From: Marinicella sp.
Lineage (GTDB): Bacteria > Pseudomonadota > Gammaproteobacteria > Xanthomonadales > Marinicellaceae
Direction of reading: 5' to 3'
Assembly: GCA_028284365.1 (NCBI GenBank)
Contig: JANQRW010000022.1
Span: forward strand, 62,001-126,000
DNA length: 64,000 nt
The position numbers and the translations under genes were made by a program. Under the pieces are notes generated by a model. It did no database searches, was not told where the DNA came from, and worked only from the letters and a program-made list of their open reading frames with translations. Shown one piece after another: positions 1-64,000 of this stretch. Position 1 is the first letter of the stretch. Every line of letters starts with the position of its first letter.

Positions 1-346
1 TTAGAAAACTGAAATGCGAATCATTGTGGGCGCTGATGATGGTTGATAACTGATCGCCCGGCATACCTCCGACTATCGTTCGCGCTGGCCCAAAGGCCAT
101 GTTGCGACCATTGGCGCCTTCCAAAACATAGCTTGTTTCGTCCAAATCAGGAAAAGACAGTTTAGCAATGGGGTGGGTATCAGCCCAATCCCAAGGTTTA
201 TGCTTTTTACCATCTCGCAATGTGGCTTGCCAAGCATCGGCGATTAAATACTGAGCCAGTTGGGCCTTTGCCAGCAAGTAGACGGAGGAACCTACCTGCC
301 AGCTGCCCACAGTTAACACAGCAGCAATGATGAGTTTGATCCACAT
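1..346 (-). CDS. class GN sortase (5' part only, runs off the window)
   Basis: This is the N-terminal part of a Gram-negative class GN sortase, a membrane-anchored cysteine transpeptidase that processes the C-terminal signal of its partner protein. The visible part has a hydrophobic N-terminal anchor (IKLIIAAVLTVGSW), then AKAQLAQYLIADAW, then the sortase core with VLEGANGRNMAFGPA and the catalytic-His segment SAHNDSHFSFL. The catalytic Cys and Arg lie beyond base 1. I chose the ATG at 346 because AAGGAG stands just upstream and the anchor follows at once. ATGs at 418 or 415 in the same frame, also with a GGAG, would add 24 or 23 residues. The gene lies directly downstream of its presumed substrate (502-2595), the usual arrangement for this pair. 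Confidence 0.85.
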   Translation of the reverse strand, partial: MWIKLIIAAVLTVGSWQVGSSVYLLAKAQLAQYLIADAWQATLRDGKKHKPWDWADTHPIAKLSFPDLDETSYVLEGANGRNMAFGPARTIVGGMPGDQLSTIISAHNDSHFSFL

Positions 347-501
347 ACGACTCCTTGATGTGTGTTTTGTGGCTTTAGCTCCGAAAGCCAGTGATCGAGA
401 GTTAGAGGTAATCATCATTTGCTCCTGTGTCAGTTGTTTGGTCCAGTTTATGTATTTCGAAATGTGTTCGAACCCACTTTGCTATGGAAAATCATTGTTT
501 A

Positions 502-2595
502 TCAATAAATTCGTCGGGCCATCAGTGCCAATGTCACCATCAACATACCGATCAAAAGGTTCCTGCGCCAGCCAAGCGAACCTTGAGGATAAGCTGCTGA
601 TTGTGCTGCTTTTGCCTCAGCCATGCGGCTGGCATCTGGATTCCTATCCACAGCTACCATGGCAGTGAACTCTGTAATTAAGCGATGCTTTAAAGCCAAA
701 TCGATGATTTTTTCTTTGAGTAGTTCATGATCACCACCTAACATCAAATCATCGGTCATTTCTTCCACTTTATTGCGTGCCCACAACCTTGAGATACCAG
801 TGGTGCGATCATCATCATTGAGCTTTATTTGTTCAGACCAGGTATTCTTTTCGTTACCGTCTGATGAGAGGCCACTGACCACAAAGCTTGGAGCTCCGGT
901 GGTTTTGTTAACTGGAGTCTTACTGGTTATGATCAATGGTTGGTCCAGGTACAAATCTGGAATCACGCTGGGACTTTGGATCACATCAGAAGTATCCCAT
1001 GTGATTTTCACATCGGTCAAAGCCGGATGCTGCAACTGTGCAAACAGATGACTCATGGATTCATTGACCTGATCCAATGCGGCAATGTGGGTGTATGTTC
1101 CACGCCCGAACATAGCGGCTTTATTCATAAAATAATTATTGGGGGCAGGTCCAATGGCTATGGTGAACAATCGAGCATCACCTATGTCTTGTGCGATTTG
1201 ATCAAAAATTTGCGCCTCATTACCAACCGACCCATCAGTCATAAAGATAATTTGGTTCAGATACCCAGATTTAATGTTCTCACGTTGCATAGCAATTTGT
1301 AGTGCTGGAGCCATATTGGTGCCGCCATCTGAGCTGAAAGTATCAACAAAATCCAGTGCTTTTCCAATATTTGCTGGGGTGGCTGGCATGGATGAAGGAA
1401 ACAACGCTTTGGCCGTTGAGTCAAAATCAATCACATTAAAATAAGTACCGCTATCCAATTCAGATAATGCAAACAACAACGCATCCTTGGATTGTTCCAA
1501 GGCCATGCCATGCATGGAACCTGATGTGTCCATGATATAGGTCATGTTTCTGGGTTGGCTTGATTTTTCTACCTGGCTGGGAGGCATCACCATCAATAAT
1601 GAATATTCAAAACCACCTTTTTGTTCTGAAAAATAAGCGGCTGTGGGTGTTTGTTCCAATGTTGGATGCCAACGCAATACGAAGTCATTGTGGTCATACA
1701 GTTGTTCATCTTTGAGGTTGATTTGTTGGGTGCTGAAATTTTGGTTAATTTCCACATTGTGGTGTAGAGAACGGATTTCATCTAATTCAAAACCGACATC
1801 CAGGTTGATATCAATGCTGCGATACATTTGGTCTTTAACACCATAGGTTAGTGGTAATTTAGCATCAAACCCTTCAGGAATATAACGTTCTTTGATCGCC
1901 ATGGGTAAACGCAACTCATAAAAATCTTGCTCGTAACGCAAACTCAATTGGTAAGTGATTTCTACGCTGATTGCTTCCTGGGGTGCGATATTGGCAATAT
2001 CAGCAGTGAAAATATTAGGTCGATATTGTTTCACCATGGTGGCAGTTAAACCATCTGATTTAGCCTGTTCATAAATCTGCTCAGCTTGTTTTTTCTCATG
2101 AATTTCTCCCTCAATGACCCGCTCACCCAAGATCATCTTCAATTCATAAACAGCAGATTTATCAGCCATGGGAAAAGCGTAAACACCTTCGGTGATCCAA
2201 CCATCCTGATCATTGAAAAAAGTTTGTTTGAGTTTAATGGTCGCCAACAAACCGAAGACATCAACGTCATATTCTGTTTGTACTAATTTTAATGAATGGT
2301 ACTCACCAGTGGTTTTGTTAAACTCCATCATCATGCCGCTGGTAATTTCATCGAAATTCACAGCTTGTAAGCTTGAATCTGATTGGGCATATGCATTGAC
2401 ATGGTATAAAGTGGTGTAGAACATGGCCAATGAGAAAATCACCACATCTTTCCAATTCAAACCCAACTTATGGTACTTCTTCGCAGAAGGGTGGGAAACT
2501 TTTTTTTGTGTCGCCTTTTTTTGCGCCAATTGCTCTAACTGCCACCGAATAGATTTGTTCTTTGTGACTTCATGCTTGCTTTGCTCTGTATTCAT
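502..2595 (-). CDS. marine proteobacterial sortase target protein (VIT and vWA domains)
   Basis: The protein is about 697 residues. A short basic cytoplasmic N-terminus is followed by a membrane/signal segment (VVIFSLAMFYTTLYHVNAYA), a vault/inter-alpha-trypsin (VIT) domain over roughly residues 50-180, and a von Willebrand factor A domain whose metal-site motif DTSGS starts at D356. The C-terminus (about 669-697) is a sorting signal: YPQGS, a hydrophobic helix, then ARRIY. This matches the family that is usually the only sortase substrate in Gram-negative marine bacteria, and the sortase gene is adjacent. The YPQGS box departs from the LPxTG-like consensus. The ATG at 2595 was preferred to an upstream TTG at 2646. 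Its function is unknown; a cell-surface or periplasmic adhesive or protein-binding role is inferred from the domains. Confidence 0.88.
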   Translation of the reverse strand: MNTEQSKHEVTKNKSIRWQLEQLAQKKATQKKVSHPSAKKYHKLGLNWKDVVIFSLAMFYTTLYHVNAYAQSDSSLQAVNFDEITSGMMMEFNKTTGEYHSLKLVQTEYDVDVFGLLATIKLKQTFFNDQDGWITEGVYAFPMADKSAVYELKMILGERVIEGEIHEKKQAEQIYEQAKSDGLTATMVKQYRPNIFTADIANIAPQEAISVEITYQLSLRYEQDFYELRLPMAIKERYIPEGFDAKLPLTYGVKDQMYRSIDINLDVGFELDEIRSLHHNVEINQNFSTQQINLKDEQLYDHNDFVLRWHPTLEQTPTAAYFSEQKGGFEYSLLMVMPPSQVEKSSQPRNMTYIMDTSGSMHGMALEQSKDALLFALSELDSGTYFNVIDFDSTAKALFPSSMPATPANIGKALDFVDTFSSDGGTNMAPALQIAMQRENIKSGYLNQIIFMTDGSVGNEAQIFDQIAQDIGDARLFTIAIGPAPNNYFMNKAAMFGRGTYTHIAALDQVNESMSHLFAQLQHPALTDVKITWDTSDVIQSPSVIPDLYLDQPLIITSKTPVNKTTGAPSFVVSGLSSDGNEKNTWSEQIKLNDDDRTTGISRLWARNKVEEMTDDLMLGGDHELLKEKIIDLALKHRLITEFTAMVAVDRNPDASRMAEAKAAQSAAYPQGSLGWRRNLLIGMLMVTLALMARRIY

Positions 2596-2713
2596 ACCGT
2601 ATCTCAAATAATTAAAAGGAATATTATTGGGAAAGTATTTAAACAAGCAGATATGCCATTCTCATGCTGAAGATATGATGAGTTGTGTTGAATTATGGCA
2701 AATTTATGACAAC

Positions 2714-2743
2714 AAAAAAAACCAGCATCAGATTGCTGGTTTT
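2714..2743. terminator. intrinsic terminator, possibly bidirectional
   Basis: The arms ACCAGCA (2721-2727) and TGCTGGT (2734-2740) form a stem with a 6-nt loop. A run of seven A lies on the left and TTTT on the right. Read on the minus strand it gives a stem followed by a U-run, which would end transcription of the secreted-protein gene at 2829-4121. Confidence 0.75.
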
Positions 2744-2760
2744 CAATACATAAGGGGCGC

Positions 2761-2820
2761 CGCCTGTAGAGATGTAGGTGTTAGAGTCGAGACCGAACAC
2801 CTAATAGCATTCCTTATTTC
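2761..2820 (+). repeat. short copy of the dispersed intergenic repeat family (copy R1)
   Basis: It begins CGCCTGTAGAGATGTAGGTG and ends CATTCCTTATTTC, matching the 3' part of the longer copy at 59323-59508 (CGCCTATAGGGATATAGGTG ... CATTCCTTATTTC). An internal inverted repeat AGGTGTT (2776-2782) / AACACCT (2796-2802) is present. The ATTCCTT end lies next to the stop codon of the gene at 2829-4121. Confidence 0.55.
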
Positions 2821-2828
2821 TTGCTTAC

Positions 2829-4121
2829 TCAGAAAGCAGGGCATGTGGGTGGCTGAATGACGCCCTCAAAATCATTGGCAAATATCAAATCACTCTCAAA
2901 ACCATTGCTGAAGATAAAATTACCTGCACCAGCCTGAGCTTTTGCTAACCGACCCGACAGCGTGAATGGCAAACTGCTGCCATCACCAAAAGGAAATGGG
3001 TCTATGCTGTCTGTTAATGTGGTTATATTTCCGGTATTCACATCAATCCAGCGGCCTGTGTTTTCATTCGCAAAAACCGCCACTAATTTATTTTGTTGAC
3101 TGAACATCAAACTGGTTAATACACCTGTTTCACTGCCCAAATCATCAAAATTAGTACAGCTGGCTTGCATGGTCTTGCTGTCTACTTCAATCAATACATC
3201 GGTGGTGTCGAATGAAGTAGAGTCTAAAGCGTAGTAATTACCGTTGATTGGACTCACCGCAAAATCATGGATACCATAATCCAAAACACCGGTGCTGGCT
3301 AAACAACTTTGTAAAGCACCATCCTCATTACCGTTAGTAATGTAATCAGCCACCACACATGCTGAGAAGGCATTGGTGCGGTCTCTGAATTGGTCCATAA
3401 CAGCCGCGCATGTTGCATCGTTGGTGGTGTTGGCTTCTGACCAATTTGCCGGAATGGTTGTGCCATTGGCTACAGTTAAGTTAGCTGCAGTTACTTGACC
3501 AATCATGATTCGTGGCGTTTGGTAAAGCACCTCTCCTGTTCCCGCCATAACATCAGCACTGGAAGAATAATTAGTCTTATATCCCAATAAAAAAAGATTA
3601 CCGAGCTGATCAAATGAGGCGGCGGTGTGTACGGTTGGTATCACCTGGTGGGTGCCATTGGGTAAACCACCCTCTTCAGGCGCTGGATTGATTTGTCCAA
3701 TGTTCTGATAACCACCGTCATTACCAATTCGGTAAACATTGACTGGGTCTGCTTTCATCATATCGCCTGGATTGCCAGGTGACGGAAAAGGAAACAGATC
3801 AAATTCGATGTGCGCACCAATACCCAAAGTATCGGTCGGCATCAAACCATAAAGGAAATGATCTATTGGGCTTAAACCCAAACCATCAATAGGGTTTTGT
3901 AAAGCACCACATGTGGCAGTATCCAACACATCAATCAATACCTGATTGGACATGTTGGTGCATTGTCGATACAAGCTGTTCTGACCCAAAGCATCATAGC
4001 TGATACTGAAAGCCTGATTCTCAAAATCCTGAAACGATGTATTTACACCAGGCGTACAAACAGGGGCTCCTGCATCAACACCAACTGAAAATAAAATTGA
4101 AACACACAGCAACTTCTTCAT
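2829..4121 (-). CDS. secreted protein with a double F-E C-terminal tail, function unknown
   Basis: The protein is about 430 residues. Its start has a good ribosome site (AGGGG five bases ahead) and an N-terminal signal peptide (MKKLLCVSILFSVGVDAGA). The mature part has paired cysteines and alternating strands that look like a beta-rich repeat or propeller (YYALDSTSFDTTDVLIEVD, NTGRWIDVNTGNITTL), but I do not recognise a catalytic motif. The last 30 residues carry two related short motifs, FIFSNGFESD and LIFANDFE. Tails of the type [IV]F-x-[ND]GFE recur on exported proteins of this bacterial group, so it may be a sorting or surface-retention signal; that is inference. The gene is monocistronic, with a terminator at 2714-2743. 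Confidence 0.7.
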   Translation of the reverse strand: MKKLLCVSILFSVGVDAGAPVCTPGVNTSFQDFENQAFSISYDALGQNSLYRQCTNMSNQVLIDVLDTATCGALQNPIDGLGLSPIDHFLYGLMPTDTLGIGAHIEFDLFPFPSPGNPGDMMKADPVNVYRIGNDGGYQNIGQINPAPEEGGLPNGTHQVIPTVHTAASFDQLGNLFLLGYKTNYSSSADVMAGTGEVLYQTPRIMIGQVTAANLTVANGTTIPANWSEANTTNDATCAAVMDQFRDRTNAFSACVVADYITNGNEDGALQSCLASTGVLDYGIHDFAVSPINGNYYALDSTSFDTTDVLIEVDSKTMQASCTNFDDLGSETGVLTSLMFSQQNKLVAVFANENTGRWIDVNTGNITTLTDSIDPFPFGDGSSLPFTLSGRLAKAQAGAGNFIFSNGFESDLIFANDFEGVIQPPTCPAF

Positions 4122-4365
4122 ACAACCCCTAATAAAACACACAGATGCTGATAATTATCACTATTTTCGATGCAAAATGGTAAAAAAGCGCGGATTTACT
4201 AATTTTGTAAGACAAATAATTATTTTTACAACTTAACAATAATAACGACTTAATAGAAGTGACATTTTTTTACATGTAACAGAATGTTAAAAGCGGTGAG
4301 TTAAGTTTGACCTCGAACAAATTCGTTGATAAGCTTTATACATTCGTTTAATTAGAGGATAAATT

Positions 4366-4875
4366 ATGGGATTTTTTGATTTTTTAGCTGATGCAGGTTC
4401 AAGGGTTTTTGGTAAGGATGATCCAGAGCCAGAAGCTACATTACCAGTTATCAAGCACATTGAGAACAGTGGTGTGGATATCAGCAACATAAAAACTAAA
4501 CTCACTCAAGGTGTGGTCACACTTTCAGGATATGTACCTAACCAGGAACAAAAAGAGAAAGCCGTATTGACTGCAGGTAATATAGCTGGGATTTCACGCG
4601 TTCAAGATAATCTCATCTTAGGCGCGCCTCCAGCCGATGTAGCGGAGGTCGAAAAAGCTGAAGCTGAAGTGGCAGCAGCCGAAGAAGGTAAAGCAGGTGA
4701 AGAAGCCTGGGAATCAAGAACATATACAGTTAAGTCTGGCGATACTTTAGGCAAAATTGCCAAAGAGATTTATGGTAATGCCATGGAATACCCAAAAATC
4801 TTTGAAGCCAACAAGCCAATGTTATCCGATCCGGATAAAATTTATCCTGGTCAGGTTTTGAGAATCCCTGAATAA
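4366..4875 (+). CDS. kbp: LysM/BON-domain protein, potassium-binding protein Kbp (YgaU)
   Basis: The 169-residue protein has the E. coli Kbp/YgaU layout. It starts MGFFDFLADAGSRVFG, has a BON domain at about residues 25-85 (DISNIKTKLTQGVVTLSGYV), an Ala/Glu-rich linker, and a C-terminal LysM domain at about 120-168 (YTVKSGDTLGKIAKEIYGNA, ending PGQVLRIPE). In E. coli this small cytoplasmic protein binds K+ and helps growth under high potassium. The linker is longer than in E. coli. GAGG stands at a good distance before the ATG. The gene stands alone and ends at the terminator at 4909-4944. Confidence 0.93.
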   Translation: MGFFDFLADAGSRVFGKDDPEPEATLPVIKHIENSGVDISNIKTKLTQGVVTLSGYVPNQEQKEKAVLTAGNIAGISRVQDNLILGAPPADVAEVEKAEAEVAAAEEGKAGEEAWESRTYTVKSGDTLGKIAKEIYGNAMEYPKIFEANKPMLSDPDKIYPGQVLRIPE

Positions 4876-4908
4876 TATAGATAAGCCACCTTTAAAGGGG
4901 TATTAGAT

Positions 4909-4944
4909 AGCCACTTGGTTAGGAATCAAGTGGCTTTTTTTTTT
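4909..4944 (+). terminator. intrinsic terminator of kbp, overlapping the 3' end of tcdA
   Basis: The arms AGCCACTTG (4909-4917) and CAAGTGGCT (4927-4935) form a 9-bp stem with a 9-nt loop, followed by about ten T. The right arm and T-run lie inside the opposite-strand tcdA frame and encode its last residues KKKAT plus the stop codon. Confidence 0.88.
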
Positions 4945-5672
4945 GCTAACTCACGAATGACCACATCAGCCGCCCTGATACCAAAGCTGCTGATCACCAT
5001 TGGACTGGTACCATAGCCTGAATCACAGTCCAGTTGGAATGATTGATTTTTACTCATATCACAAAAAGGCAGGATCATTTGTTGATCAGAGTAGACTGCC
5101 TGAATATTGAATTTCTTTTTGTTTTTCAAACCATGGTGTTTACGCAATTCATAGCGTACTTTTTTCAATAAGCGATCACCGCTACTTTTAGCCAGGTCAT
5201 TGGATTGGATTCTGCTTGGATCAGTTTTACCACCAGCACCACCACAAGTAATGACAGGTATGTTTCTGCTCAAACATTCCGCCAACAGCAACACTTTGTG
5301 CTTGACTGAATCAATGGCATCAATCAAATAATCATAGTCTGCCAATAATTCATCTGCATTACTGGCCATAAAAAAGGCTTCAGAGTAACCAACCTGGCAA
5401 TCAGGATTGATCTCTGTAATCCGCTGCGCCATCACATGCACCTTCGGTTGACCTATGGTGCTGTCTAAAGCATGGATTTGGCGATTGATGTTGGTGACAC
5501 ACAACTCATCGGCATCAATCAAAGTGATCTTGCCTACACCGCTGCGAGCCAGCATTTCAGCAGCCCAACAGCCCACACCACCCACGCCAATTATCGCCAC
5601 ATGGGCCTGTTGTAATCGTGATAACCCACCCGCCCCAAATAACCTTTCTATACCACCAAAACGCTCTTTCAT
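4926..5672 (-). CDS. tcdA: tRNA threonylcarbamoyladenosine dehydratase TcdA (CsdL)
   Basis: This E1-like (ThiF/MoeB) ATP-dependent enzyme cyclises t6A37 of tRNAs to ct6A. At 248 residues it has the usual family length. Visible marks are the start MKERFGGIERLFG, the nucleotide-binding GVGGVG (residues 29-34), LIDADELCVTNINRQ and the loop YLIDAIDSVKHK. It overlaps the end of tatD by 4 bases and is the last gene of the cta-cyoE-tatD-tcdA run, so it is probably co-transcribed with tatD. Its last codons are shared with the kbp terminator on the other strand, which limits change in that tail. Confidence 0.93.
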   Translation of the reverse strand: MKERFGGIERLFGAGGLSRLQQAHVAIIGVGGVGCWAAEMLARSGVGKITLIDADELCVTNINRQIHALDSTIGQPKVHVMAQRITEINPDCQVGYSEAFFMASNADELLADYDYLIDAIDSVKHKVLLLAECLSRNIPVITCGGAGGKTDPSRIQSNDLAKSSGDRLLKKVRYELRKHHGLKNKKKFNIQAVYSDQQMILPFCDMSKNQSFQLDCDSGYGTSPMVISSFGIRAADVVIRELAKKKAT

Positions 5673-6433
5673 AGTTTAAATAAATGTTTGGTATTAACTG
5701 TGGTTTGTGCAGCCAATTGGTCTGCCCCAATACCTTTGATTGAAGCAATCTCATGATTAACCCGTAATAAATCAATGGGCAAATTACGTTTACCAGTACG
5801 ATCATGAAAGGGTTGATCAGGCGCATCTGTTTCTAGCATTAAACGGTCCAGAGGAACAGATTGAACCATTTCTTGAAGCTTTGTTGCTTTAGGGTTACAG
5901 ACAGCAGGACCAAAGCCTAGGTAAACACCTGCACCAGTAATTTGTCGAGCTTGTTCAACTGACCCGTTGAAACTGTGCATGACGGCTTTGAAATAATCAT
6001 GCTTTTTCAAGGTTTTAAAAACATCATCAATTGCGCCACGGGCATGTAACACCAAAGGTAAGTTAAAATGCTTTGCCAAAATCACTTGGGCCTCAAAGAC
6101 TTTCCGTTGTTTCTCACGATCTAAATCTTTGAGGTAATAATCCAAACCACATTCACCAACACCTACGGCCCCAGAGCCTTGCAAAGACTTGGCTAAAAAT
6201 TCTAAATCTGTGGCACTGTGCTCATTGATATAATATGGATGTAAACCTAGAGTATAAACCACTGATGGGTAATCTTTTGCCACCTTCAACACTGCGGGGA
6301 ATCGGTTAACGGTAACAGCTGGTACCACAAACCTACTCACTCCAGACAGCGTTGCCATTTTGATTAGCGCTTTGCGATCATAATCAAAACGCTCGTCATC
6401 TAAGTGAATGTGTGAATCTATCAAAACAGTCAA
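5669..6433 (-). CDS. TatD family metal-dependent hydrolase
   Basis: This is a TIM-barrel metallohydrolase of the TatD DNase family, about 254 residues, probably a 3'-5' exonuclease or deoxyribonuclease. Metal-site motifs are IDSHIHLDD near the N-terminus, GECGLDYY, LVLHARGA, MHSFNGS and LETDAPD. The chosen start is TTG at 6433, which overlaps the cyoE stop as TTGA and places the His-x-His at residues 8 and 10. A longer reading from 6526 would overlap cyoE by almost 100 bases and is unlikely. No strong ribosome site is visible, so translation may be coupled to cyoE. Confidence 0.88.
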   Translation of the reverse strand: MTVLIDSHIHLDDERFDYDRKALIKMATLSGVSRFVVPAVTVNRFPAVLKVAKDYPSVVYTLGLHPYYINEHSATDLEFLAKSLQGSGAVGVGECGLDYYLKDLDREKQRKVFEAQVILAKHFNLPLVLHARGAIDDVFKTLKKHDYFKAVMHSFNGSVEQARQITGAGVYLGFGPAVCNPKATKLQEMVQSVPLDRLMLETDAPDQPFHDRTGKRNLPIDLLRVNHEIASIKGIGADQLAAQTTVNTKHLFKL

Positions 6434-7338
6434 ATGATTGGATCTACAAACAAACGTGGCATCACATCTCCCCAATGAACATAATGATCCACTAACAAAA
6501 AAGCAAACAACAACATCAGATACCAAATCGAATATTTAAAAGTCTGCCAAGCCAGCAAGGGCGATTGCGTTTTTTTCAGTTGCAATGCCATCCACAAAAA
6601 CCTGGCTCCCAACAAGACCGCACCAGTGAAATAAATCAAGCCGCTCATGCCCGTTAAGAACGGAAAGATGGTCACTATAATAAGAATGATCGTATATAAA
6701 ATGATGTGTAACTGCGTGAATTCAACACCATGAGTTACAGGTAACATGGGAATATTTGCCTTGGCATAATCTTCTTTGCGATAAATGGCCAATGCCCAAA
6801 AATGTGGCGGAGTCCAGGCAAAAATAATACCAAACAAAATTAACGCATCTGCCGTGACATGGCCTGTCATAGTTGACCAGCCCAAAACCGGTGGCGTGGC
6901 ACCTGCAGCACCGCCAATAACAATATTCTGAGGCGTGGCCCGTTTTAAATAAAAAGTGTAAACAAAAGCATAACCAATCAATGATAAGAAAGTTAAAACT
7001 GCCGTTAAAACATTAACAAAATAGACCAGAACAGCCATTCCAATGAAAGTTAATATACCAGCAAATAACAACACTTTAGTGGCACTTAACTCGCCACTGG
7101 GTAAAGGTCTGTGTTGGGTTCTTAACATGATCGCATCAGCTTTTTGATCAGCCCAATGATTGATGGCCGCAGCTGCACCAGATGATAAACCAATACCTAC
7201 CATGCCCCATAAAATCAGCACCCACTCAGCGGTCGGGAAATTACGCATGGATAACAACATGCCAACAAACGCCGTGAACAAAATCAACAAAACCACTTTG
7301 GGTTTCGTTAATTCAAGGTATTGTTTATATTGACTCAT
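6430..7338 (-). CDS. cyoE: protoheme IX farnesyltransferase (heme O synthase)
   Basis: This UbiA-family membrane prenyltransferase converts heme B to heme O, the precursor of heme A for the aa3 oxidase. It is 302 residues with about nine membrane helices. The aspartate-rich active-site region is visible as NHWADQKADAIMLRTQHRPL, and the start YLELTKPKVVLLIL is typical. It lies 12 bases after ctaA (heme A synthase), the next enzyme in the pathway, inside the oxidase assembly cluster. It could equally be named ctaB. Confidence 0.95.
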   Translation of the reverse strand: MSQYKQYLELTKPKVVLLILFTAFVGMLLSMRNFPTAEWVLILWGMVGIGLSSGAAAAINHWADQKADAIMLRTQHRPLPSGELSATKVLLFAGILTFIGMAVLVYFVNVLTAVLTFLSLIGYAFVYTFYLKRATPQNIVIGGAAGATPPVLGWSTMTGHVTADALILFGIIFAWTPPHFWALAIYRKEDYAKANIPMLPVTHGVEFTQLHIILYTIILIIVTIFPFLTGMSGLIYFTGAVLLGARFLWMALQLKKTQSPLLAWQTFKYSIWYLMLLFAFLLVDHYVHWGDVMPRLFVDPII

Positions 7339-7350
7339 TTAATTTGGCTC

Positions 7351-8322
7351 TCAAGATTTACGGGTTTTATACAGCAACAACACCATATTAACCAATAACA
7401 ATGCCGCCACACCATTGTGCATGGTAGCCACCACTAACGGCAATGAATAAGTCACATTAATAATGCCTAATGCAATTTGCGCCACCAGCAACACCAACAA
7501 ACTCAAACCCAACGGCATCAGCTCACGGTTTCTGGTTAATTTGAAAATCAACCACCCAAAATAAACAGTCACAATCACTGCACCCATACGATGCATCATC
7601 TGAATCGCCATTCTTGCAGGACCATCCTTGACACCGAATTCATAATTTGGGCCGTATTTTTTAAAAATGTCCAATGCTTGCACAAAGTCCATTTCTGGCC
7701 ACCACACACCATTACACTCTGGAAAACCGACGCAAGCCAAGGCAGCATAGTTAGCACTGGTCCAACCACCCAAAGCTATTTGCATCACCAATAAACAAGT
7801 ACCTATCACCACCATCCATTGTTTCACATGGCCGGCATATCGATAAGGGGTGATACCAGATGAACGAGAACAGGCCAGCCATACAAACAGTGATAACACA
7901 GTCAGGCCACCAATTAAGTGACTCATGACAATACTTGGATGTAATTTCCATGTGACTGTCAACATGCCCAACAAACCCTGCAATATAACAGCAATCAAAA
8001 TGATCAAAGGTAAGGTGTATGACTCCAAATGCCTTCGCATAAAGGCCCATAAAAATAATATAACTGCTATTGCACCTAATGTTTTTGCCAAATACCTGTG
8101 AACCATTTCTTTCCATGCTTTGTCCACTTCCACTGCTCTTTCAGTGAATGTTTCATTAGCCTTTGCAATTTCATGGGCTTCATTAGGCCAAGCCAAATGG
8201 CCGTAACAACCAGGCCAATCTGGACACCCCAGGCCAGCATCGGACAAACGCACAAAGCCACCAAAAACAATGACACATAAAGTAAATCCAACTGCGATCC
8301 AAGCCAAATGTCTGTATTTCAT
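7351..8322 (-). CDS. ctaA: heme A synthase (COX15/CtaA family)
   Basis: This multi-spanning inner-membrane protein of 323 residues oxidises the methyl group of heme O to give heme A. The start is typical (GGFVRLSDAGLGCPDWPGCY). Histidines that ligate heme appear in EMVHRYLAK, HPSIVMSHLIGG, MMHRMGAV and MHNGVAAL. A cysteine pair occurs in the first loop and another in the second half (CVGFPEC). It starts one base after the stop of the preceding gene (8324-8890), so the two are translationally close within the cta cluster. Confidence 0.95.
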   Translation of the reverse strand: MKYRHLAWIAVGFTLCVIVFGGFVRLSDAGLGCPDWPGCYGHLAWPNEAHEIAKANETFTERAVEVDKAWKEMVHRYLAKTLGAIAVILFLWAFMRRHLESYTLPLIILIAVILQGLLGMLTVTWKLHPSIVMSHLIGGLTVLSLFVWLACSRSSGITPYRYAGHVKQWMVVIGTCLLVMQIALGGWTSANYAALACVGFPECNGVWWPEMDFVQALDIFKKYGPNYEFGVKDGPARMAIQMMHRMGAVIVTVYFGWLIFKLTRNRELMPLGLSLLVLLVAQIALGIINVTYSLPLVVATMHNGVAALLLVNMVLLLYKTRKS

Positions 8323-8323
8323 G

Positions 8324-8890
8324 TTATTCTCCTTTGCGCTTAACCAGTAGTGATAAGTCGCGAATGATCTCGGTTGAAGTATTTTCAGCTGTGAATGCCA
8401 TCATCAAGAAACCTTCCGGGGCCACCACATACATACCATGGCCCTTTTTTAATGACACCTCTGATAATTGTGCAAAAACCTTTTGTAGCTCTTTGTTCTC
8501 ACCTATGGCTATTTTTTTAATGTGTGTGAATGGGTCAGGGGTTTCAGAACTGTAGCCATCCGCCACCAACATCAGATTTAATTTTTCTGCACGATGACCA
8601 AGACTTAACCGGTACTTATGCAAATCATTCTCCATATCAATGCATTGCTTATCACAGACTTCCGGTACACGCCTGATTAAAGTCCAATGGCCATTTAAAT
8701 CATTGACCCAGCTGTGCTTGGAATGATCAGCCAGCTTCACCAATGGTGACACAAAATGGCCGTTGTTTTTCTTTTGTTCAGGTTGATACTTAATCAAGCC
8801 TGAACTGAGAACATAAGCAATCACAACCGGCGCTGTAAAAAACAATACGGTTAAGATGATGGTCAATCTGTTTTTGGTTTTGGTTTGCAT
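8324..8890 (-). CDS. membrane-anchored CxxxC protein of the oxidase assembly cluster
   Basis: The protein is 188 residues, with one N-terminal membrane helix (residues about 8-30) and a periplasmic domain. The domain contains GHWTLIRRVPEVCDKQC, a Cys-x3-Cys at C79/C83, followed by a segment with the feel of a thioredoxin-like fold (LMLVADGYSSETPDP, GHGMYVVAPEGFLMM). The Cys-x3-Cys spacing and the place between SURF1 and ctaA recall SCO-type copper chaperones, but the flanking CP and the distal His of SCO1 are not evident. Uncharacterised proteins of this kind are common at this spot in gammaproteobacterial cta clusters. A role in copper delivery or redox during oxidase assembly is inferred. 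Confidence 0.7.
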   Translation of the reverse strand: MQTKTKNRLTIILTVLFFTAPVVIAYVLSSGLIKYQPEQKKNNGHFVSPLVKLADHSKHSWVNDLNGHWTLIRRVPEVCDKQCIDMENDLHKYRLSLGHRAEKLNLMLVADGYSSETPDPFTHIKKIAIGENKELQKVFAQLSEVSLKKGHGMYVVAPEGFLMMAFTAENTSTEIIRDLSLLVKRKGE

Positions 8891-8895
8891 AAATA

Positions 8896-9615
8896 TTATT
8901 CTTCAACCCTGTTGAAATAAGTTTTCTTCAGAAACACGCCAAACAACAAACACAAAACTGCTGACATGGTGAACCATTGTGCTGCGTAGGCGTTGTGTTT
9001 TTCTACTGTCATCCTCGGTAATTGCCAATTTCTGCTAAACCCTGATGACATACTGGCATCAAGCTTCAAGACTTGGGCAAGGATTATACAACCTTCACCC
9101 GAAGCTTGCTGACAATGCCGCTGACTCAATAATTCTGAAACCTCTTTTTGAGGCATATATGTCAAGTGTTGCCTGCTTTCATTTTTTACTTCTTGCTCCC
9201 CCAATTGAAACCCTGGCCTGGGCCAATCTGCAACCAACGCTGTGATTTCTTGCGGTTTGATCTCAACATTAAAATTTTGCTGAGTATCATCTGTCCAGCC
9301 ACGATTGACCCACATCAATTGGTCGTTATTGGTTTTAAAAGCTGTGAACACAAAGTGACCCACTTGCCCATCCATAATTTGATTATCCAATATCAAATGG
9401 GTATCTAAATACACTCCTAAAACCCGCACTTGATCGAAAGCTTTTAATTGTTGCCACTCGGTCGTTGTTTGTGGGGCATGAAACTGCTTTTCTGCCAGTT
9501 TTTTGTTGATCTCAGCTTTCTCTTCAGCACGCCCCAACTGCCAAAACCCAGCCCACAACATCACCGACAAAATAGCCAGCCACAATACACTGAATATCCA
9601 AGGAAAACGATTCAT
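8896..9615 (-). CDS. SURF1 family cytochrome oxidase biogenesis protein
   Basis: The 239-residue protein has the SURF1 plan: an N-terminal membrane helix ending in LWAGFWQLGRAEEK, a periplasmic domain with RVLGVYLDTHLILDNQ and MWVNRGWTDD, and a C-terminal membrane helix (AQWFTMSAVLCLLFGVFL) before a short basic tail. SURF1 proteins help insert heme A into subunit I. The gene is followed 5 bases later by the CxxxC gene and lies downstream of ctaE, as expected in this cluster. Confidence 0.93.
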   Translation of the reverse strand: MNRFPWIFSVLWLAILSVMLWAGFWQLGRAEEKAEINKKLAEKQFHAPQTTTEWQQLKAFDQVRVLGVYLDTHLILDNQIMDGQVGHFVFTAFKTNNDQLMWVNRGWTDDTQQNFNVEIKPQEITALVADWPRPGFQLGEQEVKNESRQHLTYMPQKEVSELLSQRHCQQASGEGCIILAQVLKLDASMSSGFSRNWQLPRMTVEKHNAYAAQWFTMSAVLCLLFGVFLKKTYFNRVEE

Positions 9616-9629
9616 GTTGCCATGATTAC

Positions 9630-9845
9630 TTAATTAGGTGCTAAAAATGGAGGTTGTTTTGGTTCTATCCAACCCATATATGCAGCAAAAATAATGAACA
9701 AAAACAACAACACACTGATGGCAACACGAACAGTTAAAAAACGAACTGTATTTTGACTTTGGCCTTTCCCCTTAACCAGGTAAAACATGGCAGAACCCAA
9801 GCTGAATACAATGAATAAGAATATAACAATGATGAAGTATTTCAT
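9630..9845 (-). CDS. twin-transmembrane protein, DUF2909 family
   Basis: This 71-residue membrane protein has two hydrophobic helices (about residues 3-24 and 41-61) joined by a charged loop (KGKGQSQNTVRFLTVRVA). It ends in GWIEPKQPPFLAPN. Size, helices and position between ctaE and SURF1 match the DUF2909 proteins found in many proteobacterial cytochrome oxidase clusters. The function is not known; it is probably a small assembly or stability factor of the oxidase. Confidence 0.85.
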   Translation of the reverse strand: MKYFIIVIFLFIVFSLGSAMFYLVKGKGQSQNTVRFLTVRVAISVLLFLFIIFAAYMGWIEPKQPPFLAPN

Positions 9846-9894
9846 AAGATTGTGGGTATTTATATGATCGGCGTTATTTTAATTGATTTCATGT

Positions 9895-9921
9895 AAAAAG
9901 CCCATCAATGATGGGCTTTTT
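9895..9921. terminator. intrinsic terminator downstream of ctaE, symmetrical
   Basis: AAAAAGCCCATC and GATGGGCTTTTT form a perfect 12-bp stem with a 3-nt loop, with the A- and T-runs on either side. On the minus strand it follows ctaE and precedes the DUF2909-SURF1 genes. It would reduce read-through from the structural subunits into the assembly genes. Confidence 0.85.
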
Positions 9922-9944
9922 GAATCTGCCTTAATGCTTTTTAA

Positions 9945-10817
9945 TCAGAGTATGTAGACAAAAATAAACAACCCTAACCAAACCACATCCACAAAGTGCC
10001 AATACCATGCCACTGCCTCAAAACCAAAATGACTCTCTGGTCTGAAATGTCCTCGAATCACACGAATGGTAATGACACTGATCATAATCGCACCTAAAGT
10101 CACATGCATACCATGAAACCCTGTCAACATAAAGAATGTAGAACCATATATGCCTGAGGATAATTTCAAATTGAACTCACGATAAGCCAGCACATATTCC
10201 TCGGCTTGGAAGAAGATGAAGATGGCACCCAAAACAACTGTGGCAATCAGCCAAATAATGGTTTGCTTGCGGTTATTAGCTCGTAAAGCATGATGAGCAA
10301 TGGTTATGGTGACCGAACTTGCCAGTAACAATAAAGTATTCACCAAAGGCAGGTGATATGGATCAATGATTTCAAAGCGGCCATTCAGATCACCTGGGCC
10401 ATTGGTTGGCCACACACCCTCATAACCACTCCATAAGGCTTCGTTGGTAGTAAGACCAATACCCTCACCACCCAACCAGGGCACAGAAAAAGTCCGGGCA
10501 TAAAACAAAGCACCAAAGAACGCGCCAAAGAACATCACTTCTGAGAAAATGAACCAAATCATGCCCATTCTAAATGAAGTATCAACTTGGGTATTGTAAA
10601 GCTTTTCTTCACTTTCTTTAATCACTTCACCAAACCAACCAAACATCATAAACAGAATAATACCTATGCCCAAAAACATAAACCAGGGCGTGATTGAAGT
10701 TTCGCTATTAAGTGCTTGGATGGCACCTAAAAAAGTCACTGTTAGGCCAATTGAGCCAACAATTGGCCATTTAGCCAAATGTGGTACGTAATATTGATCT
10801 TTACTTGCTTCTGACAT
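9945..10817 (-). CDS. ctaE: cytochrome c oxidase subunit III
   Basis: This is the seven-helix subunit III of the aa3-type oxidase, 290 residues. Typical features are YYVPHLAKWPIVGSIGL at the start, FIFSEVMFFGAFFGALFYAR, the conserved lipid-pocket region FFMLTGFHGMHVTLGA, and the end EAVAWYWHFVDVVWLGLFIFVYIL. It follows ctaG by 22 bases and is followed by a strong terminator, so it closes the structural part of the operon. Confidence 0.96.
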   Translation of the reverse strand: MSEASKDQYYVPHLAKWPIVGSIGLTVTFLGAIQALNSETSITPWFMFLGIGIILFMMFGWFGEVIKESEEKLYNTQVDTSFRMGMIWFIFSEVMFFGAFFGALFYARTFSVPWLGGEGIGLTTNEALWSGYEGVWPTNGPGDLNGRFEIIDPYHLPLVNTLLLLASSVTITIAHHALRANNRKQTIIWLIATVVLGAIFIFFQAEEYVLAYREFNLKLSSGIYGSTFFMLTGFHGMHVTLGAIMISVITIRVIRGHFRPESHFGFEAVAWYWHFVDVVWLGLFIFVYIL

Positions 10818-10839
10818 GATAGTTAAGCCTCTTTAAATA

Positions 10840-11424
10840 TTATATTTTTTCATGCGCCTTCGCTGCAACTGCTTGCTGCTCTGCTGTGAGGCGACTTTTA
10901 TTAAAAAACGTGTATGACAAAGTCAATACATTGATGTCTTTGGGTATATCTGGACTGACAATAAAGGTAACTGGCATATTTTTTTCCTCGCCAGATGTCA
11001 GCAACTGTTCAGTAAAACAAAAACATTCTGTTTTACTGAAATAAATCGATGCCTCATTAGGAGCCACACTGGGCACAGCTTGACCAGTGATGTCGACCTG
11101 AGCAATATTCCTCGCAATGTATTCGGTTGAATAAAGTTTACCCGGAACCACTTCCATAGAAAATACCTGCGGTTTCAGCGACCAAGGCAAATCACTGTTT
11201 ACATTACCATCAAACTGAACGGTAATGGTGTGGTCAATGCCTTTTTCCTGAACTTGTTCAACTGCTAATACACCGGTTTTTCCGTTCAAACCAGTAATAT
11301 CACAAATAATGTCATACAAAGGAACAAGCGCGAAACCAAACCCCACCATTAACAGCGAGCCGGCCACACCTAACTTCAAAACCTTTTTGTTGTCCTTTTG
11401 CCTGTTTTGTTTATCTTGTTGCAT
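10840..11424 (-). CDS. ctaG: cytochrome c oxidase assembly protein CtaG (Cox11)
   Basis: This Cox11-type copper chaperone delivers copper to the CuB site of subunit I. It is about 194 residues with one N-terminal membrane helix (LGVAGSLLMVGFGFALVPLYD) and a periplasmic domain carrying the copper-binding motif KTECFCFTEQ. PLYDIICDITGLNGKTG is a further family signature. The ATG at 11424 lies inside the 3' end of the preceding 50-residue gene (14-bp overlap), pointing to coupled translation. An in-frame start at 11472 would overlap that gene much more and is less likely. Confidence 0.94.
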   Translation of the reverse strand: MQQDKQNRQKDNKKVLKLGVAGSLLMVGFGFALVPLYDIICDITGLNGKTGVLAVEQVQEKGIDHTITVQFDGNVNSDLPWSLKPQVFSMEVVPGKLYSTEYIARNIAQVDITGQAVPSVAPNEASIYFSKTECFCFTEQLLTSGEEKNMPVTFIVSPDIPKDINVLTLSYTFFNKSRLTAEQQAVAAKAHEKI

Positions 11425-11563
11425 GATCAAATACGATATAAACGGAATACGCAAAAACAGCAAAAGCCACAAGCGCCAGAATCACTGCTGTTTTTCTGGC
11501 TGCTTTTCGGTTAGCAGCAAGTTGCTGCTTGTTTTGATTTTGATTATCGCTCATTGAGGTCAT
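11411..11563 (-). CDS. 50-residue membrane protein between ctaD and ctaG
   Basis: This short frame, ATG at 11563 (or 11554) to TAA at 11411, encodes a polar Gln/Asn/Lys-rich N-terminus, then one hydrophobic helix (AVILALVAFAVFAYSVYIVF) and the end DHATR. It starts 6 bases after the ctaD stop and overlaps the ctaG start by 14 bases, so it fills the gap exactly. Small single-helix oxidase-associated proteins are known at this spot in other proteobacterial cta operons. A role in oxidase assembly is inferred from position. Confidence 0.8.
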   Translation of the reverse strand: MTSMSDNQNQNKQQLAANRKAARKTAVILALVAFAVFAYSVYIVFDHATR

Positions 11564-11569
11564 TAAATA

Positions 11570-13195
11570 TCAATGGTTTTTTCCGTGAGCCATTTTATCC
11601 AGATCAACTGGCCCGAATTCTTCAAACGTATGATGTGGCGCAGGTGATGGAACTGTCCATTCCAAACCTTTAGCACCCTCCCAAACTTGTGCAGTGGCTT
11701 TGTCACCACCTTTAACTGTTTTCCAGACGATATAGATGAAGAACACTTGTGCCAAGCCAAAAGCGAAACCGCCGATGGATGACATCATATTGAACTCAGC
11801 GAATTGTGTCGAGTAATCCGGAATACGACGCGGCATACCAGCCAAGCCCAAGAAGTGTTGTGGGAAAAACAACACATTAACAGAGATGGTTGACCACCAG
11901 AAATGTATTTTCCCTAAACGCTCGTTGTACATGTGACCAGACCATTTTGGTAACCAGTAATAGGCACCAGCGATCAGGGCATAAACTGCGCCAGTCACCA
12001 GTACATAGTGAAAATGCGCCACGATGAAGTAAGTGTCATGGTATTGCAAATCAACAGGAGCCAAAGCCATCATAACGCCTGAGAAACCACCAATGGTAAA
12101 CAAAACAACAAAAGCCAATGAGAACAGCATCGGTGTTTCAAAGGTCATCGACCCTCGCCACATGGTTGCTACCCAGTTAAAGATTTTCACTCCAGTTGGA
12201 ACTGCGATCATCATGGTTGCATACATGAAGTACAAGGAACCTCCAAGTGGCATACCAACTGAAAACATGTGATGTGCCCATACGATAAATGACAAGAAAG
12301 CAATACCAGCAGTTGCATAAACCATCGAAACATAGCCAAACAATGGTTTGCGTGCGAAAGTTGGAATGATTTCTGAAATGACACCAAAAGCAGGCAAGAT
12401 CATGATGTAAACTTCAGGGTGTCCGAAAAACCAGAAAATGTGCTGGAACAATACTGGGTCACCGCCACCAGCGGCGTTGAAGAAGCTGGTATCGAAATAA
12501 CGATCAGTTAACAACATGGTCACCGCACCAGCCAATACAGGCATCACTGCAATCAGCAAGAAGGCTGTAATTAACCAGGTCCAAACAAACAGTGGCATGT
12601 TTAAATAGCCCACATTGGGTGCGCGCATGTTCATAATGGTTGCGATAACGTTAATTGCTCCCATGATTGATGAAATACCCATCATATGTACAGAAAACAC
12701 CAAGAAACCGACATTATGCCCACCCTGTAACACCAATGGCGGATACATAGTCCACCCGCCAGCTGGTGCACCGCCAGGCATAAACAGTGTTGCTGACAAC
12801 ATGGTGAATGCAAATGGTAAAATCCAGAATGACCAGTTATTCATTCTTGGCAAAGCCATATCCGGCGCACCAATCATCAATGGAATCATCCAGTTAGCCA
12901 GACCAACAAATGCTGGCATCACCGCACCAAAAACCATGATCAATGCATGCATGGTGGTCATTTGATTAAAAAATGCGGGTTCTACGAATTGCAATCCCGG
13001 CTGAAACAATTCCAAACGAATAATCATTGCCATTGCACCACCAAGGATAAACATGGCAAAAGCGAAGACTAAATACAAAGTACCAATGTCTTTGTGGTTC
13101 GTGGTCATTAACCATCGCTTCACAAAACCTTTTGGCTTATGATCATGATCGTGGTGACCGTGAGCTACTTCATCATGTGTGATATCTTGACTCAT
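11570..13195 (-). CDS. ctaD: cytochrome c oxidase subunit I
   Basis: This is the catalytic subunit of an aa3-type heme-copper oxidase, 541 residues with twelve membrane helices. It carries low-spin heme a and the heme a3-CuB centre. Clear marks are MTTMHALIMVFGAVMP, the CuB/Tyr region FWFFGHPEVYIMILPAFG, WAHHMFSVGM, the K- and D-channel context of A-type oxidases, and HDTYFIVAHFHYVLVTGA with heme-ligating histidines. The N-terminus is His-rich (HDEVAHGHHDHDHK). It lies 15 bases after ctaC. Confidence 0.97.
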   Translation of the reverse strand: MSQDITHDEVAHGHHDHDHKPKGFVKRWLMTTNHKDIGTLYLVFAFAMFILGGAMAMIIRLELFQPGLQFVEPAFFNQMTTMHALIMVFGAVMPAFVGLANWMIPLMIGAPDMALPRMNNWSFWILPFAFTMLSATLFMPGGAPAGGWTMYPPLVLQGGHNVGFLVFSVHMMGISSIMGAINVIATIMNMRAPNVGYLNMPLFVWTWLITAFLLIAVMPVLAGAVTMLLTDRYFDTSFFNAAGGGDPVLFQHIFWFFGHPEVYIMILPAFGVISEIIPTFARKPLFGYVSMVYATAGIAFLSFIVWAHHMFSVGMPLGGSLYFMYATMMIAVPTGVKIFNWVATMWRGSMTFETPMLFSLAFVVLFTIGGFSGVMMALAPVDLQYHDTYFIVAHFHYVLVTGAVYALIAGAYYWLPKWSGHMYNERLGKIHFWWSTISVNVLFFPQHFLGLAGMPRRIPDYSTQFAEFNMMSSIGGFAFGLAQVFFIYIVWKTVKGGDKATAQVWEGAKGLEWTVPSPAPHHTFEEFGPVDLDKMAHGKNH

Positions 13196-13210
13196 AATAA
13201 ATCCTCTAAT

Positions 13211-14365
13211 TTATTGTTTCATGCTTTTGACAGTAGCAGGCTGTACGACATCGCCAGCAGTATTGTCAAAAGAATTACGGGTGTATGTGATGGCAGCTGC
13301 GATGTCCGTTTCAGACAAGATGGCGCCAAATCCTTGCATGGCGGTTCCAGGTTTGCCATTAAGTACCAAATCAATCTGGGCTGATGCTGGTCCATTGACT
13401 ACCTCACTGCCTGCCAGCGCCGGGAATGCCGGTGGCATACCTGCTCCTGTTGGTAAGTGACAAGTTGCACATTGGGTGTTATAAACCGCTTCACCTTTGG
13501 CCATTAACTGTTCTTTAGTCCATTCAACATCTACCATTTGTGTTTCGGTTTCTTGTTCGCCCTTTTGATCGGCCATCCACTTGGCATAGTCTTCCTTGCT
13601 GACAGCTTCTACCACTATTGGCATAAAACCATGATCTTTACCACACAGCTCAGCACATTGACCACGATATGTCCCTGGGGTTTTGACATTCGTCCATGCT
13701 TCATTCACGAAACCTGGTATGGCATCACGCTTCCAACCAAAATCAGGCACCCACCAAGCATGAATCACATCATCAGCTGTTAGCAGGAACCGAATGTTGG
13801 TATCAACTGGAATAACCAGCGGATTATCTACTTCCAACAAATAGTTTTCAATGGTACTCACATCTATGCCAGAACCCTTTTGACGCGCAATATTGTGTTC
13901 ACGGGCCAAAGAACTTATGAAACTGATGCCTTCATCCATGTAATCATATTTCCACTTCCATTGATAGCCGGTAATCTTGATGGTCATATCCATCGGCAAG
14001 CGTTTACCTTCCTCAGTGGTTGGGTTCTCCATCTGAATCAACGCTGTGGTCGCTGGAATCGCAATCACTATCAAAATAAGGATAGGAATAATGGTCCATA
14101 TAACCTCAGCTGTGGTGCTGTGACTGAACTGCTCAGGGTTATAGCCCTTAGACTTTCGGTGTTTGAAAATGGACACAATCATGGCACCAAATACAGCGAT
14201 ACCAATGAATATACAAATCCACAATGTGAACGTATGCATACCATAAGCTGTTTCACTGAACTCGGTAACGCCTTTTCTTAAGTTCATCCCATATTCAGCT
14301 GCCGCAATGGTTGAAGCCAGTAAGCCACCAATCAGCATCATGAATTTCAATTGCACTTTTTTCAT
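13211..14365 (-). CDS. ctaC: cytochrome c oxidase subunit II with C-terminal cytochrome c domain
   Basis: The 384-residue protein has a signal-like N-terminus, two membrane helices, a periplasmic cupredoxin domain with the CuA site (C237-A-E-L-C241-GKDHGFM), and a fused class I cytochrome c domain with CATCH (C299, C302, H303) and a distal GMPPAF segment. It accepts electrons from cytochrome c and passes them through CuA to subunit I. The fused heme domain makes this a caa3-like subunit II, common in gammaproteobacteria. It is the first gene of the oxidase operon; the promoter should lie in 14366-14744. Confidence 0.96.
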   Translation of the reverse strand: MKKVQLKFMMLIGGLLASTIAAAEYGMNLRKGVTEFSETAYGMHTFTLWICIFIGIAVFGAMIVSIFKHRKSKGYNPEQFSHSTTAEVIWTIIPILILIVIAIPATTALIQMENPTTEEGKRLPMDMTIKITGYQWKWKYDYMDEGISFISSLAREHNIARQKGSGIDVSTIENYLLEVDNPLVIPVDTNIRFLLTADDVIHAWWVPDFGWKRDAIPGFVNEAWTNVKTPGTYRGQCAELCGKDHGFMPIVVEAVSKEDYAKWMADQKGEQETETQMVDVEWTKEQLMAKGEAVYNTQCATCHLPTGAGMPPAFPALAGSEVVNGPASAQIDLVLNGKPGTAMQGFGAILSETDIAAAITYTRNSFDNTAGDVVQPATVKSMKQ

Positions 14366-14744
14366 AAATTAATACCCTAATGAATTTTTGAAAACCTAAC
14401 CTTGTGAACGTGTGGTAATGATTACTGAATTCCTCTGATGGTCGCACACATCAACAAACATTGCGCTGTCACTTTACTAACCACCAATCAATAAGCTAAG
14501 TTTTGACGGTTTTATTATCATCACAATCGATGCGACCAATTGTCGCACAGGTCATGGGCGGCAATTCTACCACTCTAGAAAGAAAATATCCGCAAACAAT
14601 ATTATTTTTTTGTTAACAATTACCGGAAGTCTATGCTGTGACCGATTGTTATCATATTGTATGCTGTGATCGGAATACTTTGCATTGTTCAAGTGAGTTT
14701 CATTATAATCCACGCCTGTTGTTTTAAACTCTTGGGAAACCATC
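14366..14744. promoter_or_regulatory. divergent ctaC/putA control region
   Basis: This 379-base gap lies between two divergent genes and has no credible reading frame. It holds a palindrome-like site TGCGACcaattGTCGCA (14531-14547), a related half site GGTCGCAC near 14440, and two direct repeats TATGCTGTGAYCG (14632-14644 and 14660-14672). These look like regulator binding sites but I cannot assign a regulator. A putA promoter is listed separately. Confidence 0.45.
14680..14709 (+). promoter_or_regulatory. candidate sigma-70 promoter of putA
   Basis: TTGCAT (14680-14685) and a perfect TATAAT (14704-14709) are separated by 18 bases and lie 35 bases before the putA ATG. The second TATGCTGTGAYCG repeat ends 8 bases upstream of the -35, where an activator could sit. 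Confidence 0.6.
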
Positions 14745-17700
14745 ATGACTCAAAGTGCTCTGCCCTTTTCAGCTCATTATTTGATTGACGAAGAAACTTG
14801 GGTTAACCAGTTACTCGATTACGCCAATCCTGGCGCTGTCAAACGCCAAAAAATCAAGCAATTAGCTACATCTCTGGTTAAGAATGTGCGCAGCAAGATT
14901 GACGATATGGATGGCGTTGATGCATTCATGAAAGAATACGATTTGTCTTCCAAGGAAGGTATTCTATTGATGTGTCTGGCTGAGGCCTTACTGAGAATTC
15001 CAGATAAAGACACCGCCGATAAACTTATTAAAGATAAAATCCTAGAAGCTGATTGGAAATCACATTTAGGAAAAAGTGACTCAATGTTCGTCAATGCCTC
15101 GACTTGGGGTTTAATGTTAACCGGGAAAATCATCGACATAGATGAGACCAAAGGCGGCATGAAACGCGCTTTGGATAAATTCATCAACAAAACCGGCGAG
15201 CCAGTCATTAGACAAGGCATCCATCGTGCCATGCAAGTCATGGGAAAACAGTTTGTGATGGGTCGCACCATAAAAGAAGCCATCAAACGCTCTGGCAAAA
15301 AAGGTTTCAGGGATTACCGTTACTCTTATGACATGTTAGGCGAAGCCGCACTGACACAGGCCGATGCTGATCGCTATTTTGATGCCTACATGTCATCGAT
15401 TGGTAGCATCGCGGAGGCCAACAAGAAGCGACACATCAACGATGCCTCAAGTATTTCGATTAAACTTTCAGCCCTACACCCCAGATATGAAGTAGCGAAC
15501 GTCGAACGTGTGATGGCTGAATTGACACCAAGGATTTTGAAAATTGCCAATCATGCCAAAAAACTCAATGTAGCGGTAACCATTGATGCTGAAGAAGCCG
15601 ATCGACTGGAAATCTCACTGAAAATATTCCGAGCCGTATACGAACAGCTCAATGATTATCAAGGTTTTGGCTTGGTGGTTCAAGCATACCAAAAACGCGC
15701 GTTAAAGGTTTTGGAATGGCTGGCTGATTTATGCGATCAGCACAAAAGGTTGATTCCTTTGCGCCTGGTTAAAGGTGCCTATTGGGATACTGAAATCAAG
15801 CGTGCTCAGGAACAAGGTTTAAGCCATTACCCAGTGTTTACTCGCAAGGTTAACACCGATGTATCCTATCTGGCATGCGCACAGTTTTTATTGAACAACC
15901 GTGCACGCTTTTATCCACAGTTTGCCACTCACAATGCCAACACCGTTGCAGCCATTAAAATTCTGGCCGGAGAAACCGGTGGTTATGAATTTCAACGCCT
16001 ACACGGCATGGGCCAAGCCCTGCATGCCCAAACCATCAGCGAAAGTGGCTTGAGTCGTCCTTGTCGCATATATGCACCAGTGGGTTCACACGAGGATTTA
16101 CTTCCCTATTTGGTGCGACGCTTGTTAGAAAATGGAGCCAACACATCATTCGTCAACCGTTTAACCGATTTGACATTAGAAATTGATGACATCACTCAAG
16201 ATCCCATCGAAAAAGTCCGCAAACACAAAACCCACAAACACCCAGGCTTACCTTTACCCAGTGAAATTTATGGCTCAAATCGAGTTAACTCAGCAGGTAT
16301 CAATTTGGGAGACATGCAAACGGTCGAAGACCTTTTAGGTCATGTAACAACGGAGTCAAAACTGAAATACCATGCCACTTCATTGATCCCAGGTACGCAA
16401 AGTGCGGGCGAATTGATTGAAGTGTATTCACCTGCTAACTTGGATAATTTAATTGGGACATATAATCGCACTGAGGCCGCCGAGGTTGATCTGGCCATTG
16501 AAAATGCCCAACAAGCATTTCCTGCCTGGCGTGATGGCCAGGTTGAAGTTAAAGCCAACTGCTTATTAAAACTGGCTGACTTGATGGAGCAGCACAGTCA
16601 CACCCTCATCTACCTGTTACAAAACGAGGCAGGAAAGACTCTCGGCGACTGTATTGCTGAACTTAGGGAAGCAGTGGATTTCTGTCGATACTATGCCAAC
16701 CATGCCATTGAACTCTGTAGCCATGGCGAAAAAATGCCTGGCCCCACTGGAGAAAACAATTTCCTGTATCACCAAGGCAAAGGCGTGTTTGTCTGTATCA
16801 GCCCATGGAATTTTCCTTTGGCTATTTATACCGGACAAATTGTGGCGGCCTTGGTGACCGGTAATTGTGTCATCGCTAAACCAGCCGAACAAACCAGCTT
16901 GATTGGGCATTTTACAGCTGAATTGATTCATCAGGCCGGGGTGCCTAAAGAAGTGTTTCAACTGGTGCTTGGGTCTGGCAGTCAGATTGGTAATCAACTG
17001 TGTCAGCACAATGCCATCACTGGGGTGGTTTTCACTGGCTCCACCCAAACTGCACAAATCATCAGCCTGAATCTAGCCAATCGTAAAAATGCTGCCATTG
17101 CCACCTTGATTGCTGAAACTGGCGGACAGAATTGTATGATTGCCGATTCATCATGTTTACCTGAGCAATTAGTGAAAGACGTGATTAACTCTGCCTTTTT
17201 AAGTGCTGGCCAACGTTGTTCCGCACTGCGTGTACTTTATATCCAAGACGATGTAGCAGATAAAGTCATTGAAATGCTACAAGGTGCTATGGATGAATTA
17301 AGCATTGGCAACCCACAACTGTTTGCCACTGACTTAGGTCCAGTGATCGATACCAAAGCCTTGAGCATATTGCGCGCTCACAAAACTCGCATGGACCAAG
17401 TAGCAAAGCCAATCAAATCTTTGCCTGCACCAGAACTTAATGGTCACTTCTTTGGACCAGAGGCCGTTGAAATCAATGACATCAATGAACTAGAGCAAGA
17501 AATCTTTGGCCCATTCCTACATGTAATCAGGTACAAATCAGAACAATTGGATCAAGTCATTGATGCACTCAATGGCACGGGTTACGGTTTGACTTTTGGC
17601 ATTCATTCTCGCATTGATGACACCATTGAGTATGTAATTTCCAAAGTACAAGCGGGTAATTGCTACATCAATCGCAACATGATTGGCGCAGTGGTAGGGG

Positions 17701-17855
17701 TCCAACCTTTTGGTGGCATGGGTTTATCAGGCACCGGACCCAAAGCTGGAGGGCCTGGTTATCTGCGACAATTTATGACTGAAAAAACCATCACCAATAA
17801 CATCTCTGCTGTTGGTGGAAATGCTGACTTGTTGGAATTGTCTGATGATGAGTGA
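14745..17855 (+). CDS. putA: bifunctional proline dehydrogenase / pyrroline-5-carboxylate dehydrogenase
   Basis: This enzyme oxidises proline to glutamate in two steps, feeding electrons to the quinone pool and NAD. It is 1036 residues: an N-terminal alpha domain, an FAD-dependent proline dehydrogenase barrel at about 200-480 (SIKLSALHPRYE, VTIDAEEADRLE, RLVKGAYWDTEIK, ATHNANTVAAI), then an aldehyde dehydrogenase domain at about 560-1020 (ISPWNFPLAIYTGQ, ETGGQN, catalytic Cys825 in GQRCSALR, GVQPFGGMGLSGTGPKAG). It is the short form: no N-terminal ribbon-helix-helix DNA-binding domain is visible, so it should not repress its own gene as E. coli PutA does. Confidence 0.96.
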   Translation: MTQSALPFSAHYLIDEETWVNQLLDYANPGAVKRQKIKQLATSLVKNVRSKIDDMDGVDAFMKEYDLSSKEGILLMCLAEALLRIPDKDTADKLIKDKILEADWKSHLGKSDSMFVNASTWGLMLTGKIIDIDETKGGMKRALDKFINKTGEPVIRQGIHRAMQVMGKQFVMGRTIKEAIKRSGKKGFRDYRYSYDMLGEAALTQADADRYFDAYMSSIGSIAEANKKRHINDASSISIKLSALHPRYEVANVERVMAELTPRILKIANHAKKLNVAVTIDAEEADRLEISLKIFRAVYEQLNDYQGFGLVVQAYQKRALKVLEWLADLCDQHKRLIPLRLVKGAYWDTEIKRAQEQGLSHYPVFTRKVNTDVSYLACAQFLLNNRARFYPQFATHNANTVAAIKILAGETGGYEFQRLHGMGQALHAQTISESGLSRPCRIYAPVGSHEDLLPYLVRRLLENGANTSFVNRLTDLTLEIDDITQDPIEKVRKHKTHKHPGLPLPSEIYGSNRVNSAGINLGDMQTVEDLLGHVTTESKLKYHATSLIPGTQSAGELIEVYSPANLDNLIGTYNRTEAAEVDLAIENAQQAFPAWRDGQVEVKANCLLKLADLMEQHSHTLIYLLQNEAGKTLGDCIAELREAVDFCRYYANHAIELCSHGEKMPGPTGENNFLYHQGKGVFVCISPWNFPLAIYTGQIVAALVTGNCVIAKPAEQTSLIGHFTAELIHQAGVPKEVFQLVLGSGSQIGNQLCQHNAITGVVFTGSTQTAQIISLNLANRKNAAIATLIAETGGQNCMIADSSCLPEQLVKDVINSAFLSAGQRCSALRVLYIQDDVADKVIEMLQGAMDELSIGNPQLFATDLGPVIDTKALSILRAHKTRMDQVAKPIKSLPAPELNGHFFGPEAVEINDINELEQEIFGPFLHVIRYKSEQLDQVIDALNGTGYGLTFGIHSRIDDTIEYVISKVQAGNCYINRNMIGAVVGVQPFGGMGLSGTGPKAGGPGYLRQFMTEKTITNNISAVGGNADLLELSDDE

Positions 17856-17986
17856 AATGCTAACTTGCGAAGTTGTAAACATCAGATGATCACATAGATC
17901 AGTTCTATTTTACTTCATTAGCCATTCCCTATTACAATTGGCTGTTGGCAGTTGAACCTTTTGTTAACTTTTGTGCCTGAGAACCC

Positions 17987-19504
17987 ATGTATTTAGAGTT
18001 TTTTGATTTACAACAAGCACCTTTCTCAATCACGCCTGATCCTGAGTTTGTGTACTTGAGCGAAAAACATCAAGAGTCATTAGCGCACCTAATCTATGGC
18101 GTGACCCGGGGCGGTGGTGCTGGGTTCGTACAACTGACTGGCGAAGTAGGAACGGGTAAAACCACTATCAGTCGTTTGTTTTTACAAAAATTACCAGAAG
18201 ATACACAAGCTGCTTTGATTTTGAATCCTAATATCACACCAGTTGAACTATTAGAAAATATATTCAAGGAACTAAAAATTTCTACCCGTGGCATCAAAGG
18301 TAAGCTCAATGCCATGGTCGATAAGTTGAATGAGCAATTACTGCAGTGGTGGTCGATGGGTAAAAACACTTTGGTGATGATTGACGAAGCACAAAACATT
18401 CCGCGCGATACTCTGGAACAATTGCGCCTGTTGACCAATTTAGAAACCGACCAACAAAAACTGTTACAAATCATTCTGATTGGCCAACCTGAATTGAAAC
18501 AATTGATGCAACGTAAGGATCTGCGCCAGTTATCACAAAGGGTTACATCACGCTTTCACCTCCAACCACTTTCTCAAGCTGAAACTGCCAGTTATATCAA
18601 ACACCGGGTTGCGATCAGTGGCAGCCATAAACAACTATTTTCTCACAACGCGGTAAAGAAAATTTATCAGCAAACCAATGGCATACCACGATTGATTAAT
18701 GTGTTGTGCGACCGAGCTTTGCTGGTCGCTTTTGCTGCGGAAGATCAAGCAGTCAAACTCAAGCACGTCAAACAAGCCATTACAGAAATTTATCCAGATC
18801 AAAAGCAAACATTCAATCCTTACTGGCTATTGTTACCATTACCATTGCTGTTATTGAGCCCCTTCCTCTGGCAACAACCAACAAACACATCAGATGCCAG
18901 TCAAACTGAACAAGCTGCTGCTACAAATATGGTGACGCCAGTGATCCAAATAGACCAATTGGCTTTGCCCAGCAAAGCAGTCAGCTGGCAACAATACCTC
19001 TCACTGTGGAACGAGCCCAATGACTTCATCTGGAATCAAGCCACTTGCCCCGATCTCGAGATGATTGGCATGGCTTGCCTACTCAAGCAGGGCAACTTAA
19101 ACAAGATCAAGCAATTAAATGTGCCGGTGATGTTGCAATTGAGCAGTGGTACACTGGTGCTGCTTAAAGCCATTGAAAACGATAAGCTGATTTTGGTGAC
19201 CAACCAAGGAGAGATACCAGTTGAGCCACAACAACTGAACAGCCAATGGTACGGTCACTATTTTATTTTGTGGCCGCTGGCAGTAGAATTGTTAGGTGAT
19301 ACAATGGGCACAGCAACTCAAAACTGGGCATTGAATATGGCTCAAGTGATCGCTGACAACCCCAACCTCGACCAAGGTGAATTAAATCAATGGATCATTG
19401 AGTTTCAACAATCCAATGGCCTATTGGCTGATGGCATCATCGGGAAAGAAACTCAAATGGCGCTGTCTCTTATGGCGTACCATGGCCCCAAATTAACAGA
19501 GTAA
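17987..19504 (+). CDS. gspA: ExeA-type AAA ATPase with peptidoglycan-binding domain
   Basis: The 505-residue protein resembles ExeA/GspA, the inner-membrane ATPase that with ExeB helps place the type II secretion secretin through the peptidoglycan. It has Walker A GEVGTGKTT (residues 52-60), Walker B LVMIDEAQNI, an arginine-rich sensor region, a membrane helix near residue 279 (YWLLLPLPLLLLSPFL), and a periplasmic part ending in a peptidoglycan-binding-like repeat (QWIIEFQQSNGLLADGIIGK). The gspB gene follows 3 bases later. No other type II secretion gene is in the window, so the rest must lie elsewhere. Confidence 0.9.
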   Translation: MYLEFFDLQQAPFSITPDPEFVYLSEKHQESLAHLIYGVTRGGGAGFVQLTGEVGTGKTTISRLFLQKLPEDTQAALILNPNITPVELLENIFKELKISTRGIKGKLNAMVDKLNEQLLQWWSMGKNTLVMIDEAQNIPRDTLEQLRLLTNLETDQQKLLQIILIGQPELKQLMQRKDLRQLSQRVTSRFHLQPLSQAETASYIKHRVAISGSHKQLFSHNAVKKIYQQTNGIPRLINVLCDRALLVAFAAEDQAVKLKHVKQAITEIYPDQKQTFNPYWLLLPLPLLLLSPFLWQQPTNTSDASQTEQAAATNMVTPVIQIDQLALPSKAVSWQQYLSLWNEPNDFIWNQATCPDLEMIGMACLLKQGNLNKIKQLNVPVMLQLSSGTLVLLKAIENDKLILVTNQGEIPVEPQQLNSQWYGHYFILWPLAVELLGDTMGTATQNWALNMAQVIADNPNLDQGELNQWIIEFQQSNGLLADGIIGKETQMALSLMAYHGPKLTE

Positions 19505-19507
19505 ATC

Positions 19508-20341
19508 ATGTCTTCGATAATTGACGCTTTAAAAAAATCAGATAACGATCGCAACACGGGTGACAAAGCCACAGTGAACCAAATTAAATTCAGTGATGAA
19601 CCCCCACAAAAAAGCCGCAAAGGCTTTTGGATTTTGGTTATATTTTTATTGTTAGTAGCCAGTGGTGTTTTTGCCTGGCAACAAGGCTGGCACCACAGCA
19701 TCATAAACAAAGTCAATAACATCCTAAAACCATCAGAACCAAGTAACAGTGCTCCAACCAACCCAAAAACAGTCGCAACACCCAACAATAAGAATCTTAA
19801 TGAGGCTGAGAACAAGACAAGTGCTAAACCTAATAACAAGTCAGCCAATAAGCTAGTACCACCCAAGGCCAACGACATCAAAGCCAAGACAGCTGCTACA
19901 AAACAACAAGCACAGGATAAAGTCAAAAAACAAACCGATGCAGCGAAAGAACAAACAAATACTGACACAATACCAGCTGTTGAAAAAGTTACTGATAGCG
20001 AAGATGTGAGGGCAAATGGCGCTGAACCACAAGAAGAAATCGTGCCCATAAAATCAACCAAAAAAGCCACTGAACCAACTCACAACAAAGCACTTGAGCC
20101 TGAATTGAAACAAAATCATTTGCTGGTACACCAAATCCCGTTTGAAATCAGAAAAAATATTCCACCAATCAAACTAAACATTCACATTTACGACCCTGAA
20201 CCAGAGAACCGTATGGTGTTGCTCAACGGTGTAAAATACAGTGTTGGAGACTTGATAGAACAGTTAGTTGAAGTGAAAGAAATCACACAGGAAGGTGTGG
20301 TTTTGAAATTTGAAAATGTGGAATTTTTAGTACCTAAGTGA
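19508..20341 (+). CDS. gspB: GspB/ExeB-type general secretion pathway protein
   Basis: The 277-residue protein has a cytoplasmic start MSSIIDALKKSDNDR, typical of the family, and one membrane helix at about 39-57. A long low-complexity Lys/Ala/Thr/Pro linker crosses the periplasm. A C-terminal GspB domain (IPFEIRKNIPPIKLNIHIYD, RMVLLNGVKYSVGD) follows. With GspA it forms a complex that spans the inner membrane and helps assemble the secretin in the outer membrane. It overlaps the rhomboid start as GTGA. Confidence 0.9.
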   Translation: MSSIIDALKKSDNDRNTGDKATVNQIKFSDEPPQKSRKGFWILVIFLLLVASGVFAWQQGWHHSIINKVNNILKPSEPSNSAPTNPKTVATPNNKNLNEAENKTSAKPNNKSANKLVPPKANDIKAKTAATKQQAQDKVKKQTDAAKEQTNTDTIPAVEKVTDSEDVRANGAEPQEEIVPIKSTKKATEPTHNKALEPELKQNHLLVHQIPFEIRKNIPPIKLNIHIYDPEPENRMVLLNGVKYSVGDLIEQLVEVKEITQEGVVLKFENVEFLVPK

Positions 20342-20970
20342 TTAATTTTTCAAACCGTAAACCCAGTTATTTCCCCTATATTTCCATGGTGATATTTCTG
20401 GTCTTTTTACTGTTCTTATTACTCAATGAGTTTGCAACTTATCGGCCTCAAATCATGGAGCTCTATGCCATTCGCACCAAAGAGTATTGGTCACTGGTTG
20501 GAGAACAACCTTTTGAGTTGCTGCGTTTAATCACCGCCCTGTTTTTACACGGGAACATTGTTCATTGGGTGATAAACAACAGCATATTCTTACTGCTTGC
20601 TTTTACTATAGAACGCGTGATTGGCAGCCAGAAATTTTTAGCCGTCTTTCTACTTTCAGGCATCATGGGGAATTTATTTGCCAGTTATTTTTTACAAGAT
20701 CAAAACAACCTTTTGCTTGGAGCAAGCGGTGCCGTTTCCGGCTTGATTGGTTTGTGGCTGGTGATGTTTCCACACAAAAAAATCAATTTCATTCTACCCA
20801 TAGGCCTGTACCTACAGAAAACTTCAATGCCCATTGCTGTGGTGATTATCCTGTGGTTGTTGGTACAACTTATCTTGCAGTTTCAACCTCACCCATCCTA
20901 CGATATTGCCTGGATCAGCCACATCATGGGCTTTTCAACTGGTTTTTTATTGGCGTGGTTTGTAAAATAA
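20338..20970 (+). CDS. rhomboid family intramembrane serine protease
   Basis: The 210-residue protein has six or so membrane helices. The rhomboid signatures are HGNIVHWVINNSIFLL in helix 2, the catalytic serine in GASGAVSGLIGLW and the catalytic histidine in WISHIMGFSTGFLLAW. Rhomboids cut substrates inside the membrane. The GTG start overlaps the gspB stop, so it is probably co-transcribed with gspAB. Rhombosortases, a rhomboid branch that processes GlyGly-CTERM proteins exported by type II secretion, are one possibility suggested by this context; I cannot separate that from an ordinary rhomboid by eye. Confidence 0.88.
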   Translation: MINFSNRKPSYFPYISMVIFLVFLLFLLLNEFATYRPQIMELYAIRTKEYWSLVGEQPFELLRLITALFLHGNIVHWVINNSIFLLLAFTIERVIGSQKFLAVFLLSGIMGNLFASYFLQDQNNLLLGASGAVSGLIGLWLVMFPHKKINFILPIGLYLQKTSMPIAVVIILWLLVQLILQFQPHPSYDIAWISHIMGFSTGFLLAWFVK

Positions 20971-20998
20971 GCCACCTTCGTATCTTTTTTGATCAGCC

Positions 20999-21322
20999 AT
21001 GAAACAAAAGCGTTTGTATCGCATCAATTACATCACCAACAAAGAAGTTTACGAGCTTTATGCCGAAGGTGTTAACACCCAAGACATGTTGGGTTTTATT
21101 TCTATTTCAGGACTGGTATTCGACCAACAATCAAAGGTCGTCATTGATCCCATTGAAGAACGTTTAAAAACCGAATTCAAAGGCGTTAAAACCTTGCATT
21201 TACCGCTACAAAACATTTTAAAGATAGAAGAAGTCGAGCAGAAGAAATCGTGTAAAATTAAATCACTGAATCACGACAGTAACTTAACGGTGCTACCCAA
21301 CCAACCAGGATCTAAGCCATGA
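20999..21322 (+). CDS. DUF1820 family protein
   Basis: This 107-residue cytoplasmic protein contains YRINYITNKEVYELYAEGV near the start, GFISISGLVFDQQSKVVIDP, and IEERLKTEFKGVKTLHLPLQ. These match the DUF1820 family, which is of unknown function and conserved in gammaproteobacteria. Many DUF1820 proteins are strongly conserved over about 100 residues, so this has the normal length. It overlaps the start of the NtrX-like gene by 4 bases and is therefore likely translated together with it. Confidence 0.88.
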   Translation: MKQKRLYRINYITNKEVYELYAEGVNTQDMLGFISISGLVFDQQSKVVIDPIEERLKTEFKGVKTLHLPLQNILKIEEVEQKKSCKIKSLNHDSNLTVLPNQPGSKP

Positions 21323-22650
21323 GCCAATCACATATTTTAATTGTTGATGACGAACCGGATATTCGCAACCTGATCTCTGAAATCCTGACCGACGAAGGGT
21401 ATCAGGTATCAGTGGCTGATGGTGGTAAAAATGCCAACCAACAACTACAAGAGATATCACCAGATCTGGTTTTGCTGGATATTTGGATGCCTGACATTGA
21501 TGGCATCAGTTTGTTAAAATCCTGGAACCAAAGCCACAGCATGCCATTTTCTGTGGTCATGATGTCGGGGCATGGCACCATTGAAACAGCAATAGAGGCC
21601 ACTAAAATGGGGGCCAAAGATTTTGTGGAAAAACCCATATCTCTGGCCAAACTACTGCAAACCATTGAACAAACTTTAGCCATTCAGCCCAAAAGTCAGG
21701 CGCAGGCATCAATCAATTCAGAATGGCAAGTCCTTGAACCCATCGGCAGTTCAGTAGCAGCTCAAGAACTGCGGGATTGTATAGAGAAGCTGAGCAAAAC
21801 CAACAATAACACTTGTTTCATTGGAGACAGTGGCAGCGGTAAACTTACCTTGGCCTTGTGGCTACACCAATTGCGCCATCAAGACCAACAGGCTGCTGTG
21901 ATCATCGACAGTTTAGCTTTGGATGACACAACAATTGACACAAAATTAGAACAAGCATACCAACAGATCATCAGTAATAACAGCAGTGGCTCCACTATTT
22001 TGACCAATGTAGATTGTTTGACTGGAACCCTGCAAAACAAGTTACTCATTCACCTCAAACAATGGCAAAAACCACACCAAAACAACACCATTCAATTACT
22101 CAGCACGACCCAACAGGACCTCAAAGTGATGGTCAACAACAGCGAATTCAATCGAGAATTATATGATTTTGTGGCAGAGTTTCCCGTGGTGGTTTGTTCC
22201 TTGGCAGAACGATCGGAGGATGTTCCCGAATTACTGAACTTCTATGTTAATTATTTACCAGATCAGGAACAAACACCCTACCGAAAAATTTCTTTTGCAG
22301 CTCAGAATCATTTACGCAACTACGCCTGGCCAGGCAACCTCAGAGAGTTGAAAAACCTGGTCAGACAACTACAGTTACAACCTGGCGATGCCGAAATTCA
22401 ACTTGAAGAGGTGACTGAATTATTGCTCCAAACACAAGCAGAGCAAAGTGCCAGTTCACACAGCACACGTTATGATTTGAAGTTGCGTGATGCCAGAGAA
22501 GAGTTTGAACGCGATTATTTTTTGTACCACCTCAAACAAACCAAAGGCAAAGTTGGAGATGTGGCCAAAATATCCGGTATGGAAAGAACCAACCTTTACC
22601 GCAAACTTAGGGCATTGAATATTAACTTTAAAAACAGTGACAAGTCATGA
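21319..22650 (+). CDS. NtrX-like response regulator with a degenerate AAA+ domain
   Basis: The 443-residue protein has a receiver domain with acidic pocket D10/D11 and phosphorylation site D54 (LVLLDIWMPD). A central AAA+ domain comes next. It ends in a Fis-type helix-turn-helix (VGDVAKISGMERTNLYRKLR). The AAA+ domain is worn. The Walker A keeps GDSGSGK, but the sigma-54 contact loop GAFTGA and its flanks are absent, and the Walker B region reads STILTNVDCLT with no acidic pair. The Arg-finger region is altered too, while WPGNLRELKNLV is intact. It is unlikely to activate sigma-54 promoters by ATP hydrolysis and may act as a plain DNA binder. No partner kinase gene is adjacent. trkA follows with a 4-base overlap. 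Confidence 0.85.
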   Translation: MSQSHILIVDDEPDIRNLISEILTDEGYQVSVADGGKNANQQLQEISPDLVLLDIWMPDIDGISLLKSWNQSHSMPFSVVMMSGHGTIETAIEATKMGAKDFVEKPISLAKLLQTIEQTLAIQPKSQAQASINSEWQVLEPIGSSVAAQELRDCIEKLSKTNNNTCFIGDSGSGKLTLALWLHQLRHQDQQAAVIIDSLALDDTTIDTKLEQAYQQIISNNSSGSTILTNVDCLTGTLQNKLLIHLKQWQKPHQNNTIQLLSTTQQDLKVMVNNSEFNRELYDFVAEFPVVVCSLAERSEDVPELLNFYVNYLPDQEQTPYRKISFAAQNHLRNYAWPGNLRELKNLVRQLQLQPGDAEIQLEEVTELLLQTQAEQSASSHSTRYDLKLRDAREEFERDYFLYHLKQTKGKVGDVAKISGMERTNLYRKLRALNINFKNSDKS

Positions 22651-24023
22651 AAATCATCATTTTAGGTGCTGGCCAGGTAGGATCTTCAATCGCGGATCAT
22701 TTATCACAAGAACACAACGATGTCACCGTGGTGGATACCGATGCCGAGCGTTTAAGTGATTTACAAAACAAATTTGATATCAGAACAGTCCATGGTTACG
22801 CATCTCATCCATCGGTGCTGATTCGCGCAGGCGCTAATGATGCCGATATGGTGGTGGCACTAACCAATTCTGATGAAGTTAATATGGTGGCTTGTCAGGT
22901 TTGTTACAGCATTTTCAACACCCCCACAAAAATTGCCCGCATCAGGGAAGCAGAATATGCTTCACACCCGGAAATGTTTGAGCATGAACATGTACCCATA
23001 GATTTTCACATTTCACCTGAACAGTTGGTCACCAGACACATCAAAGGCCTGATTGAATATGCTGGCGCTTTACAGGTCATGGATTTTGCTCAAGGAAAAG
23101 CTCAATTAGTTACCTTGAAAGTGAAAAAAAACGGTCCCTTGGTGGATCAACAACTGCGAGAATTTGACAAGTTACTACCAGAAGGTGTCGATGCACGAGT
23201 GGCTGCCATCTTCCGCAACAACAAATCTGTATTCCCAGATGGCGATACCGTACTTAAAGTTAATGATATGGTATTCTTGCTCGCTGCGCGCAAGCACATC
23301 AGCAAGTTGATGGATGCCTGGCACCGAACTGATAAAACCAGCTATAAGATCATTTTGGCTGGCGGCGGTAACATCGGCTTTAATCTGGCTAAAGCATTGG
23401 AGCGTGAACATTCAGTTAAGATCATTGAGTACAGCAAAAACCGCTCCAAGTTTATCGCTGAAGAGCTGACCAAAGCATTGGTGATACGAGGCGACTGTAC
23501 TTCAGAAGAATTACTTAATGAAGAAAACATCAACCATACTGACATATTCTGTGCTTTAACCAATGATGATCAAGCCAACCTGCTCTCTGCGCTGATGGCT
23601 AAAAAGATGGGCGCCAAAAAAGTATTAACCCTGATTAACAAACAAAACTATGCGCAGCTGATTGAAAAAGACACCATTGATATCGCGATTTCGCCACAAC
23701 ACATTACCATGGGAGGCATTTTGGCTCATGTGCGCGGAGACTACACTGCCCGGGTTCATTCACTGCGTTCAGGTGCAGCCGAAGCCATTGAAGTTGAAGT
23801 GACCGGAGATAGCAGCACTTCAAAAGTGGTGGGGAAAATGATACAAAACATTAACCTGCCACCAGGTTGTACGATTGGAGGCATCGTCCGCAGCGACAAA
23901 GTCATCATGGCTCACCGCAACGTAGTCATTGAAAACGAAGATCACCTCATCATGTTTGTCACTGATAAACGCAACATCAATGACCTCAAGCGTCTGTTTG
24001 AAGTTGATGCCTCTTTTCTTTAA
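22647..24023 (+). CDS. trkA: Trk potassium transporter regulatory subunit TrkA
   Basis: This peripheral membrane protein gates the TrkH potassium channel. It is 458 residues and holds two tandem RCK units, each a Rossmann NAD-binding domain plus a TrkA_C domain. The nucleotide-binding motifs are GAGQVGSSIADHL at the start of unit 1 and GGGNIGFNLAKAL at the start of unit 2. The second TrkA_C ends in IGGIVRSDKVIMAHRNVVIE. It overlaps the NtrX-like gene and lies 18 bases before trkH. Confidence 0.96.
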   Translation: MKIIILGAGQVGSSIADHLSQEHNDVTVVDTDAERLSDLQNKFDIRTVHGYASHPSVLIRAGANDADMVVALTNSDEVNMVACQVCYSIFNTPTKIARIREAEYASHPEMFEHEHVPIDFHISPEQLVTRHIKGLIEYAGALQVMDFAQGKAQLVTLKVKKNGPLVDQQLREFDKLLPEGVDARVAAIFRNNKSVFPDGDTVLKVNDMVFLLAARKHISKLMDAWHRTDKTSYKIILAGGGNIGFNLAKALEREHSVKIIEYSKNRSKFIAEELTKALVIRGDCTSEELLNEENINHTDIFCALTNDDQANLLSALMAKKMGAKKVLTLINKQNYAQLIEKDTIDIAISPQHITMGGILAHVRGDYTARVHSLRSGAAEAIEVEVTGDSSTSKVVGKMIQNINLPPGCTIGGIVRSDKVIMAHRNVVIENEDHLIMFVTDKRNINDLKRLFEVDASFL

Positions 24024-24041
24024 TCACATGGACATGCCGTC

Positions 24042-25493
24042 ATGAATCCTCGTCTGATTGCAAAAATTATTGGGTTACTGTTATTGGTTTCAAGTTTCAT
24101 GATGATCCCCCCTGCACTGGTGGGACTGCTCTATCAAGACGGTGACGTCTGGCCTTTTCTGGAAGGTTTTGCCACCCTCGCTTTGATTGGTGCAATTCCT
24201 TTTTTCATGTACCGCAAGATTGATGCTGAGTTGAAGATTCGCAGCGGTTTTCTGGTAGTTGGTGCTTCATGGTTAATAGTCGGTTTGGCTGGTGCTTTGC
24301 CTTTATATCTCTCAAATTACATGAACTTGTCGGTTACAGATGCCATATTTGAGTCCCTATCTGGTTTAACCACCACAGGTGCAACCATCTTGACTGATAT
24401 TGATGAATTGCCACATTCAGTGAAGTATTACCGCCAACAATTACAGTGGTTTGGAGGCATGGGCATCATTGTATTGGCTGTGGCAGTACTGCCCATGTTA
24501 CGTATCGGTGGTATGCAGATCTTTCGAGCTGAAACACCTGGTCCAATGAAGGATCAAAAACTCACTCCTCGCATCACTGAAACAGCCAAAGCACTCTGGT
24601 ATATCTATTTAGGTATCACGGTGGCTTGTGCCTTGAGTTATTACATGGCAGGTATGAACATATTCGATGCCATCTGTCATGCCTTTACCACCATTTCGAT
24701 CGGTGGTTTTTCGACTTATGATGCCTCAATGGGCCATTTCAACAACTCATTGATTGAACTGATTGCTGTCATCTTCATGCTGATTGCTGGCATCAATTTT
24801 GCATCACATTTTTTGGCCTGGAAGTCAGCCTCGATTCGCACTTATCTGGTGGATACTGAAGTGAAGGTCTTTTTGGGCTTCATGGCCGTAGCCTCAGCCA
24901 TCACAGCTTTCCAGTTATACACCACTGGCACTTCTGACTCATTGTATGAATCCATCCGCCAAGGCACTTTCCAAGCTGTTTCAGTTGGTACCACCACAGG
25001 TTTCACCACAGAGCCTTTTTACTTGTGGCCTGGTGCGCTGCCTTTGTTATTAATCCTGTTCAGTGTTATTGGTGGTTGTGCCGGTTCAACTGCGGGTGGG
25101 TTTAAAGTGATTCGAATGATTTTATTGTTCAAGATGAGCATGCGTGAGTTATACCGTTTGATTCATCCACATGGCAAGTACCTGGTCAAAATCAACGGCA
25201 AAACCGTCAACTATCGTGTGCTTGATTCGGTCTCCGCTTTTTTTGTACAGTTTTTATTTTTGTGGTGTGTGTTCACCCTGCTATTGGCCGGTTTTGGAGA
25301 AAACATCACCACTGCTTTTTCAACTTCACTGGCTTGTCTAACCAACCTGGGACCTGCCTTAGGTGATGCTGGCGCCCATTATGCAAACGTATCTGATGGT
25401 GCCAAAACGGTGCTATCCATTGCGATGATTTTTGGTCGTTTAGAACTGTTCACCTTATTTATTCTGTTAATTCCTGCCTATTGGGAGTTTTGA
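24042..25493 (+). CDS. trkH: Trk potassium uptake channel subunit TrkH
   Basis: This 483-residue membrane protein moves potassium inward and belongs to the TrkH/KtrB superfamily with four membrane-pore-membrane units. The selectivity filter loops are visible as SGLTTTGAT, TTISIGGFSTYD, VGTTTGFTTEP and TNLGPALGD, each with the conserved central glycine. GGCAGSTAGGFKVIRM is the typical gating-loop region in the third unit. It pairs with trkA just upstream. Confidence 0.96.
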   Translation: MNPRLIAKIIGLLLLVSSFMMIPPALVGLLYQDGDVWPFLEGFATLALIGAIPFFMYRKIDAELKIRSGFLVVGASWLIVGLAGALPLYLSNYMNLSVTDAIFESLSGLTTTGATILTDIDELPHSVKYYRQQLQWFGGMGIIVLAVAVLPMLRIGGMQIFRAETPGPMKDQKLTPRITETAKALWYIYLGITVACALSYYMAGMNIFDAICHAFTTISIGGFSTYDASMGHFNNSLIELIAVIFMLIAGINFASHFLAWKSASIRTYLVDTEVKVFLGFMAVASAITAFQLYTTGTSDSLYESIRQGTFQAVSVGTTTGFTTEPFYLWPGALPLLLILFSVIGGCAGSTAGGFKVIRMILLFKMSMRELYRLIHPHGKYLVKINGKTVNYRVLDSVSAFFVQFLFLWCVFTLLLAGFGENITTAFSTSLACLTNLGPALGDAGAHYANVSDGAKTVLSIAMIFGRLELFTLFILLIPAYWEF

Positions 25494-25524
25494 TACGACT
25501 CAACTTTTCTTGTCAAAACACTGG

Positions 25525-25571
25525 CTGAGCGAAGTCGAACCCCCTTTGATGTTCACTTCCATTCCGCTCAG
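25525..25571. repeat. inverted repeat between convergent trkH and comF
   Basis: CTGAGCG (25525-25531) and CGCTCAG (25565-25571) face each other across a 33-base spacer in a 106-base gap between convergent genes. No T-run follows, so it is not a classical intrinsic terminator. The motif CTGAGCGAAGTCGAA is of the type seen in dispersed palindromic repeats. Confidence 0.4.
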
Positions 25572-25599
25572 TGAACAGGGAAAGATTTAACATCATAGC

Positions 25600-26247
25600 T
25601 CAAGCACCAGAGCGCGCAAAAACAGCAACAATCACTTCTTTAATACCAGCACCAGCCAAACACTTGGCAGCCGAGCGCATGGTCTGGCCAGTGGTCATCA
25701 CATCATCGAGCAAGATAACCGCATCATGTTCAATGGGTCTATCGATTTTAAAAGCCGCACGTACATTGGCAGCACGTTGTTTTTCATGTAATTCGGCTTG
25801 CATGGCAGTATTTTTGGTTCGTACCAACGCATCACCAATTAGCTTTCTGCTTTGAGCCTTGGTGATGATTTTGGCTATTTCATAGGCTTGGTTATAACCC
25901 CTTTTGCGCAAGCGTTTTAAGTGCAATGGCATTGGGATGATGGGGATTTCCTGAGCAACCACCTCTAACAAGGGTATCATGGATTCGGCTATTAATCGCG
26001 CCCGATCCAAACGTTCACCGAATTTCAATTGTTGTACCCAGCTACTCACTGGTGATTGGTAAACTGCGGCACATAGGGTTTGGTTAAAAGCAGGTGGTTC
26101 GCTGCGACATTCCCCACAAAAACCATTTGCCTGGTTCAATGGTTTGGCACAAATCAGACAAGGGTTTTCAGGTGCTACAATCAAGCTTTGGCACCCTTCA
26201 CATAAGCTGCTTAAACTGTGAATGTGGCAATGGGCACAGCGTTGCAT
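25600..26247 (-). CDS. comF: ComF family protein (GntX-like phosphoribosyltransferase fold)
   Basis: The 215-residue protein has an N-terminal zinc-finger-like set of cysteine pairs (CAHCH, CEGC, CLIC, CGEC), a middle segment with the ComF signature RLRKRGYNQA, and a type I phosphoribosyltransferase motif VILLDDVMTTGQTMRSAA near the C-terminus. ComF proteins act in uptake of DNA during transformation, and GntX in use of DNA as a nutrient or in Fe-S delivery. It lies 15 bases downstream of smc on the same strand, so the two may be co-transcribed. Confidence 0.92.
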   Translation of the reverse strand: MQRCAHCHIHSLSSLCEGCQSLIVAPENPCLICAKPLNQANGFCGECRSEPPAFNQTLCAAVYQSPVSSWVQQLKFGERLDRARLIAESMIPLLEVVAQEIPIIPMPLHLKRLRKRGYNQAYEIAKIITKAQSRKLIGDALVRTKNTAMQAELHEKQRAANVRAAFKIDRPIEHDAVILLDDVMTTGQTMRSAAKCLAGAGIKEVIVAVFARSGA

Positions 26248-26262
26248 CTGTCCAGAACGGCT

Positions 26263-29200
26263 TTATTCAGCAGCCAACTGCGCCGCTTCCGCCAGATCAA
26301 CACTAACCAAACGTGAAACACCCGGCTCACGCATGGTCACGCCCATCAATTGGTTGGCAATTTCCATGGTTACCTTGTTGTGTGACACAAATAAGAATTG
26401 CACCTTTTCTGACATCTCGGCCACCATCGCCGAGAATCGCCCTACATTGGCATCATCTAAAGGTGCATCAACCTCATCGAGCATACAAAACGGCGCTGGA
26501 TTCAAGTTAAAAATGGCAAACACCAATGACACAGCAGTTAAGGCTTTCTCACCACCAGAAAGCAACTGAATACTGGAAACGCGTTTACCTGGCGGTCTGG
26601 CCATAATTGAAACACCAGTGGTCAACAAATCATTACCTGTTAATTCAAGGTAGGCATGACCACCCCCGAACAGACGCGGGAACAATTGTTTGATGTTGGT
26701 GTTTACTGCCTCAAAGGTTTCCTTAAACAAGGTTCTGGTGTCTTTGTCGATGCGGGCAATGGCATCTTCTAAAGTTTTCAGCGCTTGTTCCAAATCATCA
26801 TTTTGTTCATCCAGATACTGCTTGCGTTTTGACTCTTCTTCGAATTCATCAATCGCTGCCAAATTCACTGGCTCTAACCGCACAATACTGCGATGCAAAC
26901 GTTCGGTTTGTTCTTCTTTTTTCTCAACCACCGTCGGCAATGATTCAATGGTCACTTCACCAATGGCCTGCAACAGCTCTTTGGCATCATGACCCTGGTC
27001 TTGTAATTGTTCGGCAAAACCATTGGCCCGTAACTCATTGGATTGGAAAGCCAACTTGGCTGTTTCCAGAGCATTGCGTGCTTCATCTATTTGATTTTGG
27101 TGCCGGTGGCGCAATCGTTCCAGTTCATCCAGTTTACCCTGTGATGCAATCACATCCTGGCGCATCGCATCGCGCGCTTTCTCAACACTCAAACGCTTAC
27201 TGATTAAGCCATCTAATTTTTGTTTTTGTCCCTCAACGGGGTTCATGTCATCAGTCAGCTGTTTCAACAAATCATCCTTGCGAGCAACTAATTCTGTTAG
27301 CAATTGTTCTGTTCTCTCGATGCTCTGTTGTAAGGACTCAATCTTGTTTTGTGTCGCCGATAAACCCATCTTATGCTGATAATATTGGTTTGAAACATCA
27401 TTCAATTGGGCTTTGGTTTGGTGGTGTTGTTGTTGAAAGGTTTGTTGTTGTTCCAACAATTGCAGTTTAGCTTGTTCAAACTTGGCCAGTTCATTCATAG
27501 CCGTTTCCAAAGTCGCACGGGAAGTTTTGACTTGTTGTTCATCTTCCGCCATCTGTGCTTTGATTTGTTCAGTTTCAGCAGCTTTTTCCTGGTTTTGTTG
27601 CTGTTCTCTGGTGATCAGTTGTTGTTTGTTCAACTGTAAACCATTTAACTCAGACAGCTTCCGGTGCGACATGTTCACATCAAGCTGCAACTGTTCAACA
27701 CCGTTAACCAAATTCACACGCGCTGCCTTGAGGTTTTCGAGTTCTTCTTGCAGTGTTTGTAACTGCAACTCATTGGTTTCAATTTGTTGTTCCAGCTCTT
27801 TTAATTCTCTCTGGCGTAATAAGAAACCTTCAGCCTGTTCTCCGCGATTGATGTGCACCCAGTTTTGACCAAACCATTCACCATTTTTAGTCACCACTGA
27901 TTCACCAGAGGTAAGCTGACCGGTTAGCTTTTTAGCCGTTTGTACATCATTACAGATTTTAATTTGGTTGAACCATTCAATCACTGCATCAGGACCCTTG
28001 ACACATTCAGCCAGAGTGCCTGGCTTGGCTTTGACCTTACCTTGACTGGAATGAACCATGGTCATGCCACCGAATAACCATCCTTCGGTCACATCATAAA
28101 CGTCCTGGTTATTGGTCACCCAAGCCTGTAAGCGCTCCTGCAACACTGTTTCAACCGCAGTTTCCCAACCTGATTCAACATCCATCAAATCAGCTAAACG
28201 CTCATTACTTAATTGGGTGGTGTTTCGGATCCACTCTTTAAGTTCATCCTTATCTTGGGATTGGGCGGCTTGTTGTAAGGTTAATAATGAACCTCTGCGA
28301 CCTTTAGCCTGATGCAAATCTTGTTGCACTTGATCAATCTGATTGCGCAATTGTTGGGCGCGTTCAGCACTGAGTCTAACCTGATCTTTTTGTTCAGCCA
28401 GTGCTGTTTCCAAAGAATCATGCTTGGCTTGTTGGGTCTCAATTTGGGCGGCCAACTCAGTCAACTCAGTTTCGAGTTTTGTAACCAATCCATCAACATC
28501 ACTCGGTGCGACTGATTTGAGACGTTTGGCTTGTCGCATCATGTGTGATTCTAATGAAGTAATGCGGGTTTTTTCCACTTCCACAGTGCGATTGTGTTCA
28601 GCGATTTGGGCGTTGTTATTATCCCATTCCTGGCGCCAAATCTCTTGTTGTTCTTCGCTGTTTTGGTTCAATTCTTGTGCTTGTTCCAATTGTAAGGCCA
28701 ACTCTTCTTCTTTCGGTGTCGCTTCTTTCAATAAAGCTCGCTGTTCCTGTAATTCTTTTTGATCTTGTTCTAAGCGCTGTTGGGCGCTTTTCAAATTGAC
28801 TTCAGTGTTACTCAGGTCTTTTTGATGTCGTTCAGACAGCGATTTTGAGTGCGCTATGGCCTGTTCAATTTTGCCAATTTCACCATTGATCTGGTACAAC
28901 TGCTCTTGCAACTTGTTATTTTCATCGGTCAAGGTTTGGTGTGCAATGCGATGCTGTTCAATGGTTTTTTCACCATCAGTCTGACCGGCTTTGGCCTTCT
29001 CAACTGCTGTTTTCAACCTGGCCACTTCGCTTATGCCTGTCTCGGCTTGGCTGTGCCACTGTTGCCACCTCAAAGCCAAAACTTCAGCTTTGATTAATTT
29101 AAACTGTTCTTTCAACTGGGTGTATTTTTCAGCATTTTTGGCCTGCCTTTGTAGATGCTGAATGTGCTTACCCACTTCGGTACGTAAATCATCCAAGCGT

Positions 29201-29775
29201 TCTAAGTTTTCTTTGGTTCTCTTGATGCGTCGTTCAGTTTCTCGACGTCTTTCCCGGTACTTTGAAACCCCAGCTGCTTCCTCAATGTAGCCACGCAAAT
29301 CTTCTGGCTTGGATTCCACAATATTAGAGATCATTCCTTGCTCAATAATGGAATAGCTGCGCGGCCCCAAGCCTGTACCTAAAAACAAATCGACAATGTC
29401 TTTCTTACGACATTTACTGCCATTGAGGTAATACATGGACTGAGCATCGCGGTTAACCTGACGTTTGACCGAAATTTCGTTGTAATTGGCATATTCGCCT
29501 TTGATTTGACCATCTGAATTATCAAAAATCAATTCCACAGTCGCCAATGACACTGGCTTTCGAGTAGATGAACCTGAAAAAATCACATCCGTCATCGAAG
29601 CCCCACGCAACATCTTGGCAGAGGTTTCACCCATCACCCAACGCACGGCATCAATGATGTTGGATTTACCACAACCATTCGGGCCAACCACACCAATCAA
29701 ATTGCTTGGCATCAGCACCTCAGTAGGATCAACGAATGACTTAAATCCTGCAATTTTTATCTTTGATAGCTTCAT
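26263..29775 (-). CDS. smc: chromosome segregation protein SMC
   Basis: This 1170-residue condensin subunit has the full SMC plan: an N-terminal ATPase half with Walker A GPNGCGKSN (about 32-40), a long Gln/Glu-rich coiled coil, a hinge near residues 515-640, the returning coiled coil, and a C-terminal half with signature LSGGEKALTA and Walker B CMLDEVDAPLDD. It organises and separates chromosomes with ScpA and ScpB, which are not in the window. An SMC rather than MukB is the rule in this part of the gammaproteobacteria. It is divergent from queF across an 80-base gap. Confidence 0.97.
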   Translation of the reverse strand: MKLSKIKIAGFKSFVDPTEVLMPSNLIGVVGPNGCGKSNIIDAVRWVMGETSAKMLRGASMTDVIFSGSSTRKPVSLATVELIFDNSDGQIKGEYANYNEISVKRQVNRDAQSMYYLNGSKCRKKDIVDLFLGTGLGPRSYSIIEQGMISNIVESKPEDLRGYIEEAAGVSKYRERRRETERRIKRTKENLERLDDLRTEVGKHIQHLQRQAKNAEKYTQLKEQFKLIKAEVLALRWQQWHSQAETGISEVARLKTAVEKAKAGQTDGEKTIEQHRIAHQTLTDENNKLQEQLYQINGEIGKIEQAIAHSKSLSERHQKDLSNTEVNLKSAQQRLEQDQKELQEQRALLKEATPKEEELALQLEQAQELNQNSEEQQEIWRQEWDNNNAQIAEHNRTVEVEKTRITSLESHMMRQAKRLKSVAPSDVDGLVTKLETELTELAAQIETQQAKHDSLETALAEQKDQVRLSAERAQQLRNQIDQVQQDLHQAKGRRGSLLTLQQAAQSQDKDELKEWIRNTTQLSNERLADLMDVESGWETAVETVLQERLQAWVTNNQDVYDVTEGWLFGGMTMVHSSQGKVKAKPGTLAECVKGPDAVIEWFNQIKICNDVQTAKKLTGQLTSGESVVTKNGEWFGQNWVHINRGEQAEGFLLRQRELKELEQQIETNELQLQTLQEELENLKAARVNLVNGVEQLQLDVNMSHRKLSELNGLQLNKQQLITREQQQNQEKAAETEQIKAQMAEDEQQVKTSRATLETAMNELAKFEQAKLQLLEQQQTFQQQHHQTKAQLNDVSNQYYQHKMGLSATQNKIESLQQSIERTEQLLTELVARKDDLLKQLTDDMNPVEGQKQKLDGLISKRLSVEKARDAMRQDVIASQGKLDELERLRHRHQNQIDEARNALETAKLAFQSNELRANGFAEQLQDQGHDAKELLQAIGEVTIESLPTVVEKKEEQTERLHRSIVRLEPVNLAAIDEFEEESKRKQYLDEQNDDLEQALKTLEDAIARIDKDTRTLFKETFEAVNTNIKQLFPRLFGGGHAYLELTGNDLLTTGVSIMARPPGKRVSSIQLLSGGEKALTAVSLVFAIFNLNPAPFCMLDEVDAPLDDANVGRFSAMVAEMSEKVQFLFVSHNKVTMEIANQLMGVTMREPGVSRLVSVDLAEAAQLAAE

Positions 29776-29854
29776 CTAATGTCTATTTTGCTTGATAAAG
29801 TTCCCTTTTTTGGGTATTGTTCCGCACCTTAATAAGAACAGCGTTGAGAATAAC

Positions 29855-30208
29855 ATGTCCACACACCCCACAAAAGACCTTGAAACATTTGTTAACCCCA
29901 ATCAGGAAAGGGATTATACCATCATTATTGATATTCCTGAATTCACTTGTTTATGCCCTAAAACCGGACAACCAGATTTTGCCACCATCAAACTGGAATA
30001 CCAACCTGATAAAAAATGTGTTGAGTTGAAAGCACTGAAACTATATATGTGGACTTTCCGTGAACGCGGTGCATTTCATGAAGCAGTCACCAACGAAATT
30101 TTAGATGATTTAGTGGCAGCAACAGATCCTAAATGGATGAAAATCACGATGAAGTTCAATGTGCGTGGTGGTATCTACACCGATGTTATCGTTGAGCACA
30201 AAAAATAA
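29855..30208 (+). CDS. queF: NADPH-dependent 7-cyano-7-deazaguanine reductase, short form
   Basis: This enzyme reduces preQ0 to preQ1 in queuosine tRNA modification. It has the catalytic cysteine in [14 protein letters not shown] and the NADPH/substrate motif [20 protein letters not shown], followed by [11 protein letters not shown]. About 117 residues from the ATG at 29855 make it a compact unimodular form. An upstream in-frame start at 29792 would add 21 residues with no family resemblance. No other queuosine gene and no preQ1 riboswitch was seen nearby. Confidence 0.93.
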
Positions 30209-30260
30209 GGAAAAACTTTAAGCTGTGTAATAATAACAGCATCACATGGTCTTATTGAAC

Positions 30261-30704
30261 ATGGCTAAAAAAACACAGCTCAATTTTGTCAAACAAATCA
30301 AAGATAATGCCATCGCGTTGATCAGTTTATTTATTGCGATTTCAAGCCTGTCATACAACTCATGGCGCAACGAATTAACAGAAGATAATCGCAACCAACG
30401 ATTTGCCGCTTTTGAAATCATCCTTAAAATCAATGAGTTGCAACAAGTTGTGTTCTACAACCATTACGAAAAAGATCTGGAACATAAAGGCAATCCCAGG
30501 TTAGGCTGGACTTATGCTTTGACCATCCGCGACTTGGCAATGGTATTACCAACTAAGCAACAACTTGCTGCTCAAAGTTTGGTCGATACATGGAGCGATA
30601 ATTGGCAAACACTGCATAAAGATATGGAGAACAAAAATGCCATTGATCTCAGTATCGATGCCATGCGTGATGAAATTGTTGAGTTATTAGCCAGCTTGGA
30701 TTAA
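30261..30704 (+). CDS. small single-helix membrane protein, function unknown
   Basis: The protein is about 147 residues from the ATG at 30261; an ATG at 30246 would add five residues. It has a short polar N-terminus, one hydrophobic segment (AIALISLFIAISSLSY), then a mainly helical soluble part with several Trp and Glu/Asp residues (ELQQVVFYNHYEKDLE, DTWSDNWQTLHKDMENK). I recognise no family. It lies 38-50 bases after queF on the same strand and could share its transcript, but no functional link is evident. The convergent bfd gene follows. Confidence 0.6.
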   Translation: MAKKTQLNFVKQIKDNAIALISLFIAISSLSYNSWRNELTEDNRNQRFAAFEIILKINELQQVVFYNHYEKDLEHKGNPRLGWTYALTIRDLAMVLPTKQQLAAQSLVDTWSDNWQTLHKDMENKNAIDLSIDAMRDEIVELLASLD

Positions 30705-30725
30705 CAAATCATTATCTGATAATGC

Positions 30726-30950
30726 TTATGCAGTGGTTTGAATACTTAACTTAGGTTGGATGACTTGTAAGAAATCAGGGGTGGTTTGTTGTTTGGATTC
30801 AATCAGAATATCTAATGCCACATCAGCACAAGAGCCACAGCCACTTGAAGCACCCGTCATTTGTTTAACATCATGCAATGACTGTGCGCCTTGTTTGGCA
30901 GCTTTTTTAATGTCTTTTTCAGTCACACCGTGACAAATACAAACGTACAT
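30726..30950 (-). CDS. bfd: bacterioferritin-associated ferredoxin
   Basis: This 74-residue [2Fe-2S] protein has four cysteines in MYVCICHGVTEKDI (C4, C6) and SSGCGSCADVA (C38, C41), the Bfd/Fer2_BFD layout. Bfd docks on bacterioferritin and passes electrons that release stored iron. The tail after the cluster is somewhat longer than in E. coli (64 residues). Expression when iron is low fits the Fur box in its promoter (30979-31008). No bacterioferritin gene is in the window. Confidence 0.93.
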   Translation of the reverse strand: MYVCICHGVTEKDIKKAAKQGAQSLHDVKQMTGASSGCGSCADVALDILIESKQQTTPDFLQVIQPKLSIQTTA

Positions 30951-30978
30951 AGATATTACATATTTAATACTTGTCGCA

Positions 30979-31008
30979 AGTATAAATGCAAATGAGAATG
31001 ATTGTCAA
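30979..31008 (-). promoter_or_regulatory. bfd promoter with overlapping Fur box
   Basis: On the minus strand TTGACA (31008-31003) and TATACT (30984-30979) are 18 bases apart, a good sigma-70 promoter. The plus-strand sequence at 30988-31006, GCAAATGAGAATGATTGTC, agrees with the Fur consensus GATAATGATAATCATTATC at 14 of 19 positions by hand alignment. It covers the -35 and the spacer, as expected for repression by Fe-Fur. Confidence 0.75.
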
Positions 31009-31058
31009 TATGTTTGGTCTTTATTTCTATATATCCATGCGTTGTGCGGAAGACGTAA

Positions 31059-32318
31059 CTAATCTTTGATTTCACCTGCGCCGGGGTCATCGAAAACTCC
31101 TTGATCAAATTGGTTTTGTGATTTCGCCACAATACAAGTCACTGCCGCATCACCTGTGATATTCACCGCAGTTCTGGTCATATCCAATAAACGATCAATG
31201 CCTAAAATAATACCAATCCCTTCAATCGGCAGACCCACTTGCAACAACACGCCTTGTAACATAACCAAACCTGCACTGGGCACTCCAGCAGAACCAATTG
31301 AAGCCAAAGTAGCCATCAACACCACCATCAACAACTGCGAGGTGGTCAAGTCTACACCGTAGGCGTTGGCAATAAACACCGTCGCCACACCTTGCATAAT
31401 GGCGGTACCGTCCATGTTAATAGTAGCACCGAACGGAACGGTAAAAGACGCCACAGATTTGTTCACCCCCATGCGTTCAGTAACCGTCCTTAAAGTGACT
31501 GGAATGGTTGCATTGGAACTTGAAGTACCAAAGGCGAATGAGACAGCTCCTTCCATTTTTTTAAGGAAAGTTAAGGGGTTCAATCCAGAAAGTAATTTCA
31601 GTAGCAAAGGATAAACAACCAAAGCATGGAAAATCAACAAGCCCAACACCGTAAAGAAATAACCTGCCAGCGTTTTGATGGCATCCACACCTAATTCAGC
31701 AAATACTTTGGCTAAAATGGCAAATACCGCATACGGTGCAAAGTGCATGATCAACATCACCAGCTTCATAATCACTTCATTAAATGATTTGAAAAAGTCA
31801 ATCACTTGCTCACCTGCTTTGCCAGCCACGGTGGCACTGAGCCCCAACAAGATAGCAAACACAATCACAGCCAGCAAGTTGCCTTCTGCCATCGCTTTAA
31901 CTGGGTTGTCAATGATACTTAAAATGACTTGGATGAATGACTTACTTTCTTTGGGGACATAATTAATGTCAGTTGGTATCTCTGAACCAATACCAACACC
32001 AATCATCAAGGCAAATGACAAAGCAATTCCTAAAGCAATCGCCGTGGTCATCAGGTAAAAGGCCAGTGTACGTCCTCCAATTGAACCCAACATTGCCGGG
32101 TCTCTTAAAGCGGTGGTTCCACAAAACAGCGAGACAAAAACCAATGGCACCACCATCATTTTCAACGACAGAATGAACAATTGTCCAATCACATAGAACA
32201 AACCATTGATGACATACTGATCAACAATGGCATTGGCGGTTAATCCTGAAAGGTTTATGGTCAGGCCAAGTAAAGCACCGACCACCATGAAGATGATGAT
32301 TTTTTTAGTTAATGTCAT
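31059..32318 (-). CDS. dicarboxylate/amino acid:cation symporter (DAACS family)
   Basis: This 419-residue membrane transporter of the glutamate/aspartate/C4-dicarboxylate symporter family couples uptake to Na+ or H+. Family marks are the serine-rich hairpin AFGTSSSNATIPVTL, the helix-7 ion site FTVPFGATINMDGTAIMQG, the second hairpin ASIGSAGVPSAGLVML, and IDRLLDMTRTAVNITGDA, whose Asp and Arg contact the substrate. The distal Asp-Arg pattern is compatible with acidic amino acids or dicarboxylates. It stands alone. Confidence 0.93.
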   Translation of the reverse strand: MTLTKKIIIFMVVGALLGLTINLSGLTANAIVDQYVINGLFYVIGQLFILSLKMMVVPLVFVSLFCGTTALRDPAMLGSIGGRTLAFYLMTTAIALGIALSFALMIGVGIGSEIPTDINYVPKESKSFIQVILSIIDNPVKAMAEGNLLAVIVFAILLGLSATVAGKAGEQVIDFFKSFNEVIMKLVMLIMHFAPYAVFAILAKVFAELGVDAIKTLAGYFFTVLGLLIFHALVVYPLLLKLLSGLNPLTFLKKMEGAVSFAFGTSSSNATIPVTLRTVTERMGVNKSVASFTVPFGATINMDGTAIMQGVATVFIANAYGVDLTTSQLLMVVLMATLASIGSAGVPSAGLVMLQGVLLQVGLPIEGIGIILGIDRLLDMTRTAVNITGDAAVTCIVAKSQNQFDQGVFDDPGAGEIKD

Positions 32319-32404
32319 AATTTACTGTGTAAGGGGACCTATGCAGAGGTCTCATAAAAGCCAAGAATGGGTCAATGATAGCTGATTCAGACAAATAATG
32401 CACA

Positions 32405-33988
32405 TCACCATCGAGCTGCACTGGCAGCTTGCCAGTCTGCTCTCCAGCTTTCAGGTCGGGTATCATCTGCCAACAGCTCGTTTTTGTCCAAAGTCGGAAA
32501 CATCTCCTCATAAGACTTAACAACGGTTCCTTGTAGCCGGTGCATGATGTGCCTGGGTTTTAAATCTGATAACGAATTCAAACCAGCAGCGCCTAATAAT
32601 TCTGCCAAATTATCGGTCATTTGATGGTGGTAATTGGCCACCCTGCGAGCCTTGTCATCCACATCCAATGCCACCACTCTGGCTGGATCTTGAGTTGCAA
32701 CTCCAGTGGGACAATGATCTGTGTTACACGCCCGAGACTGAATACAACCCAAAGCAAACATCATGCCACGGGCAGAGTTAACAGCATCCGCTCCCAGTGC
32801 CAATGCTTTGATTAAATGAAAGGCCGAAATCACTTTACCGGCAGCAATGATTTTTATTTCATCACGCAAGCCTGTCCCAATCAAAGCGTTGTTAACTATG
32901 ATCAAAGCATCTTTCAACGGGGTCCCAACTGAATTGGTGAACTCTATTGGGGCAGCACCGGTACCACCTTCACTGCCATCGATGGTGATAAAATCTGGTT
33001 TGACACCCGTATCCAGCATGGCTTTACAGATGGCCAAAAACTCACTGCGCTGGCCAAGGCACATCTTAAATCCGATTGGTTTTCCACCAGACAGTTCACG
33101 CAGTTGTGCCACAAAATGCATCAAACCCAAAGGCGAATCAAAGGCTGTGTGATGAGGTGGTGACAGCACATCTTTACCCATAGGAACATGTCTGATCGCG
33201 GCAATTTCCTCAGTGAGTTTAACCGCAGGCAAGATCCCACCATGACCAGGTTTGGCTCCTTGAGATAATTTGATTTCAACCATTTTCACAGATTCAAGTG
33301 CTGCTTTTTGTTTAAACAACTCTGGATCAAAACCACCTTCGCTGTTACGGCAACCAAAGTACCCAGTACCAAATTGAAAAATCAAATCGCCACCATGTTT
33401 TAAATGATAAGGACTGATCCCGCCTTCACCGGTGTTATGTGCAAAACCATCTTTCTTTGCGCCTTTATTCAAGGCTTCAATGGCATTTTTGCTTAACGAC
33501 CCATAACTCATTGCAGAAATGTTCATGGGCGAGGCCAGATAGGGTTGTTGACATGCAGTGCCACCAAAATGGACTTTCAAATCAGACGCTTTTAGATGGG
33601 TTGGCGCCACTGAATGATTGATCCATTCATAACCATCCTGGTTAACATCCATGATGGTCCCAAAGGGCCTGGTGTCTTTATCACCTTTGGCTCGTTGGTA
33701 TACCAAAGACCTGAACTCTCTGGGCACTGGTGTGCCATTCAAATCTGACTCAATAAAATATTGTTGAATCTCAACCCGAAAGGATTCCAATAAATAACGG
33801 AAATGACCAATCACTGGATACAGCCTCAGAATGGCACGCTTTTTCTGCAACATATCACGCAAACCCAACAGGGCCAAAGGCACAACCACTACAAACAACC
33901 ACCACGCTGCAGGCCAGTATTGAGCCAACAGAACCACCAGTGCTGGCACCACAAACAGCAGCACCACAAACTTTTGTCTCACCGTCAT
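32405..33988 (-). CDS. FMN-binding glutamate synthase family protein, membrane-anchored
   Basis: The 527-residue protein has two N-terminal hydrophobic helices, then a domain like the central FMN barrel of glutamate synthase. It contains SPMNISAMSYGSLSKNAIEA, GEGGISPYHL, KPGHGGILPAVK, TIDGSEGGTGAAP and the [3Fe-4S]-type cysteine segment GCIQSRACNTDHCPTGVAT. The glutaminase domain of full GltB is missing. Such stand-alone proteins are common, but their substrate is not settled. It lies 5 bases after the DUF2782 gene and is probably co-transcribed with it. Confidence 0.9.
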   Translation of the reverse strand: MTVRQKFVVLLFVVPALVVLLAQYWPAAWWLFVVVVPLALLGLRDMLQKKRAILRLYPVIGHFRYLLESFRVEIQQYFIESDLNGTPVPREFRSLVYQRAKGDKDTRPFGTIMDVNQDGYEWINHSVAPTHLKASDLKVHFGGTACQQPYLASPMNISAMSYGSLSKNAIEALNKGAKKDGFAHNTGEGGISPYHLKHGGDLIFQFGTGYFGCRNSEGGFDPELFKQKAALESVKMVEIKLSQGAKPGHGGILPAVKLTEEIAAIRHVPMGKDVLSPPHHTAFDSPLGLMHFVAQLRELSGGKPIGFKMCLGQRSEFLAICKAMLDTGVKPDFITIDGSEGGTGAAPIEFTNSVGTPLKDALIIVNNALIGTGLRDEIKIIAAGKVISAFHLIKALALGADAVNSARGMMFALGCIQSRACNTDHCPTGVATQDPARVVALDVDDKARRVANYHHQMTDNLAELLGAAGLNSLSDLKPRHIMHRLQGTVVKSYEEMFPTLDKNELLADDTRPESWRADWQAASAARW

Positions 33989-33993
33989 TTAAC

Positions 33994-34359
33994 TCAAAAC
34001 TCCTTGATGACCCAACGCACTGGTTTGACACCAGCATTAATTAGATCTTTGCCTGAGCTGGTGTTTTTCTGCCGTTCCAGCGGATCTATATAATAAGGTA
34101 CACCATCATTTGGAATCACTTTGACTAACACCAACTCTCCTTTTTGTCGATATTCTTCAATGGTTTGTTTCTTTTGCACAATGACTTTAACACTGGTGGC
34201 ATCATCGGCTGGTTGGGTTGCTTGAGCTAAAAGTTCAGGCGATGTTTTGGTCACTTCCTTATCATTATTAACAGAATCTTTAACGCTTGGTTGGGCTTGT
34301 ACAGCAAACGAACTTGCTATCAAAATACTCAATGCACCAATTAAAAGTGAGTGTTTCAT
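33994..34359 (-). CDS. DUF2782 family periplasmic protein
   Basis: The 121-residue protein starts with a signal peptide (KHSLLIGALSILIASSFAVQAQ). The mature part has a Thr/Ser/Ala-rich stretch and then the DUF2782 core: VIVQKKQTIEEYRQKGELVL, KVIPNDGVPYYIDP and the end VKPVRWVIKEF. The family is usually found near DNA polymerase I or other housekeeping genes and its role is unknown. GAGGAG precedes the ATG. The FMN glutamate-synthase-like gene follows 5 bases later. Confidence 0.85.
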   Translation of the reverse strand: MKHSLLIGALSILIASSFAVQAQPSVKDSVNNDKEVTKTSPELLAQATQPADDATSVKVIVQKKQTIEEYRQKGELVLVKVIPNDGVPYYIDPLERQKNTSSGKDLINAGVKPVRWVIKEF

Positions 34360-34487
34360 TGTATTGACTCCTCTGTTTACTTTAATACCAGACCTTAAGT
34401 ACCCACAAGTCTGACAAGAAATCCAGAATATTTCATTGGATTATCTACATGATACAATGCCAACTACTAATTTAAAATTGGTTTTTT

Positions 34488-34982
34488 ATGATTCTATACA
34501 AGAACAAAATTTTTCATACCACAGGATTAATTTTATCTTTTTTACTGCTTCAAGGATGTACAGAAGAACCTGATCTTGATAAAAACACACACCTATTAAA
34601 TACCATCAAAAACATGGAAACGGCAATTGAAGCCAAAGCTTTGGACGATTTCATGGACCACATCAGTGAAGATTTCACCCTGACCAGTCGCGGCTACAAA
34701 AAAAAGGATGCCGAACGCATACTGCGCATCCGGATGATGCGAAACAAAAATATACACGTACACCAAGCCATTAAAAGCATTGAGTGGCTTAATGAGGGCG
34801 AAGAACAAGCCACTGTCGAAATTGTGGCGGCTGTCGCTGGCAGTGATTTCAGCCTGACAGATCTGCCCACACTCAGAGGTGACATGGCCAAATTCAAAGT
34901 TACTTTCCAATTAGTTGATGGTGAATACATGATCACCCAAACCACTTGGGATCGAGCCACACCTGCAGATTTTGTGTTGTAA
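34488..34982 (+). CDS. lipoprotein with NTF2-like domain, function unknown
   Basis: The 164-residue protein has a signal peptide with lipobox LLLQGC, so it should be an acylated envelope lipoprotein. The mature domain has the alternating helix-strand rhythm of NTF2/SnoaL-like folds (METAIEAKALDDFMDHISED, LTSRGYKKKDAERILRIRMM, KVTFQLVDGEYMITQTTWDR), a pattern seen in many small DUF4440-type proteins. No catalytic residues can be named. It is alone and convergent with hemD. Confidence 0.7.
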   Translation: MILYKNKIFHTTGLILSFLLLQGCTEEPDLDKNTHLLNTIKNMETAIEAKALDDFMDHISEDFTLTSRGYKKKDAERILRIRMMRNKNIHVHQAIKSIEWLNEGEEQATVEIVAAVAGSDFSLTDLPTLRGDMAKFKVTFQLVDGEYMITQTTWDRATPADFVL

Positions 34983-35110
34983 AAAACGGAAGCATTAGTT
35001 TGTACTATTACAAAGCAAAACACCAATGGGACTCAAAAACAAGCCATTATTAACGATATTCTGAGGTCTTCAAACCCCGTTACTCTAAATTCACAATAAA
35101 TATCTGAAAG

Positions 35111-35857
35111 TCAAAAATTCTGAGTTACCAAATGTTCAAGCATGTCTTCATCTCTTGGACTTTTTGCTGTCATAATGTCCGTGAACCCCAGATTCTCAGC
35201 TAAGCTTGCGATTCTTTGAGCACCAACAAGCAACGGTGATGACAGCACCTGCGTCTTTAACTCATCACCAAGTTGCTCAACAAAACAATTCAAAATATCA
35301 CTGCTGGTTGCGGTCAGCACCACAGGGTGTTCTTCTCGATACAATTTCTCAATAGGAGCGCTTTCAATCAGCAAAGGTACTCGCAAATAAGTATTGACTT
35401 GGAAGTAGCTGATACCATTATTCATGCAATGTTTTTTTATGACCTCACGGCCATTGGCCGTTGTTAGAATTTTCACACTGTTGGGTTGGTATTCTTGCAG
35501 CAATTCAACCACACCTTCTGAATTCATCAGTGGGTGATACTTAATTGGATGCTCAAAATGCAGCCGCCATGCGCTGGCCACGGCTGGCCCCACAGCAACG
35601 ACCTGAGTATCAACATCAGGCTGTAAGCCGGGTTTAATCTGCAATGCATGCTGTAAGGCATTAACACTGAGAATGGCCCAAACATCAGCTTTAAGTTGTA
35701 ACCATTGCGGCTGCACTGATGTGTTCGTCTGTATGTCGAAACAAGGTTTTTTTTGCACCTTGAATCCTGCGGCCTGATAAACTTCAGCACTTTTTTCTAT
35801 GATTGGAAGTGGCCGCGTAACAATGACCACAGCTTCAGACCTGTTGGCAGTCATCAT
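35111..35857 (-). CDS. hemD: uroporphyrinogen-III synthase
   Basis: This enzyme closes and inverts ring D of hydroxymethylbilane to uroporphyrinogen III. The 248-residue protein has the weakly conserved two-domain HemD pattern: IVTRPLPIIEKSAEVYQAAG at the start, AILSVNALQHALQ, VAVGPAVASAWR, KILTTANGREVIKKHC and VLTATSSDILNCFVEQLG near the end. Its identity rests also on position, overlapping hemC by 4 bases. No hemX/hemY genes follow, unlike in many relatives. Confidence 0.92.
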   Translation of the reverse strand: MMTANRSEAVVIVTRPLPIIEKSAEVYQAAGFKVQKKPCFDIQTNTSVQPQWLQLKADVWAILSVNALQHALQIKPGLQPDVDTQVVAVGPAVASAWRLHFEHPIKYHPLMNSEGVVELLQEYQPNSVKILTTANGREVIKKHCMNNGISYFQVNTYLRVPLLIESAPIEKLYREEHPVVLTATSSDILNCFVEQLGDELKTQVLSSPLLVGAQRIASLAENLGFTDIMTAKSPRDEDMLEHLVTQNF

Positions 35858-36768
35858 TGACTTAAATCCAAGATCGCTCTGGCTCCTTGTGACAGTAATT
35901 CCTCAGCCACATAGTCACCCAACTTGATGGGATCATAACCTTGTTGTTTGGCAGTGATGGTCTGGGTACCATCAGGACTGAACACACCAGCTTTCAATGA
36001 AATGGTGTCATCAATGTGGTAGTGAGCCAAGGCACCTATAGCAACTGAACAAGAACCTTCCAACTTTAAATTCAATGCCCGTTCTGCACGAACACATTGC
36101 CAGGTTTTATCATCTGCCAATTTCGCCAGCGCGGTCGCTAATTCATGGTTTTCTTGCAAACACTCAATACCCACCGCACCTTGAGCAACAGCTGGTAACC
36201 AGTCTGGTGCAGTCAGGCGACTTCTGATGCGTTCATCAAACCCCAAACGCTTTAGACCAGCCGATGCCAGAATGATGGCATCATAACCACCATCATCTAA
36301 TTTTTGTAGGCGACTGTTGACATTACCGCGCAACGGTTTGACTTTTAAATCATCACGCAATGACAACAGTTGTGCCTGTCGCCTTAAACTGGAAGTACCA
36401 ACCACTGCACCGGCAGGTAACTCAGCCAACTGTTGGTAATGATTGGAAACAAAGGCATCGCTTTCATCTGTACGTGAAAAAACTGAACATATTTGAAATT
36501 CTGCTGGCATATCAGCAGGTACATCTTTCATGGAATGCACAGCGATATCTGCCTCACCAGCCAACATGGCTTGTTCCAGTTCCTTCAAAAACAGGCCTTT
36601 TCCACCAATTTTATTCAAAGTAACTTCCAGCCGTTGATCGCCTTCGGTAGTCATCGGTAAGAGTTTGGTTTTAAAGTCAGTTTTTTCCTCAATAATGGCA
36701 GCAACGTAATTGCTCTGCCACAAAGCCAAAGCTGATTCACGAGTGGCAATGGTAATGGTATTATTCAT
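35854..36768 (-). CDS. hemC: porphobilinogen deaminase (hydroxymethylbilane synthase)
   Basis: This cytoplasmic enzyme joins four porphobilinogens into hydroxymethylbilane. It is 304 residues. Diagnostic segments are IATRESALALWQSNYVA, HSMKDVPADMP, GTSSLRRQAQLL, LRGNVNSRLQKL and LKLEGSCSVAIGA, where C240 carries the dipyrromethane cofactor. It overlaps algR upstream and hemD downstream by 4 bases each (ATGA), so the four genes are one translational unit. Confidence 0.96.
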   Translation of the reverse strand: MNNTITIATRESALALWQSNYVAAIIEEKTDFKTKLLPMTTEGDQRLEVTLNKIGGKGLFLKELEQAMLAGEADIAVHSMKDVPADMPAEFQICSVFSRTDESDAFVSNHYQQLAELPAGAVVGTSSLRRQAQLLSLRDDLKVKPLRGNVNSRLQKLDDGGYDAIILASAGLKRLGFDERIRSRLTAPDWLPAVAQGAVGIECLQENHELATALAKLADDKTWQCVRAERALNLKLEGSCSVAIGALAHYHIDDTISLKAGVFSPDGTQTITAKQQGYDPIKLGDYVAEELLSQGARAILDLSQ

Positions 36769-37448
36769 AATTCCTTAATCAATTTCTTAACAGCTGACAA
36801 CTGCCGCCTGCTGATTGTGGGTTGTAATTCAATGTGTTGTAACATGGCTTGTGGAGACTGGCCTGGTATCACATGAATACCAGTTAAATAACTTGGATTA
36901 ATTAAAGCATTGCGGTGAATCCGCAAAAACAATGGAAATTTGCTTTCAAGTTCTGCCAGACTCTGATCTAACAACAATGTTTGTTCTGACAAGTGTGCAG
37001 TCACATATTTATCTTCAGCTAATAAACAAATGATGTCACTAACCGCCAACAACACCACATCGTTACCGCGCTTGACCTGAATTTTACCATGACCACAGTC
37101 CAGACCAACTTTTTCAATCGCTTGTTTCAGCCGTTCCAGAGACAATGGTTTCAATAGATAATCTGCCGCTGACAAGTCAAAGGCTTTTAAGGCAAATTCA
37201 TCATGTGCTGTAGAAAAAATAACAGGCATGCTGGGATGACGACGCTTTATTTCGGCAGCAGCCTGAATGCCATCTAGCTCAGGCATTTCAATGTCCATAA
37301 ACACCAAATCTGGTAAATATTTACTGGCCATAATCACACCTTCGGTGCCATGTTTAGCCTCTATGATGTTTTCAAAGTTCAAATGCTCAAGCATGGATTT
37401 CAGACGCATTCTGGCCAAAGGCTCATCATCAATAATAAGAATATTCAT
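36765..37448 (-). CDS. algR: LytTR-type response regulator, AlgR homologue
   Basis: The protein has about 228 residues from the ATG at 37448. It has a receiver domain (IIDDEPLARMRLKSML, phosphorylation site D52 in LVFMDIEMPELDG, KPLSLERLKQAI) and a C-terminal LytTR DNA-binding domain from about residue 128 (VLLAVSDIICLLAEDKYVTA, FLRIHRNALINPSYL). In pseudomonads AlgR controls alginate, type IV pili and virulence and lies next to hemCD, as here. The kinase gene overlaps its start. Regulatory targets in this organism are unknown. Confidence 0.9.
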   Translation of the reverse strand: MNILIIDDEPLARMRLKSMLEHLNFENIIEAKHGTEGVIMASKYLPDLVFMDIEMPELDGIQAAAEIKRRHPSMPVIFSTAHDEFALKAFDLSAADYLLKPLSLERLKQAIEKVGLDCGHGKIQVKRGNDVVLLAVSDIICLLAEDKYVTAHLSEQTLLLDQSLAELESKFPLFLRIHRNALINPSYLTGIHVIPGQSPQAMLQHIELQPTISRRQLSAVKKLIKEL

Positions 37449-38470
37449 GACTTCACCTGCCAAGTTGCAACAAATTCATCCCCTGCATCTATATGCATCA
37501 CTGCCTTATCACCAAAAGCTAAAGCCAATCGTTGGCGGATGTTTTCAATTCCTGTCTGTGACCCAGAAGTGATTTCATCTGCTTTATAAGGGTTAGTCAC
37601 CTGCACTTGAAAACCCTCTTTTGATTCAGCTATTACAATTTTAATCTCTCCTCCATCAGTGAGGTGTTGAATGCCATGAATCACCGCATTTTCAACCAAT
37701 GGCTGAATCGATAACAAAGGTATTTGCTTGTCTAACAAGTTTTCATCAACTGTTATCTGATAAGACAAACGATCCATCAAACGCAATTGTTCAATGGCTA
37801 AATACTCATCAATCCACTCCAGCTCCTTACCCAGAGAGGTCATGTTTTTATCTTGTTTGGAAAATGCTTTACGGAACAAACCCGACAGATTCAACACAGC
37901 TTTCTCTGCTGCCACTGGATCCACCGCAATTAAACTGGCAATCGAATTCAACGAATTATACAGAAAGTGCGGTTTGATGCGAGCTTGTAGCGCATTCATT
38001 TGTGCTTTCGCTACAGCTTCAACTTGGTGTGACCATTGATCTTGTACATAAAAATAACGCATCAGTGCCAACAGTGTGACACCAGTAGCTAAAGTTATTT
38101 TAAAGGTGGTCAACCAATTCTTTTCAATCAATTCAAACATCAAAGCCTGATCAATCCATGCCAGCAATAAAGTATAAGTAGCCGCTAAAACCAAGGTTAG
38201 CAGCATCACCAAAGTTAGCCCAATCAATACTGGGAAATGATTAAAAAACTCACGCAATGCAGTCAATAGCAACACCACACTGATGGCAATTAATTGAGCC
38301 AACAGACTTAACAGCGCCAATTGATTCAAGTAATCAAAATGAAATTTTAAAAAGCTCAATGAATAGATCAGCACCATCATTTCAGCCACCACGATTACCG
38401 TAAATATGCGAATCGGGTCAGAAAAGTCTGCCAACCAAGGGCGGGTAATTTTTATTTCAGTTAGGCTCAT
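37445..38470 (-). CDS. algZ: LytS/AlgZ-type sensor histidine kinase
   Basis: The 341-residue protein has four membrane helices in the first 140 residues. Next comes the unorthodox kinase motif RIKPHFLYNSLNSIASLI, with H168 as the likely phosphorylated histidine. A HATPase-like end follows (IPLLSIQPLVENAVIHGIQH, TGIENIRQRLALAFG). It belongs to the HPK8-type family of AlgZ/FimS and LytS. It overlaps algR by 4 bases, and the algZ-algR-hemC-hemD order is conserved with pseudomonads. Confidence 0.9.
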   Translation of the reverse strand: MSLTEIKITRPWLADFSDPIRIFTVIVVAEMMVLIYSLSFLKFHFDYLNQLALLSLLAQLIAISVVLLLTALREFFNHFPVLIGLTLVMLLTLVLAATYTLLLAWIDQALMFELIEKNWLTTFKITLATGVTLLALMRYFYVQDQWSHQVEAVAKAQMNALQARIKPHFLYNSLNSIASLIAVDPVAAEKAVLNLSGLFRKAFSKQDKNMTSLGKELEWIDEYLAIEQLRLMDRLSYQITVDENLLDKQIPLLSIQPLVENAVIHGIQHLTDGGEIKIVIAESKEGFQVQVTNPYKADEITSGSQTGIENIRQRLALAFGDKAVMHIDAGDEFVATWQVKS

Positions 38471-38578
38471 CTACGATTAAATTCGTCAATATCAATGAAA
38501 AACATCTACTTTTTGTTGATTTATTGGCTATTTTATAGAAAAATTCATCTGGTTAAGCGGTCAATTTATATTTTGTAC

Positions 38579-38908
38579 ATGAAATTTGCAGTTTTCTTAC
38601 TATTACTGACATTAATTATCAGTGGTGGCGCACATGCCAATGATGTTTCCTGCCAGAGTGGTTTAATGAAACCAAACATAAACCCTGTGTTAATCATGGC
38701 GGAAGAAGATAAGCCTGCAGATTTAACAGTGGCTGAAGCCAGATTAAGATTGAAAGAGAATCGCACCGTTGCTGCAAACGAAGAAGAACAAGAAAAACAG
38801 GAGCCTGTTCAAGCCAACAACGAGAAAGCAAACACCAAAAAACAGTCACGCTTGGGAGGCATCTTCGACATCCTCTTACCTTCAAAACTGAGAAACCCTG
38901 TCAGATAG
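38579..38908 (+). CDS. small exported protein, function unknown
   Basis: The protein has about 109 residues from the ATG at 38579, with a signal peptide (MKFAVFLLLLTLIISGGAHA). The mature part is charged and low in complexity (EEDKPADLTVAEARLRLKEN, NEEEQEKQEPVQANNEK) and ends in a basic hydrophobic tail (GGIFDILLPSKLRNPVR). I recognise no domain. A longer frame from 38495 adds 28 residues with no better start signal. It is divergent from algZ and may carry its own promoter in the gap. Confidence 0.6.
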   Translation: MKFAVFLLLLTLIISGGAHANDVSCQSGLMKPNINPVLIMAEEDKPADLTVAEARLRLKENRTVAANEEEQEKQEPVQANNEKANTKKQSRLGGIFDILLPSKLRNPVR

Positions 38909-38945
38909 ATTCAGGCACTTTTCAAACTTCTATAACAATTTCGAC

Positions 38946-39404
38946 ATGTCTGATTTACAGTCATTTCAAGCATTTTTGTACCAAAACATTCCTTTGGTGG
39001 AAAATATGCAACTTAAACTACAAAACATCAGTGAACATCAATTAAGTGCCGCCGCACCTTTATCACCTAACATCAATGACAAGTTTACTGTTTTTGGTGG
39101 TAGCAGTTCAGCCTTGATGACCATTTGTGGCTGGTCCCTAATCAAGTACCATCTGGAGGCTCATGAAGCTCATCATGATGTCGTCATCCACCAAGCCAAA
39201 ACCCACTGGACCAAAGCCCAGTCTGACGATCTTATTATTAAGGCCAAATTATGCAACGAACACAACTGGGAGGAATTGGCACAAAAGCTCAACACCAGAA
39301 ACCGAACCACAAAAATAACAGTTAAATGTCAGGTATATAACCAGAATCACGAAGTGTGCAGTACCATGACAGGCGATTATGTGGTGTTAAAACAGCAGCA
39401 TTGA
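38946..39404 (+). CDS. hotdog-fold thioesterase, YiiD C-terminal domain type
   Basis: The 152-residue protein matches the putative thioesterase domain found at the C-terminus of YiiD. It contains APLSPNINDKFTVFGGSSSA, the conserved N-x-N-D-K-x-T-x-F-G-G block, then CGWSLIKYHLEAH on the following helix and KITVKCQVYN near the end. Enzymes of this fold cleave acyl thioesters. The substrate is unknown, and no acyltransferase domain is attached. It lies 37 bases after a small exported-protein gene and before a lipoprotein gene. Confidence 0.85.
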   Translation: MSDLQSFQAFLYQNIPLVENMQLKLQNISEHQLSAAAPLSPNINDKFTVFGGSSSALMTICGWSLIKYHLEAHEAHHDVVIHQAKTHWTKAQSDDLIIKAKLCNEHNWEELAQKLNTRNRTTKITVKCQVYNQNHEVCSTMTGDYVVLKQQH

Positions 39405-39485
39405 TGAGCTCAGAGTTATTTTAATTTTTTTTTAATCTTGGTTGTGGCATACTCATTAGCAACAAAAAATCACAAGGATCATCAC

Positions 39486-39893
39486 ATGAAAAAAGTCGTT
39501 ATTTATCTAGTCATTTGTGCCTTATTAACTGCCTGTGGCGGTCGCATGAGCAAGAAACAGTCGCTGGACCATACTTTATACCAATATGCCAAAGTGATCC
39601 GATGGGCTGATTTCAATACTGCTTTGACTTTTTTTAGCCCTGACATGGAAAAAGCCAACAAACCTTCTAATACTGACATTGAACGTTTTAAACAGTTTGG
39701 CGTGAGTTCGTATGTAGCCTCTCCTATCTTGCCCGGCGAAACTGAAAACCAAATCGTACAAGATGTACAAATTAAACTGTATAACAAACACACCAAGCGC
39801 GAAAAAGTCATCGTCGATCGTCAAATCTGGGAATACAATGATGACAATAAATCTTGGTTATTGATCAGTGGCTTACCCAAAATAGTCAAATGA
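39486..39893 (+). CDS. small lipoprotein, function unknown
   Basis: The protein has about 135 residues from the ATG at 39486, which is preceded by AAGGA at a good distance. The signal peptide ends in lipobox LLTACGG. The mature part (LDHTLYQYAKVIRWADFNTA, KREKVIVDRQIWEYNDDNKS) reads like a small mixed alpha-beta domain, similar in style to a family of short proteobacterial lipoproteins, but I cannot name it. An in-frame start at 39438 is less likely. folB follows 15 bases later and may be co-transcribed. Confidence 0.7.
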   Translation: MKKVVIYLVICALLTACGGRMSKKQSLDHTLYQYAKVIRWADFNTALTFFSPDMEKANKPSNTDIERFKQFGVSSYVASPILPGETENQIVQDVQIKLYNKHTKREKVIVDRQIWEYNDDNKSWLLISGLPKIVK

Positions 39894-39908
39894 AATCTTA
39901 TTCTGAAC

Positions 39909-40262
39909 ATGTCAGATAAAATCCTTATCCGAGGTCTTAGAGTGGATGCCATCATTGGCATTCACGATTGGGAAAAGCAAAACAAACAACCCTTATTGTT
40001 TGATTTTGATTTAAGTCATGATTGTACTGAAGCGGCTCACAGTGATGACATCAACCATGCACTTGATTACTTTAAGGTGTGCCAACAAGTCACACAGCTA
40101 GTTGAAGAAAGCTGTTTCGAATTGATAGAGGCCTTGGCTGAAAAGGTGGCCGATCACATACTTAAAAACTTTCCTTGTAAAAAAGTTAAGTTAACCCTGT
40201 TGAAACCTGATGCCATAGACGATGCCGAAACTGTTGGTCTCAGCATCACTCGCAAAGCATAA
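39909..40262 (+). CDS. folB: dihydroneopterin aldolase
   Basis: This enzyme of folate synthesis cleaves dihydroneopterin to hydroxymethyl-dihydropterin and glycolaldehyde. At 117 residues it has the standard length. Motifs are ILIRGLRVDAIIGIHDWEK near the start, the FELIEALAEKVADHIL helix with the conserved Glu and Lys, and VKLTLLKPDAI near the end. It is the last gene of a short plus-strand run. The intergenic repeat copy R4 begins exactly at its stop codon. Confidence 0.94.
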   Translation: MSDKILIRGLRVDAIIGIHDWEKQNKQPLLFDFDLSHDCTEAAHSDDINHALDYFKVCQQVTQLVEESCFELIEALAEKVADHILKNFPCKKVKLTLLKPDAIDDAETVGLSITRKA

Positions 40263-40563
40263 AGGAATGCTCTTTCTGATTCACGGCCTACGGCGTTCCC
40301 TCATGCTTTATTTTGCTTCGCAAAAATCAGCAATCGTTCATCACCTATTCCATAATGGCGCAGCTTCCACTCCAAGTTCACGCTAAGCACCTCCGTCCAT
40401 GGCGGTGTCTTTGCTTCGCAAAGCCACCACCACTTCATGGTCTGCCTAACCAAGCGCACGCGTAGGGCATTCAAGCAAGGCTTCTTACCTTTCAGGTAAA
40501 CCGCCATGCCCTCATTGCCTGCGCTGGTCAAGCCAATCATCGGCTCTCCACAGTATTCCTTTG
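40261..40563 (-). repeat. dispersed intergenic repeat copy R4
   Basis: This 301-base gap lies between convergent folB and the AbgT gene. Read on the minus strand it contains GGCTTGACC, AAGAAGCCTTGCTTGAAT, GCGTGAACTTGGAGTGGAAGC and ends ATTCCTTT. The same segments occur in the same order in copy R2 (56700-57020) and in part in R3. The outer ends form an inverted pair AAAGGAAT / ATTCCTTT. A 79-codon frame inside is judged not to be a gene. Confidence 0.7.
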
Positions 40564-42171
40564 TTATGGGCTTGGGCTGTAGTAGGTGGCTGCACCTGGC
40601 CCAACTGGCATACCAATTAAAAACACCCAGATATAAAACAACAATGTCCAGCCTACAAAGAATACCATGCTATAAGGCAACATGGTCGCAATCAGCGTCC
40701 CTATACCCAGATCCTTCTTATACTTTGCCGCAACCGCCAGAATCAAACCAAAATAACTCATCATTGGTGTGATTACATTGGTAACCGAATCACCAATACG
40801 GTATGCTGCTTGAATGGTTTCAGGAGCATAACCAATCAACATCAACATGGGGACAAATATCGGTGCTGTAACCGCCCATTGTGCAGAGGCACTACCCAAT
40901 GATAAATTCACCATGCCACAAATCATGATGAAGAACACAAAAATAATGGGACCATCCAAACCAATGGTTTGTAACAAGACAGCACCTTTAACCGCCATCA
41001 CTGTACCTAAATTAGTCCATTTGAAAAAAGCCACAAACTGCGCAGCAAAGAAGACCAACACAATGTACATACCCATGGTTCCCATACTTTTGCTCATGGC
41101 GTCAATCACATCACGATCATTTTTCATCGTACCTGCTACCTTACCGTAAACAAAACCAGGGATCGCGAAGGTTATAAAGATGTAAGCAACGATACCTTTT
41201 AGGAAGGGAGAGTTTTTCACCAAACCTGTTTCTTGATTTCTCAAAATGCCCCACTCTGGCACGATGGTCAGTGCCAAAATACCGCATATGATCAAAAAAG
41301 TTAAACCAGCCATACGCAAACCACGCCGCTCTTGATCAGTTACATCAGCCACTTTTTGTTCACCCAGTTCAACACTGGCTTCATTCTCGTTGTAAGGCCC
41401 CAGCCGTGGCTCAACAATTTTTTCGGTAACAAAGGTACCCATCACTGCAATCAAAAACGTGCTGACCATCATAAAGTACCAGTTGACTTCCGCACCCACT
41501 AAATACCCAGGATCCAGCATTTGTGCGGCTTCCTGAGTGATTCCAGAAAGCAACGGATCAACCGTTCCAATCAATAGGTTGGCACTGTAGCCCGCCGATA
41601 CGCCCGCAAAAGCAGCAGCCAAACCAGCCAAAGGGTGTCGCCCAAGTGAATGGAAAATCATCGCAGCCATTGGTATTAACACCACATAACCCAATTCGGA
41701 TGCAGTGTTCGAAACCACTCCGGCAAACACCACCATCACGGTAACCATACGTTTTGAGGCGCCCATCACCAATGAACGCATCGCTGCTGACAACATCCCA
41801 GAATGCTCTGCCACAGAAACACCCAACAAGGCCACCAGTACAGTACCTAAAGGCGTGAATCCGGTAAAGTTGGTGACCAGATTCGCCACAATCCAGCGCA
41901 AACCTTCAGATGAAAATAAAGAAACCACTTCAATGATGCCATCAGCTTCACGGCCTTTGGCGCCGACCGGGCGTGGATCTTCTACACTCATCCCCAGCAA
42001 GTCAGCCAAACCACTGAACAATACGATAAACACACAAAACAGAGCGAATAAGGTTATGGGATGTGGTAGTAAATTACCCAACCATTCAACTGTGGCTAAA
42101 AACTTTGCAAACCAACCCTGCTGTTCTGGGTTGTGCTGATTTTTCTTGGTGGTACTAGATTCAGTGGTCAA
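40564..42171 (-). CDS. AbgT family transporter
   Basis: This 535-residue inner-membrane protein has about eleven helices and belongs to the AbgT (p-aminobenzoyl-glutamate transporter) family. Members either import p-aminobenzoyl-glutamate, a folate breakdown product, or export sulfonamides as antimetabolite pumps. Typical segments are EWLGNLLPHPITLFALFC, SNTASELGYVVLIPMAAMIF, LSLGSASAQWAVTAPIFVP and YRIGDSVTNVITPMMSYFG. The convergent folB gene makes a folate link tempting, but no AbgA/AbgB hydrolase is nearby. Confidence 0.93.
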   Translation of the reverse strand: MTTESSTTKKNQHNPEQQGWFAKFLATVEWLGNLLPHPITLFALFCVFIVLFSGLADLLGMSVEDPRPVGAKGREADGIIEVVSLFSSEGLRWIVANLVTNFTGFTPLGTVLVALLGVSVAEHSGMLSAAMRSLVMGASKRMVTVMVVFAGVVSNTASELGYVVLIPMAAMIFHSLGRHPLAGLAAAFAGVSAGYSANLLIGTVDPLLSGITQEAAQMLDPGYLVGAEVNWYFMMVSTFLIAVMGTFVTEKIVEPRLGPYNENEASVELGEQKVADVTDQERRGLRMAGLTFLIICGILALTIVPEWGILRNQETGLVKNSPFLKGIVAYIFITFAIPGFVYGKVAGTMKNDRDVIDAMSKSMGTMGMYIVLVFFAAQFVAFFKWTNLGTVMAVKGAVLLQTIGLDGPIIFVFFIMICGMVNLSLGSASAQWAVTAPIFVPMLMLIGYAPETIQAAYRIGDSVTNVITPMMSYFGLILAVAAKYKKDLGIGTLIATMLPYSMVFFVGWTLLFYIWVFLIGMPVGPGAATYYSPSP

Positions 42172-42336
42172 AATGGACTCCTCAAATGTGTCATTTCAAA
42201 GCATTCATTTTTAACCAATTAACCTTTGTTTTCAACCAACAAATGAGCCCAAACCTTTTGTTCCGATAAAAAATTTGAACAAAGTAAGACCACAAAGGTC
42301 AGAAAAACATCAGATCAATAAAAAGAGAGAACGACA

Positions 42337-43083
42337 ATGCAAAAATCAAAAACATTAACCAAGCTGGTTTTAACTTCCACTTTAATATTTTCCACCCTGG
42401 ATGGGCAAGCCGCAGGTGTGGATTACGAAAAAACTTTGCAGGAGTTCACTGGACAAAACATGGAAGTTGTATCAGTCAAAGATTCAGCAGTAACTGGCAT
42501 CAAAGAACTGATCCTGGCCAACGGGCCAGCGCGACAAATTATTTATCTCAGCAATGACGGTCAATTTTTATTCGATGGCAATCTAATGAACACCAAAGCC
42601 AAACAAAACCTCACCGAATTGGCAGAAAAAAGTATGCGCCATGAACTTTTGAGCGAATTTAAAAAGACCCATAAAAGTATCGATTTTTTACCTGAACAAA
42701 TGACCGACCACATCACAGTCTTTACCGACATTGACTGTGGTTATTGTCGCAAGCTACATCAAGAAGTTGAACAATACAACCAATTGGGAATCGGTGTCTC
42801 CTACCTGTTTTTTCCCAGAACGGGATTAAACTCAAACTCACACCAAAAAGCCATCAATGTATGGTGTGCAACAGATCAAAAAAAGGCCATGACCGAAGCA
42901 AAAGCAGGTAAAGAGCTTGCACCATTGATGTGCCCTAATCCGATTGAATCTCAATTCAATTTGGGGTTGGGTATGGGGATACATAAAGCAGGAACACCAA
43001 CAGTGGTTTTTTCTGACGGTACGCTGATGCGGGGTTACTTACCGGCAGTGAGGATGAAACAAAAGTTAATTGAGATTAAATAA
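42337..43083 (+). CDS. DsbC-like periplasmic thiol:disulfide isomerase
   Basis: The 248-residue protein has a signal peptide (LVLTSTLIFSTLDGQAAG), an N-terminal dimerisation-type domain (NGPARQIIYLSNDGQFLFDG) and a thioredoxin-fold domain with active site CGYC (C134/C137) and cis-Pro segment AGTPTVVFSDG. A second cysteine pair (C in VWCATD and in LMCPN) matches the structural disulfide of DsbC. It should reshuffle wrong disulfides in exported proteins. It is divergent from the AbgT gene and is followed by a CAP-domain gene. Confidence 0.9.
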   Translation: MQKSKTLTKLVLTSTLIFSTLDGQAAGVDYEKTLQEFTGQNMEVVSVKDSAVTGIKELILANGPARQIIYLSNDGQFLFDGNLMNTKAKQNLTELAEKSMRHELLSEFKKTHKSIDFLPEQMTDHITVFTDIDCGYCRKLHQEVEQYNQLGIGVSYLFFPRTGLNSNSHQKAINVWCATDQKKAMTEAKAGKELAPLMCPNPIESQFNLGLGMGIHKAGTPTVVFSDGTLMRGYLPAVRMKQKLIEIK

Positions 43084-43104
43084 CTAAACTGTCATTCATT
43101 AATA

Positions 43105-43695
43105 ATGAAAATGGTCACCAAATTCTTAGTTACTTTGTTTCTTGTGTTATGTGGTTGGTCGAGTATCGCTGATGATGTTGGCTTCCAAGACGAATTGGTT
43201 AAGCTGCATAACTGTGGCTTAAATTCAAAAGCAATTCAGTTAGCAAAGTTAATCATTGAACACAAGAAACAACAACGACAGCAGTTGTATTGTCACCCGA
43301 TATTGGCAATAACGGCGGCAAAAAAAGCAAAAAGCATGGCCTCAAACCAACGGGTTGAACACAACCTTGATTTCAAAGCACCCAATGCATTGTTGGAATC
43401 GCATGGTTATTTGCTGCCTGATGTTTTTTTACCAACCAGCAACCAAGTTGAATCAGTGGCGGGTGGACCACCAACACCAGAAAAGAGTTTGCAAGGTTTT
43501 TTAAACAGTAAAAACCACCGTTCACATCTACTCGGGCTAAGCCAGCTGAATCAACAACAAATTCATATTGGTGTGGGTTATCATTATGATCGAGACACCC
43601 CATATGAACACCATTGGGTTGTGCACATAGCACAACCCAGATCTAATCAAACAATCAGTAAAACCACCAGAGATAAAACTGATAACCACCCATGA
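43105..43695 (+). CDS. secreted CAP/SCP-domain protein
   Basis: The 196-residue protein has a signal peptide (KFLVTLFLVLCGWSSIADD) and a region with CAP-superfamily features. These are the helix with HPILAITAAKKAKSMASNQ, the EHNLDF segment, SLQGFLNSKNHRSHLLG and IGVGYHYDR ending in HHWVVHIAQP. CAP proteins have varied and mostly unknown bacterial roles. Two cysteines (C in HNCGL and YCHPI) could pair. The gene begins 21 bases after the DsbC-like gene and may depend on it for folding. It overlaps the truncated gene at 43692 by 4 bases. Confidence 0.75.
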   Translation: MKMVTKFLVTLFLVLCGWSSIADDVGFQDELVKLHNCGLNSKAIQLAKLIIEHKKQQRQQLYCHPILAITAAKKAKSMASNQRVEHNLDFKAPNALLESHGYLLPDVFLPTSNQVESVAGGPPTPEKSLQGFLNSKNHRSHLLGLSQLNQQQIHIGVGYHYDRDTPYEHHWVVHIAQPRSNQTISKTTRDKTDNHP

Positions 43696-43907
43696 AACAA
43701 CCAAAAAGCATCATCATCCAAGGATCATCCCGCAGTAACGGTGACACAGCCTCAGTGGTTAACAGACTGTCATTGATGATGAACGACCAAGTGCTTGATT
43801 TGAATCAGATAAACTTTTCTGATTATGATTATGAGGCCAGAAATAAAAACGATGATTTTCTGCCAACAATAAGGAATCACAACACCAAAGAAAAAAGCTC
43901 AGGCTGA
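43692..43907 (+). pseudogene. truncated NAD(P)H-dependent FMN reductase (flavodoxin-like)
   Basis: The 71-codon frame begins like a full flavodoxin-fold NADPH-dependent oxidoreductase: SIIIQGSSRSNGDTASVV carries the FMN phosphate loop, and YDYEARNKNDDFLPTIR follows as in the family. After about residue 62 the similarity stops and the frame runs 31 bases into the 3' end of ilvA on the other strand. The usual product is about 170-190 residues, so roughly two thirds is missing. I read this as a deletion remnant joined next to ilvA; a short expressed protein cannot be excluded. Confidence 0.75.
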
Positions 43908-45151
43908 TTGTTCAGGTAATCATTGAAGAAGCCACCAGCTTTCATGCGTTGTACCAAAGGTTCAAAATCGTGACTGTTGTTCAATTCAATGCCAACCACA
44001 GCGGGCCCATGTTCTCGGTTGTGTTTTTTCTGATATTGGAAATAGGTGATGTCATCAGCAGGGCCCAGAACCTCTGCCACAAATTCTTTCAAAGCACCTG
44101 CCCGCTGCGGGAATCGCACCAAAAAATAGTGTTTTAAACCATTGTACAAAAGTGCTCGTTCACGAATCTCCTCAATGCGAGTGATGTCGTTGTTACTGCC
44201 ACTGAGTACACAAACCACTCGCTTGCCTTTAATTTTTGAGTGGTATTGATGCAAGCCAGCCAAAGCCAAAGCCCCTGCGGGTTCAACAACAATGGCATCT
44301 TTATTGTATAGATTTAAAATGGTCTGACAAACCAAGCCATCAGGAACCTGGATCACATCATCAAGATACTGTTGGCAGATGGCATAAGTATATTCACCCA
44401 CTTGTTGAACGGCCGCCCCATCAACAAAGCGACTGATCTGAGGCAATTTAACATTACACCCTGATTGGAAAGCTGCCGCCATTGATGCCGCGCCTTCTGG
44501 CTCCACACCAACCACTTTGGTTTGTGGCGTATGCTGCTTGATGACGCTTAATAAACCAGATGCCAGTCCACCTCCACCAATTGGTACAAATAAATAATCA
44601 ATGGCTTGATCAGAGCATTGGGCCAATAACTCAGATGCAATGGTTGCTTGTCCAGCAATGATTTCAGGGTCATCAAAAGGATGAATGAAGGGGTACTGAT
44701 GTTGTTCACTGAACTCGGTGGCTGCCTGTGATGCCTCATCGAAAGTGTCACCAACCAAACTCACGTTGACATAATTGCCACCAAACATATTGACTTGATC
44801 CACTTTTTGTCGTGGTGTAGTCACAGGCATAAACACCGTTGCCTGAAGCGCTAATCGACAACAAGTGTAAGCCACACCTTGTGCATGGTTACCAGCACTG
44901 GCACAAACCACGTGCGTTAAATCTGGCTGTTGTTCCTTTAAACTTGCCAATTTATTGTACGCACCACGGATTTTATAAGACCTGACTGTTTGTAAATCCT
45001 CACGTTTCAACAACACTTCAGCCGCAAACTGTTTTGAATGATTCAAATTAGGCATCAAAGGTGTTTGTTGGATAACTCCTTTAAGCCTTTCTTCAGCAGC
45101 CTCAACATCAATCATAGGTACCAAGGGGTTTTTTAATGGAACTGCAATCAT
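43877..45151 (-). CDS. ilvA: threonine ammonia-lyase (threonine deaminase), short form
   Basis: This PLP enzyme turns threonine into 2-oxobutanoate, the first step to isoleucine. It is 424 residues with PLP lysine K60 in LQTVRSYKIRGAYNK, the phosphate loop IGGGGLASGL and CVLSGSNNDITR. The C-terminal regulatory part (LVRFPQRAGALKEFVAEVLG) is a single ACT-like domain. This is shorter than the 514-residue E. coli enzyme, so feedback control by isoleucine/valine may differ. It is the last gene of the ilv cluster, separated from ilvC by a terminator at 45177-45203. Confidence 0.95.
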   Translation of the reverse strand: MIAVPLKNPLVPMIDVEAAEERLKGVIQQTPLMPNLNHSKQFAAEVLLKREDLQTVRSYKIRGAYNKLASLKEQQPDLTHVVCASAGNHAQGVAYTCCRLALQATVFMPVTTPRQKVDQVNMFGGNYVNVSLVGDTFDEASQAATEFSEQHQYPFIHPFDDPEIIAGQATIASELLAQCSDQAIDYLFVPIGGGGLASGLLSVIKQHTPQTKVVGVEPEGAASMAAAFQSGCNVKLPQISRFVDGAAVQQVGEYTYAICQQYLDDVIQVPDGLVCQTILNLYNKDAIVVEPAGALALAGLHQYHSKIKGKRVVCVLSGSNNDITRIEEIRERALLYNGLKHYFLVRFPQRAGALKEFVAEVLGPADDITYFQYQKKHNREHGPAVVGIELNNSHDFEPLVQRMKAGGFFNDYLNNQPELFSLVL

Positions 45152-45176
45152 GTTTTAGTCACTGGTGGTGCTCTCT

Positions 45177-45203
45177 AAAAAATTCCTCGGCACATGTCCG
45201 AGG
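45177..45203 (-). terminator. intrinsic terminator between ilvC and ilvA
   Basis: Read on the minus strand, CCTCGG (45203-45198) and CCGAGG (45190-45185) form a 6-bp GC stem with a 7-nt loop, followed by AATTTTTT. It would reduce ilvA expression relative to the upstream ilv genes. Confidence 0.75.
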
Positions 45204-45230
45204 ATAACATAGGGAGAATTGAAATAAACC

Positions 45231-46277
45231 TTAACCATTTTCAGGTCTAAGCTTTCTGACCTGCTGGCCGGTTTGCCACAGTTCAGAGTTGCGCAACACG
45301 TCCAACTCCTGATCCAGCTTTTCACGGTAATCAGGTTTTTGATTGGCTTCTATCACCACCTTAGCCTCTTGACCACTGGCCACACTGGCATACAACTCTT
45401 CAAAAATAGGCGTATTGGCATCACGGAATTTATGGCGCCAATCCAACGCCCCACGCTGGGCGGTGGTTGAGGTATTGGCATACATCCAATCCATACCATT
45501 ATCTGCCACCAAAGGCATCAGACTTTGGGTTAATTCCTCCACTGTTTCATTAAAAGCTTCAGATGGTGAATGGCCATTTTTACGCAGTACGTTGTATTGC
45601 GCTTCAAACAAACCAGCAATTGCACCCATCAAAATACCTCGCTCACCAGTTAAATCTGAATACACTTCTTTTTTGAAGTCAGTTTCAAACAAATAGCCTG
45701 AACCGACCCCGATACCAAGTGCTGTAGCGGTTTCTTTGGCGTTACCTGTCACATCTTGGAACACAGCATAACTTGAATTCAGACCTTTACCTTGTTGGAA
45801 TAAAGTACGCAGTGAAGTACCAGATCCTTTTGGTGCCACCAACACCACATCCACATCAGCTGGTGGCACAATGCCGGTTTGCTCATGATAAGTAACACCA
45901 AAACCATGCGAAAAATACAAGGTATCACCTGCATTGAGGTTTGCTTTAACCGTTGGCCATGCTGCAATTTGACCCGCATCTGAAAGTAAGTACATCACCA
46001 CATCTGCTTTTTGAGTTGCCTCCGCCAATTCAAACAGATTCTCTCCAACAACCCAACCATCTGCCAAGGCTTTGTCCCATGAGGCAGAGTCCTTGCGTTG
46101 ACCAACAATCACTTGAAAACCATTGTCCTTTAAGTTAAGGGCTTGCCCTGGGCCTTGTACACCGTAACCCAGTACAGCAATGGTTTTATCTGTTAAATAT
46201 TGCTGTGCCTGAGTTAATGGATACTCGTCACGGGTCACCACTTCTTCCCAAGTTCCACCAAAGTTTAATTTAGCCAT
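45231..46277 (-). CDS. ilvC: ketol-acid reductoisomerase
   Basis: This NADPH- and Mg-dependent enzyme isomerises and reduces acetolactate and acetohydroxybutyrate in valine and isoleucine synthesis. The 348-residue protein has the Rossmann motif AVLGYGVQGPGQALNLKDNG, VGQRKDSASW, FSHGFGVTYHE, VLVAPKGSGTSLR and the metal site YSDLTGERGILMG. It is a class I enzyme of a variant seen in Bacteroidetes and some gammaproteobacteria. It lies 20 bases after ilvN. Confidence 0.96.
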   Translation of the reverse strand: MAKLNFGGTWEEVVTRDEYPLTQAQQYLTDKTIAVLGYGVQGPGQALNLKDNGFQVIVGQRKDSASWDKALADGWVVGENLFELAEATQKADVVMYLLSDAGQIAAWPTVKANLNAGDTLYFSHGFGVTYHEQTGIVPPADVDVVLVAPKGSGTSLRTLFQQGKGLNSSYAVFQDVTGNAKETATALGIGVGSGYLFETDFKKEVYSDLTGERGILMGAIAGLFEAQYNVLRKNGHSPSEAFNETVEELTQSLMPLVADNGMDWMYANTSTTAQRGALDWRHKFRDANTPIFEELYASVASGQEAKVVIEANQKPDYREKLDQELDVLRNSELWQTGQQVRKLRPENG

Positions 46278-46297
46278 TATTTACTCCTACTTTTTAT

Positions 46298-46870
46298 TTA
46301 AATTGAAAATTCTGTTACTGCCTGTTCTTCTGTTTCACAGGTGGCATGTTGTTTAAACATCACAGCATCAGTTGGTGATGCAGCATGCGCAGGTTTACTG
46401 ATGCTGACTGGGCCTGATCGCACGAACTCAATCACCCCCACTGTTGCCAAAGCTTCCAGTAAAGTTTGATTTTCTGCATAACTACCAGTTTTTTGAATCA
46501 CTGTAAATTCGTTGTTCATACTCAGCACACTGGCATGGTTTTGGTGAATGATTTGTTCGGCCAATGTTTGTTCCAGCATTGAATGAGTGGCCACTTTATA
46601 CAAAGCCACTTCTTGTTGAATCAGGTCATTTTCTTCGCTGAAGTCTGCCCGCAAAACATCGATCTGGCGTTCTAACTGTTTGCTTAAACGAATCGCTGTC
46701 AGCTGTTCACATTGAACTTGAACACTGTGCCTGAACACACCCGCTTGTTCAGTTTCACAAACAGACAAGGCGTCAATATTTAAATTTATTCTTGAGAACA
46801 CAGCTGTGATGCGATTCAAAATACCAGTTTGGTCATTAGAGTAAATCGCAAAGTTATAATTCTTTTTCAT
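46298..46870 (-). CDS. ilvN: acetolactate synthase small (regulatory) subunit
   Basis: The protein has about 190 residues from the ATG at 46870. The N-terminal ACT domain (NFAIYSNDQTGILNRITAVFSRINLNIDAL) is followed by a C-terminal domain with VIQKTGSYAENQTLLEAL and a tail (TGPVSI-like RSGPVSISKP) beyond the core. It binds the catalytic subunit and gives valine sensitivity in the family. It is longer than E. coli IlvN and close to IlvH. It starts one base after the ilvB stop. Confidence 0.9.
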   Translation of the reverse strand: MKKNYNFAIYSNDQTGILNRITAVFSRINLNIDALSVCETEQAGVFRHSVQVQCEQLTAIRLSKQLERQIDVLRADFSEENDLIQQEVALYKVATHSMLEQTLAEQIIHQNHASVLSMNNEFTVIQKTGSYAENQTLLEALATVGVIEFVRSGPVSISKPAHAASPTDAVMFKQHATCETEEQAVTEFSI

Positions 46871-46871
46871 G

Positions 46872-48650
46872 TTATGAGTCCTCACTTTGCTTAGTTTCTG
46901 GAGACTCCAGGCACATATCGGCCACTGAAGCTCCCGGGGTGATGATTGGAAACACATTTTCTTCCTGCTTGACCATGACCTCCAACACATAAGCGCCCGG
47001 ATGTGAAAGCATGTCTTGGATACCTTGGTTCAGTGCTTTGGGTGATGCTATCTTTTGGTTGGTGATGCCATAGCTCTCAGCAATCATACAAAAATCAGGG
47101 TTACTCATAGGTGTTGAGGCATAGCGTTGTTCGAAGTACAACTCTTGCCACTGACGAACCATCCCCAAAAACTGATTGTTTAAGATGATTAGTTTGACAT
47201 CCAATTGATGTTGCATCACCACACCCAACTCTTGTATGGTCATTTGTACACCACCATCACCGACAATACCAATCACTGGACGATCAGGACAGGCAAATTT
47301 AGCCCCAATAGCCGCCGGCAAACAAAAACCCATGGTTCCCAAGCCACCTGATGTAATCAAACTGCGGGTTTGCTTGAATTTGGCATAGCGACAAGTGGCC
47401 ATTTGGTGCTGACCAACATCAGTCACCAGGATCGCATCGCTGCAATTTTGATTGATAGATTCGACCACTTCTGCCATGCTTATTTCATCGCCTTGGGCAC
47501 ATAAGTCTGGTTGAATGATTTTTTCATTTTCAATCACATGTAATTTCTTAAACTGTTCAAACCAAGTGTTGTATGTTTTTACTTCCAGCAACTTCATCAA
47601 TTCTGGCAAAGTCTGCTTCACATTTCCCAATACGGCCACATCAGCTTGCACATTTTTGTTGATTTCACTGGGGTCAATCTCAAAATGAATCACTTGCGCC
47701 TGCTTGGCATAATAAACCAGATTACTGGTAACTCGATCATCAAAACGCATCCCCACAGCAACCAAAACATCGCATTCGTTGGTTAATGTATTGGGGGCAT
47801 AATTGCCATGCATACCTAACATTCCAACATACTGTGGATGCGCTGTTGGCAATGCCGATAAACCCAAAACTGTACTGGCCACTGGCATACCAGTGTGTTC
47901 CAAGAAAGTCAAAAACTCAGCTTCCGCTTCACCCAGAATGACACCTTGTCCGAGTAAGACCATGGGCTTTTGGGCTTGGTTAATCAAGCTGGCCGCCTGC
48001 ATCAGGGCCAATTGGCTGGGTCTGGGATATGGCGCGTAGCTTTTCAGGTTGGTACAGGCTCGATAAGCAAAGTTCAAAACATCCACTTGGGCGTTCTTGG
48101 TGATATCAATCAGCACCGGGCCTGGCCGCCCACTTTTAGCCACATAAAACGCCTTAGCAATCGCACTGGGTATTTCTGCTGCCTCAGTCACTTTATAGTT
48201 CCATTTAGTCACTGGCATGGATATGTCCAAGATGTCTATTTCTTGAAAAGCATCAGTACCCAACAAATGGGCAAAAACCTGACCGGTAATGCAGACGATT
48301 GGCGTTGAGTCTAAAAATGCATCAGCGATACCTGTGATTAAATTAGTGGCACCTGGGCCTGATGTTGCCACACATACTCCCACTTCACCTGAAGCTCGGG
48401 CATAACCTTGTGCCGCATGAACTGCACCCTGTTCATGACGCACCAAAACATGTTCAAGTTGATTTTCATAGTTGTACAGCACGTCATAAGTGGGCATGAT
48501 GGCGCCACCTGGATAACCAAATATTTTCTCAACGCCTTCAGCCAATAAGCTCAAGATGATGGCTTCGGCACCCGGTACTTGTTGAGTTTCTGCCTGTTGC
48601 ACCGGGTTATGTAGGATGTTGGGGTCGGCAATGATTGAATTAGATTTCAT
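46872..48650 (-). CDS. ilvB: acetolactate synthase large (catalytic) subunit
   Basis: This thiamine-diphosphate enzyme joins two pyruvates, or pyruvate and 2-oxobutanoate, to the first common acetohydroxy acid. The 592-residue protein has ThDP glutamate region [37 protein letters not shown], the FAD-binding middle domain ([15 protein letters not shown]), and the C-terminal ThDP/Mg motif [16 protein letters not shown]. It overlaps ilvD by 4 bases. The alternative symbol ilvG would be equally defensible. Confidence 0.95.
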
Positions 48651-50440
48651 GACTGCACGCCTTTTTCTTTGTAGTTAGCTGCCACATCTTCAGCAATTAA
48701 GGTAAGTGGCAAGGCCGCCGGTTTTACATTTTGATTTTGATTGGAGTGAGCCAAAGCATCAGGTAAGTCGGTTAAACAACCGGTTGATGCAGATGAAACC
48801 GTGCGGGCATATTTACCCAATGTACCACGTTGTGTTTTCAGTGGCGGTGATTGCCATTGTGCTTTGCGCTGTGCCAACTCAGCCGCCTCCACATGCAGAG
48901 TCAATTGGTTTCGCTTGGCATCAATGGTGATCAAATCGCCATTTTCGACCAAGGCAATTTCACCACCTACTTGTGCTTCTGGAGTCACGTGCCCAACCAC
49001 AAAACCATGCGTGCCACCCGAGAAACGGCCATCGGTAACTAAAGCCACAGAATCTCCTAAACCTGCACCAATGATGGCCGATGTGGGCTTGAGCATTTCT
49101 GGCATCCCTGGTCCACCTTTGGGGCCTACATACCGAATGACCACCACATCACCAGCTTTGACCAGACCAGCGGCAATGCCCTGATTCACCTCAAACTCGC
49201 TGTCAAAAGTCCGTGCTGGGCCACGAAAAAATTCACCTTCTTTACCGGTTATTTTAGCCACTGCACCTTCGCTGGCCAGATTACCTCTGAGGATCTGTAT
49301 GTGACCAGTGGACTTGATGGGCTTGTTATGCGGGTAAAACACATCTTGCCCGCTGTCCAATGGTTTCACATTGGCTAAATTTTCAGCGATGGTTTGGCCT
49401 GTTACGGTCATACAATCACCCTCTAACCAGCCCAAGTCCAACATATAGCGCATCACTGCAGGAATTCCACCAACACGATGTAAATCCTCCATCAGGTATT
49501 TTCCACTGGGTTTTAAATCGGCCAAGAATGGTATTTCATCACTGATCGCCTGTAGATCATCCAAGCTCAAATCAATCCCAGCAGCATCTGCAATCGCCAA
49601 AAAATGCAACACAGCATTGGTTGATCCTCCCAAAACTGTAACCAACTTGAACGCATTTAACATGGCCTCTTTGGTCACAATGTCCTTGGGTTTCAGATCC
49701 TGTGCAATTAAACAACTGATGGCATCAGCCACTTGTGTGACCTCATCGGATTTATTGGTGCTGACTGCTGGATTCGATGAAGAGTATGGCAAACTCATAC
49801 CCATCGCTTCAATGGCTGCTGCCATGGTGTTGGCGGTATACATACCCCCACAGGCGCCAGCTCCCGGACAAGCTTTTTGAATCACTTGCTTGTAATTCTC
49901 ATCATCCATCTGACCGGCCACTTTAGCCCCCCAAGCTTCAAATGCCGAGACCACATCCAACTTTTTACCAGCATGACAGCCTGAAGCAATGGTGCCACCA
50001 TATACCAACACTGCCGGCCGGTTCAAACGCAGCATTGCCATCATCGCTCCTGGCATGTTTTTATCACAACCCACCACCGTAACCACAGCATCGTAATGCA
50101 TACCAGCCACTACTGTTTCCATCGAATCGGCGATTAAATCACGTGATGGTAAAGAATAATGCATACCACTGGTACCCATGGAAATACCATCTGAAATACC
50201 AATGGTGTTGAAAATCAAGCCATTCAGTGGATACTGACTGACCGCACGTTTGATGTTTTTGGCTAAATCATTCAAATGCATGTTGCATGGATTACCTTCA
50301 TAACCTGTAGATGCGATCCCAACAAAAGGCTGATTTAACTGCTCTGGTGTTAGGCCAATGGCATGAAGCATGGCCTTAGCAGCCGGCTGGCTATCGTCTT
50401 GGGTAACCGCTTGTGAATATGGATTTAATGTTTTTTTCAT
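48647..50440 (-). CDS. ilvD: dihydroxy-acid dehydratase
   Basis: This Fe-S dehydratase forms the 2-keto acids of valine and isoleucine synthesis. The 597-residue protein carries cluster cysteines in [22 protein letters not shown] and [17 protein letters not shown], and the Mg/substrate segments [20 protein letters not shown]. It starts at the stop of ilvE (single-base overlap) and its own stop overlaps ilvB. The chain is longer than the 550-560-residue forms and similar to the 610-residue E. coli enzyme. Confidence 0.96.
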
Positions 50441-51336
50441 CAGGCTGCCTTGGTCTTTTTGAATTCAACTTTGCGCATCCGAACATAGTCGTTGAACTGC
50501 TGTTGCAGCATGGCACCGAAAGTGTCGCCCCAAGGTAATCTAAACGACTGCTTATTGATGCTACCAATTGCTTGGATCTCAACCGCGGTACCAGTTAAAA
50601 AAGCACCATCAGCAACACCCACCTCTTCAGGTGTAAAATGCTTCTCATGCACACGAATATCATTAGCCGCAGCCAATTCCATCACAATTGAACGGGTGAT
50701 ACCAGGCAAGATATTACCTCTGGGTGGAGTGAACAGTTCGCCATCTTTTTGGAAAAAGAAATTGGCTCCACTGGCCTCTGCCACAAAACCTTTTTGATCT
50801 AACAACAAAGCATCATCAAAACCATCTTGATGTGCATCTTTCATCGCCAAAATAGAATTCACGTAATGACCAGATACTTTGGCATCAACGTGACACGATC
50901 TGGGGTCCGGACGGCAATACGGCGACACTTTCATGTTAAGCTCACCAGCAGCAAAGTATTGGCTCCAGTCCCAAGCGCATAAAAACAGATTACATTTACT
51001 TTCAGCCTGTAAACCTAATTTCTCATCGGTATAAACCAATGGGCGAATGTAGGCATCTTGAAGCTTATTTTTTTTCAGTAGTTGATAAGTCAGATCAATC
51101 AAATCACCAACGCTGTACTTGACATCCATGTGCATGGTCTTGGCTGAGTATAACAAGCGTTCATAGTGTGCTTTAGCCCTGAGGATCTTAGTGCCCTGTT
51201 CAGTGTTATAAGCACGGATGCCCTCAAACACGCCATTGCCGTAATGAAAAGATTGTTGGTACAAGCCGCTGGTTGTGTCTTTGGCCAATTGCCATTGACC
51301 GTTCAAATAAATAACTGTTTCATTGTCGTAATACAT
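50440..51336 (-). CDS. ilvE: branched-chain amino acid aminotransferase
   Basis: This class IV PLP aminotransferase makes and breaks down valine, leucine and isoleucine. It is 298 residues. Landmarks are [12 protein letters not shown] near the start, the PLP lysine in [16 protein letters not shown], the EASGANFFF loop, [16 protein letters not shown] and [13 protein letters not shown]. It is the first structural gene of the ilvEDBNCA cluster. It follows the attenuator and Ile/Val leader peptide at 51364-51503, an uncommon position for ilvE. Confidence 0.95.
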
Positions 51337-51363
51337 AAATCGCTCTTTAAGGTTTTTTCAGCT

Positions 51364-51431
51364 AAAAAAAAAGCCCTTCTTGGTGAGAAGGGCTTTTTTT
51401 TGGATCAACCAATTGTTTGCCGAACTCACCA
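51364..51431 (-). terminator. ilv attenuator: terminator plus antiterminator segment
   Basis: On the minus strand AAGCCCTTCT (51395-51386) and AGAAGGGCTT (51380-51371) form a perfect 10-bp stem with loop CACCA, then seven T. The leader segment TGGTGAG at 51431-51425, spanning the last codon and stop of the leader peptide, is fully complementary to CTCACCA (51387-51381), the loop plus part of the left arm. The two pairings exclude each other. A ribosome stalled at Ile/Val codons would favour the second, so this is a classic transcription attenuator. Confidence 0.88.
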
Positions 51432-51503
51432 CACACGTGGGCCGATAATCACGAGAATGACTGCGACGACGTTAATGAGTTGAATGTTGGCAAATATGTT
51501 CAT
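51426..51503 (-). CDS. ilvL: ilv operon leader peptide (25 residues)
   Basis: A short frame from ATG (51503) to TGA (51426) encodes 25 residues starting MNIFANIQLI. The run NVVAVILVII at positions 11-20 means 13 of the 25 residues are Ile, Val or Leu. Codons used in the run include GTC, CTC and ATC. The intrinsic terminator of ilvE starts about 30 bases beyond the stop codon. This is the arrangement of E. coli ilvL, where stalling on Ile/Val/Leu codons senses charged tRNA. No strong ribosome site is seen before the ATG. It should count as a regulatory frame rather than a functional protein. Confidence 0.85.
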   Translation of the reverse strand: MNIFANIQLINVVAVILVIIGPRVW

Positions 51504-51551
51504 TTGGATTAAATTTTCAGTTTTTGGTTAAAAGTTTTTTGTTCGTTTTGG

Positions 51552-51583
51552 CATATGTTGTTGCAGCTTAATTTTATTGTCAA
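51552..51583 (-). promoter_or_regulatory. candidate ilv promoter
   Basis: On the minus strand TTGACA (51583-51578) is a perfect -35. The -10 is weak: CAACAT at 17 bases or CATATG at 20 bases. It lies about 50 bases before the leader ATG. The flanks are very AT-rich, as in upstream elements of strong promoters. Confidence 0.45.
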
Positions 51584-51744
51584 CAATTTTTTTTTATTTT
51601 TTTAAGCTCACACTTTTATACAAAAAAATTATTTCTTTTTTAAATTATTTTGTGTTAGCTTAGAAAAATGCGTTCAATTTTTTCGCTGAAAATTGGGTTA
51701 AAAATGACCTGACTTTTTAATAATAAACCAAGAGGAATACCGTT

Positions 51745-51855
51745 ATGAAACGGCCAGATTTTACACAACAACAAACAACACAAAGGCAGCAAAACAACAC
51801 CTCCAACAACACCCACATCATTCTTCTCGACCTCCTCCTTTTGATTAGAATTTAA
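51745..51855 (+). CDS. leuL: leu operon leader peptide (36 residues)
   Basis: A frame from ATG (51745) to TAA (51855), with AGAGGA eight bases ahead of the start, encodes 36 residues. The first two thirds are polar (MKRPDFTQQQTTQRQQ, then NNTSNNTH). The end is IILLDLLLLIRI, six Leu codons (CTT, CTC, CTC, CTC, CTT, TTG) within seven positions, just before the stop. It lies 147 bases ahead of leuA. A Leu-codon run at the end of a short leader in front of leuA fits leucine-sensing attenuation like E. coli leuL, but the polar first part and length differ. No other function is evident. Confidence 0.75.
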   Translation: MKRPDFTQQQTTQRQQNNTSNNTHIILLDLLLLIRI

Positions 51856-51995
51856 TTTTCGAATCAAACACTTAAGTCCGTTCTGAAAATCAGAACACAT
51901 TCAAATTAAAAAATAACACTGACGTGATTTCATTCGAAGATTGAATCTTTGAACACAGGTGAACTGTACCTGCATTTTACGTCATATGAAGAGGT
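51840..51995 (+). promoter_or_regulatory. leu leader RNA structures between leuL and leuA
   Basis: Three inverted repeats follow the Leu codons: TTTGATT/AATCAAA (51840-51868), a perfect GTTCTGA/TCAGAAC with 3-nt loop (51880-51896), and TTCGAAGA/TCTTTGAA with one G-U pair (51933-51953). None is followed by a T-run. The leader segment ACCTCCTC (51830-51837, inside the Leu codons) can pair at 7 of 8 positions with GAAGAGGT (51988-51995), the leuA ribosome site. Control by translation or Rho instead of an intrinsic terminator is possible. Confidence 0.45.
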
Positions 51996-52002
51996 TAAAA
52001 CC

Positions 52003-53613
52003 ATGAAACACATTAAGATTTTTGACACCACGTTAAGAGACGGCCAACAATGCCCAGGCGCTGGCATGAGTTACAGTAAAAACATTGAGTATGCCCAATT
52101 AGCCGCCAAAATAAACATTGATGTTTTAGAAGCAGGTTTCCCCAGCGCCAGTGCTGAAGACTACAAAATCGTTAATCACATTGCACAAATGTATGCCCAA
52201 CAATCCCACAGCCCAAAAGTTGCTGCTTTGAGTCAATTACGCGAAGAACAGGTCCAAAAAACCACACAGGCCTTGGCACCGCTGATTCCTTCAAAACGTG
52301 CCATTTTACATGTTTATTTACCAGTTGCTCCTGAGCTGATGGAAGCTTCTCTGGGCAAGTACGCCGATGACAAAGAACAAATCTTAAAAGATACCAAAAC
52401 AATGATAGAAAAGGCTGTGGCAGCTGGCTTAGAAGTTGAATTCAGTCCTGAAGCATACTCACAAATGGGTGATAATTTTGATTTCACCACTGAATTAATC
52501 AGTACAGCCATTGCAGCTGGTGCATCTACGATTAATTGTCCAGATACCATTGGACGTGCTTGTTACTTACAAGGTGAAGATTACTTTGTAAACCACATGA
52601 ATCAACATGCGGCCATCATGAAACAACGGTTTCCTGAGCGGGACATCACTTGGTCAGTCCATTGTCACAATGATTTTGGCTTGGCTTTGGATAACAGCAT
52701 GCGTGCGGTGTTTGAGGGTCCTGCAAGCCAGGTGGAAGGTTGTTTCAATGGCATCGGTGAACGCGCAGGCAATGTCGCTCTGGAACAATGCATCATGTAC
52801 ATCAAGTCATTCAGTAGCGAAAACAACCCTGCAGTAACTCAATGTCAAAGTCGACACATTCGCCAAGTTTCGGATTTTGTGAGCAAACACATGTTAAATC
52901 GCCAACCACACTGGCCGATCAGCGGTGATAACGCAGCTAAACATTCCTCAGGTGGCCATACCAATGCCATTTTGAAGAATGCGGAAGTTTACCAGCCCTT
53001 CCCACCCAGCTCAGTGGGCCAAAACATTTCTTTTGTATTCGGCCCGCTAAGCGGCAGCAATCATGCCCAATCCATCATTCAAAAACATGGTTATGCTTGT
53101 GAAGCTCATGAACGCCAAGAAATCATGCAATACATCAAGGAATACCACAAAAACCGCCGTAAAGGCTTAACTGATGACGAGTTCATGGAGGCTTATTTCA
53201 ATTACAGAAAACCGATTGACGTGGCCAAGATCGTCTTTGAGATCAAACAGAATCAAAAACATTTTTCTATTGTTGCCAAAGTGTTTGGTGAAACTGAACA
53301 ATTTGACATCGCTTGTCAACACGATGCCACTGCAACCACTGCTTTACATCGATACCTGCGCGAGCGATTTGGCCAATTTCACATCCAATCTTACCGCAGT
53401 GAATCAAAAGAACCAGGACGTCATGCTGAGGCCCATGCCACCATCAGCATTGCTGTTGGCGATGTCTTCTACCAAGGCAAGGCACACCATCATGACATCG
53501 AAACGGCAGCTTTGATGGCCTTGATAGACGCTTTCAATCAGCATTTAATCGCAGCACATTACAGCCATAAAAAAGAGCAAGAACCGGCTTTAAAGGTAGG
53601 CATGAGGGATTAA
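52003..53613 (+). CDS. leuA: 2-isopropylmalate synthase
   Basis: This first enzyme of leucine synthesis condenses 2-ketoisovalerate with acetyl-CoA. It is about 536 residues. The HMGL-like barrel has DTTLRDGQQCPGAGMS, ETINPDT-like TINCPDTIGRA, the metal site HCHNDFGLALDNS and GCFNGIGERAGNVALEQ. A linker and the C-terminal allosteric LeuA dimer domain follow (KVFGETEQFDIACQHDATAT). The ATG at 52003 has GAGG at a good distance; an in-frame TTG at 51949 was rejected. The internal RNA leader with leuL precedes it. Confidence 0.95.
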   Translation: MKHIKIFDTTLRDGQQCPGAGMSYSKNIEYAQLAAKINIDVLEAGFPSASAEDYKIVNHIAQMYAQQSHSPKVAALSQLREEQVQKTTQALAPLIPSKRAILHVYLPVAPELMEASLGKYADDKEQILKDTKTMIEKAVAAGLEVEFSPEAYSQMGDNFDFTTELISTAIAAGASTINCPDTIGRACYLQGEDYFVNHMNQHAAIMKQRFPERDITWSVHCHNDFGLALDNSMRAVFEGPASQVEGCFNGIGERAGNVALEQCIMYIKSFSSENNPAVTQCQSRHIRQVSDFVSKHMLNRQPHWPISGDNAAKHSSGGHTNAILKNAEVYQPFPPSSVGQNISFVFGPLSGSNHAQSIIQKHGYACEAHERQEIMQYIKEYHKNRRKGLTDDEFMEAYFNYRKPIDVAKIVFEIKQNQKHFSIVAKVFGETEQFDIACQHDATATTALHRYLRERFGQFHIQSYRSESKEPGRHAEAHATISIAVGDVFYQGKAHHHDIETAALMALIDAFNQHLIAAHYSHKKEQEPALKVGMRD

Positions 53614-53615
53614 AT

Positions 53616-54992
53616 ATGTCACAAAATATTGTAGAAAAGATCTGGCACCAGCACCGGGTACATCATCAAGACGGTTTTCCTGATGTACTGGGTATTGATT
53701 TTGCCCTATTACATGAAGTTACTTCTGCTCAAGCTTTCGACATGATTGAACAACGCAACCTCAGCATCCATGATCCCACTAAATTTCTGGCCACCATTGA
53801 TCACAGCATACCAACCCGTATAAACCGCCATGAAATTCATGATAAGACGGCCAAAGCTCAGATCGAATTACTGCGTAAAAATTGTGCCAAACATGGCATC
53901 CCGATTTGTGATTTAGACAGCAACCACCAAGGCATTGTCCATGTCGTTGGGCCCGAACTGGGCATCACACAACCTGGCATGACCTTGGTTTGTGGCGACT
54001 CTCATACCGCCACTCATGGGGCTTTTGGGGCTTTGGCTTTTGGTATTGGTACTTCAACATTGGCCCATGTATTTGCCACTGGTGCGGTGTTGATGAACCA
54101 ACCTAGGGTGATGCGAGTTAACTTCAAAGGCGAATTACCTGAAGGTACCTATGCCAAAGATATGATCATGCACCTGATCGCTGAAATTGGCATAGGTGGA
54201 GCCACCGGACATGTGATTGAATATACCGGAGCCGCAGTTCATGCCTTGTCCATGGAGCAGCGCATGACATTGTGTAACATGAGCATTGAATGTGGTGCGA
54301 TTGCTGGTTTGGTTGCCCCCGATCAAACCACTTTCAACTACATCAAGAACCGTCTTTATGCACCTGATGGTGAGCAGTTTTCACAAGCCCTCGTTCATTG
54401 GCAAAGTTTATGCAGTGACGATGGCTGCCACTATGACCAAGTGATTGAATTAAATATCAGTAAATTGAAACCCATGATCAGTTGGGGCACCAACCCACAG
54501 CAGGCGATACAAAGTCACCAAGTGATTCCTGATGGCTCCAGCGCAGCTTTGGATTATGTTAAATTAAACGCCAATCAAAAGCTGATAGGTACAGCTATTC
54601 AATGGGCTTTTGTGGGTTCTTGTACCAATGGTCGAATTGAGGACTTACGCATTGTCGCTGAGATTTTGCGCAATAAAAAAATTGCAACTGATGTCACCAT
54701 GTATGTGGTACCAGGTTCTGAACAAGTGATGATACAAGCCCAAAAAGAAGGTCTGGATGAAGTGGTTACAGCCGCTGGTGCTGAATTTCGCATGCCAGGT
54801 TGTTCTATGTGCCTCGGTATGAATGATGACAAAGTCCCTGCCGGCGAACGATGTATCAGTACCACCAATCGTAACTTTATTGGTCGTCAAGGTACTGGCA
54901 GTATCACTCATTTGGCCTCTCCTGCCACAGTGGCCTATAGTGCCTTAGCCGGCTTTATTTGTACCCAATTCATGACTGAGGAGGCCTCATAA
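53616..54992 (+). CDS. leuC: 3-isopropylmalate dehydratase large subunit
   Basis: This aconitase-family subunit holds the [4Fe-4S] cluster and isomerises 2- to 3-isopropylmalate with LeuD. It is 458 residues. Cluster cysteines are in VGSCTNGRIEDLR and PGCSMCLGMNDDKVPAGE; other marks are VCGDSHTATHGAFGALAFGIG and IDHSIPTRINRHE near the start. It begins 2 bases after leuA and its stop shares a base with the leuD start. The order A-C-D-B differs from the A-B-C-D order of E. coli. Confidence 0.96.
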   Translation: MSQNIVEKIWHQHRVHHQDGFPDVLGIDFALLHEVTSAQAFDMIEQRNLSIHDPTKFLATIDHSIPTRINRHEIHDKTAKAQIELLRKNCAKHGIPICDLDSNHQGIVHVVGPELGITQPGMTLVCGDSHTATHGAFGALAFGIGTSTLAHVFATGAVLMNQPRVMRVNFKGELPEGTYAKDMIMHLIAEIGIGGATGHVIEYTGAAVHALSMEQRMTLCNMSIECGAIAGLVAPDQTTFNYIKNRLYAPDGEQFSQALVHWQSLCSDDGCHYDQVIELNISKLKPMISWGTNPQQAIQSHQVIPDGSSAALDYVKLNANQKLIGTAIQWAFVGSCTNGRIEDLRIVAEILRNKKIATDVTMYVVPGSEQVMIQAQKEGLDEVVTAAGAEFRMPGCSMCLGMNDDKVPAGERCISTTNRNFIGRQGTGSITHLASPATVAYSALAGFICTQFMTEEAS

Positions 54993-55606
54993 TGTCAATT
55001 CAAAAACAAGGTAAAATAACCATCCAGGGGGGGTGTGTGCCAATGATGATCGACGACATTGATACAGACATCATTATCCCAGCACAACACTTGACCCAAA
55101 CTTCAAAATCAGGATACGGACAACATGCCTTTGCGCGGTTGAAACAAGGCGATGCTGATTTCGTGTTGAACCAAAAGCGTTACCAAAATGCCAAAGTGCT
55201 GCTGGCTGGTGATAATTTTGGCTGTGGCTCCTCTCGCGAACATGCTGTTTGGGCCATTCAGGAACTCGGTTTTGAGGCCATCATTGCGTCATCTTTTGCC
55301 GATATTTTCAGCAACAATGCCAGAAAAAATGGCCTGGTGCTCATAGCGTTGGCACCGGATAATTGTCAACGAATCGCCAAACAAGCCACACAAGAAAATC
55401 TACATCTAGCCATTGATTTAAAGCAAGCGACAGTCACAGCCACAAACTTTAAATATGATTTCAATATCAACCCATTCTTTCAACACTGCATAACCCACGG
55501 TTATGATGAAATTGATTACCTGCTGAGTCACATTGAAAACATCAAAGCACACAAAACCGCTATTATGAATCAATCTTTGTTCATTCAACCCGGACATGCG
55601 ACATGA
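54992..55606 (+). CDS. leuD: 3-isopropylmalate dehydratase small subunit
   Basis: This swivel-domain partner of LeuC is 204 residues. Signatures are DIDTDIIIPAQHL near the start and the substrate loop AGDNFGCGSSREHAVWAIQE, followed by ASSFADIFSNNARKNGL. GAGG stands before the ATG, which overlaps the leuC stop. Its own end overlaps leuB by 4 bases, so all four leu genes form one tight unit. Confidence 0.95.
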   Translation: MSIQKQGKITIQGGCVPMMIDDIDTDIIIPAQHLTQTSKSGYGQHAFARLKQGDADFVLNQKRYQNAKVLLAGDNFGCGSSREHAVWAIQELGFEAIIASSFADIFSNNARKNGLVLIALAPDNCQRIAKQATQENLHLAIDLKQATVTATNFKYDFNINPFFQHCITHGYDEIDYLLSHIENIKAHKTAIMNQSLFIQPGHAT

Positions 55607-56682
55607 ATACGCCATCAAATAAACCACACATTGCGATCCTGGCCGGGGACGGTATCGGCCCTGAGGTGATGCAACAAGCGTTGCGGGTCTTAGAAAAAGT
55701 TGCTCCAGATGTGAGCTATACCCACGGTTTAATTGGTGGCGCCGCTTATGCTAAATACCAACAGCATTTTCCAAATGCCACTAAAGAGCTGATTGATCAA
55801 GCCGATGCGGTGTTGTTTGGTTCAGTTGGTGGCCCAATTCAAGCTGCTGATTCTCCCCAATGGAAAAACTGTGAGGTCAATTCAATCCTGGCTTTGCGTA
55901 ACCACCTTAACTTAAGTGTCAATGTCAGGCCGGCTAAGTTTTATTCTGCTTTGGCTGATATTTCACCATTGAAGAATCATTTGTTTGATGCCTGTGATGA
56001 AATTTTGATCTATCGTGAATTACTTGGAGACATCTATTTTGGAGAAAAACGCACCTTTGAGGTTAACGGACAAATGGTGGCTGAAGACACCGCTACTTAT
56101 ACTGATGACCAAATAAAAGCGATTGCACAGCAAGCGTTTACATGTGCTGCCAATAGATCTGGCAAACTCACTTCTGTTGATAAAGCCAATGTTTTGGACA
56201 CTTCTAAATTATGGCGGCAGGTTTTTGATGAAATGGCCAAAGACTTTCCCCAAGTTGAGTTGAGTCATATGTTGGTTGATAACTGTACCATGCAATTAAT
56301 CCTCAATCCCGCACAATTTGATGTCATTGCAACTGCCAATCTATTCGGTGACATCCTATCAGATGCCGCCAGTGCCTTACCTGGATCGCTGGGCATGATG
56401 CCATCGGCCAGTTTCAATGATGCTGGTTTTGGCTTGTATGAACCTTCAGGTGGCTCAGCGCCTGACATTGCTGGTAAGGACATCGCTAATCCAATGGCAC
56501 AATTGTTGTCACTGGCGATGTTACTGCGTCATTCTCTGAACAGGCACCCAGAAGCACTGGCCATCGAACAAGCCATTGAACAAGTTTTAAATTCAGGGCA
56601 TCGAACTGCTGACATTGGTCATAACGCTTCTGACACGACAGGAACCGTTGCATTTACTGATCAGGTTATACAACAGCTTTGA
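55603..56682 (+). CDS. leuB: 3-isopropylmalate dehydrogenase
   Basis: This NAD-dependent enzyme oxidises and decarboxylates 3-isopropylmalate to 2-ketoisocaproate. It is 359 residues. Motifs are AILAGDGIGPEVMQQALRVL, SVGGP, LNLSVNVRPAKFY, YRELLGDIYFGEKR, ANLFGDILSDAASALPGSLG and YEPSGGSAPDIAGKD. It ends the leuACDB operon. No clear intrinsic terminator follows; repeat copy R2 begins 18 bases after the stop. Confidence 0.96.
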   Translation: MNTPSNKPHIAILAGDGIGPEVMQQALRVLEKVAPDVSYTHGLIGGAAYAKYQQHFPNATKELIDQADAVLFGSVGGPIQAADSPQWKNCEVNSILALRNHLNLSVNVRPAKFYSALADISPLKNHLFDACDEILIYRELLGDIYFGEKRTFEVNGQMVAEDTATYTDDQIKAIAQQAFTCAANRSGKLTSVDKANVLDTSKLWRQVFDEMAKDFPQVELSHMLVDNCTMQLILNPAQFDVIATANLFGDILSDAASALPGSLGMMPSASFNDAGFGLYEPSGGSAPDIAGKDIANPMAQLLSLAMLLRHSLNRHPEALAIEQAIEQVLNSGHRTADIGHNASDTTGTVAFTDQVIQQL

Positions 56683-56699
56683 GGAGAGTTGATGATCAA

Positions 56700-57020
56700 C
56701 TTGACCGGCGCACTCGGTTGGCGAAGCCCTGCTGAGTCAGAGAGGGCAAGTGCAGGTAATGAAAGTAAGACGGTTTGGCAGTATGCCAAGAAGTCTTGCT
56801 TAAATACCGTAGCTCGTCCGAGGTTATAAGTCATGCTGGCCGTGGTCTCGATCTCTGATCCAGTCTCGATTCTAACACCGCGATCCTTGGCGGTGGCTTT
56901 CACTTTTGTCAGGAACACTTCGACTGAGTTCAGCGCAACGCAAATTTGAATGACGCCTATAGGGATATAGGTGTGCTGCGTGAGCTTGGAGCGGAAGCGT
57001 AAGACCCAAAAGTATTCCTT
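56700..57020 (+). repeat. dispersed intergenic repeat copy R2
   Basis: This fills most of the 478-base gap between leuB and the next gene. It starts TTGACCGGCGCACTCGGTTGG, contains CCAAGAAGTCTTGCTTAAAT and ends with a 59-base block (56951-57009) that differs at one base from 59434-59492 in copy R3. The block includes the hairpin CCTATAgggaTATAGG. It ends AGTATTCCTT. The antisense frames inside are not believable genes. The remaining bases 57021-57160 hold no clear element. Confidence 0.75.
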
Positions 57021-57160
57021 TTTAATGAAACTGAATGCTGACTGAAAGTGTTCAGTTTCAGAATCTTGGCCAGTTCTCAAGTTTACAGTTTTTCAATCAA
57101 GTAACTTGCCTAAGTCTTGAAGCACCTATATGCTGTCATTGATTTAAGCTGGAACAAGCA

Positions 57161-57607
57161 ATGAGAAAAATAATATTCATACCTACATTATTGGCTGTCA
57201 TGGTTGGTTGTAATCAACAACCAACCAACACCGGTCTAAATCCTGACCAAGTAGTCATCAGCTATCAAGCAACAATCGATGAACAAGGCGGTTGCCAACC
57301 AACTTATGAAGCCCTCACGCAAACCGATGCCGATGGCCTTCCTGTCAATAAAATATACATGATTAATGGCGAAACCTATTACTACGATCAAAAGAAGCAA
57401 CGCATCGGTAACATACCACTGCAAATAAAAATGGCAGATGAAACCATGAGTTTATTGAACGAAGTGATTACGTGCGAACAGTTACAGATTGAGCTGGTTA
57501 TTGAAGAATGTCAGTATGAATGGGGCACAGAAAGAGAAGGTTGTCCACCAATCAGCGTCAAAGGACAAGATGCTTTTGGTGGCATTGAGGTTGTTTTTGC
57601 TGAATGA
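57161..57607 (+). CDS. lipoprotein with several cysteines, function unknown
   Basis: The 148-residue protein has a short signal peptide and lipobox VMVGC, so it should be lipid-anchored. The mature part contains four more cysteines (GGCQPTYE, ITCEQLQIE, EECQYEWG, EGCPPIS) that could form two disulfides, and the polar segment MINGETYYYDQKKQRIGNIP. I recognise no family. It stands alone between repeat R2 and the convergent amidohydrolase gene. Confidence 0.65.
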   Translation: MRKIIFIPTLLAVMVGCNQQPTNTGLNPDQVVISYQATIDEQGGCQPTYEALTQTDADGLPVNKIYMINGETYYYDQKKQRIGNIPLQIKMADETMSLLNEVITCEQLQIELVIEECQYEWGTEREGCPPISVKGQDAFGGIEVVFAE

Positions 57608-57632
57608 GCAAAAACAACATTGGGTTTAATAA

Positions 57633-57668
57633 AGAGTGGTTAACGCACAGAACAACATCAACCACTCT
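57633..57668. repeat. perfect 9-bp inverted repeat between convergent genes
   Basis: AGAGTGGTT (57633-57641) and AACCACTCT (57660-57668) pair across an 18-base loop in the 78-base gap between the lipoprotein gene and the amidohydrolase. There is no T-run. It may help end transcription from either side. Confidence 0.5.
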
Positions 57669-57685
57669 GATAAACCTGGCCCTGA

Positions 57686-59218
57686 TTATTCGATATAATC
57701 ACCAATGTCCTCAACTCTACTTTCATCATTAGCGGCTCTTACTGCTGCTAAGATTTCATCCAAAACTTTGCGGCTGTAAACACATCCATTATTAATCACA
57801 AAATCAATCGACCTTGTGTGTTTTATATCTATCAGTGGGTTGCCATTTAATAGCAATAAATCGGCCTGATAACCAATAGCAATCTTACCAGTTTTAACCT
57901 TCATTTGGTCAGCCGGAGCAGACGTTGCTGCTTGCAACACAGCAGCATTACTCATACCTGCCTTACTCAACGCCGCTAACTCCTCATGCAAGGAAAAGCC
58001 AGGTACCATAACTGGCACATTGGCATCTGTAGCAGCCAGTAACTTAACCCCTGCACGTGCCATGGCACCTATTAAAATCCGATTGGCTTGAGCATAAGTC
58101 TGCCAGTAAATTTGGTTGTCAGCTTTCCACTCCTCCGGAAAATCATCCGGCAAACGATATATATTAACCTCTGGCAACCAGCCCATGGCTCGAATGGCAG
58201 GAATGGTTGATTCAGCAATGCCAGGGTTAACATAGCGCAAAGCCACACCTTTCAGTACTTGATCCAAATCAGCTCGAATTGGTGCAAAACCTTCCATGAT
58301 GGCAAGCGTTGTTTGAACCGCAATGTCATGCTTTAACAGTTGTGAAACGATTTCATCACTGCGACTTCTTACATGGCTTAAGAAAGCTTCAGCTTGCTTG
58401 CTCTGATAACCACCAAACTCCCTGATTAAAGCTTTAACGATTTCCTCAACATGTCCTAATTCGCGCAACTCAGTACCCCAAATTTCATCCAAAGTCATGT
58501 TGATTGGTGTATGTCCCAATATTTGAAAATCATGTTTTTTGGCTGCTGTACTAAAAGCCATGAAATGCTCTTTGGTCAAAAAGGTATAGACTTTAATGGC
58601 ATCAAAGCCCTGTTCAATCAATCCCAATAAATCAGCTTCAATACTGTCAACATCATTGACCGGATTGATCTTGGCCGTTAGACGATCAAACCAACCTTTG
58701 AAAAAGCCGTTGCTGTTGTGACGGCGTGAAGCCACAAACATATCAGGACCTGGTCGCCCTTGCCTGATTTCCTGTTTCCATTGCAAGTGTTCTTCACTGC
58801 CATTAAGTTCTTTGATGTGGGTGATGCCGTTGGCCAAATACAACAACAAATCATTGGGACTTTGCCACAGGTGTACATGTGAGTCGATTAAACCAGGAAT
58901 CAAATATTGGTCAGTACCATCAATCACATCGTAACCTTGGGGCACCAAGATGTCAGAGCCCATGTTAACGATAACACCCTTATGCAACACCACTGATTGA
59001 TTGGGTATCATTCGAGAGCCATCCTGAGATAACAGATTAACATTGACGATTGCCACATCAGCCTGTACTGTTTTAAAAGCTTTTATATCGACTTCCTTGG
59101 TGTACTCACCCCATAAACGGTTGATCTCTGTATAAGTGAAATACAGACCCAAAGCGGTTGTGAACAACATAACCAGGGCTGTCCATTTGAAGATTTTTTT
59201 GAATTTAACAGAACACAT
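57686..59218 (-). CDS. membrane-anchored amidohydrolase family protein
   Basis: The 510-residue protein has an N-terminal membrane helix (IFKWTALVMLFTTALGLYFTY) and an amidohydrolase TIM barrel. Metal-binding motifs are GLIDSHVHLWQS, the KVYTFLTKEHF strand with the likely bridging Lys, ILGHTPINMT, and LLAATDANVPVMVPGFSLHEEL, followed by KVKTGKIAIGYQADLLLLNGNPLIDI, which closes the beta sandwich. Family members hydrolyse amides, lactones or dipeptides; the substrate is unknown. The AraC regulator 284 bases upstream may control it. Confidence 0.88.
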   Translation of the reverse strand: MCSVKFKKIFKWTALVMLFTTALGLYFTYTEINRLWGEYTKEVDIKAFKTVQADVAIVNVNLLSQDGSRMIPNQSVVLHKGVIVNMGSDILVPQGYDVIDGTDQYLIPGLIDSHVHLWQSPNDLLLYLANGITHIKELNGSEEHLQWKQEIRQGRPGPDMFVASRRHNSNGFFKGWFDRLTAKINPVNDVDSIEADLLGLIEQGFDAIKVYTFLTKEHFMAFSTAAKKHDFQILGHTPINMTLDEIWGTELRELGHVEEIVKALIREFGGYQSKQAEAFLSHVRSRSDEIVSQLLKHDIAVQTTLAIMEGFAPIRADLDQVLKGVALRYVNPGIAESTIPAIRAMGWLPEVNIYRLPDDFPEEWKADNQIYWQTYAQANRILIGAMARAGVKLLAATDANVPVMVPGFSLHEELAALSKAGMSNAAVLQAATSAPADQMKVKTGKIAIGYQADLLLLNGNPLIDIKHTRSIDFVINNGCVYSRKVLDEILAAVRAANDESRVEDIGDYIE

Positions 59219-59322
59219 ATCAATACCTTGTTTTTGAAAGGTATCAGCATATTAACTAGCTGCGATTCAGTCTGGTCGAAAAGTAAAAAAACCTGAACGA
59301 TTATTTGGAAAGCTGCTGAGCA

Positions 59323-59508
59323 GCTTGACCCGCCGAGCTGGTTGGTGAGCAAAGCGAATCAGAAGCGAAGAGCGCGAGGTTACCAGCCATGATCGCTGTG
59401 GTCGCTTTTAAATTTGTCTGGAACGAATTTAAATGACGCCTATAGGGATATAGGTGTGCTGCATGAGCTTGGAGCGGAAGCGTAAGACCCAAGATCATTC
59501 CTTATTTC
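59323..59508 (+). repeat. dispersed intergenic repeat copy R3
   Basis: This lies between the amidohydrolase start and the AraC regulator stop. It begins GCTTGACCCGCCGAGCTGGTT, has CGAGGTTACCAGCCATGATCG and ends with the 59-base block at 59434-59492, nearly identical to copy R2, then CATTCCTTATTTC. That end contains the stop codon of the AraC gene. It is a shorter, internally deleted relative of R2. The gap 59219-59322 shows nothing else clear. Confidence 0.75.
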
Positions 59509-60521
59509 AGTACACTTTTTCTATATACAGTGGGTGTTTGACCGACTATTTTTTTAAAGGCACGGTTAAAAGGTGGTAAAGAATTAAAACCATGATTCAA
59601 GGCCAAAGTAAGGATCGGTATGTGCTCATTTTCAGAGTTTCCCAAAGCTGCTTTGATGTCTCTGATTCGATAATCATTGATAAAACCAGAAAAATTATCA
59701 AAACCCAAATGTTGGTTGATGTGCTCCCTGAGTCTCGGTGCTCCAACCCCCAAACTCTGGGCCAAGGAACTGATGGTGATGTTACTTTGCAGGTAAGCTT
59801 GCTCAACATCCATTGCTTGTTTTAGTTGATCATGCAGTTTTTGATCTCTTGCAGAAAGTTCATCTACTTTTGTTATAACATCAAAAGCAAAAACTGTACC
59901 TTTGATCTTTAAAATCCAAAAACTCAAAGCAAACAACACCGGCCATAAGCTGATGGCATTGATGGTCGGTTGGAACTCAGGTAATAACACTGAACCCAAA
60001 ACAATCATGATGGTGGCAGAAACAGCCACCAATATCATCATTTTGATTCGGGTTTGTCGGCGCGCCTCTATTAAGTCATCTGTATGACCGGTCAACGACA
60101 CATACATCATATGAAAGATAATCAAGAAAGCCGATACATTTACCATGTATGCCCACCAGATAGGCAAAGCATCAAGGTGGCCAAATTGAACCAACCGCTC
60201 TGCCAGCATGATCGCAACCACAAACGTACCAAAGCTGATATGCAGCGTATTGACCTTAAAATCTTTTTTAAACAAAGACAGTACAAATAACCAAATCGAT
60301 ACCAACAAACCAACATCAATGATTCTGAATACCTGCCGCAACACTTCAGGTGGATAAAACACGGTGGGGGTAAAACCCAACAAATGAGCCAGTAAGAACA
60401 GTTGTGTCAACAGCAAAAACACCATGGGTTTGGCATTTAACTGGGCATGTAAAACCATTGGAATGGACAACAGCAACATACCAATACCAGAAAACCTAAA
60501 AAAAGCGTCAAGCCAAGTCAT
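59502..60521 (-). CDS. AraC family regulator with N-terminal membrane sensor domain
   Basis: The 339-residue protein has six or seven membrane helices in the first 210 residues (GIGMLLLSIPMVLH, MVFLLLTQLFLLAHLLG, WAYMVNVSAFLIIFHMMYV, ILVAVSATIMIVLGSVLL) and a C-terminal AraC-type double helix-turn-helix from about residue 240 (NITISSLAQSLGVGAPRLRE, ILTLALNHGFNSLPPFNRAF). Regulators of this membrane-bound kind are common in marine proteobacteria; the signal is unknown. It is in line with the amidohydrolase gene and may regulate it. Its stop codon lies inside repeat R3. Confidence 0.88.
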   Translation of the reverse strand: MTWLDAFFRFSGIGMLLLSIPMVLHAQLNAKPMVFLLLTQLFLLAHLLGFTPTVFYPPEVLRQVFRIIDVGLLVSIWLFVLSLFKKDFKVNTLHISFGTFVVAIMLAERLVQFGHLDALPIWWAYMVNVSAFLIIFHMMYVSLTGHTDDLIEARRQTRIKMMILVAVSATIMIVLGSVLLPEFQPTINAISLWPVLFALSFWILKIKGTVFAFDVITKVDELSARDQKLHDQLKQAMDVEQAYLQSNITISSLAQSLGVGAPRLREHINQHLGFDNFSGFINDYRIRDIKAALGNSENEHIPILTLALNHGFNSLPPFNRAFKKIVGQTPTVYRKSVLK

Positions 60522-60540
60522 CTATAGGTAATGCACTAGA

Positions 60541-61278
60541 CTACCCACGTTGTCTGACCACTTCAAACAAGGTAATCCCCGTTGCCACCGACACATTGAG
60601 GCTTTGCACTGCACCTGCCATTGGGATGTGAATCAAATGATCACAACACTGTTTCACTAAATGGCGCAAGCCTTTACCTTCGTTACCCACAACAATGGCA
60701 ACTGCGCCAGACAAATCAGTTTGGTAAATGCTTTGACTGTCCTCCTCCAAAGCGGTGCCATAAACCCAAACACCGCCAGCTTTAATCACTTCAATGGCTC
60801 TGGCCAAGTTAGTGACTTGAAAAATATCCAAATGTTCAACGGCTCCGGCAGCGGTCTTGTGTGTGGTGGGTGTGATGGACGCTGATTTGTCTTTACTGAA
60901 TACCACCGCAGTCACGCCAGCCGCATCAGCACTGCGCAAACAGGCACCCAGGTTGCGAGGATCTTCAATGCAATCCAAAATCAGAATCAATGGATTCTCC
61001 CACCCTTTCAATGCTGCTTTGAGGTCTTTTTCAGATTTAAGTCGAACTTGATTGATGCTCGCAACAACTCCTTGGTGCCTTTCGCCGCACTTGCGACCCA
61101 ATTCCTGCAAGCTCACCCGATTTAAAGTAACTTGAGATTTTTCAACAGCAGCCAACAAATTTAAAAGACGTTTGTTCTGGGCATCTTTCTGTAACCAAAT
61201 TTCTCGGACTTCACCAGCTTTAAGCGCCAGTTCAACCGCATGAATACCAAATATAAGCTTGTTGCTTGGAGCCATCAA
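60541..61278 (-). CDS. rlmB: 23S rRNA (guanosine-2251-2'-O)-methyltransferase
   Basis: This SpoU-family knotted methyltransferase modifies G2251 in the peptidyl-transferase region of 23S rRNA. It is 245 residues. An N-terminal RNA-binding domain (IFGIHAVELALKAGEVREIWL) precedes the SPOUT motifs: LDCIEDPRNLGACLRSADAAG, VVGNEGKGLRHLV and IPMAGAVQSLNVSVATGITL. It lies 3 bases after rnr, the usual pairing in gammaproteobacteria. Confidence 0.95.
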   Translation of the reverse strand: MMAPSNKLIFGIHAVELALKAGEVREIWLQKDAQNKRLLNLLAAVEKSQVTLNRVSLQELGRKCGERHQGVVASINQVRLKSEKDLKAALKGWENPLILILDCIEDPRNLGACLRSADAAGVTAVVFSKDKSASITPTTHKTAAGAVEHLDIFQVTNLARAIEVIKAGGVWVYGTALEEDSQSIYQTDLSGAVAIVVGNEGKGLRHLVKQCCDHLIHIPMAGAVQSLNVSVATGITLFEVVRQRG

Positions 61279-61281
61279 TAC

Positions 61282-63588
61282 TTACCTTTTGCGACGCCTT
61301 TTACCTTTACTGGATTTTTTATTTTTGTCTTTCGCTTTGCTGGTCTTGGCTTTTTTACCTGATTTCTTGGCAGGCTTATCATCTTCCTCAGGCACTCTTT
61401 TTAATTCACCTTTGGCATTGATTTTTCCAACATAATCAAAATCAATCTTGCGATCATCCAGATCAACTGCTGCAATTTTAATCATCAGTTTATCAGTCAG
61501 GCGAAAACGATTACCGCCACGTTCACCTGTCAGTTGGTGTTTGATACCATCATAATGGTAATAATCATTAGGTAATGAAGTCACATGGATCAAACCATCA
61601 ACTTGATATTGATCCAATTCTACAAACAAACCAAAACGCGTCACTCCAGAGACGGTTCCGACCATTTCCTCACCTATAAACTGCTGCATGAACAAACATT
61701 TCAATCGTGCATCAACTTCTCTTGAAGCGGTTTCAGCCCGGCGTTCAGTCAGAGAACATTGCTTATTGATTTCAACAGCCTGGCTTTCTGAATAACGGTA
61801 GGATTTACCTTTGTGATAAAGGATGTGATCAATCGCACGATGTACCATTAGATCCGGATAGCGCCTGATGGGGGATGTAAAGTGTGCGTAATGGGTTAAA
61901 GCCAAACCAAAATGCCCAGCATTTTCAGCCTCATACGTGGCTAAAGATTGTGAACGCAGTACCACCTGTTCAATCAGGTTTTTGTCTTCGCGGTGCTGAA
62001 TTTGATTAAGCAGTTTCGTTAAATCCTTAGGGGTTGGATTGTTACGGAAGTTAGGGGTTACACCCAAACCTTTCAAAAAAGCCGTCAAGTCTTTAACTTT
62101 ACTTTCTGGTGGTGGATTGTGACAGCGAAAAGATGCTGGCACACCATGTTTTTCAATGAACTTGGCGGCACAGACATTGGCCGCAATCATGAAATTCTCG
62201 ATCAGTTTATGGGCATCGTTGCGGGTGTATTGTTGAATGTTTGATACCATACCATCTGCACCAATTTCAATAAACACATCCGATGAGTTGAACTCAATGC
62301 CACCGCGGGCATGTTTTTCCTGTTGCAGAATTTTAAATAAGTGATACTGGTGCTGTAAAGATTCTGTCACCGCATCAGGCCATTGCTTCGGATTGACACC
62401 GCTATCCAAAAAGGCCCATGCTTCATCATAAGTGATGCGTGCATGCGAGTGCATCAAACCTCGATAGAATTCATAAGAAGTCACCTCACCTGCACCATTG
62501 ATGTGCATTTCACACACCATGCTCAAGCGATCCACATCCGGATTCAGGGAACAAATACCATTGGACAACTCCAGCGGCAGCATCGGAATAACCTTGCCAG
62601 GAAAATAAACTGAGGTGCCGCGATTGTAAGCCTCCTTATCCAATGGAGAATCAGACTTCACATAAGTCGACACATCAGCAATGGCTACCAATAATTTATA
62701 ACCTTGTTCGGTGGGTTCCACATAAACCGCATCATCAAAATCTCTGGCATCAGCACCATCAATCGTCACCAGAGGTAAATGGCGGATATCTACCTGTGGA
62801 CCAACGCTGGACTCATCTACTTCTTTCGCAATCTGATTGCGGTATTGCTCAACAGCATCTGGCCATTCATGTGGCAGTCCCTCACTGACAATGGTCAGTT
62901 GCATGGACAATTCATGATTCAGCTGTTGTCCTAAAATAGCGATGACCTCACCAAATGCCGGACGGTGTTTATCCGGATATTTTTTGATACTCACAGTCAC
63001 ATAATCATTGTGCTTGGCAGCACCCATGCATTCACGCGGAATCATGATGTCACTGATTCGAGAATTATCCGCTTTCACAAAAGCCAAGCCTTCTTCATCG
63101 ACCAAACGACCGGCCACAGTGGCATGGGCACGTTGCAGGACTTCGACGATGAAAGCGTCTTGTTTACCGTTGCCTTTGTGTGCATCTTGAACATCGGCCA
63201 AAACCACATCACCATCCATCACCATACGCATCTGTTTCGGTGTGATAAAAGCATCTTCTTCTAACTCGTCAGAGACTAAAAAGCCAAAACCATCGCTGTG
63301 CGCGCTAACGCACCCTTGAATCAGTTCCAACCTCTTCCGCACACCATATCCACCACGGCGATTAACCAGTAATTGTCCATCACGTACCATGGAGCGCAAG
63401 CGAATACGCAAACCATCAAACTGGGCATCATTTTGGATACCAATCTTCAGCGCAATGCTTTCTAATTTCAGTAACTTCTTTTCATTCTCTAAAAATTGAA
63501 TCAAAGCAGTTCTTGAGGGGATGGGGTTATCGTATTTTTTAACCTGTTCGGCAAATTCCGGATCAGGGATATTAAAAGGGTTTTTCAT
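61282..63588 (-). CDS. rnr: ribonuclease R
   Basis: This processive 3'-5' exoribonuclease can degrade structured RNA. The 768-residue protein has an N-terminal winged helix, two cold-shock-type domains, and the RNB catalytic domain with GADARDFDDAVYV, whose aspartates bind Mg. It then has HYAHFTSPIRRYPDLMVHR, a C-terminal S1 domain (MVGTVSGVTRFGLFVELDQ) and a Lys/Arg-rich tail from about 735. It is the first gene of the rnr-rlmB pair and divergent from ubiK. Confidence 0.96.
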   Translation of the reverse strand: MKNPFNIPDPEFAEQVKKYDNPIPSRTALIQFLENEKKLLKLESIALKIGIQNDAQFDGLRIRLRSMVRDGQLLVNRRGGYGVRKRLELIQGCVSAHSDGFGFLVSDELEEDAFITPKQMRMVMDGDVVLADVQDAHKGNGKQDAFIVEVLQRAHATVAGRLVDEEGLAFVKADNSRISDIMIPRECMGAAKHNDYVTVSIKKYPDKHRPAFGEVIAILGQQLNHELSMQLTIVSEGLPHEWPDAVEQYRNQIAKEVDESSVGPQVDIRHLPLVTIDGADARDFDDAVYVEPTEQGYKLLVAIADVSTYVKSDSPLDKEAYNRGTSVYFPGKVIPMLPLELSNGICSLNPDVDRLSMVCEMHINGAGEVTSYEFYRGLMHSHARITYDEAWAFLDSGVNPKQWPDAVTESLQHQYHLFKILQQEKHARGGIEFNSSDVFIEIGADGMVSNIQQYTRNDAHKLIENFMIAANVCAAKFIEKHGVPASFRCHNPPPESKVKDLTAFLKGLGVTPNFRNNPTPKDLTKLLNQIQHREDKNLIEQVVLRSQSLATYEAENAGHFGLALTHYAHFTSPIRRYPDLMVHRAIDHILYHKGKSYRYSESQAVEINKQCSLTERRAETASREVDARLKCLFMQQFIGEEMVGTVSGVTRFGLFVELDQYQVDGLIHVTSLPNDYYHYDGIKHQLTGERGGNRFRLTDKLMIKIAAVDLDDRKIDFDYVGKINAKGELKRVPEEDDKPAKKSGKKAKTSKAKDKNKKSSKGKRRRKR

Positions 63589-63683
63589 GACGCCATTGTA
63601 TCACCGCGATAAAGCTAAGAGTAAATTGTTGCTTGCATAACAATGGTGTTAAAATACATTCACTCACCAAACTTTTCAAGCTC

Positions 63684-63923
63684 ATGATAAAAGCAGAAGT
63701 CGTTGAAGACATTGTCAATAAAGTTGAACAATTTATTCCAGAAGATTTGAAAACCATCCGGCAAGATCTCAGCAAGAACATCAAATCCATATTGACTGCA
63801 AGTTTACAAAAAGCCGATTTAGTCACCCGTGAAGAATTTGAAGTACAAAAAGCAGTACTTGCCAAAACCCGGGCTAAACTGGAAGCGCTGGAGAAACAGT
63901 TAAACCAACTCAATTCAAAATAA
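63684..63923 (+). CDS. ubiK: ubiquinone biosynthesis accessory factor UbiK (YqiC/BMFP)
   Basis: The protein has about 79 residues from the ATG at 63684. The N-terminal half (IVNKVEQFIPEDLKTIRQDL) and a C-terminal coiled coil (FEVQKAVLAKTRAKLEALEKQLNQL) match the BMFP/UbiK family. UbiK supports the UbiJ-containing Ubi complex in aerobic ubiquinone synthesis, which fits the oxidase genes elsewhere in the window. Its stop shares bases with the next ATG (TAATG), pointing to coupled translation. A longer frame from 63633 is less likely. Confidence 0.92.
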   Translation: MIKAEVVEDIVNKVEQFIPEDLKTIRQDLSKNIKSILTASLQKADLVTREEFEVQKAVLAKTRAKLEALEKQLNQLNSK

Positions 63924-64000
63924 TGCAAATCAAATTTATTCTGGCAACTATAGTGCTTTCACTTGCCAGCACTCAGTCATGGAGCATCAGTGGACAAAAT
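63923..64000 (+). CDS. exported protein, 5' end only
   Basis: The frame starts at the ATG overlapping the ubiK stop and continues to the end of the window. Its first 26 residues form a signal peptide (MQIKFILATIVLSLASTQSW, then SISGQN). The identity cannot be judged from this fragment. Its overlap with ubiK suggests co-transcription. Confidence 0.6.
   Translation, partial: MQIKFILATIVLSLASTQSWSISGQN

Follow-up and report, generated by a model that had tools for sequence, protein, structure and literature searches.

The leuACDB operon of Marinicella sp. is preceded by a short open reading frame that ends in a run of leucine codons. It lies in the window, which is the whole 64,000-nucleotide stretch of DNA analysed here and part of a 3.1-Mb genome. 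The initial annotation of this DNA had described a 36-residue frame with a good ribosome site, 147 bases before leuA, and the frame, its AGAGGA site and the 147 nt to the leuA ATG at 52003 were all recovered as described. The leucine codons CTC and CTT are rare (4.2% and 5.3%, respectively, of leucine codons in 38 ORFs of the window) and occupy five of the six leucine positions of this leader. The genes of the operon are separated by a 2-nt gap or overlap, so that leuC, leuD and leuB could gain from translation of leuA through coupling. A second leader peptide, rich in isoleucine, leucine and valine, precedes a divergent ilvE-ilvD operon on the other strand (Table 1).

Table 1. Positions in the window of the genes, leader elements and predicted RNA segments
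Feature	Position	Strand	Remarks
ilv terminator, GCCCTTCT-loop-AGAAGGGC followed by nine T (RNA sense)	51364-51393	minus	8 stem pairs
ilv leader peptide MNIFANIQLINVVAVILVIIGPRVW, ILV-rich	51426-51503	minus	upstream of divergent ilvE-ilvD operon
Leader ribosome site AGAGGA	51731-51736	plus	8 nt 5' of leader ATG; read from sequence
Leucine leader peptide ORF	51745-51855	plus	36 codons; peptide MKRPDFTQQQTTQRQQNNTSNNTHIILLDLLLLIRI; ends in IILLDLLLLIRI and stop
Leu-codon segment ACCTCCTC, arm of base stem	51830-51837	plus	ribosome-free MFE; family covariation test
Leu run CTC CTC CTT TTG, proposed sensing codons	51832-51843	plus	
Region 1, TTGATTAGAA, codons L-I-R and part of I	51841-51850	plus	predicted pairing with region 2 around leader stop; MFE
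Region 2, TTCGAATCAA	51858-51867	plus	starts 2 nt after leader stop; TTCGAA invariant in 7/7 close relatives
Hairpin GTTCTGA..TCAGAAC, between regions 2 and 3	51880-51896	plus	six-pair stem; 100% of cells paired; one double-change pair
Outer helix, 5' arm TGACGT, before leuA ribosome site	51920-51925	plus	MFE
Region 3, ATTCGAAG	51932-51939	plus	predicted partner of region 2 with ribosome stalled at Leu run; RNAalifold
Region 4, TCTTTGAA, alternative partner of region 3	51946-51953	plus	MFE
Hairpin CAGGT-GAACTGT-ACCTG with weak T tail CATTTTACGT	51956-51972	plus	sole terminator-scan match between leader and leuA
Outer helix, 3' arm ACGTCA	51979-51984	plus	
leuA ribosome site GAAGAGGT	51988-51995	plus	
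leuA, 2-isopropylmalate synthase, 536 aa	52003-53613	plus	best NCBIfam match 295 bits, below the model's curated cut-off
leuC, leuD, leuB	53616-56682	plus	2-nt gap or overlaps between genes

Conservation of the leucine leader

The family survey covered 33 Marinicellaceae genomes, of which 20 carry a leuA of this type. The upstream DNA was readable in 19 of these loci (L001 to L018 and L020), L019 being left out because its contig ends inside leuA. Seven of the loci (L001 to L007, with L001 representing the window's species) are termed the close relatives below, and nine loci from a sister genus (L008 to L013 and L015 to L017) are termed g3.

A comparison of the leucine codons across related species, proposed in the initial annotation as a check, bore out the leader: a frame with a Leu run was found before leuA in all 19 loci, the close relatives included. 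These leaders are 33 to 52 residues long, contain 4 to 9 leucines among the last 12 residues and stop 81 to 158 nt before leuA. Their N-terminal parts differ widely, and the C-terminal Leu run is the only part that they share. The endings are LLLLIRI (L001, L002, L004 and L005), LLLLIQL (L003), LLILIRI (L006), LIILIIL (L007), LLILINL (L014 and L018), INLLSL (L020) and LLRLI (all nine g3 loci). In the g3 leaders, an in-frame ATG was seen by eye 9 nt past a -10-like TACTTT, TACCTT or TAATGT, and no Shine-Dalgarno sequence was seen; this arrangement suggests that the mRNA from which the leader peptide is translated there may be almost leaderless.

A lax criterion (at least four leucines in the last 10 residues of an ORF no more than 300 nt upstream) recovered 18 of the 19 family loci, and all 19 at 330 nt. 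Among the controls, it was satisfied by 3 of 30 other window genes and by none of 10 relatives from the same order whose LeuA is of another type. In a sample of 369 genomes of the class, the nearest LeuA proteins not belonging to the family share 48–49% identity (L046 to L049), and inspection of their upstream regions by eye revealed no leader of the family form. Three of these four loci (L047, L048 and L049) nevertheless hold an ORF satisfying the lax criterion, and thus the criterion alone is not specific. None of the three has a family-type ending, and the ORFs of L047 and L048 overlap a longer open frame. In a search of Rfam, the leu leader had no match at the gathering score; at E values up to 1, no leu leader family was among the 14 matches, the stronger of which, all of them weak, fell on the ilv terminator.

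Predicted pairing with the leuA ribosome site

The Leu-codon segment ACCTCCTC can pair with the leuA ribosome site GAAGAGGT at 7 of 8 positions, the same count as reported at the outset. The further expectation that 51830-51837 and 51988-51995 covary among relatives held for the family as a whole but not for every species. In the covariation test, each leader tail was paired with its own leuA ribosome-site window and with those of other clades, with 10 clades set by eye and significance obtained by permutation. Pairing with the own window was stronger (mean -10.42 versus -8.37 for other clades; z -3.3, p 0.001), and the signal was robust to dropping any single clade (p at most 0.005). Among 36 windows scanned, z ranged from -2.0 to -3.9 in the five that cover the ribosome site (starts -30 to -6) and from -2.0 to +2.1 in the other 31; a control window at offset 600 reached -2.0, which equals the weakest ribosome-site window. 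When other segments were compared with the ribosome site in this way, z was -1.0 for the N-terminal part of the leader and -1.9 for the 45 nt that follow its stop. Clear pairings include TTGCTCC:GGAGCAA in L003, CTCCTGCTA:TGGCAGGAG in L006 and CTCTTACG:CGTAAGAG in L013.

The helix between Leu codons and ribosome site was also looked for in L004 and L005, where it is absent. A null model of synonymous codons gave a mean z of -0.5, with 14 of 19 values negative and only L001, L016 and L017 near or below 0.05, and in most species it lends no support to selection of the Leu codons for pairing. The strength of the pairing is mostly what synonymous codons would yield anyway. The ribosome site of L004 and L005, GAGTACAG, shares GTACAG with a hairpin, GGTACAG..CTGTACC, an arm of which might stand in for the Leu codons as the anti-Shine-Dalgarno segment.

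For the nine g3 sequences, RNAalifold picks a stem between the Leu codons and the ribosome site that encloses two hairpins, with a covariation term of about zero. This stem is nearly invariant (96.5% of cells paired, no double changes), and the double changes sit in the two inner hairpins. A structure slid by -1 equalled the true one in its number of double-change cells, but only 48.9% of its cells were paired. The g3 codons CTC TTA CGA CTT are identical in all nine species, whereas in LeuA a single codon was kept in 1 of 22 invariant leucine columns and in 1 of 14 invariant arginine columns, which points to selection on the RNA. RNAalifold gave no convincing structure for L014, L018 and L020. 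An extra g3 helix, joining GACTTA in the leader with a downstream TAAGTC, was noticed by eye only and is not claimed.

In the close relatives, a second set of alternative pairings is predicted. The sequence TTCGAA occurs twice in all seven, 1 to 2 nt past the leader stop and again 62 to 72 nt before leuA (at 51933 in the window), and RNAalifold picks the pairing of the two copies, i.e., of region 2 with region 3. Both cores are invariant, and pair counts for 2:3 therefore give no covariation. Across the seven species, 83.3% of cells are paired between regions 1 and 2, with no double changes, and 81% in the outer helix TGACGT:ACGTCA, in which two pairs show double changes.

The effect of ribosome position was predicted by equilibrium folding with the ribosome footprint masked, in a model free of pseudoknots, proteins and co-transcriptional kinetics. 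With the ribosome at the leader stop, the probability of 2:3 pairing, P(2:3), was 0.00 in all seven close relatives. In L001, it was 0.92, 0.82 and 0.49 with the A site at CTC, CTC and CTT and 0.27 at the Asp codon that precedes them. Of the 17 positions scanned, the remaining 13, TTG (0.01) among them, did not exceed 0.06. In the window's species, 2:3 pairing is thus predicted essentially only with a ribosome at the Leu run. Values for L002 were 0.96, 0.94 and 0.56 at the Leu run and reached no more than 0.17 outside the run and its Asp codon; those for L005 were 0.60 to 0.96 at the run and up to 0.33 elsewhere. In L004, L006 and L007, P(2:3) was high over a broad range, and without masking it already stood at 0.43 in L006 and 0.67 in L007. 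In L003, the 2:3 pairing failed (at most 0.06). Four other footprint sizes left the value at the stop at 0.00 and that of L003 at no more than 0.02. In silico, mutually exclusive 1:2 and 2:3 pairing governed by ribosome position was therefore found in six of the seven close relatives, L003 being the exception.

In all 19 species, folding was also used to estimate how much it costs to open the leuA start. Masking of the Leu codons lowered this predicted cost by more than 0.3 kcal/mol in 17, compared to 4, 1 and 2 species at three window sizes when the N-terminal part of the leader was masked as a control. At three window sizes, the stall state lay below the stop state in 12, 11 and 12 of the 19. 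The stretch between leader and leuA was then replaced by dinucleotide shuffles (24 per species, with up to three Leu codons each); with species treated as independent, the drop on a Leu stall was 2.25 kcal/mol for the native sequences versus 0.22 for the shuffled ones, among which the largest of the 24 means over the family was 0.54. For the seven close relatives, the difference between stop and stall was 3.78 kcal/mol versus 0.11 in shuffles, with a highest shuffle mean among 24 of 0.93. Some species fitted poorly: L007 showed no opening on a stall (-1.1), and L005, L011 and L018 just 0.3 to 0.5. For g3, the predicted opening of the leuA site is about equal with the ribosome at the stop and with it stalled, which implies that g3 would lack closure by a stop-bound ribosome and would depend on its release.

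A candidate translation attenuator and its alternatives

Taken with the comparison among species, these predictions make it probable that the leuACDB leader acts as a leucine-sensing translation attenuator. When leucine is plentiful, the ribosome would reach the leader stop (LLLL-IRI-stop), cover region 2 and depart, after which the leuA start would be closed by the base stem of Leu codons and Shine-Dalgarno sequence together with the domain just upstream that contains 3:4 and TGACGT:ACGTCA. When charged tRNA-Leu is scarce, the ribosome would stall on CTC CTC CTT and mask both the anti-Shine-Dalgarno segment and region 1, leaving region 2 free to pair with region 3, so that the ribosome site of leuA becomes accessible. 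Coupling could then extend translation to leuC, leuD and leuB. Within this scheme, we infer the stalling itself, the effect on leuA protein and the coupling.

It had been suggested that leader translation might open or close leuA translation directly. The comparison and the folding agree with this idea, but the 8-nt pairing named for it would be only part of the switch: in the close relatives, the post-stop TTCGAA and its partner at 51933 form a second, more codon-specific element that is predicted to add 1:2/2:3 logic. A fuller reading, to which we lean with less assurance, is that Marinicellaceae possess an attenuator acting wholly at translation initiation, in which the Leu codons serve as the anti-Shine-Dalgarno of leuA, the close relatives join 1:2/2:3 logic to it with a ribosome-site lock replacing the terminator, g3 represents a second layout and the neighbouring operon keeps the terminator version.

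Among the alternatives, Rho-dependent transcription attenuation fares best, though we consider it unlikely. Leader translation would cover or expose a C-rich Rho loading site, with termination before leuA or early within it. Rho sites are C-rich and G-poor, and so are the leader ORFs of all 19 loci (C/G 1.6 to 3.7; 3.4 in the window); no strong intrinsic terminator was seen, which would suit Rho as well. The stretch between leader and leuA, on the other hand, is just mildly C-rich (C/G 1.0 to 1.9), and a Rho mechanism would require neither the covariation with the ribosome site nor the position-dependent opening of leuA. Because closure of the leuA start would of itself favour Rho action inside the gene, the two processes may act together.

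A textbook intrinsic-terminator mechanism with a weak terminator is less probable still. It would make use of the hairpin at 51956-51972, of its counterparts in relatives and of a U-rich hairpin in part of g3, and the alternative pairings of the close relatives do fit classic 1:2/2:3/3:4 logic. The initial annotation had noted that no stem followed by a T-run lies between the leader and leuA, and this proved correct for the window, where the longest T-run in that interval is 4 and this weak hairpin alone was flagged. T-runs of at least 5 are absent from the interval in 13 of the 19 loci, including all seven close relatives, in none of which the hairpin is followed by a T-run longer than 4. The six loci with such runs all belong to g3 (L008 to L012 and L016). 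In L008 to L012, seven T lie inside a CCT..AGG hairpin; three of these loci (L008, L010 and L012) also have runs of 5, and L010 has another run of 7. The run of 5 in L016 lies near the leader stop. The CCT..AGG hairpin is kept in L013 and L015 to L017 and has no long T-run inside.

A looser scan (a stem of at least 4 pairs and 5 T in the 8 bases after it) returned matches in 12 of 19 loci: hairpins of 6 to 7 pairs at the 51956-51972 position in L001, L002, L004 and L005, 4-pair stems in L003, L007, L009 to L011 and L018, and, in L008 and L012, a hairpin of 8 pairs that contains the T-run. These matches slightly raised the weight given to a weak terminator, which had been rated about as low as the last alternative below, and slightly lowered that of the translation attenuator. 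Against them, the looser scan found nothing in seven loci (L006, L013 to L017 and L020), and the stricter scan found none in L008 or L010. The ilv terminator at 51373-51393, though obvious, went unflagged in the first scan, a miss probably due to the A:T flanks that lengthen its stem, and T-runs were for this reason counted directly too.

The ilv terminator, with its eight stem pairs and nine T, also provides a local example of what a strong one looks like. The ilv leader and terminator stem, with a T-run after the stem, are kept in all seven close relatives, the peptide ending in LVII(G/D)P(R/H)VW, and the region matched no Rfam family at the gathering score. Intrinsic-terminator attenuation is thus in use in these cells for one branched-chain operon, right beside the leu leader.

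Very improbable is a leader without a sensing role, i.e., a small hydrophobic peptide or a uORF whose translation helps leuA through reinitiation or by protecting the mRNA, for although leader genes have been proposed to boost downstream translation in the available text of one paper (PMC4833913), the Leu run is the sole shared part of an otherwise variable peptide, rare CTC and CTT fill most leucine positions of the window's leader and the stop lies at least 81 nt upstream of leuA in every locus.

Comparison with known attenuators

Amino-acid attenuators are textbook examples of control by transcription termination, and a comparative study of proteobacterial attenuators was reportedly made by Vitreschak et al. 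in 2004. Among the features of a classic leu transcription attenuator, the Leu-run leader is present here, and an intrinsic terminator and a match to the Rfam model were not found. The proposal that this locus departs from the textbook enterobacterial leu attenuator is in keeping with these results, as the switch is predicted to act on the leuA start and no strong intrinsic terminator accompanies it. In the transcription attenuator of the gammaproteobacterial leuA operon, for which the available text gives a Shewanella example, a terminator stem ends the switch (PMC2659441). Both have a Leu-rich leader, codons of which form a helix with the sequence that follows, in competition with a second helix; unlike in Shewanella, no strong terminator was seen in Marinicella, and the final element would be directed against the leuA ribosome site.

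A closer likeness exists to the actinobacterial LEU element upstream of leuA. As far as the accessible text describes it, this element comprises a leader with a Leu run and a pairing of the Leu codons with the Shine-Dalgarno box of leuA; its mechanism was left open (Seliverstov et al. 2005, PMC1262725); the authors cite mutants, doubt codon-based sensing and propose a regulatory protein. Both have a Leu-run leader ORF before leuA and a base stem in which the Leu codons pair with the Shine-Dalgarno sequence, and neither shows an obvious terminator. The stem described here has a family z of -3.3 and 96.5% of cells paired in g3, but it is absent from L004 and L005 and mixed under the synonymous null. 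Three differences stand out from what that text reports. First, the LEU element carries a conserved pseudoknot inside the stem, and the folding used here is pseudoknot-free. Second, the host belongs to the Gammaproteobacteria. Third, a 1:2/2:3 switch past the leader stop is predicted in addition for the close relatives, and the g3 stem encloses two hairpins. On this partial comparison, the Marinicellaceae leader is best read as a translation attenuator resembling the LEU element (PMC1262725).

Translation attenuation by pairing between a uORF and a Shine-Dalgarno sequence is a recognised kind of control, with the cysteine genes of M. smegmatis named as a case in the available text of a further paper (PMC13236596). 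As in such systems, stalling in the uORF would break a pairing that hides the downstream ribosome site; unlike the M. smegmatis case, leucine rather than cysteine would be sensed, and in other bacteria. Among the matches listed in searches of open-licence papers, none reported such an attenuator for Marinicella or its family.

If the proposed mechanism is correct, the leader would be a convergent counterpart of the LEU element and would back a codon-sensing function for that disputed element. The same stem of codons and Shine-Dalgarno sequence in a distant group, with signs of sensing at the codon level, bears on how the LEU element works. The leu operon, if controlled at translation, would also form with the adjacent ilv operon, controlled by a terminator, a natural pair for asking why levels of control differ.

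Compared to the NCBIfam models of 2-isopropylmalate synthase, the window's LeuA scores far under the curated cut-offs (at best 295 versus 532 bits), and homologues of at least 57% identity were seen in Marinicellaceae alone among the genomes searched. In 13 of the 33 family genomes, five of them given as at least 98% complete, no match to this leuA was found at an E value of 1e-100, which suggests that these genomes have lost leucine synthesis or employ a different enzyme.
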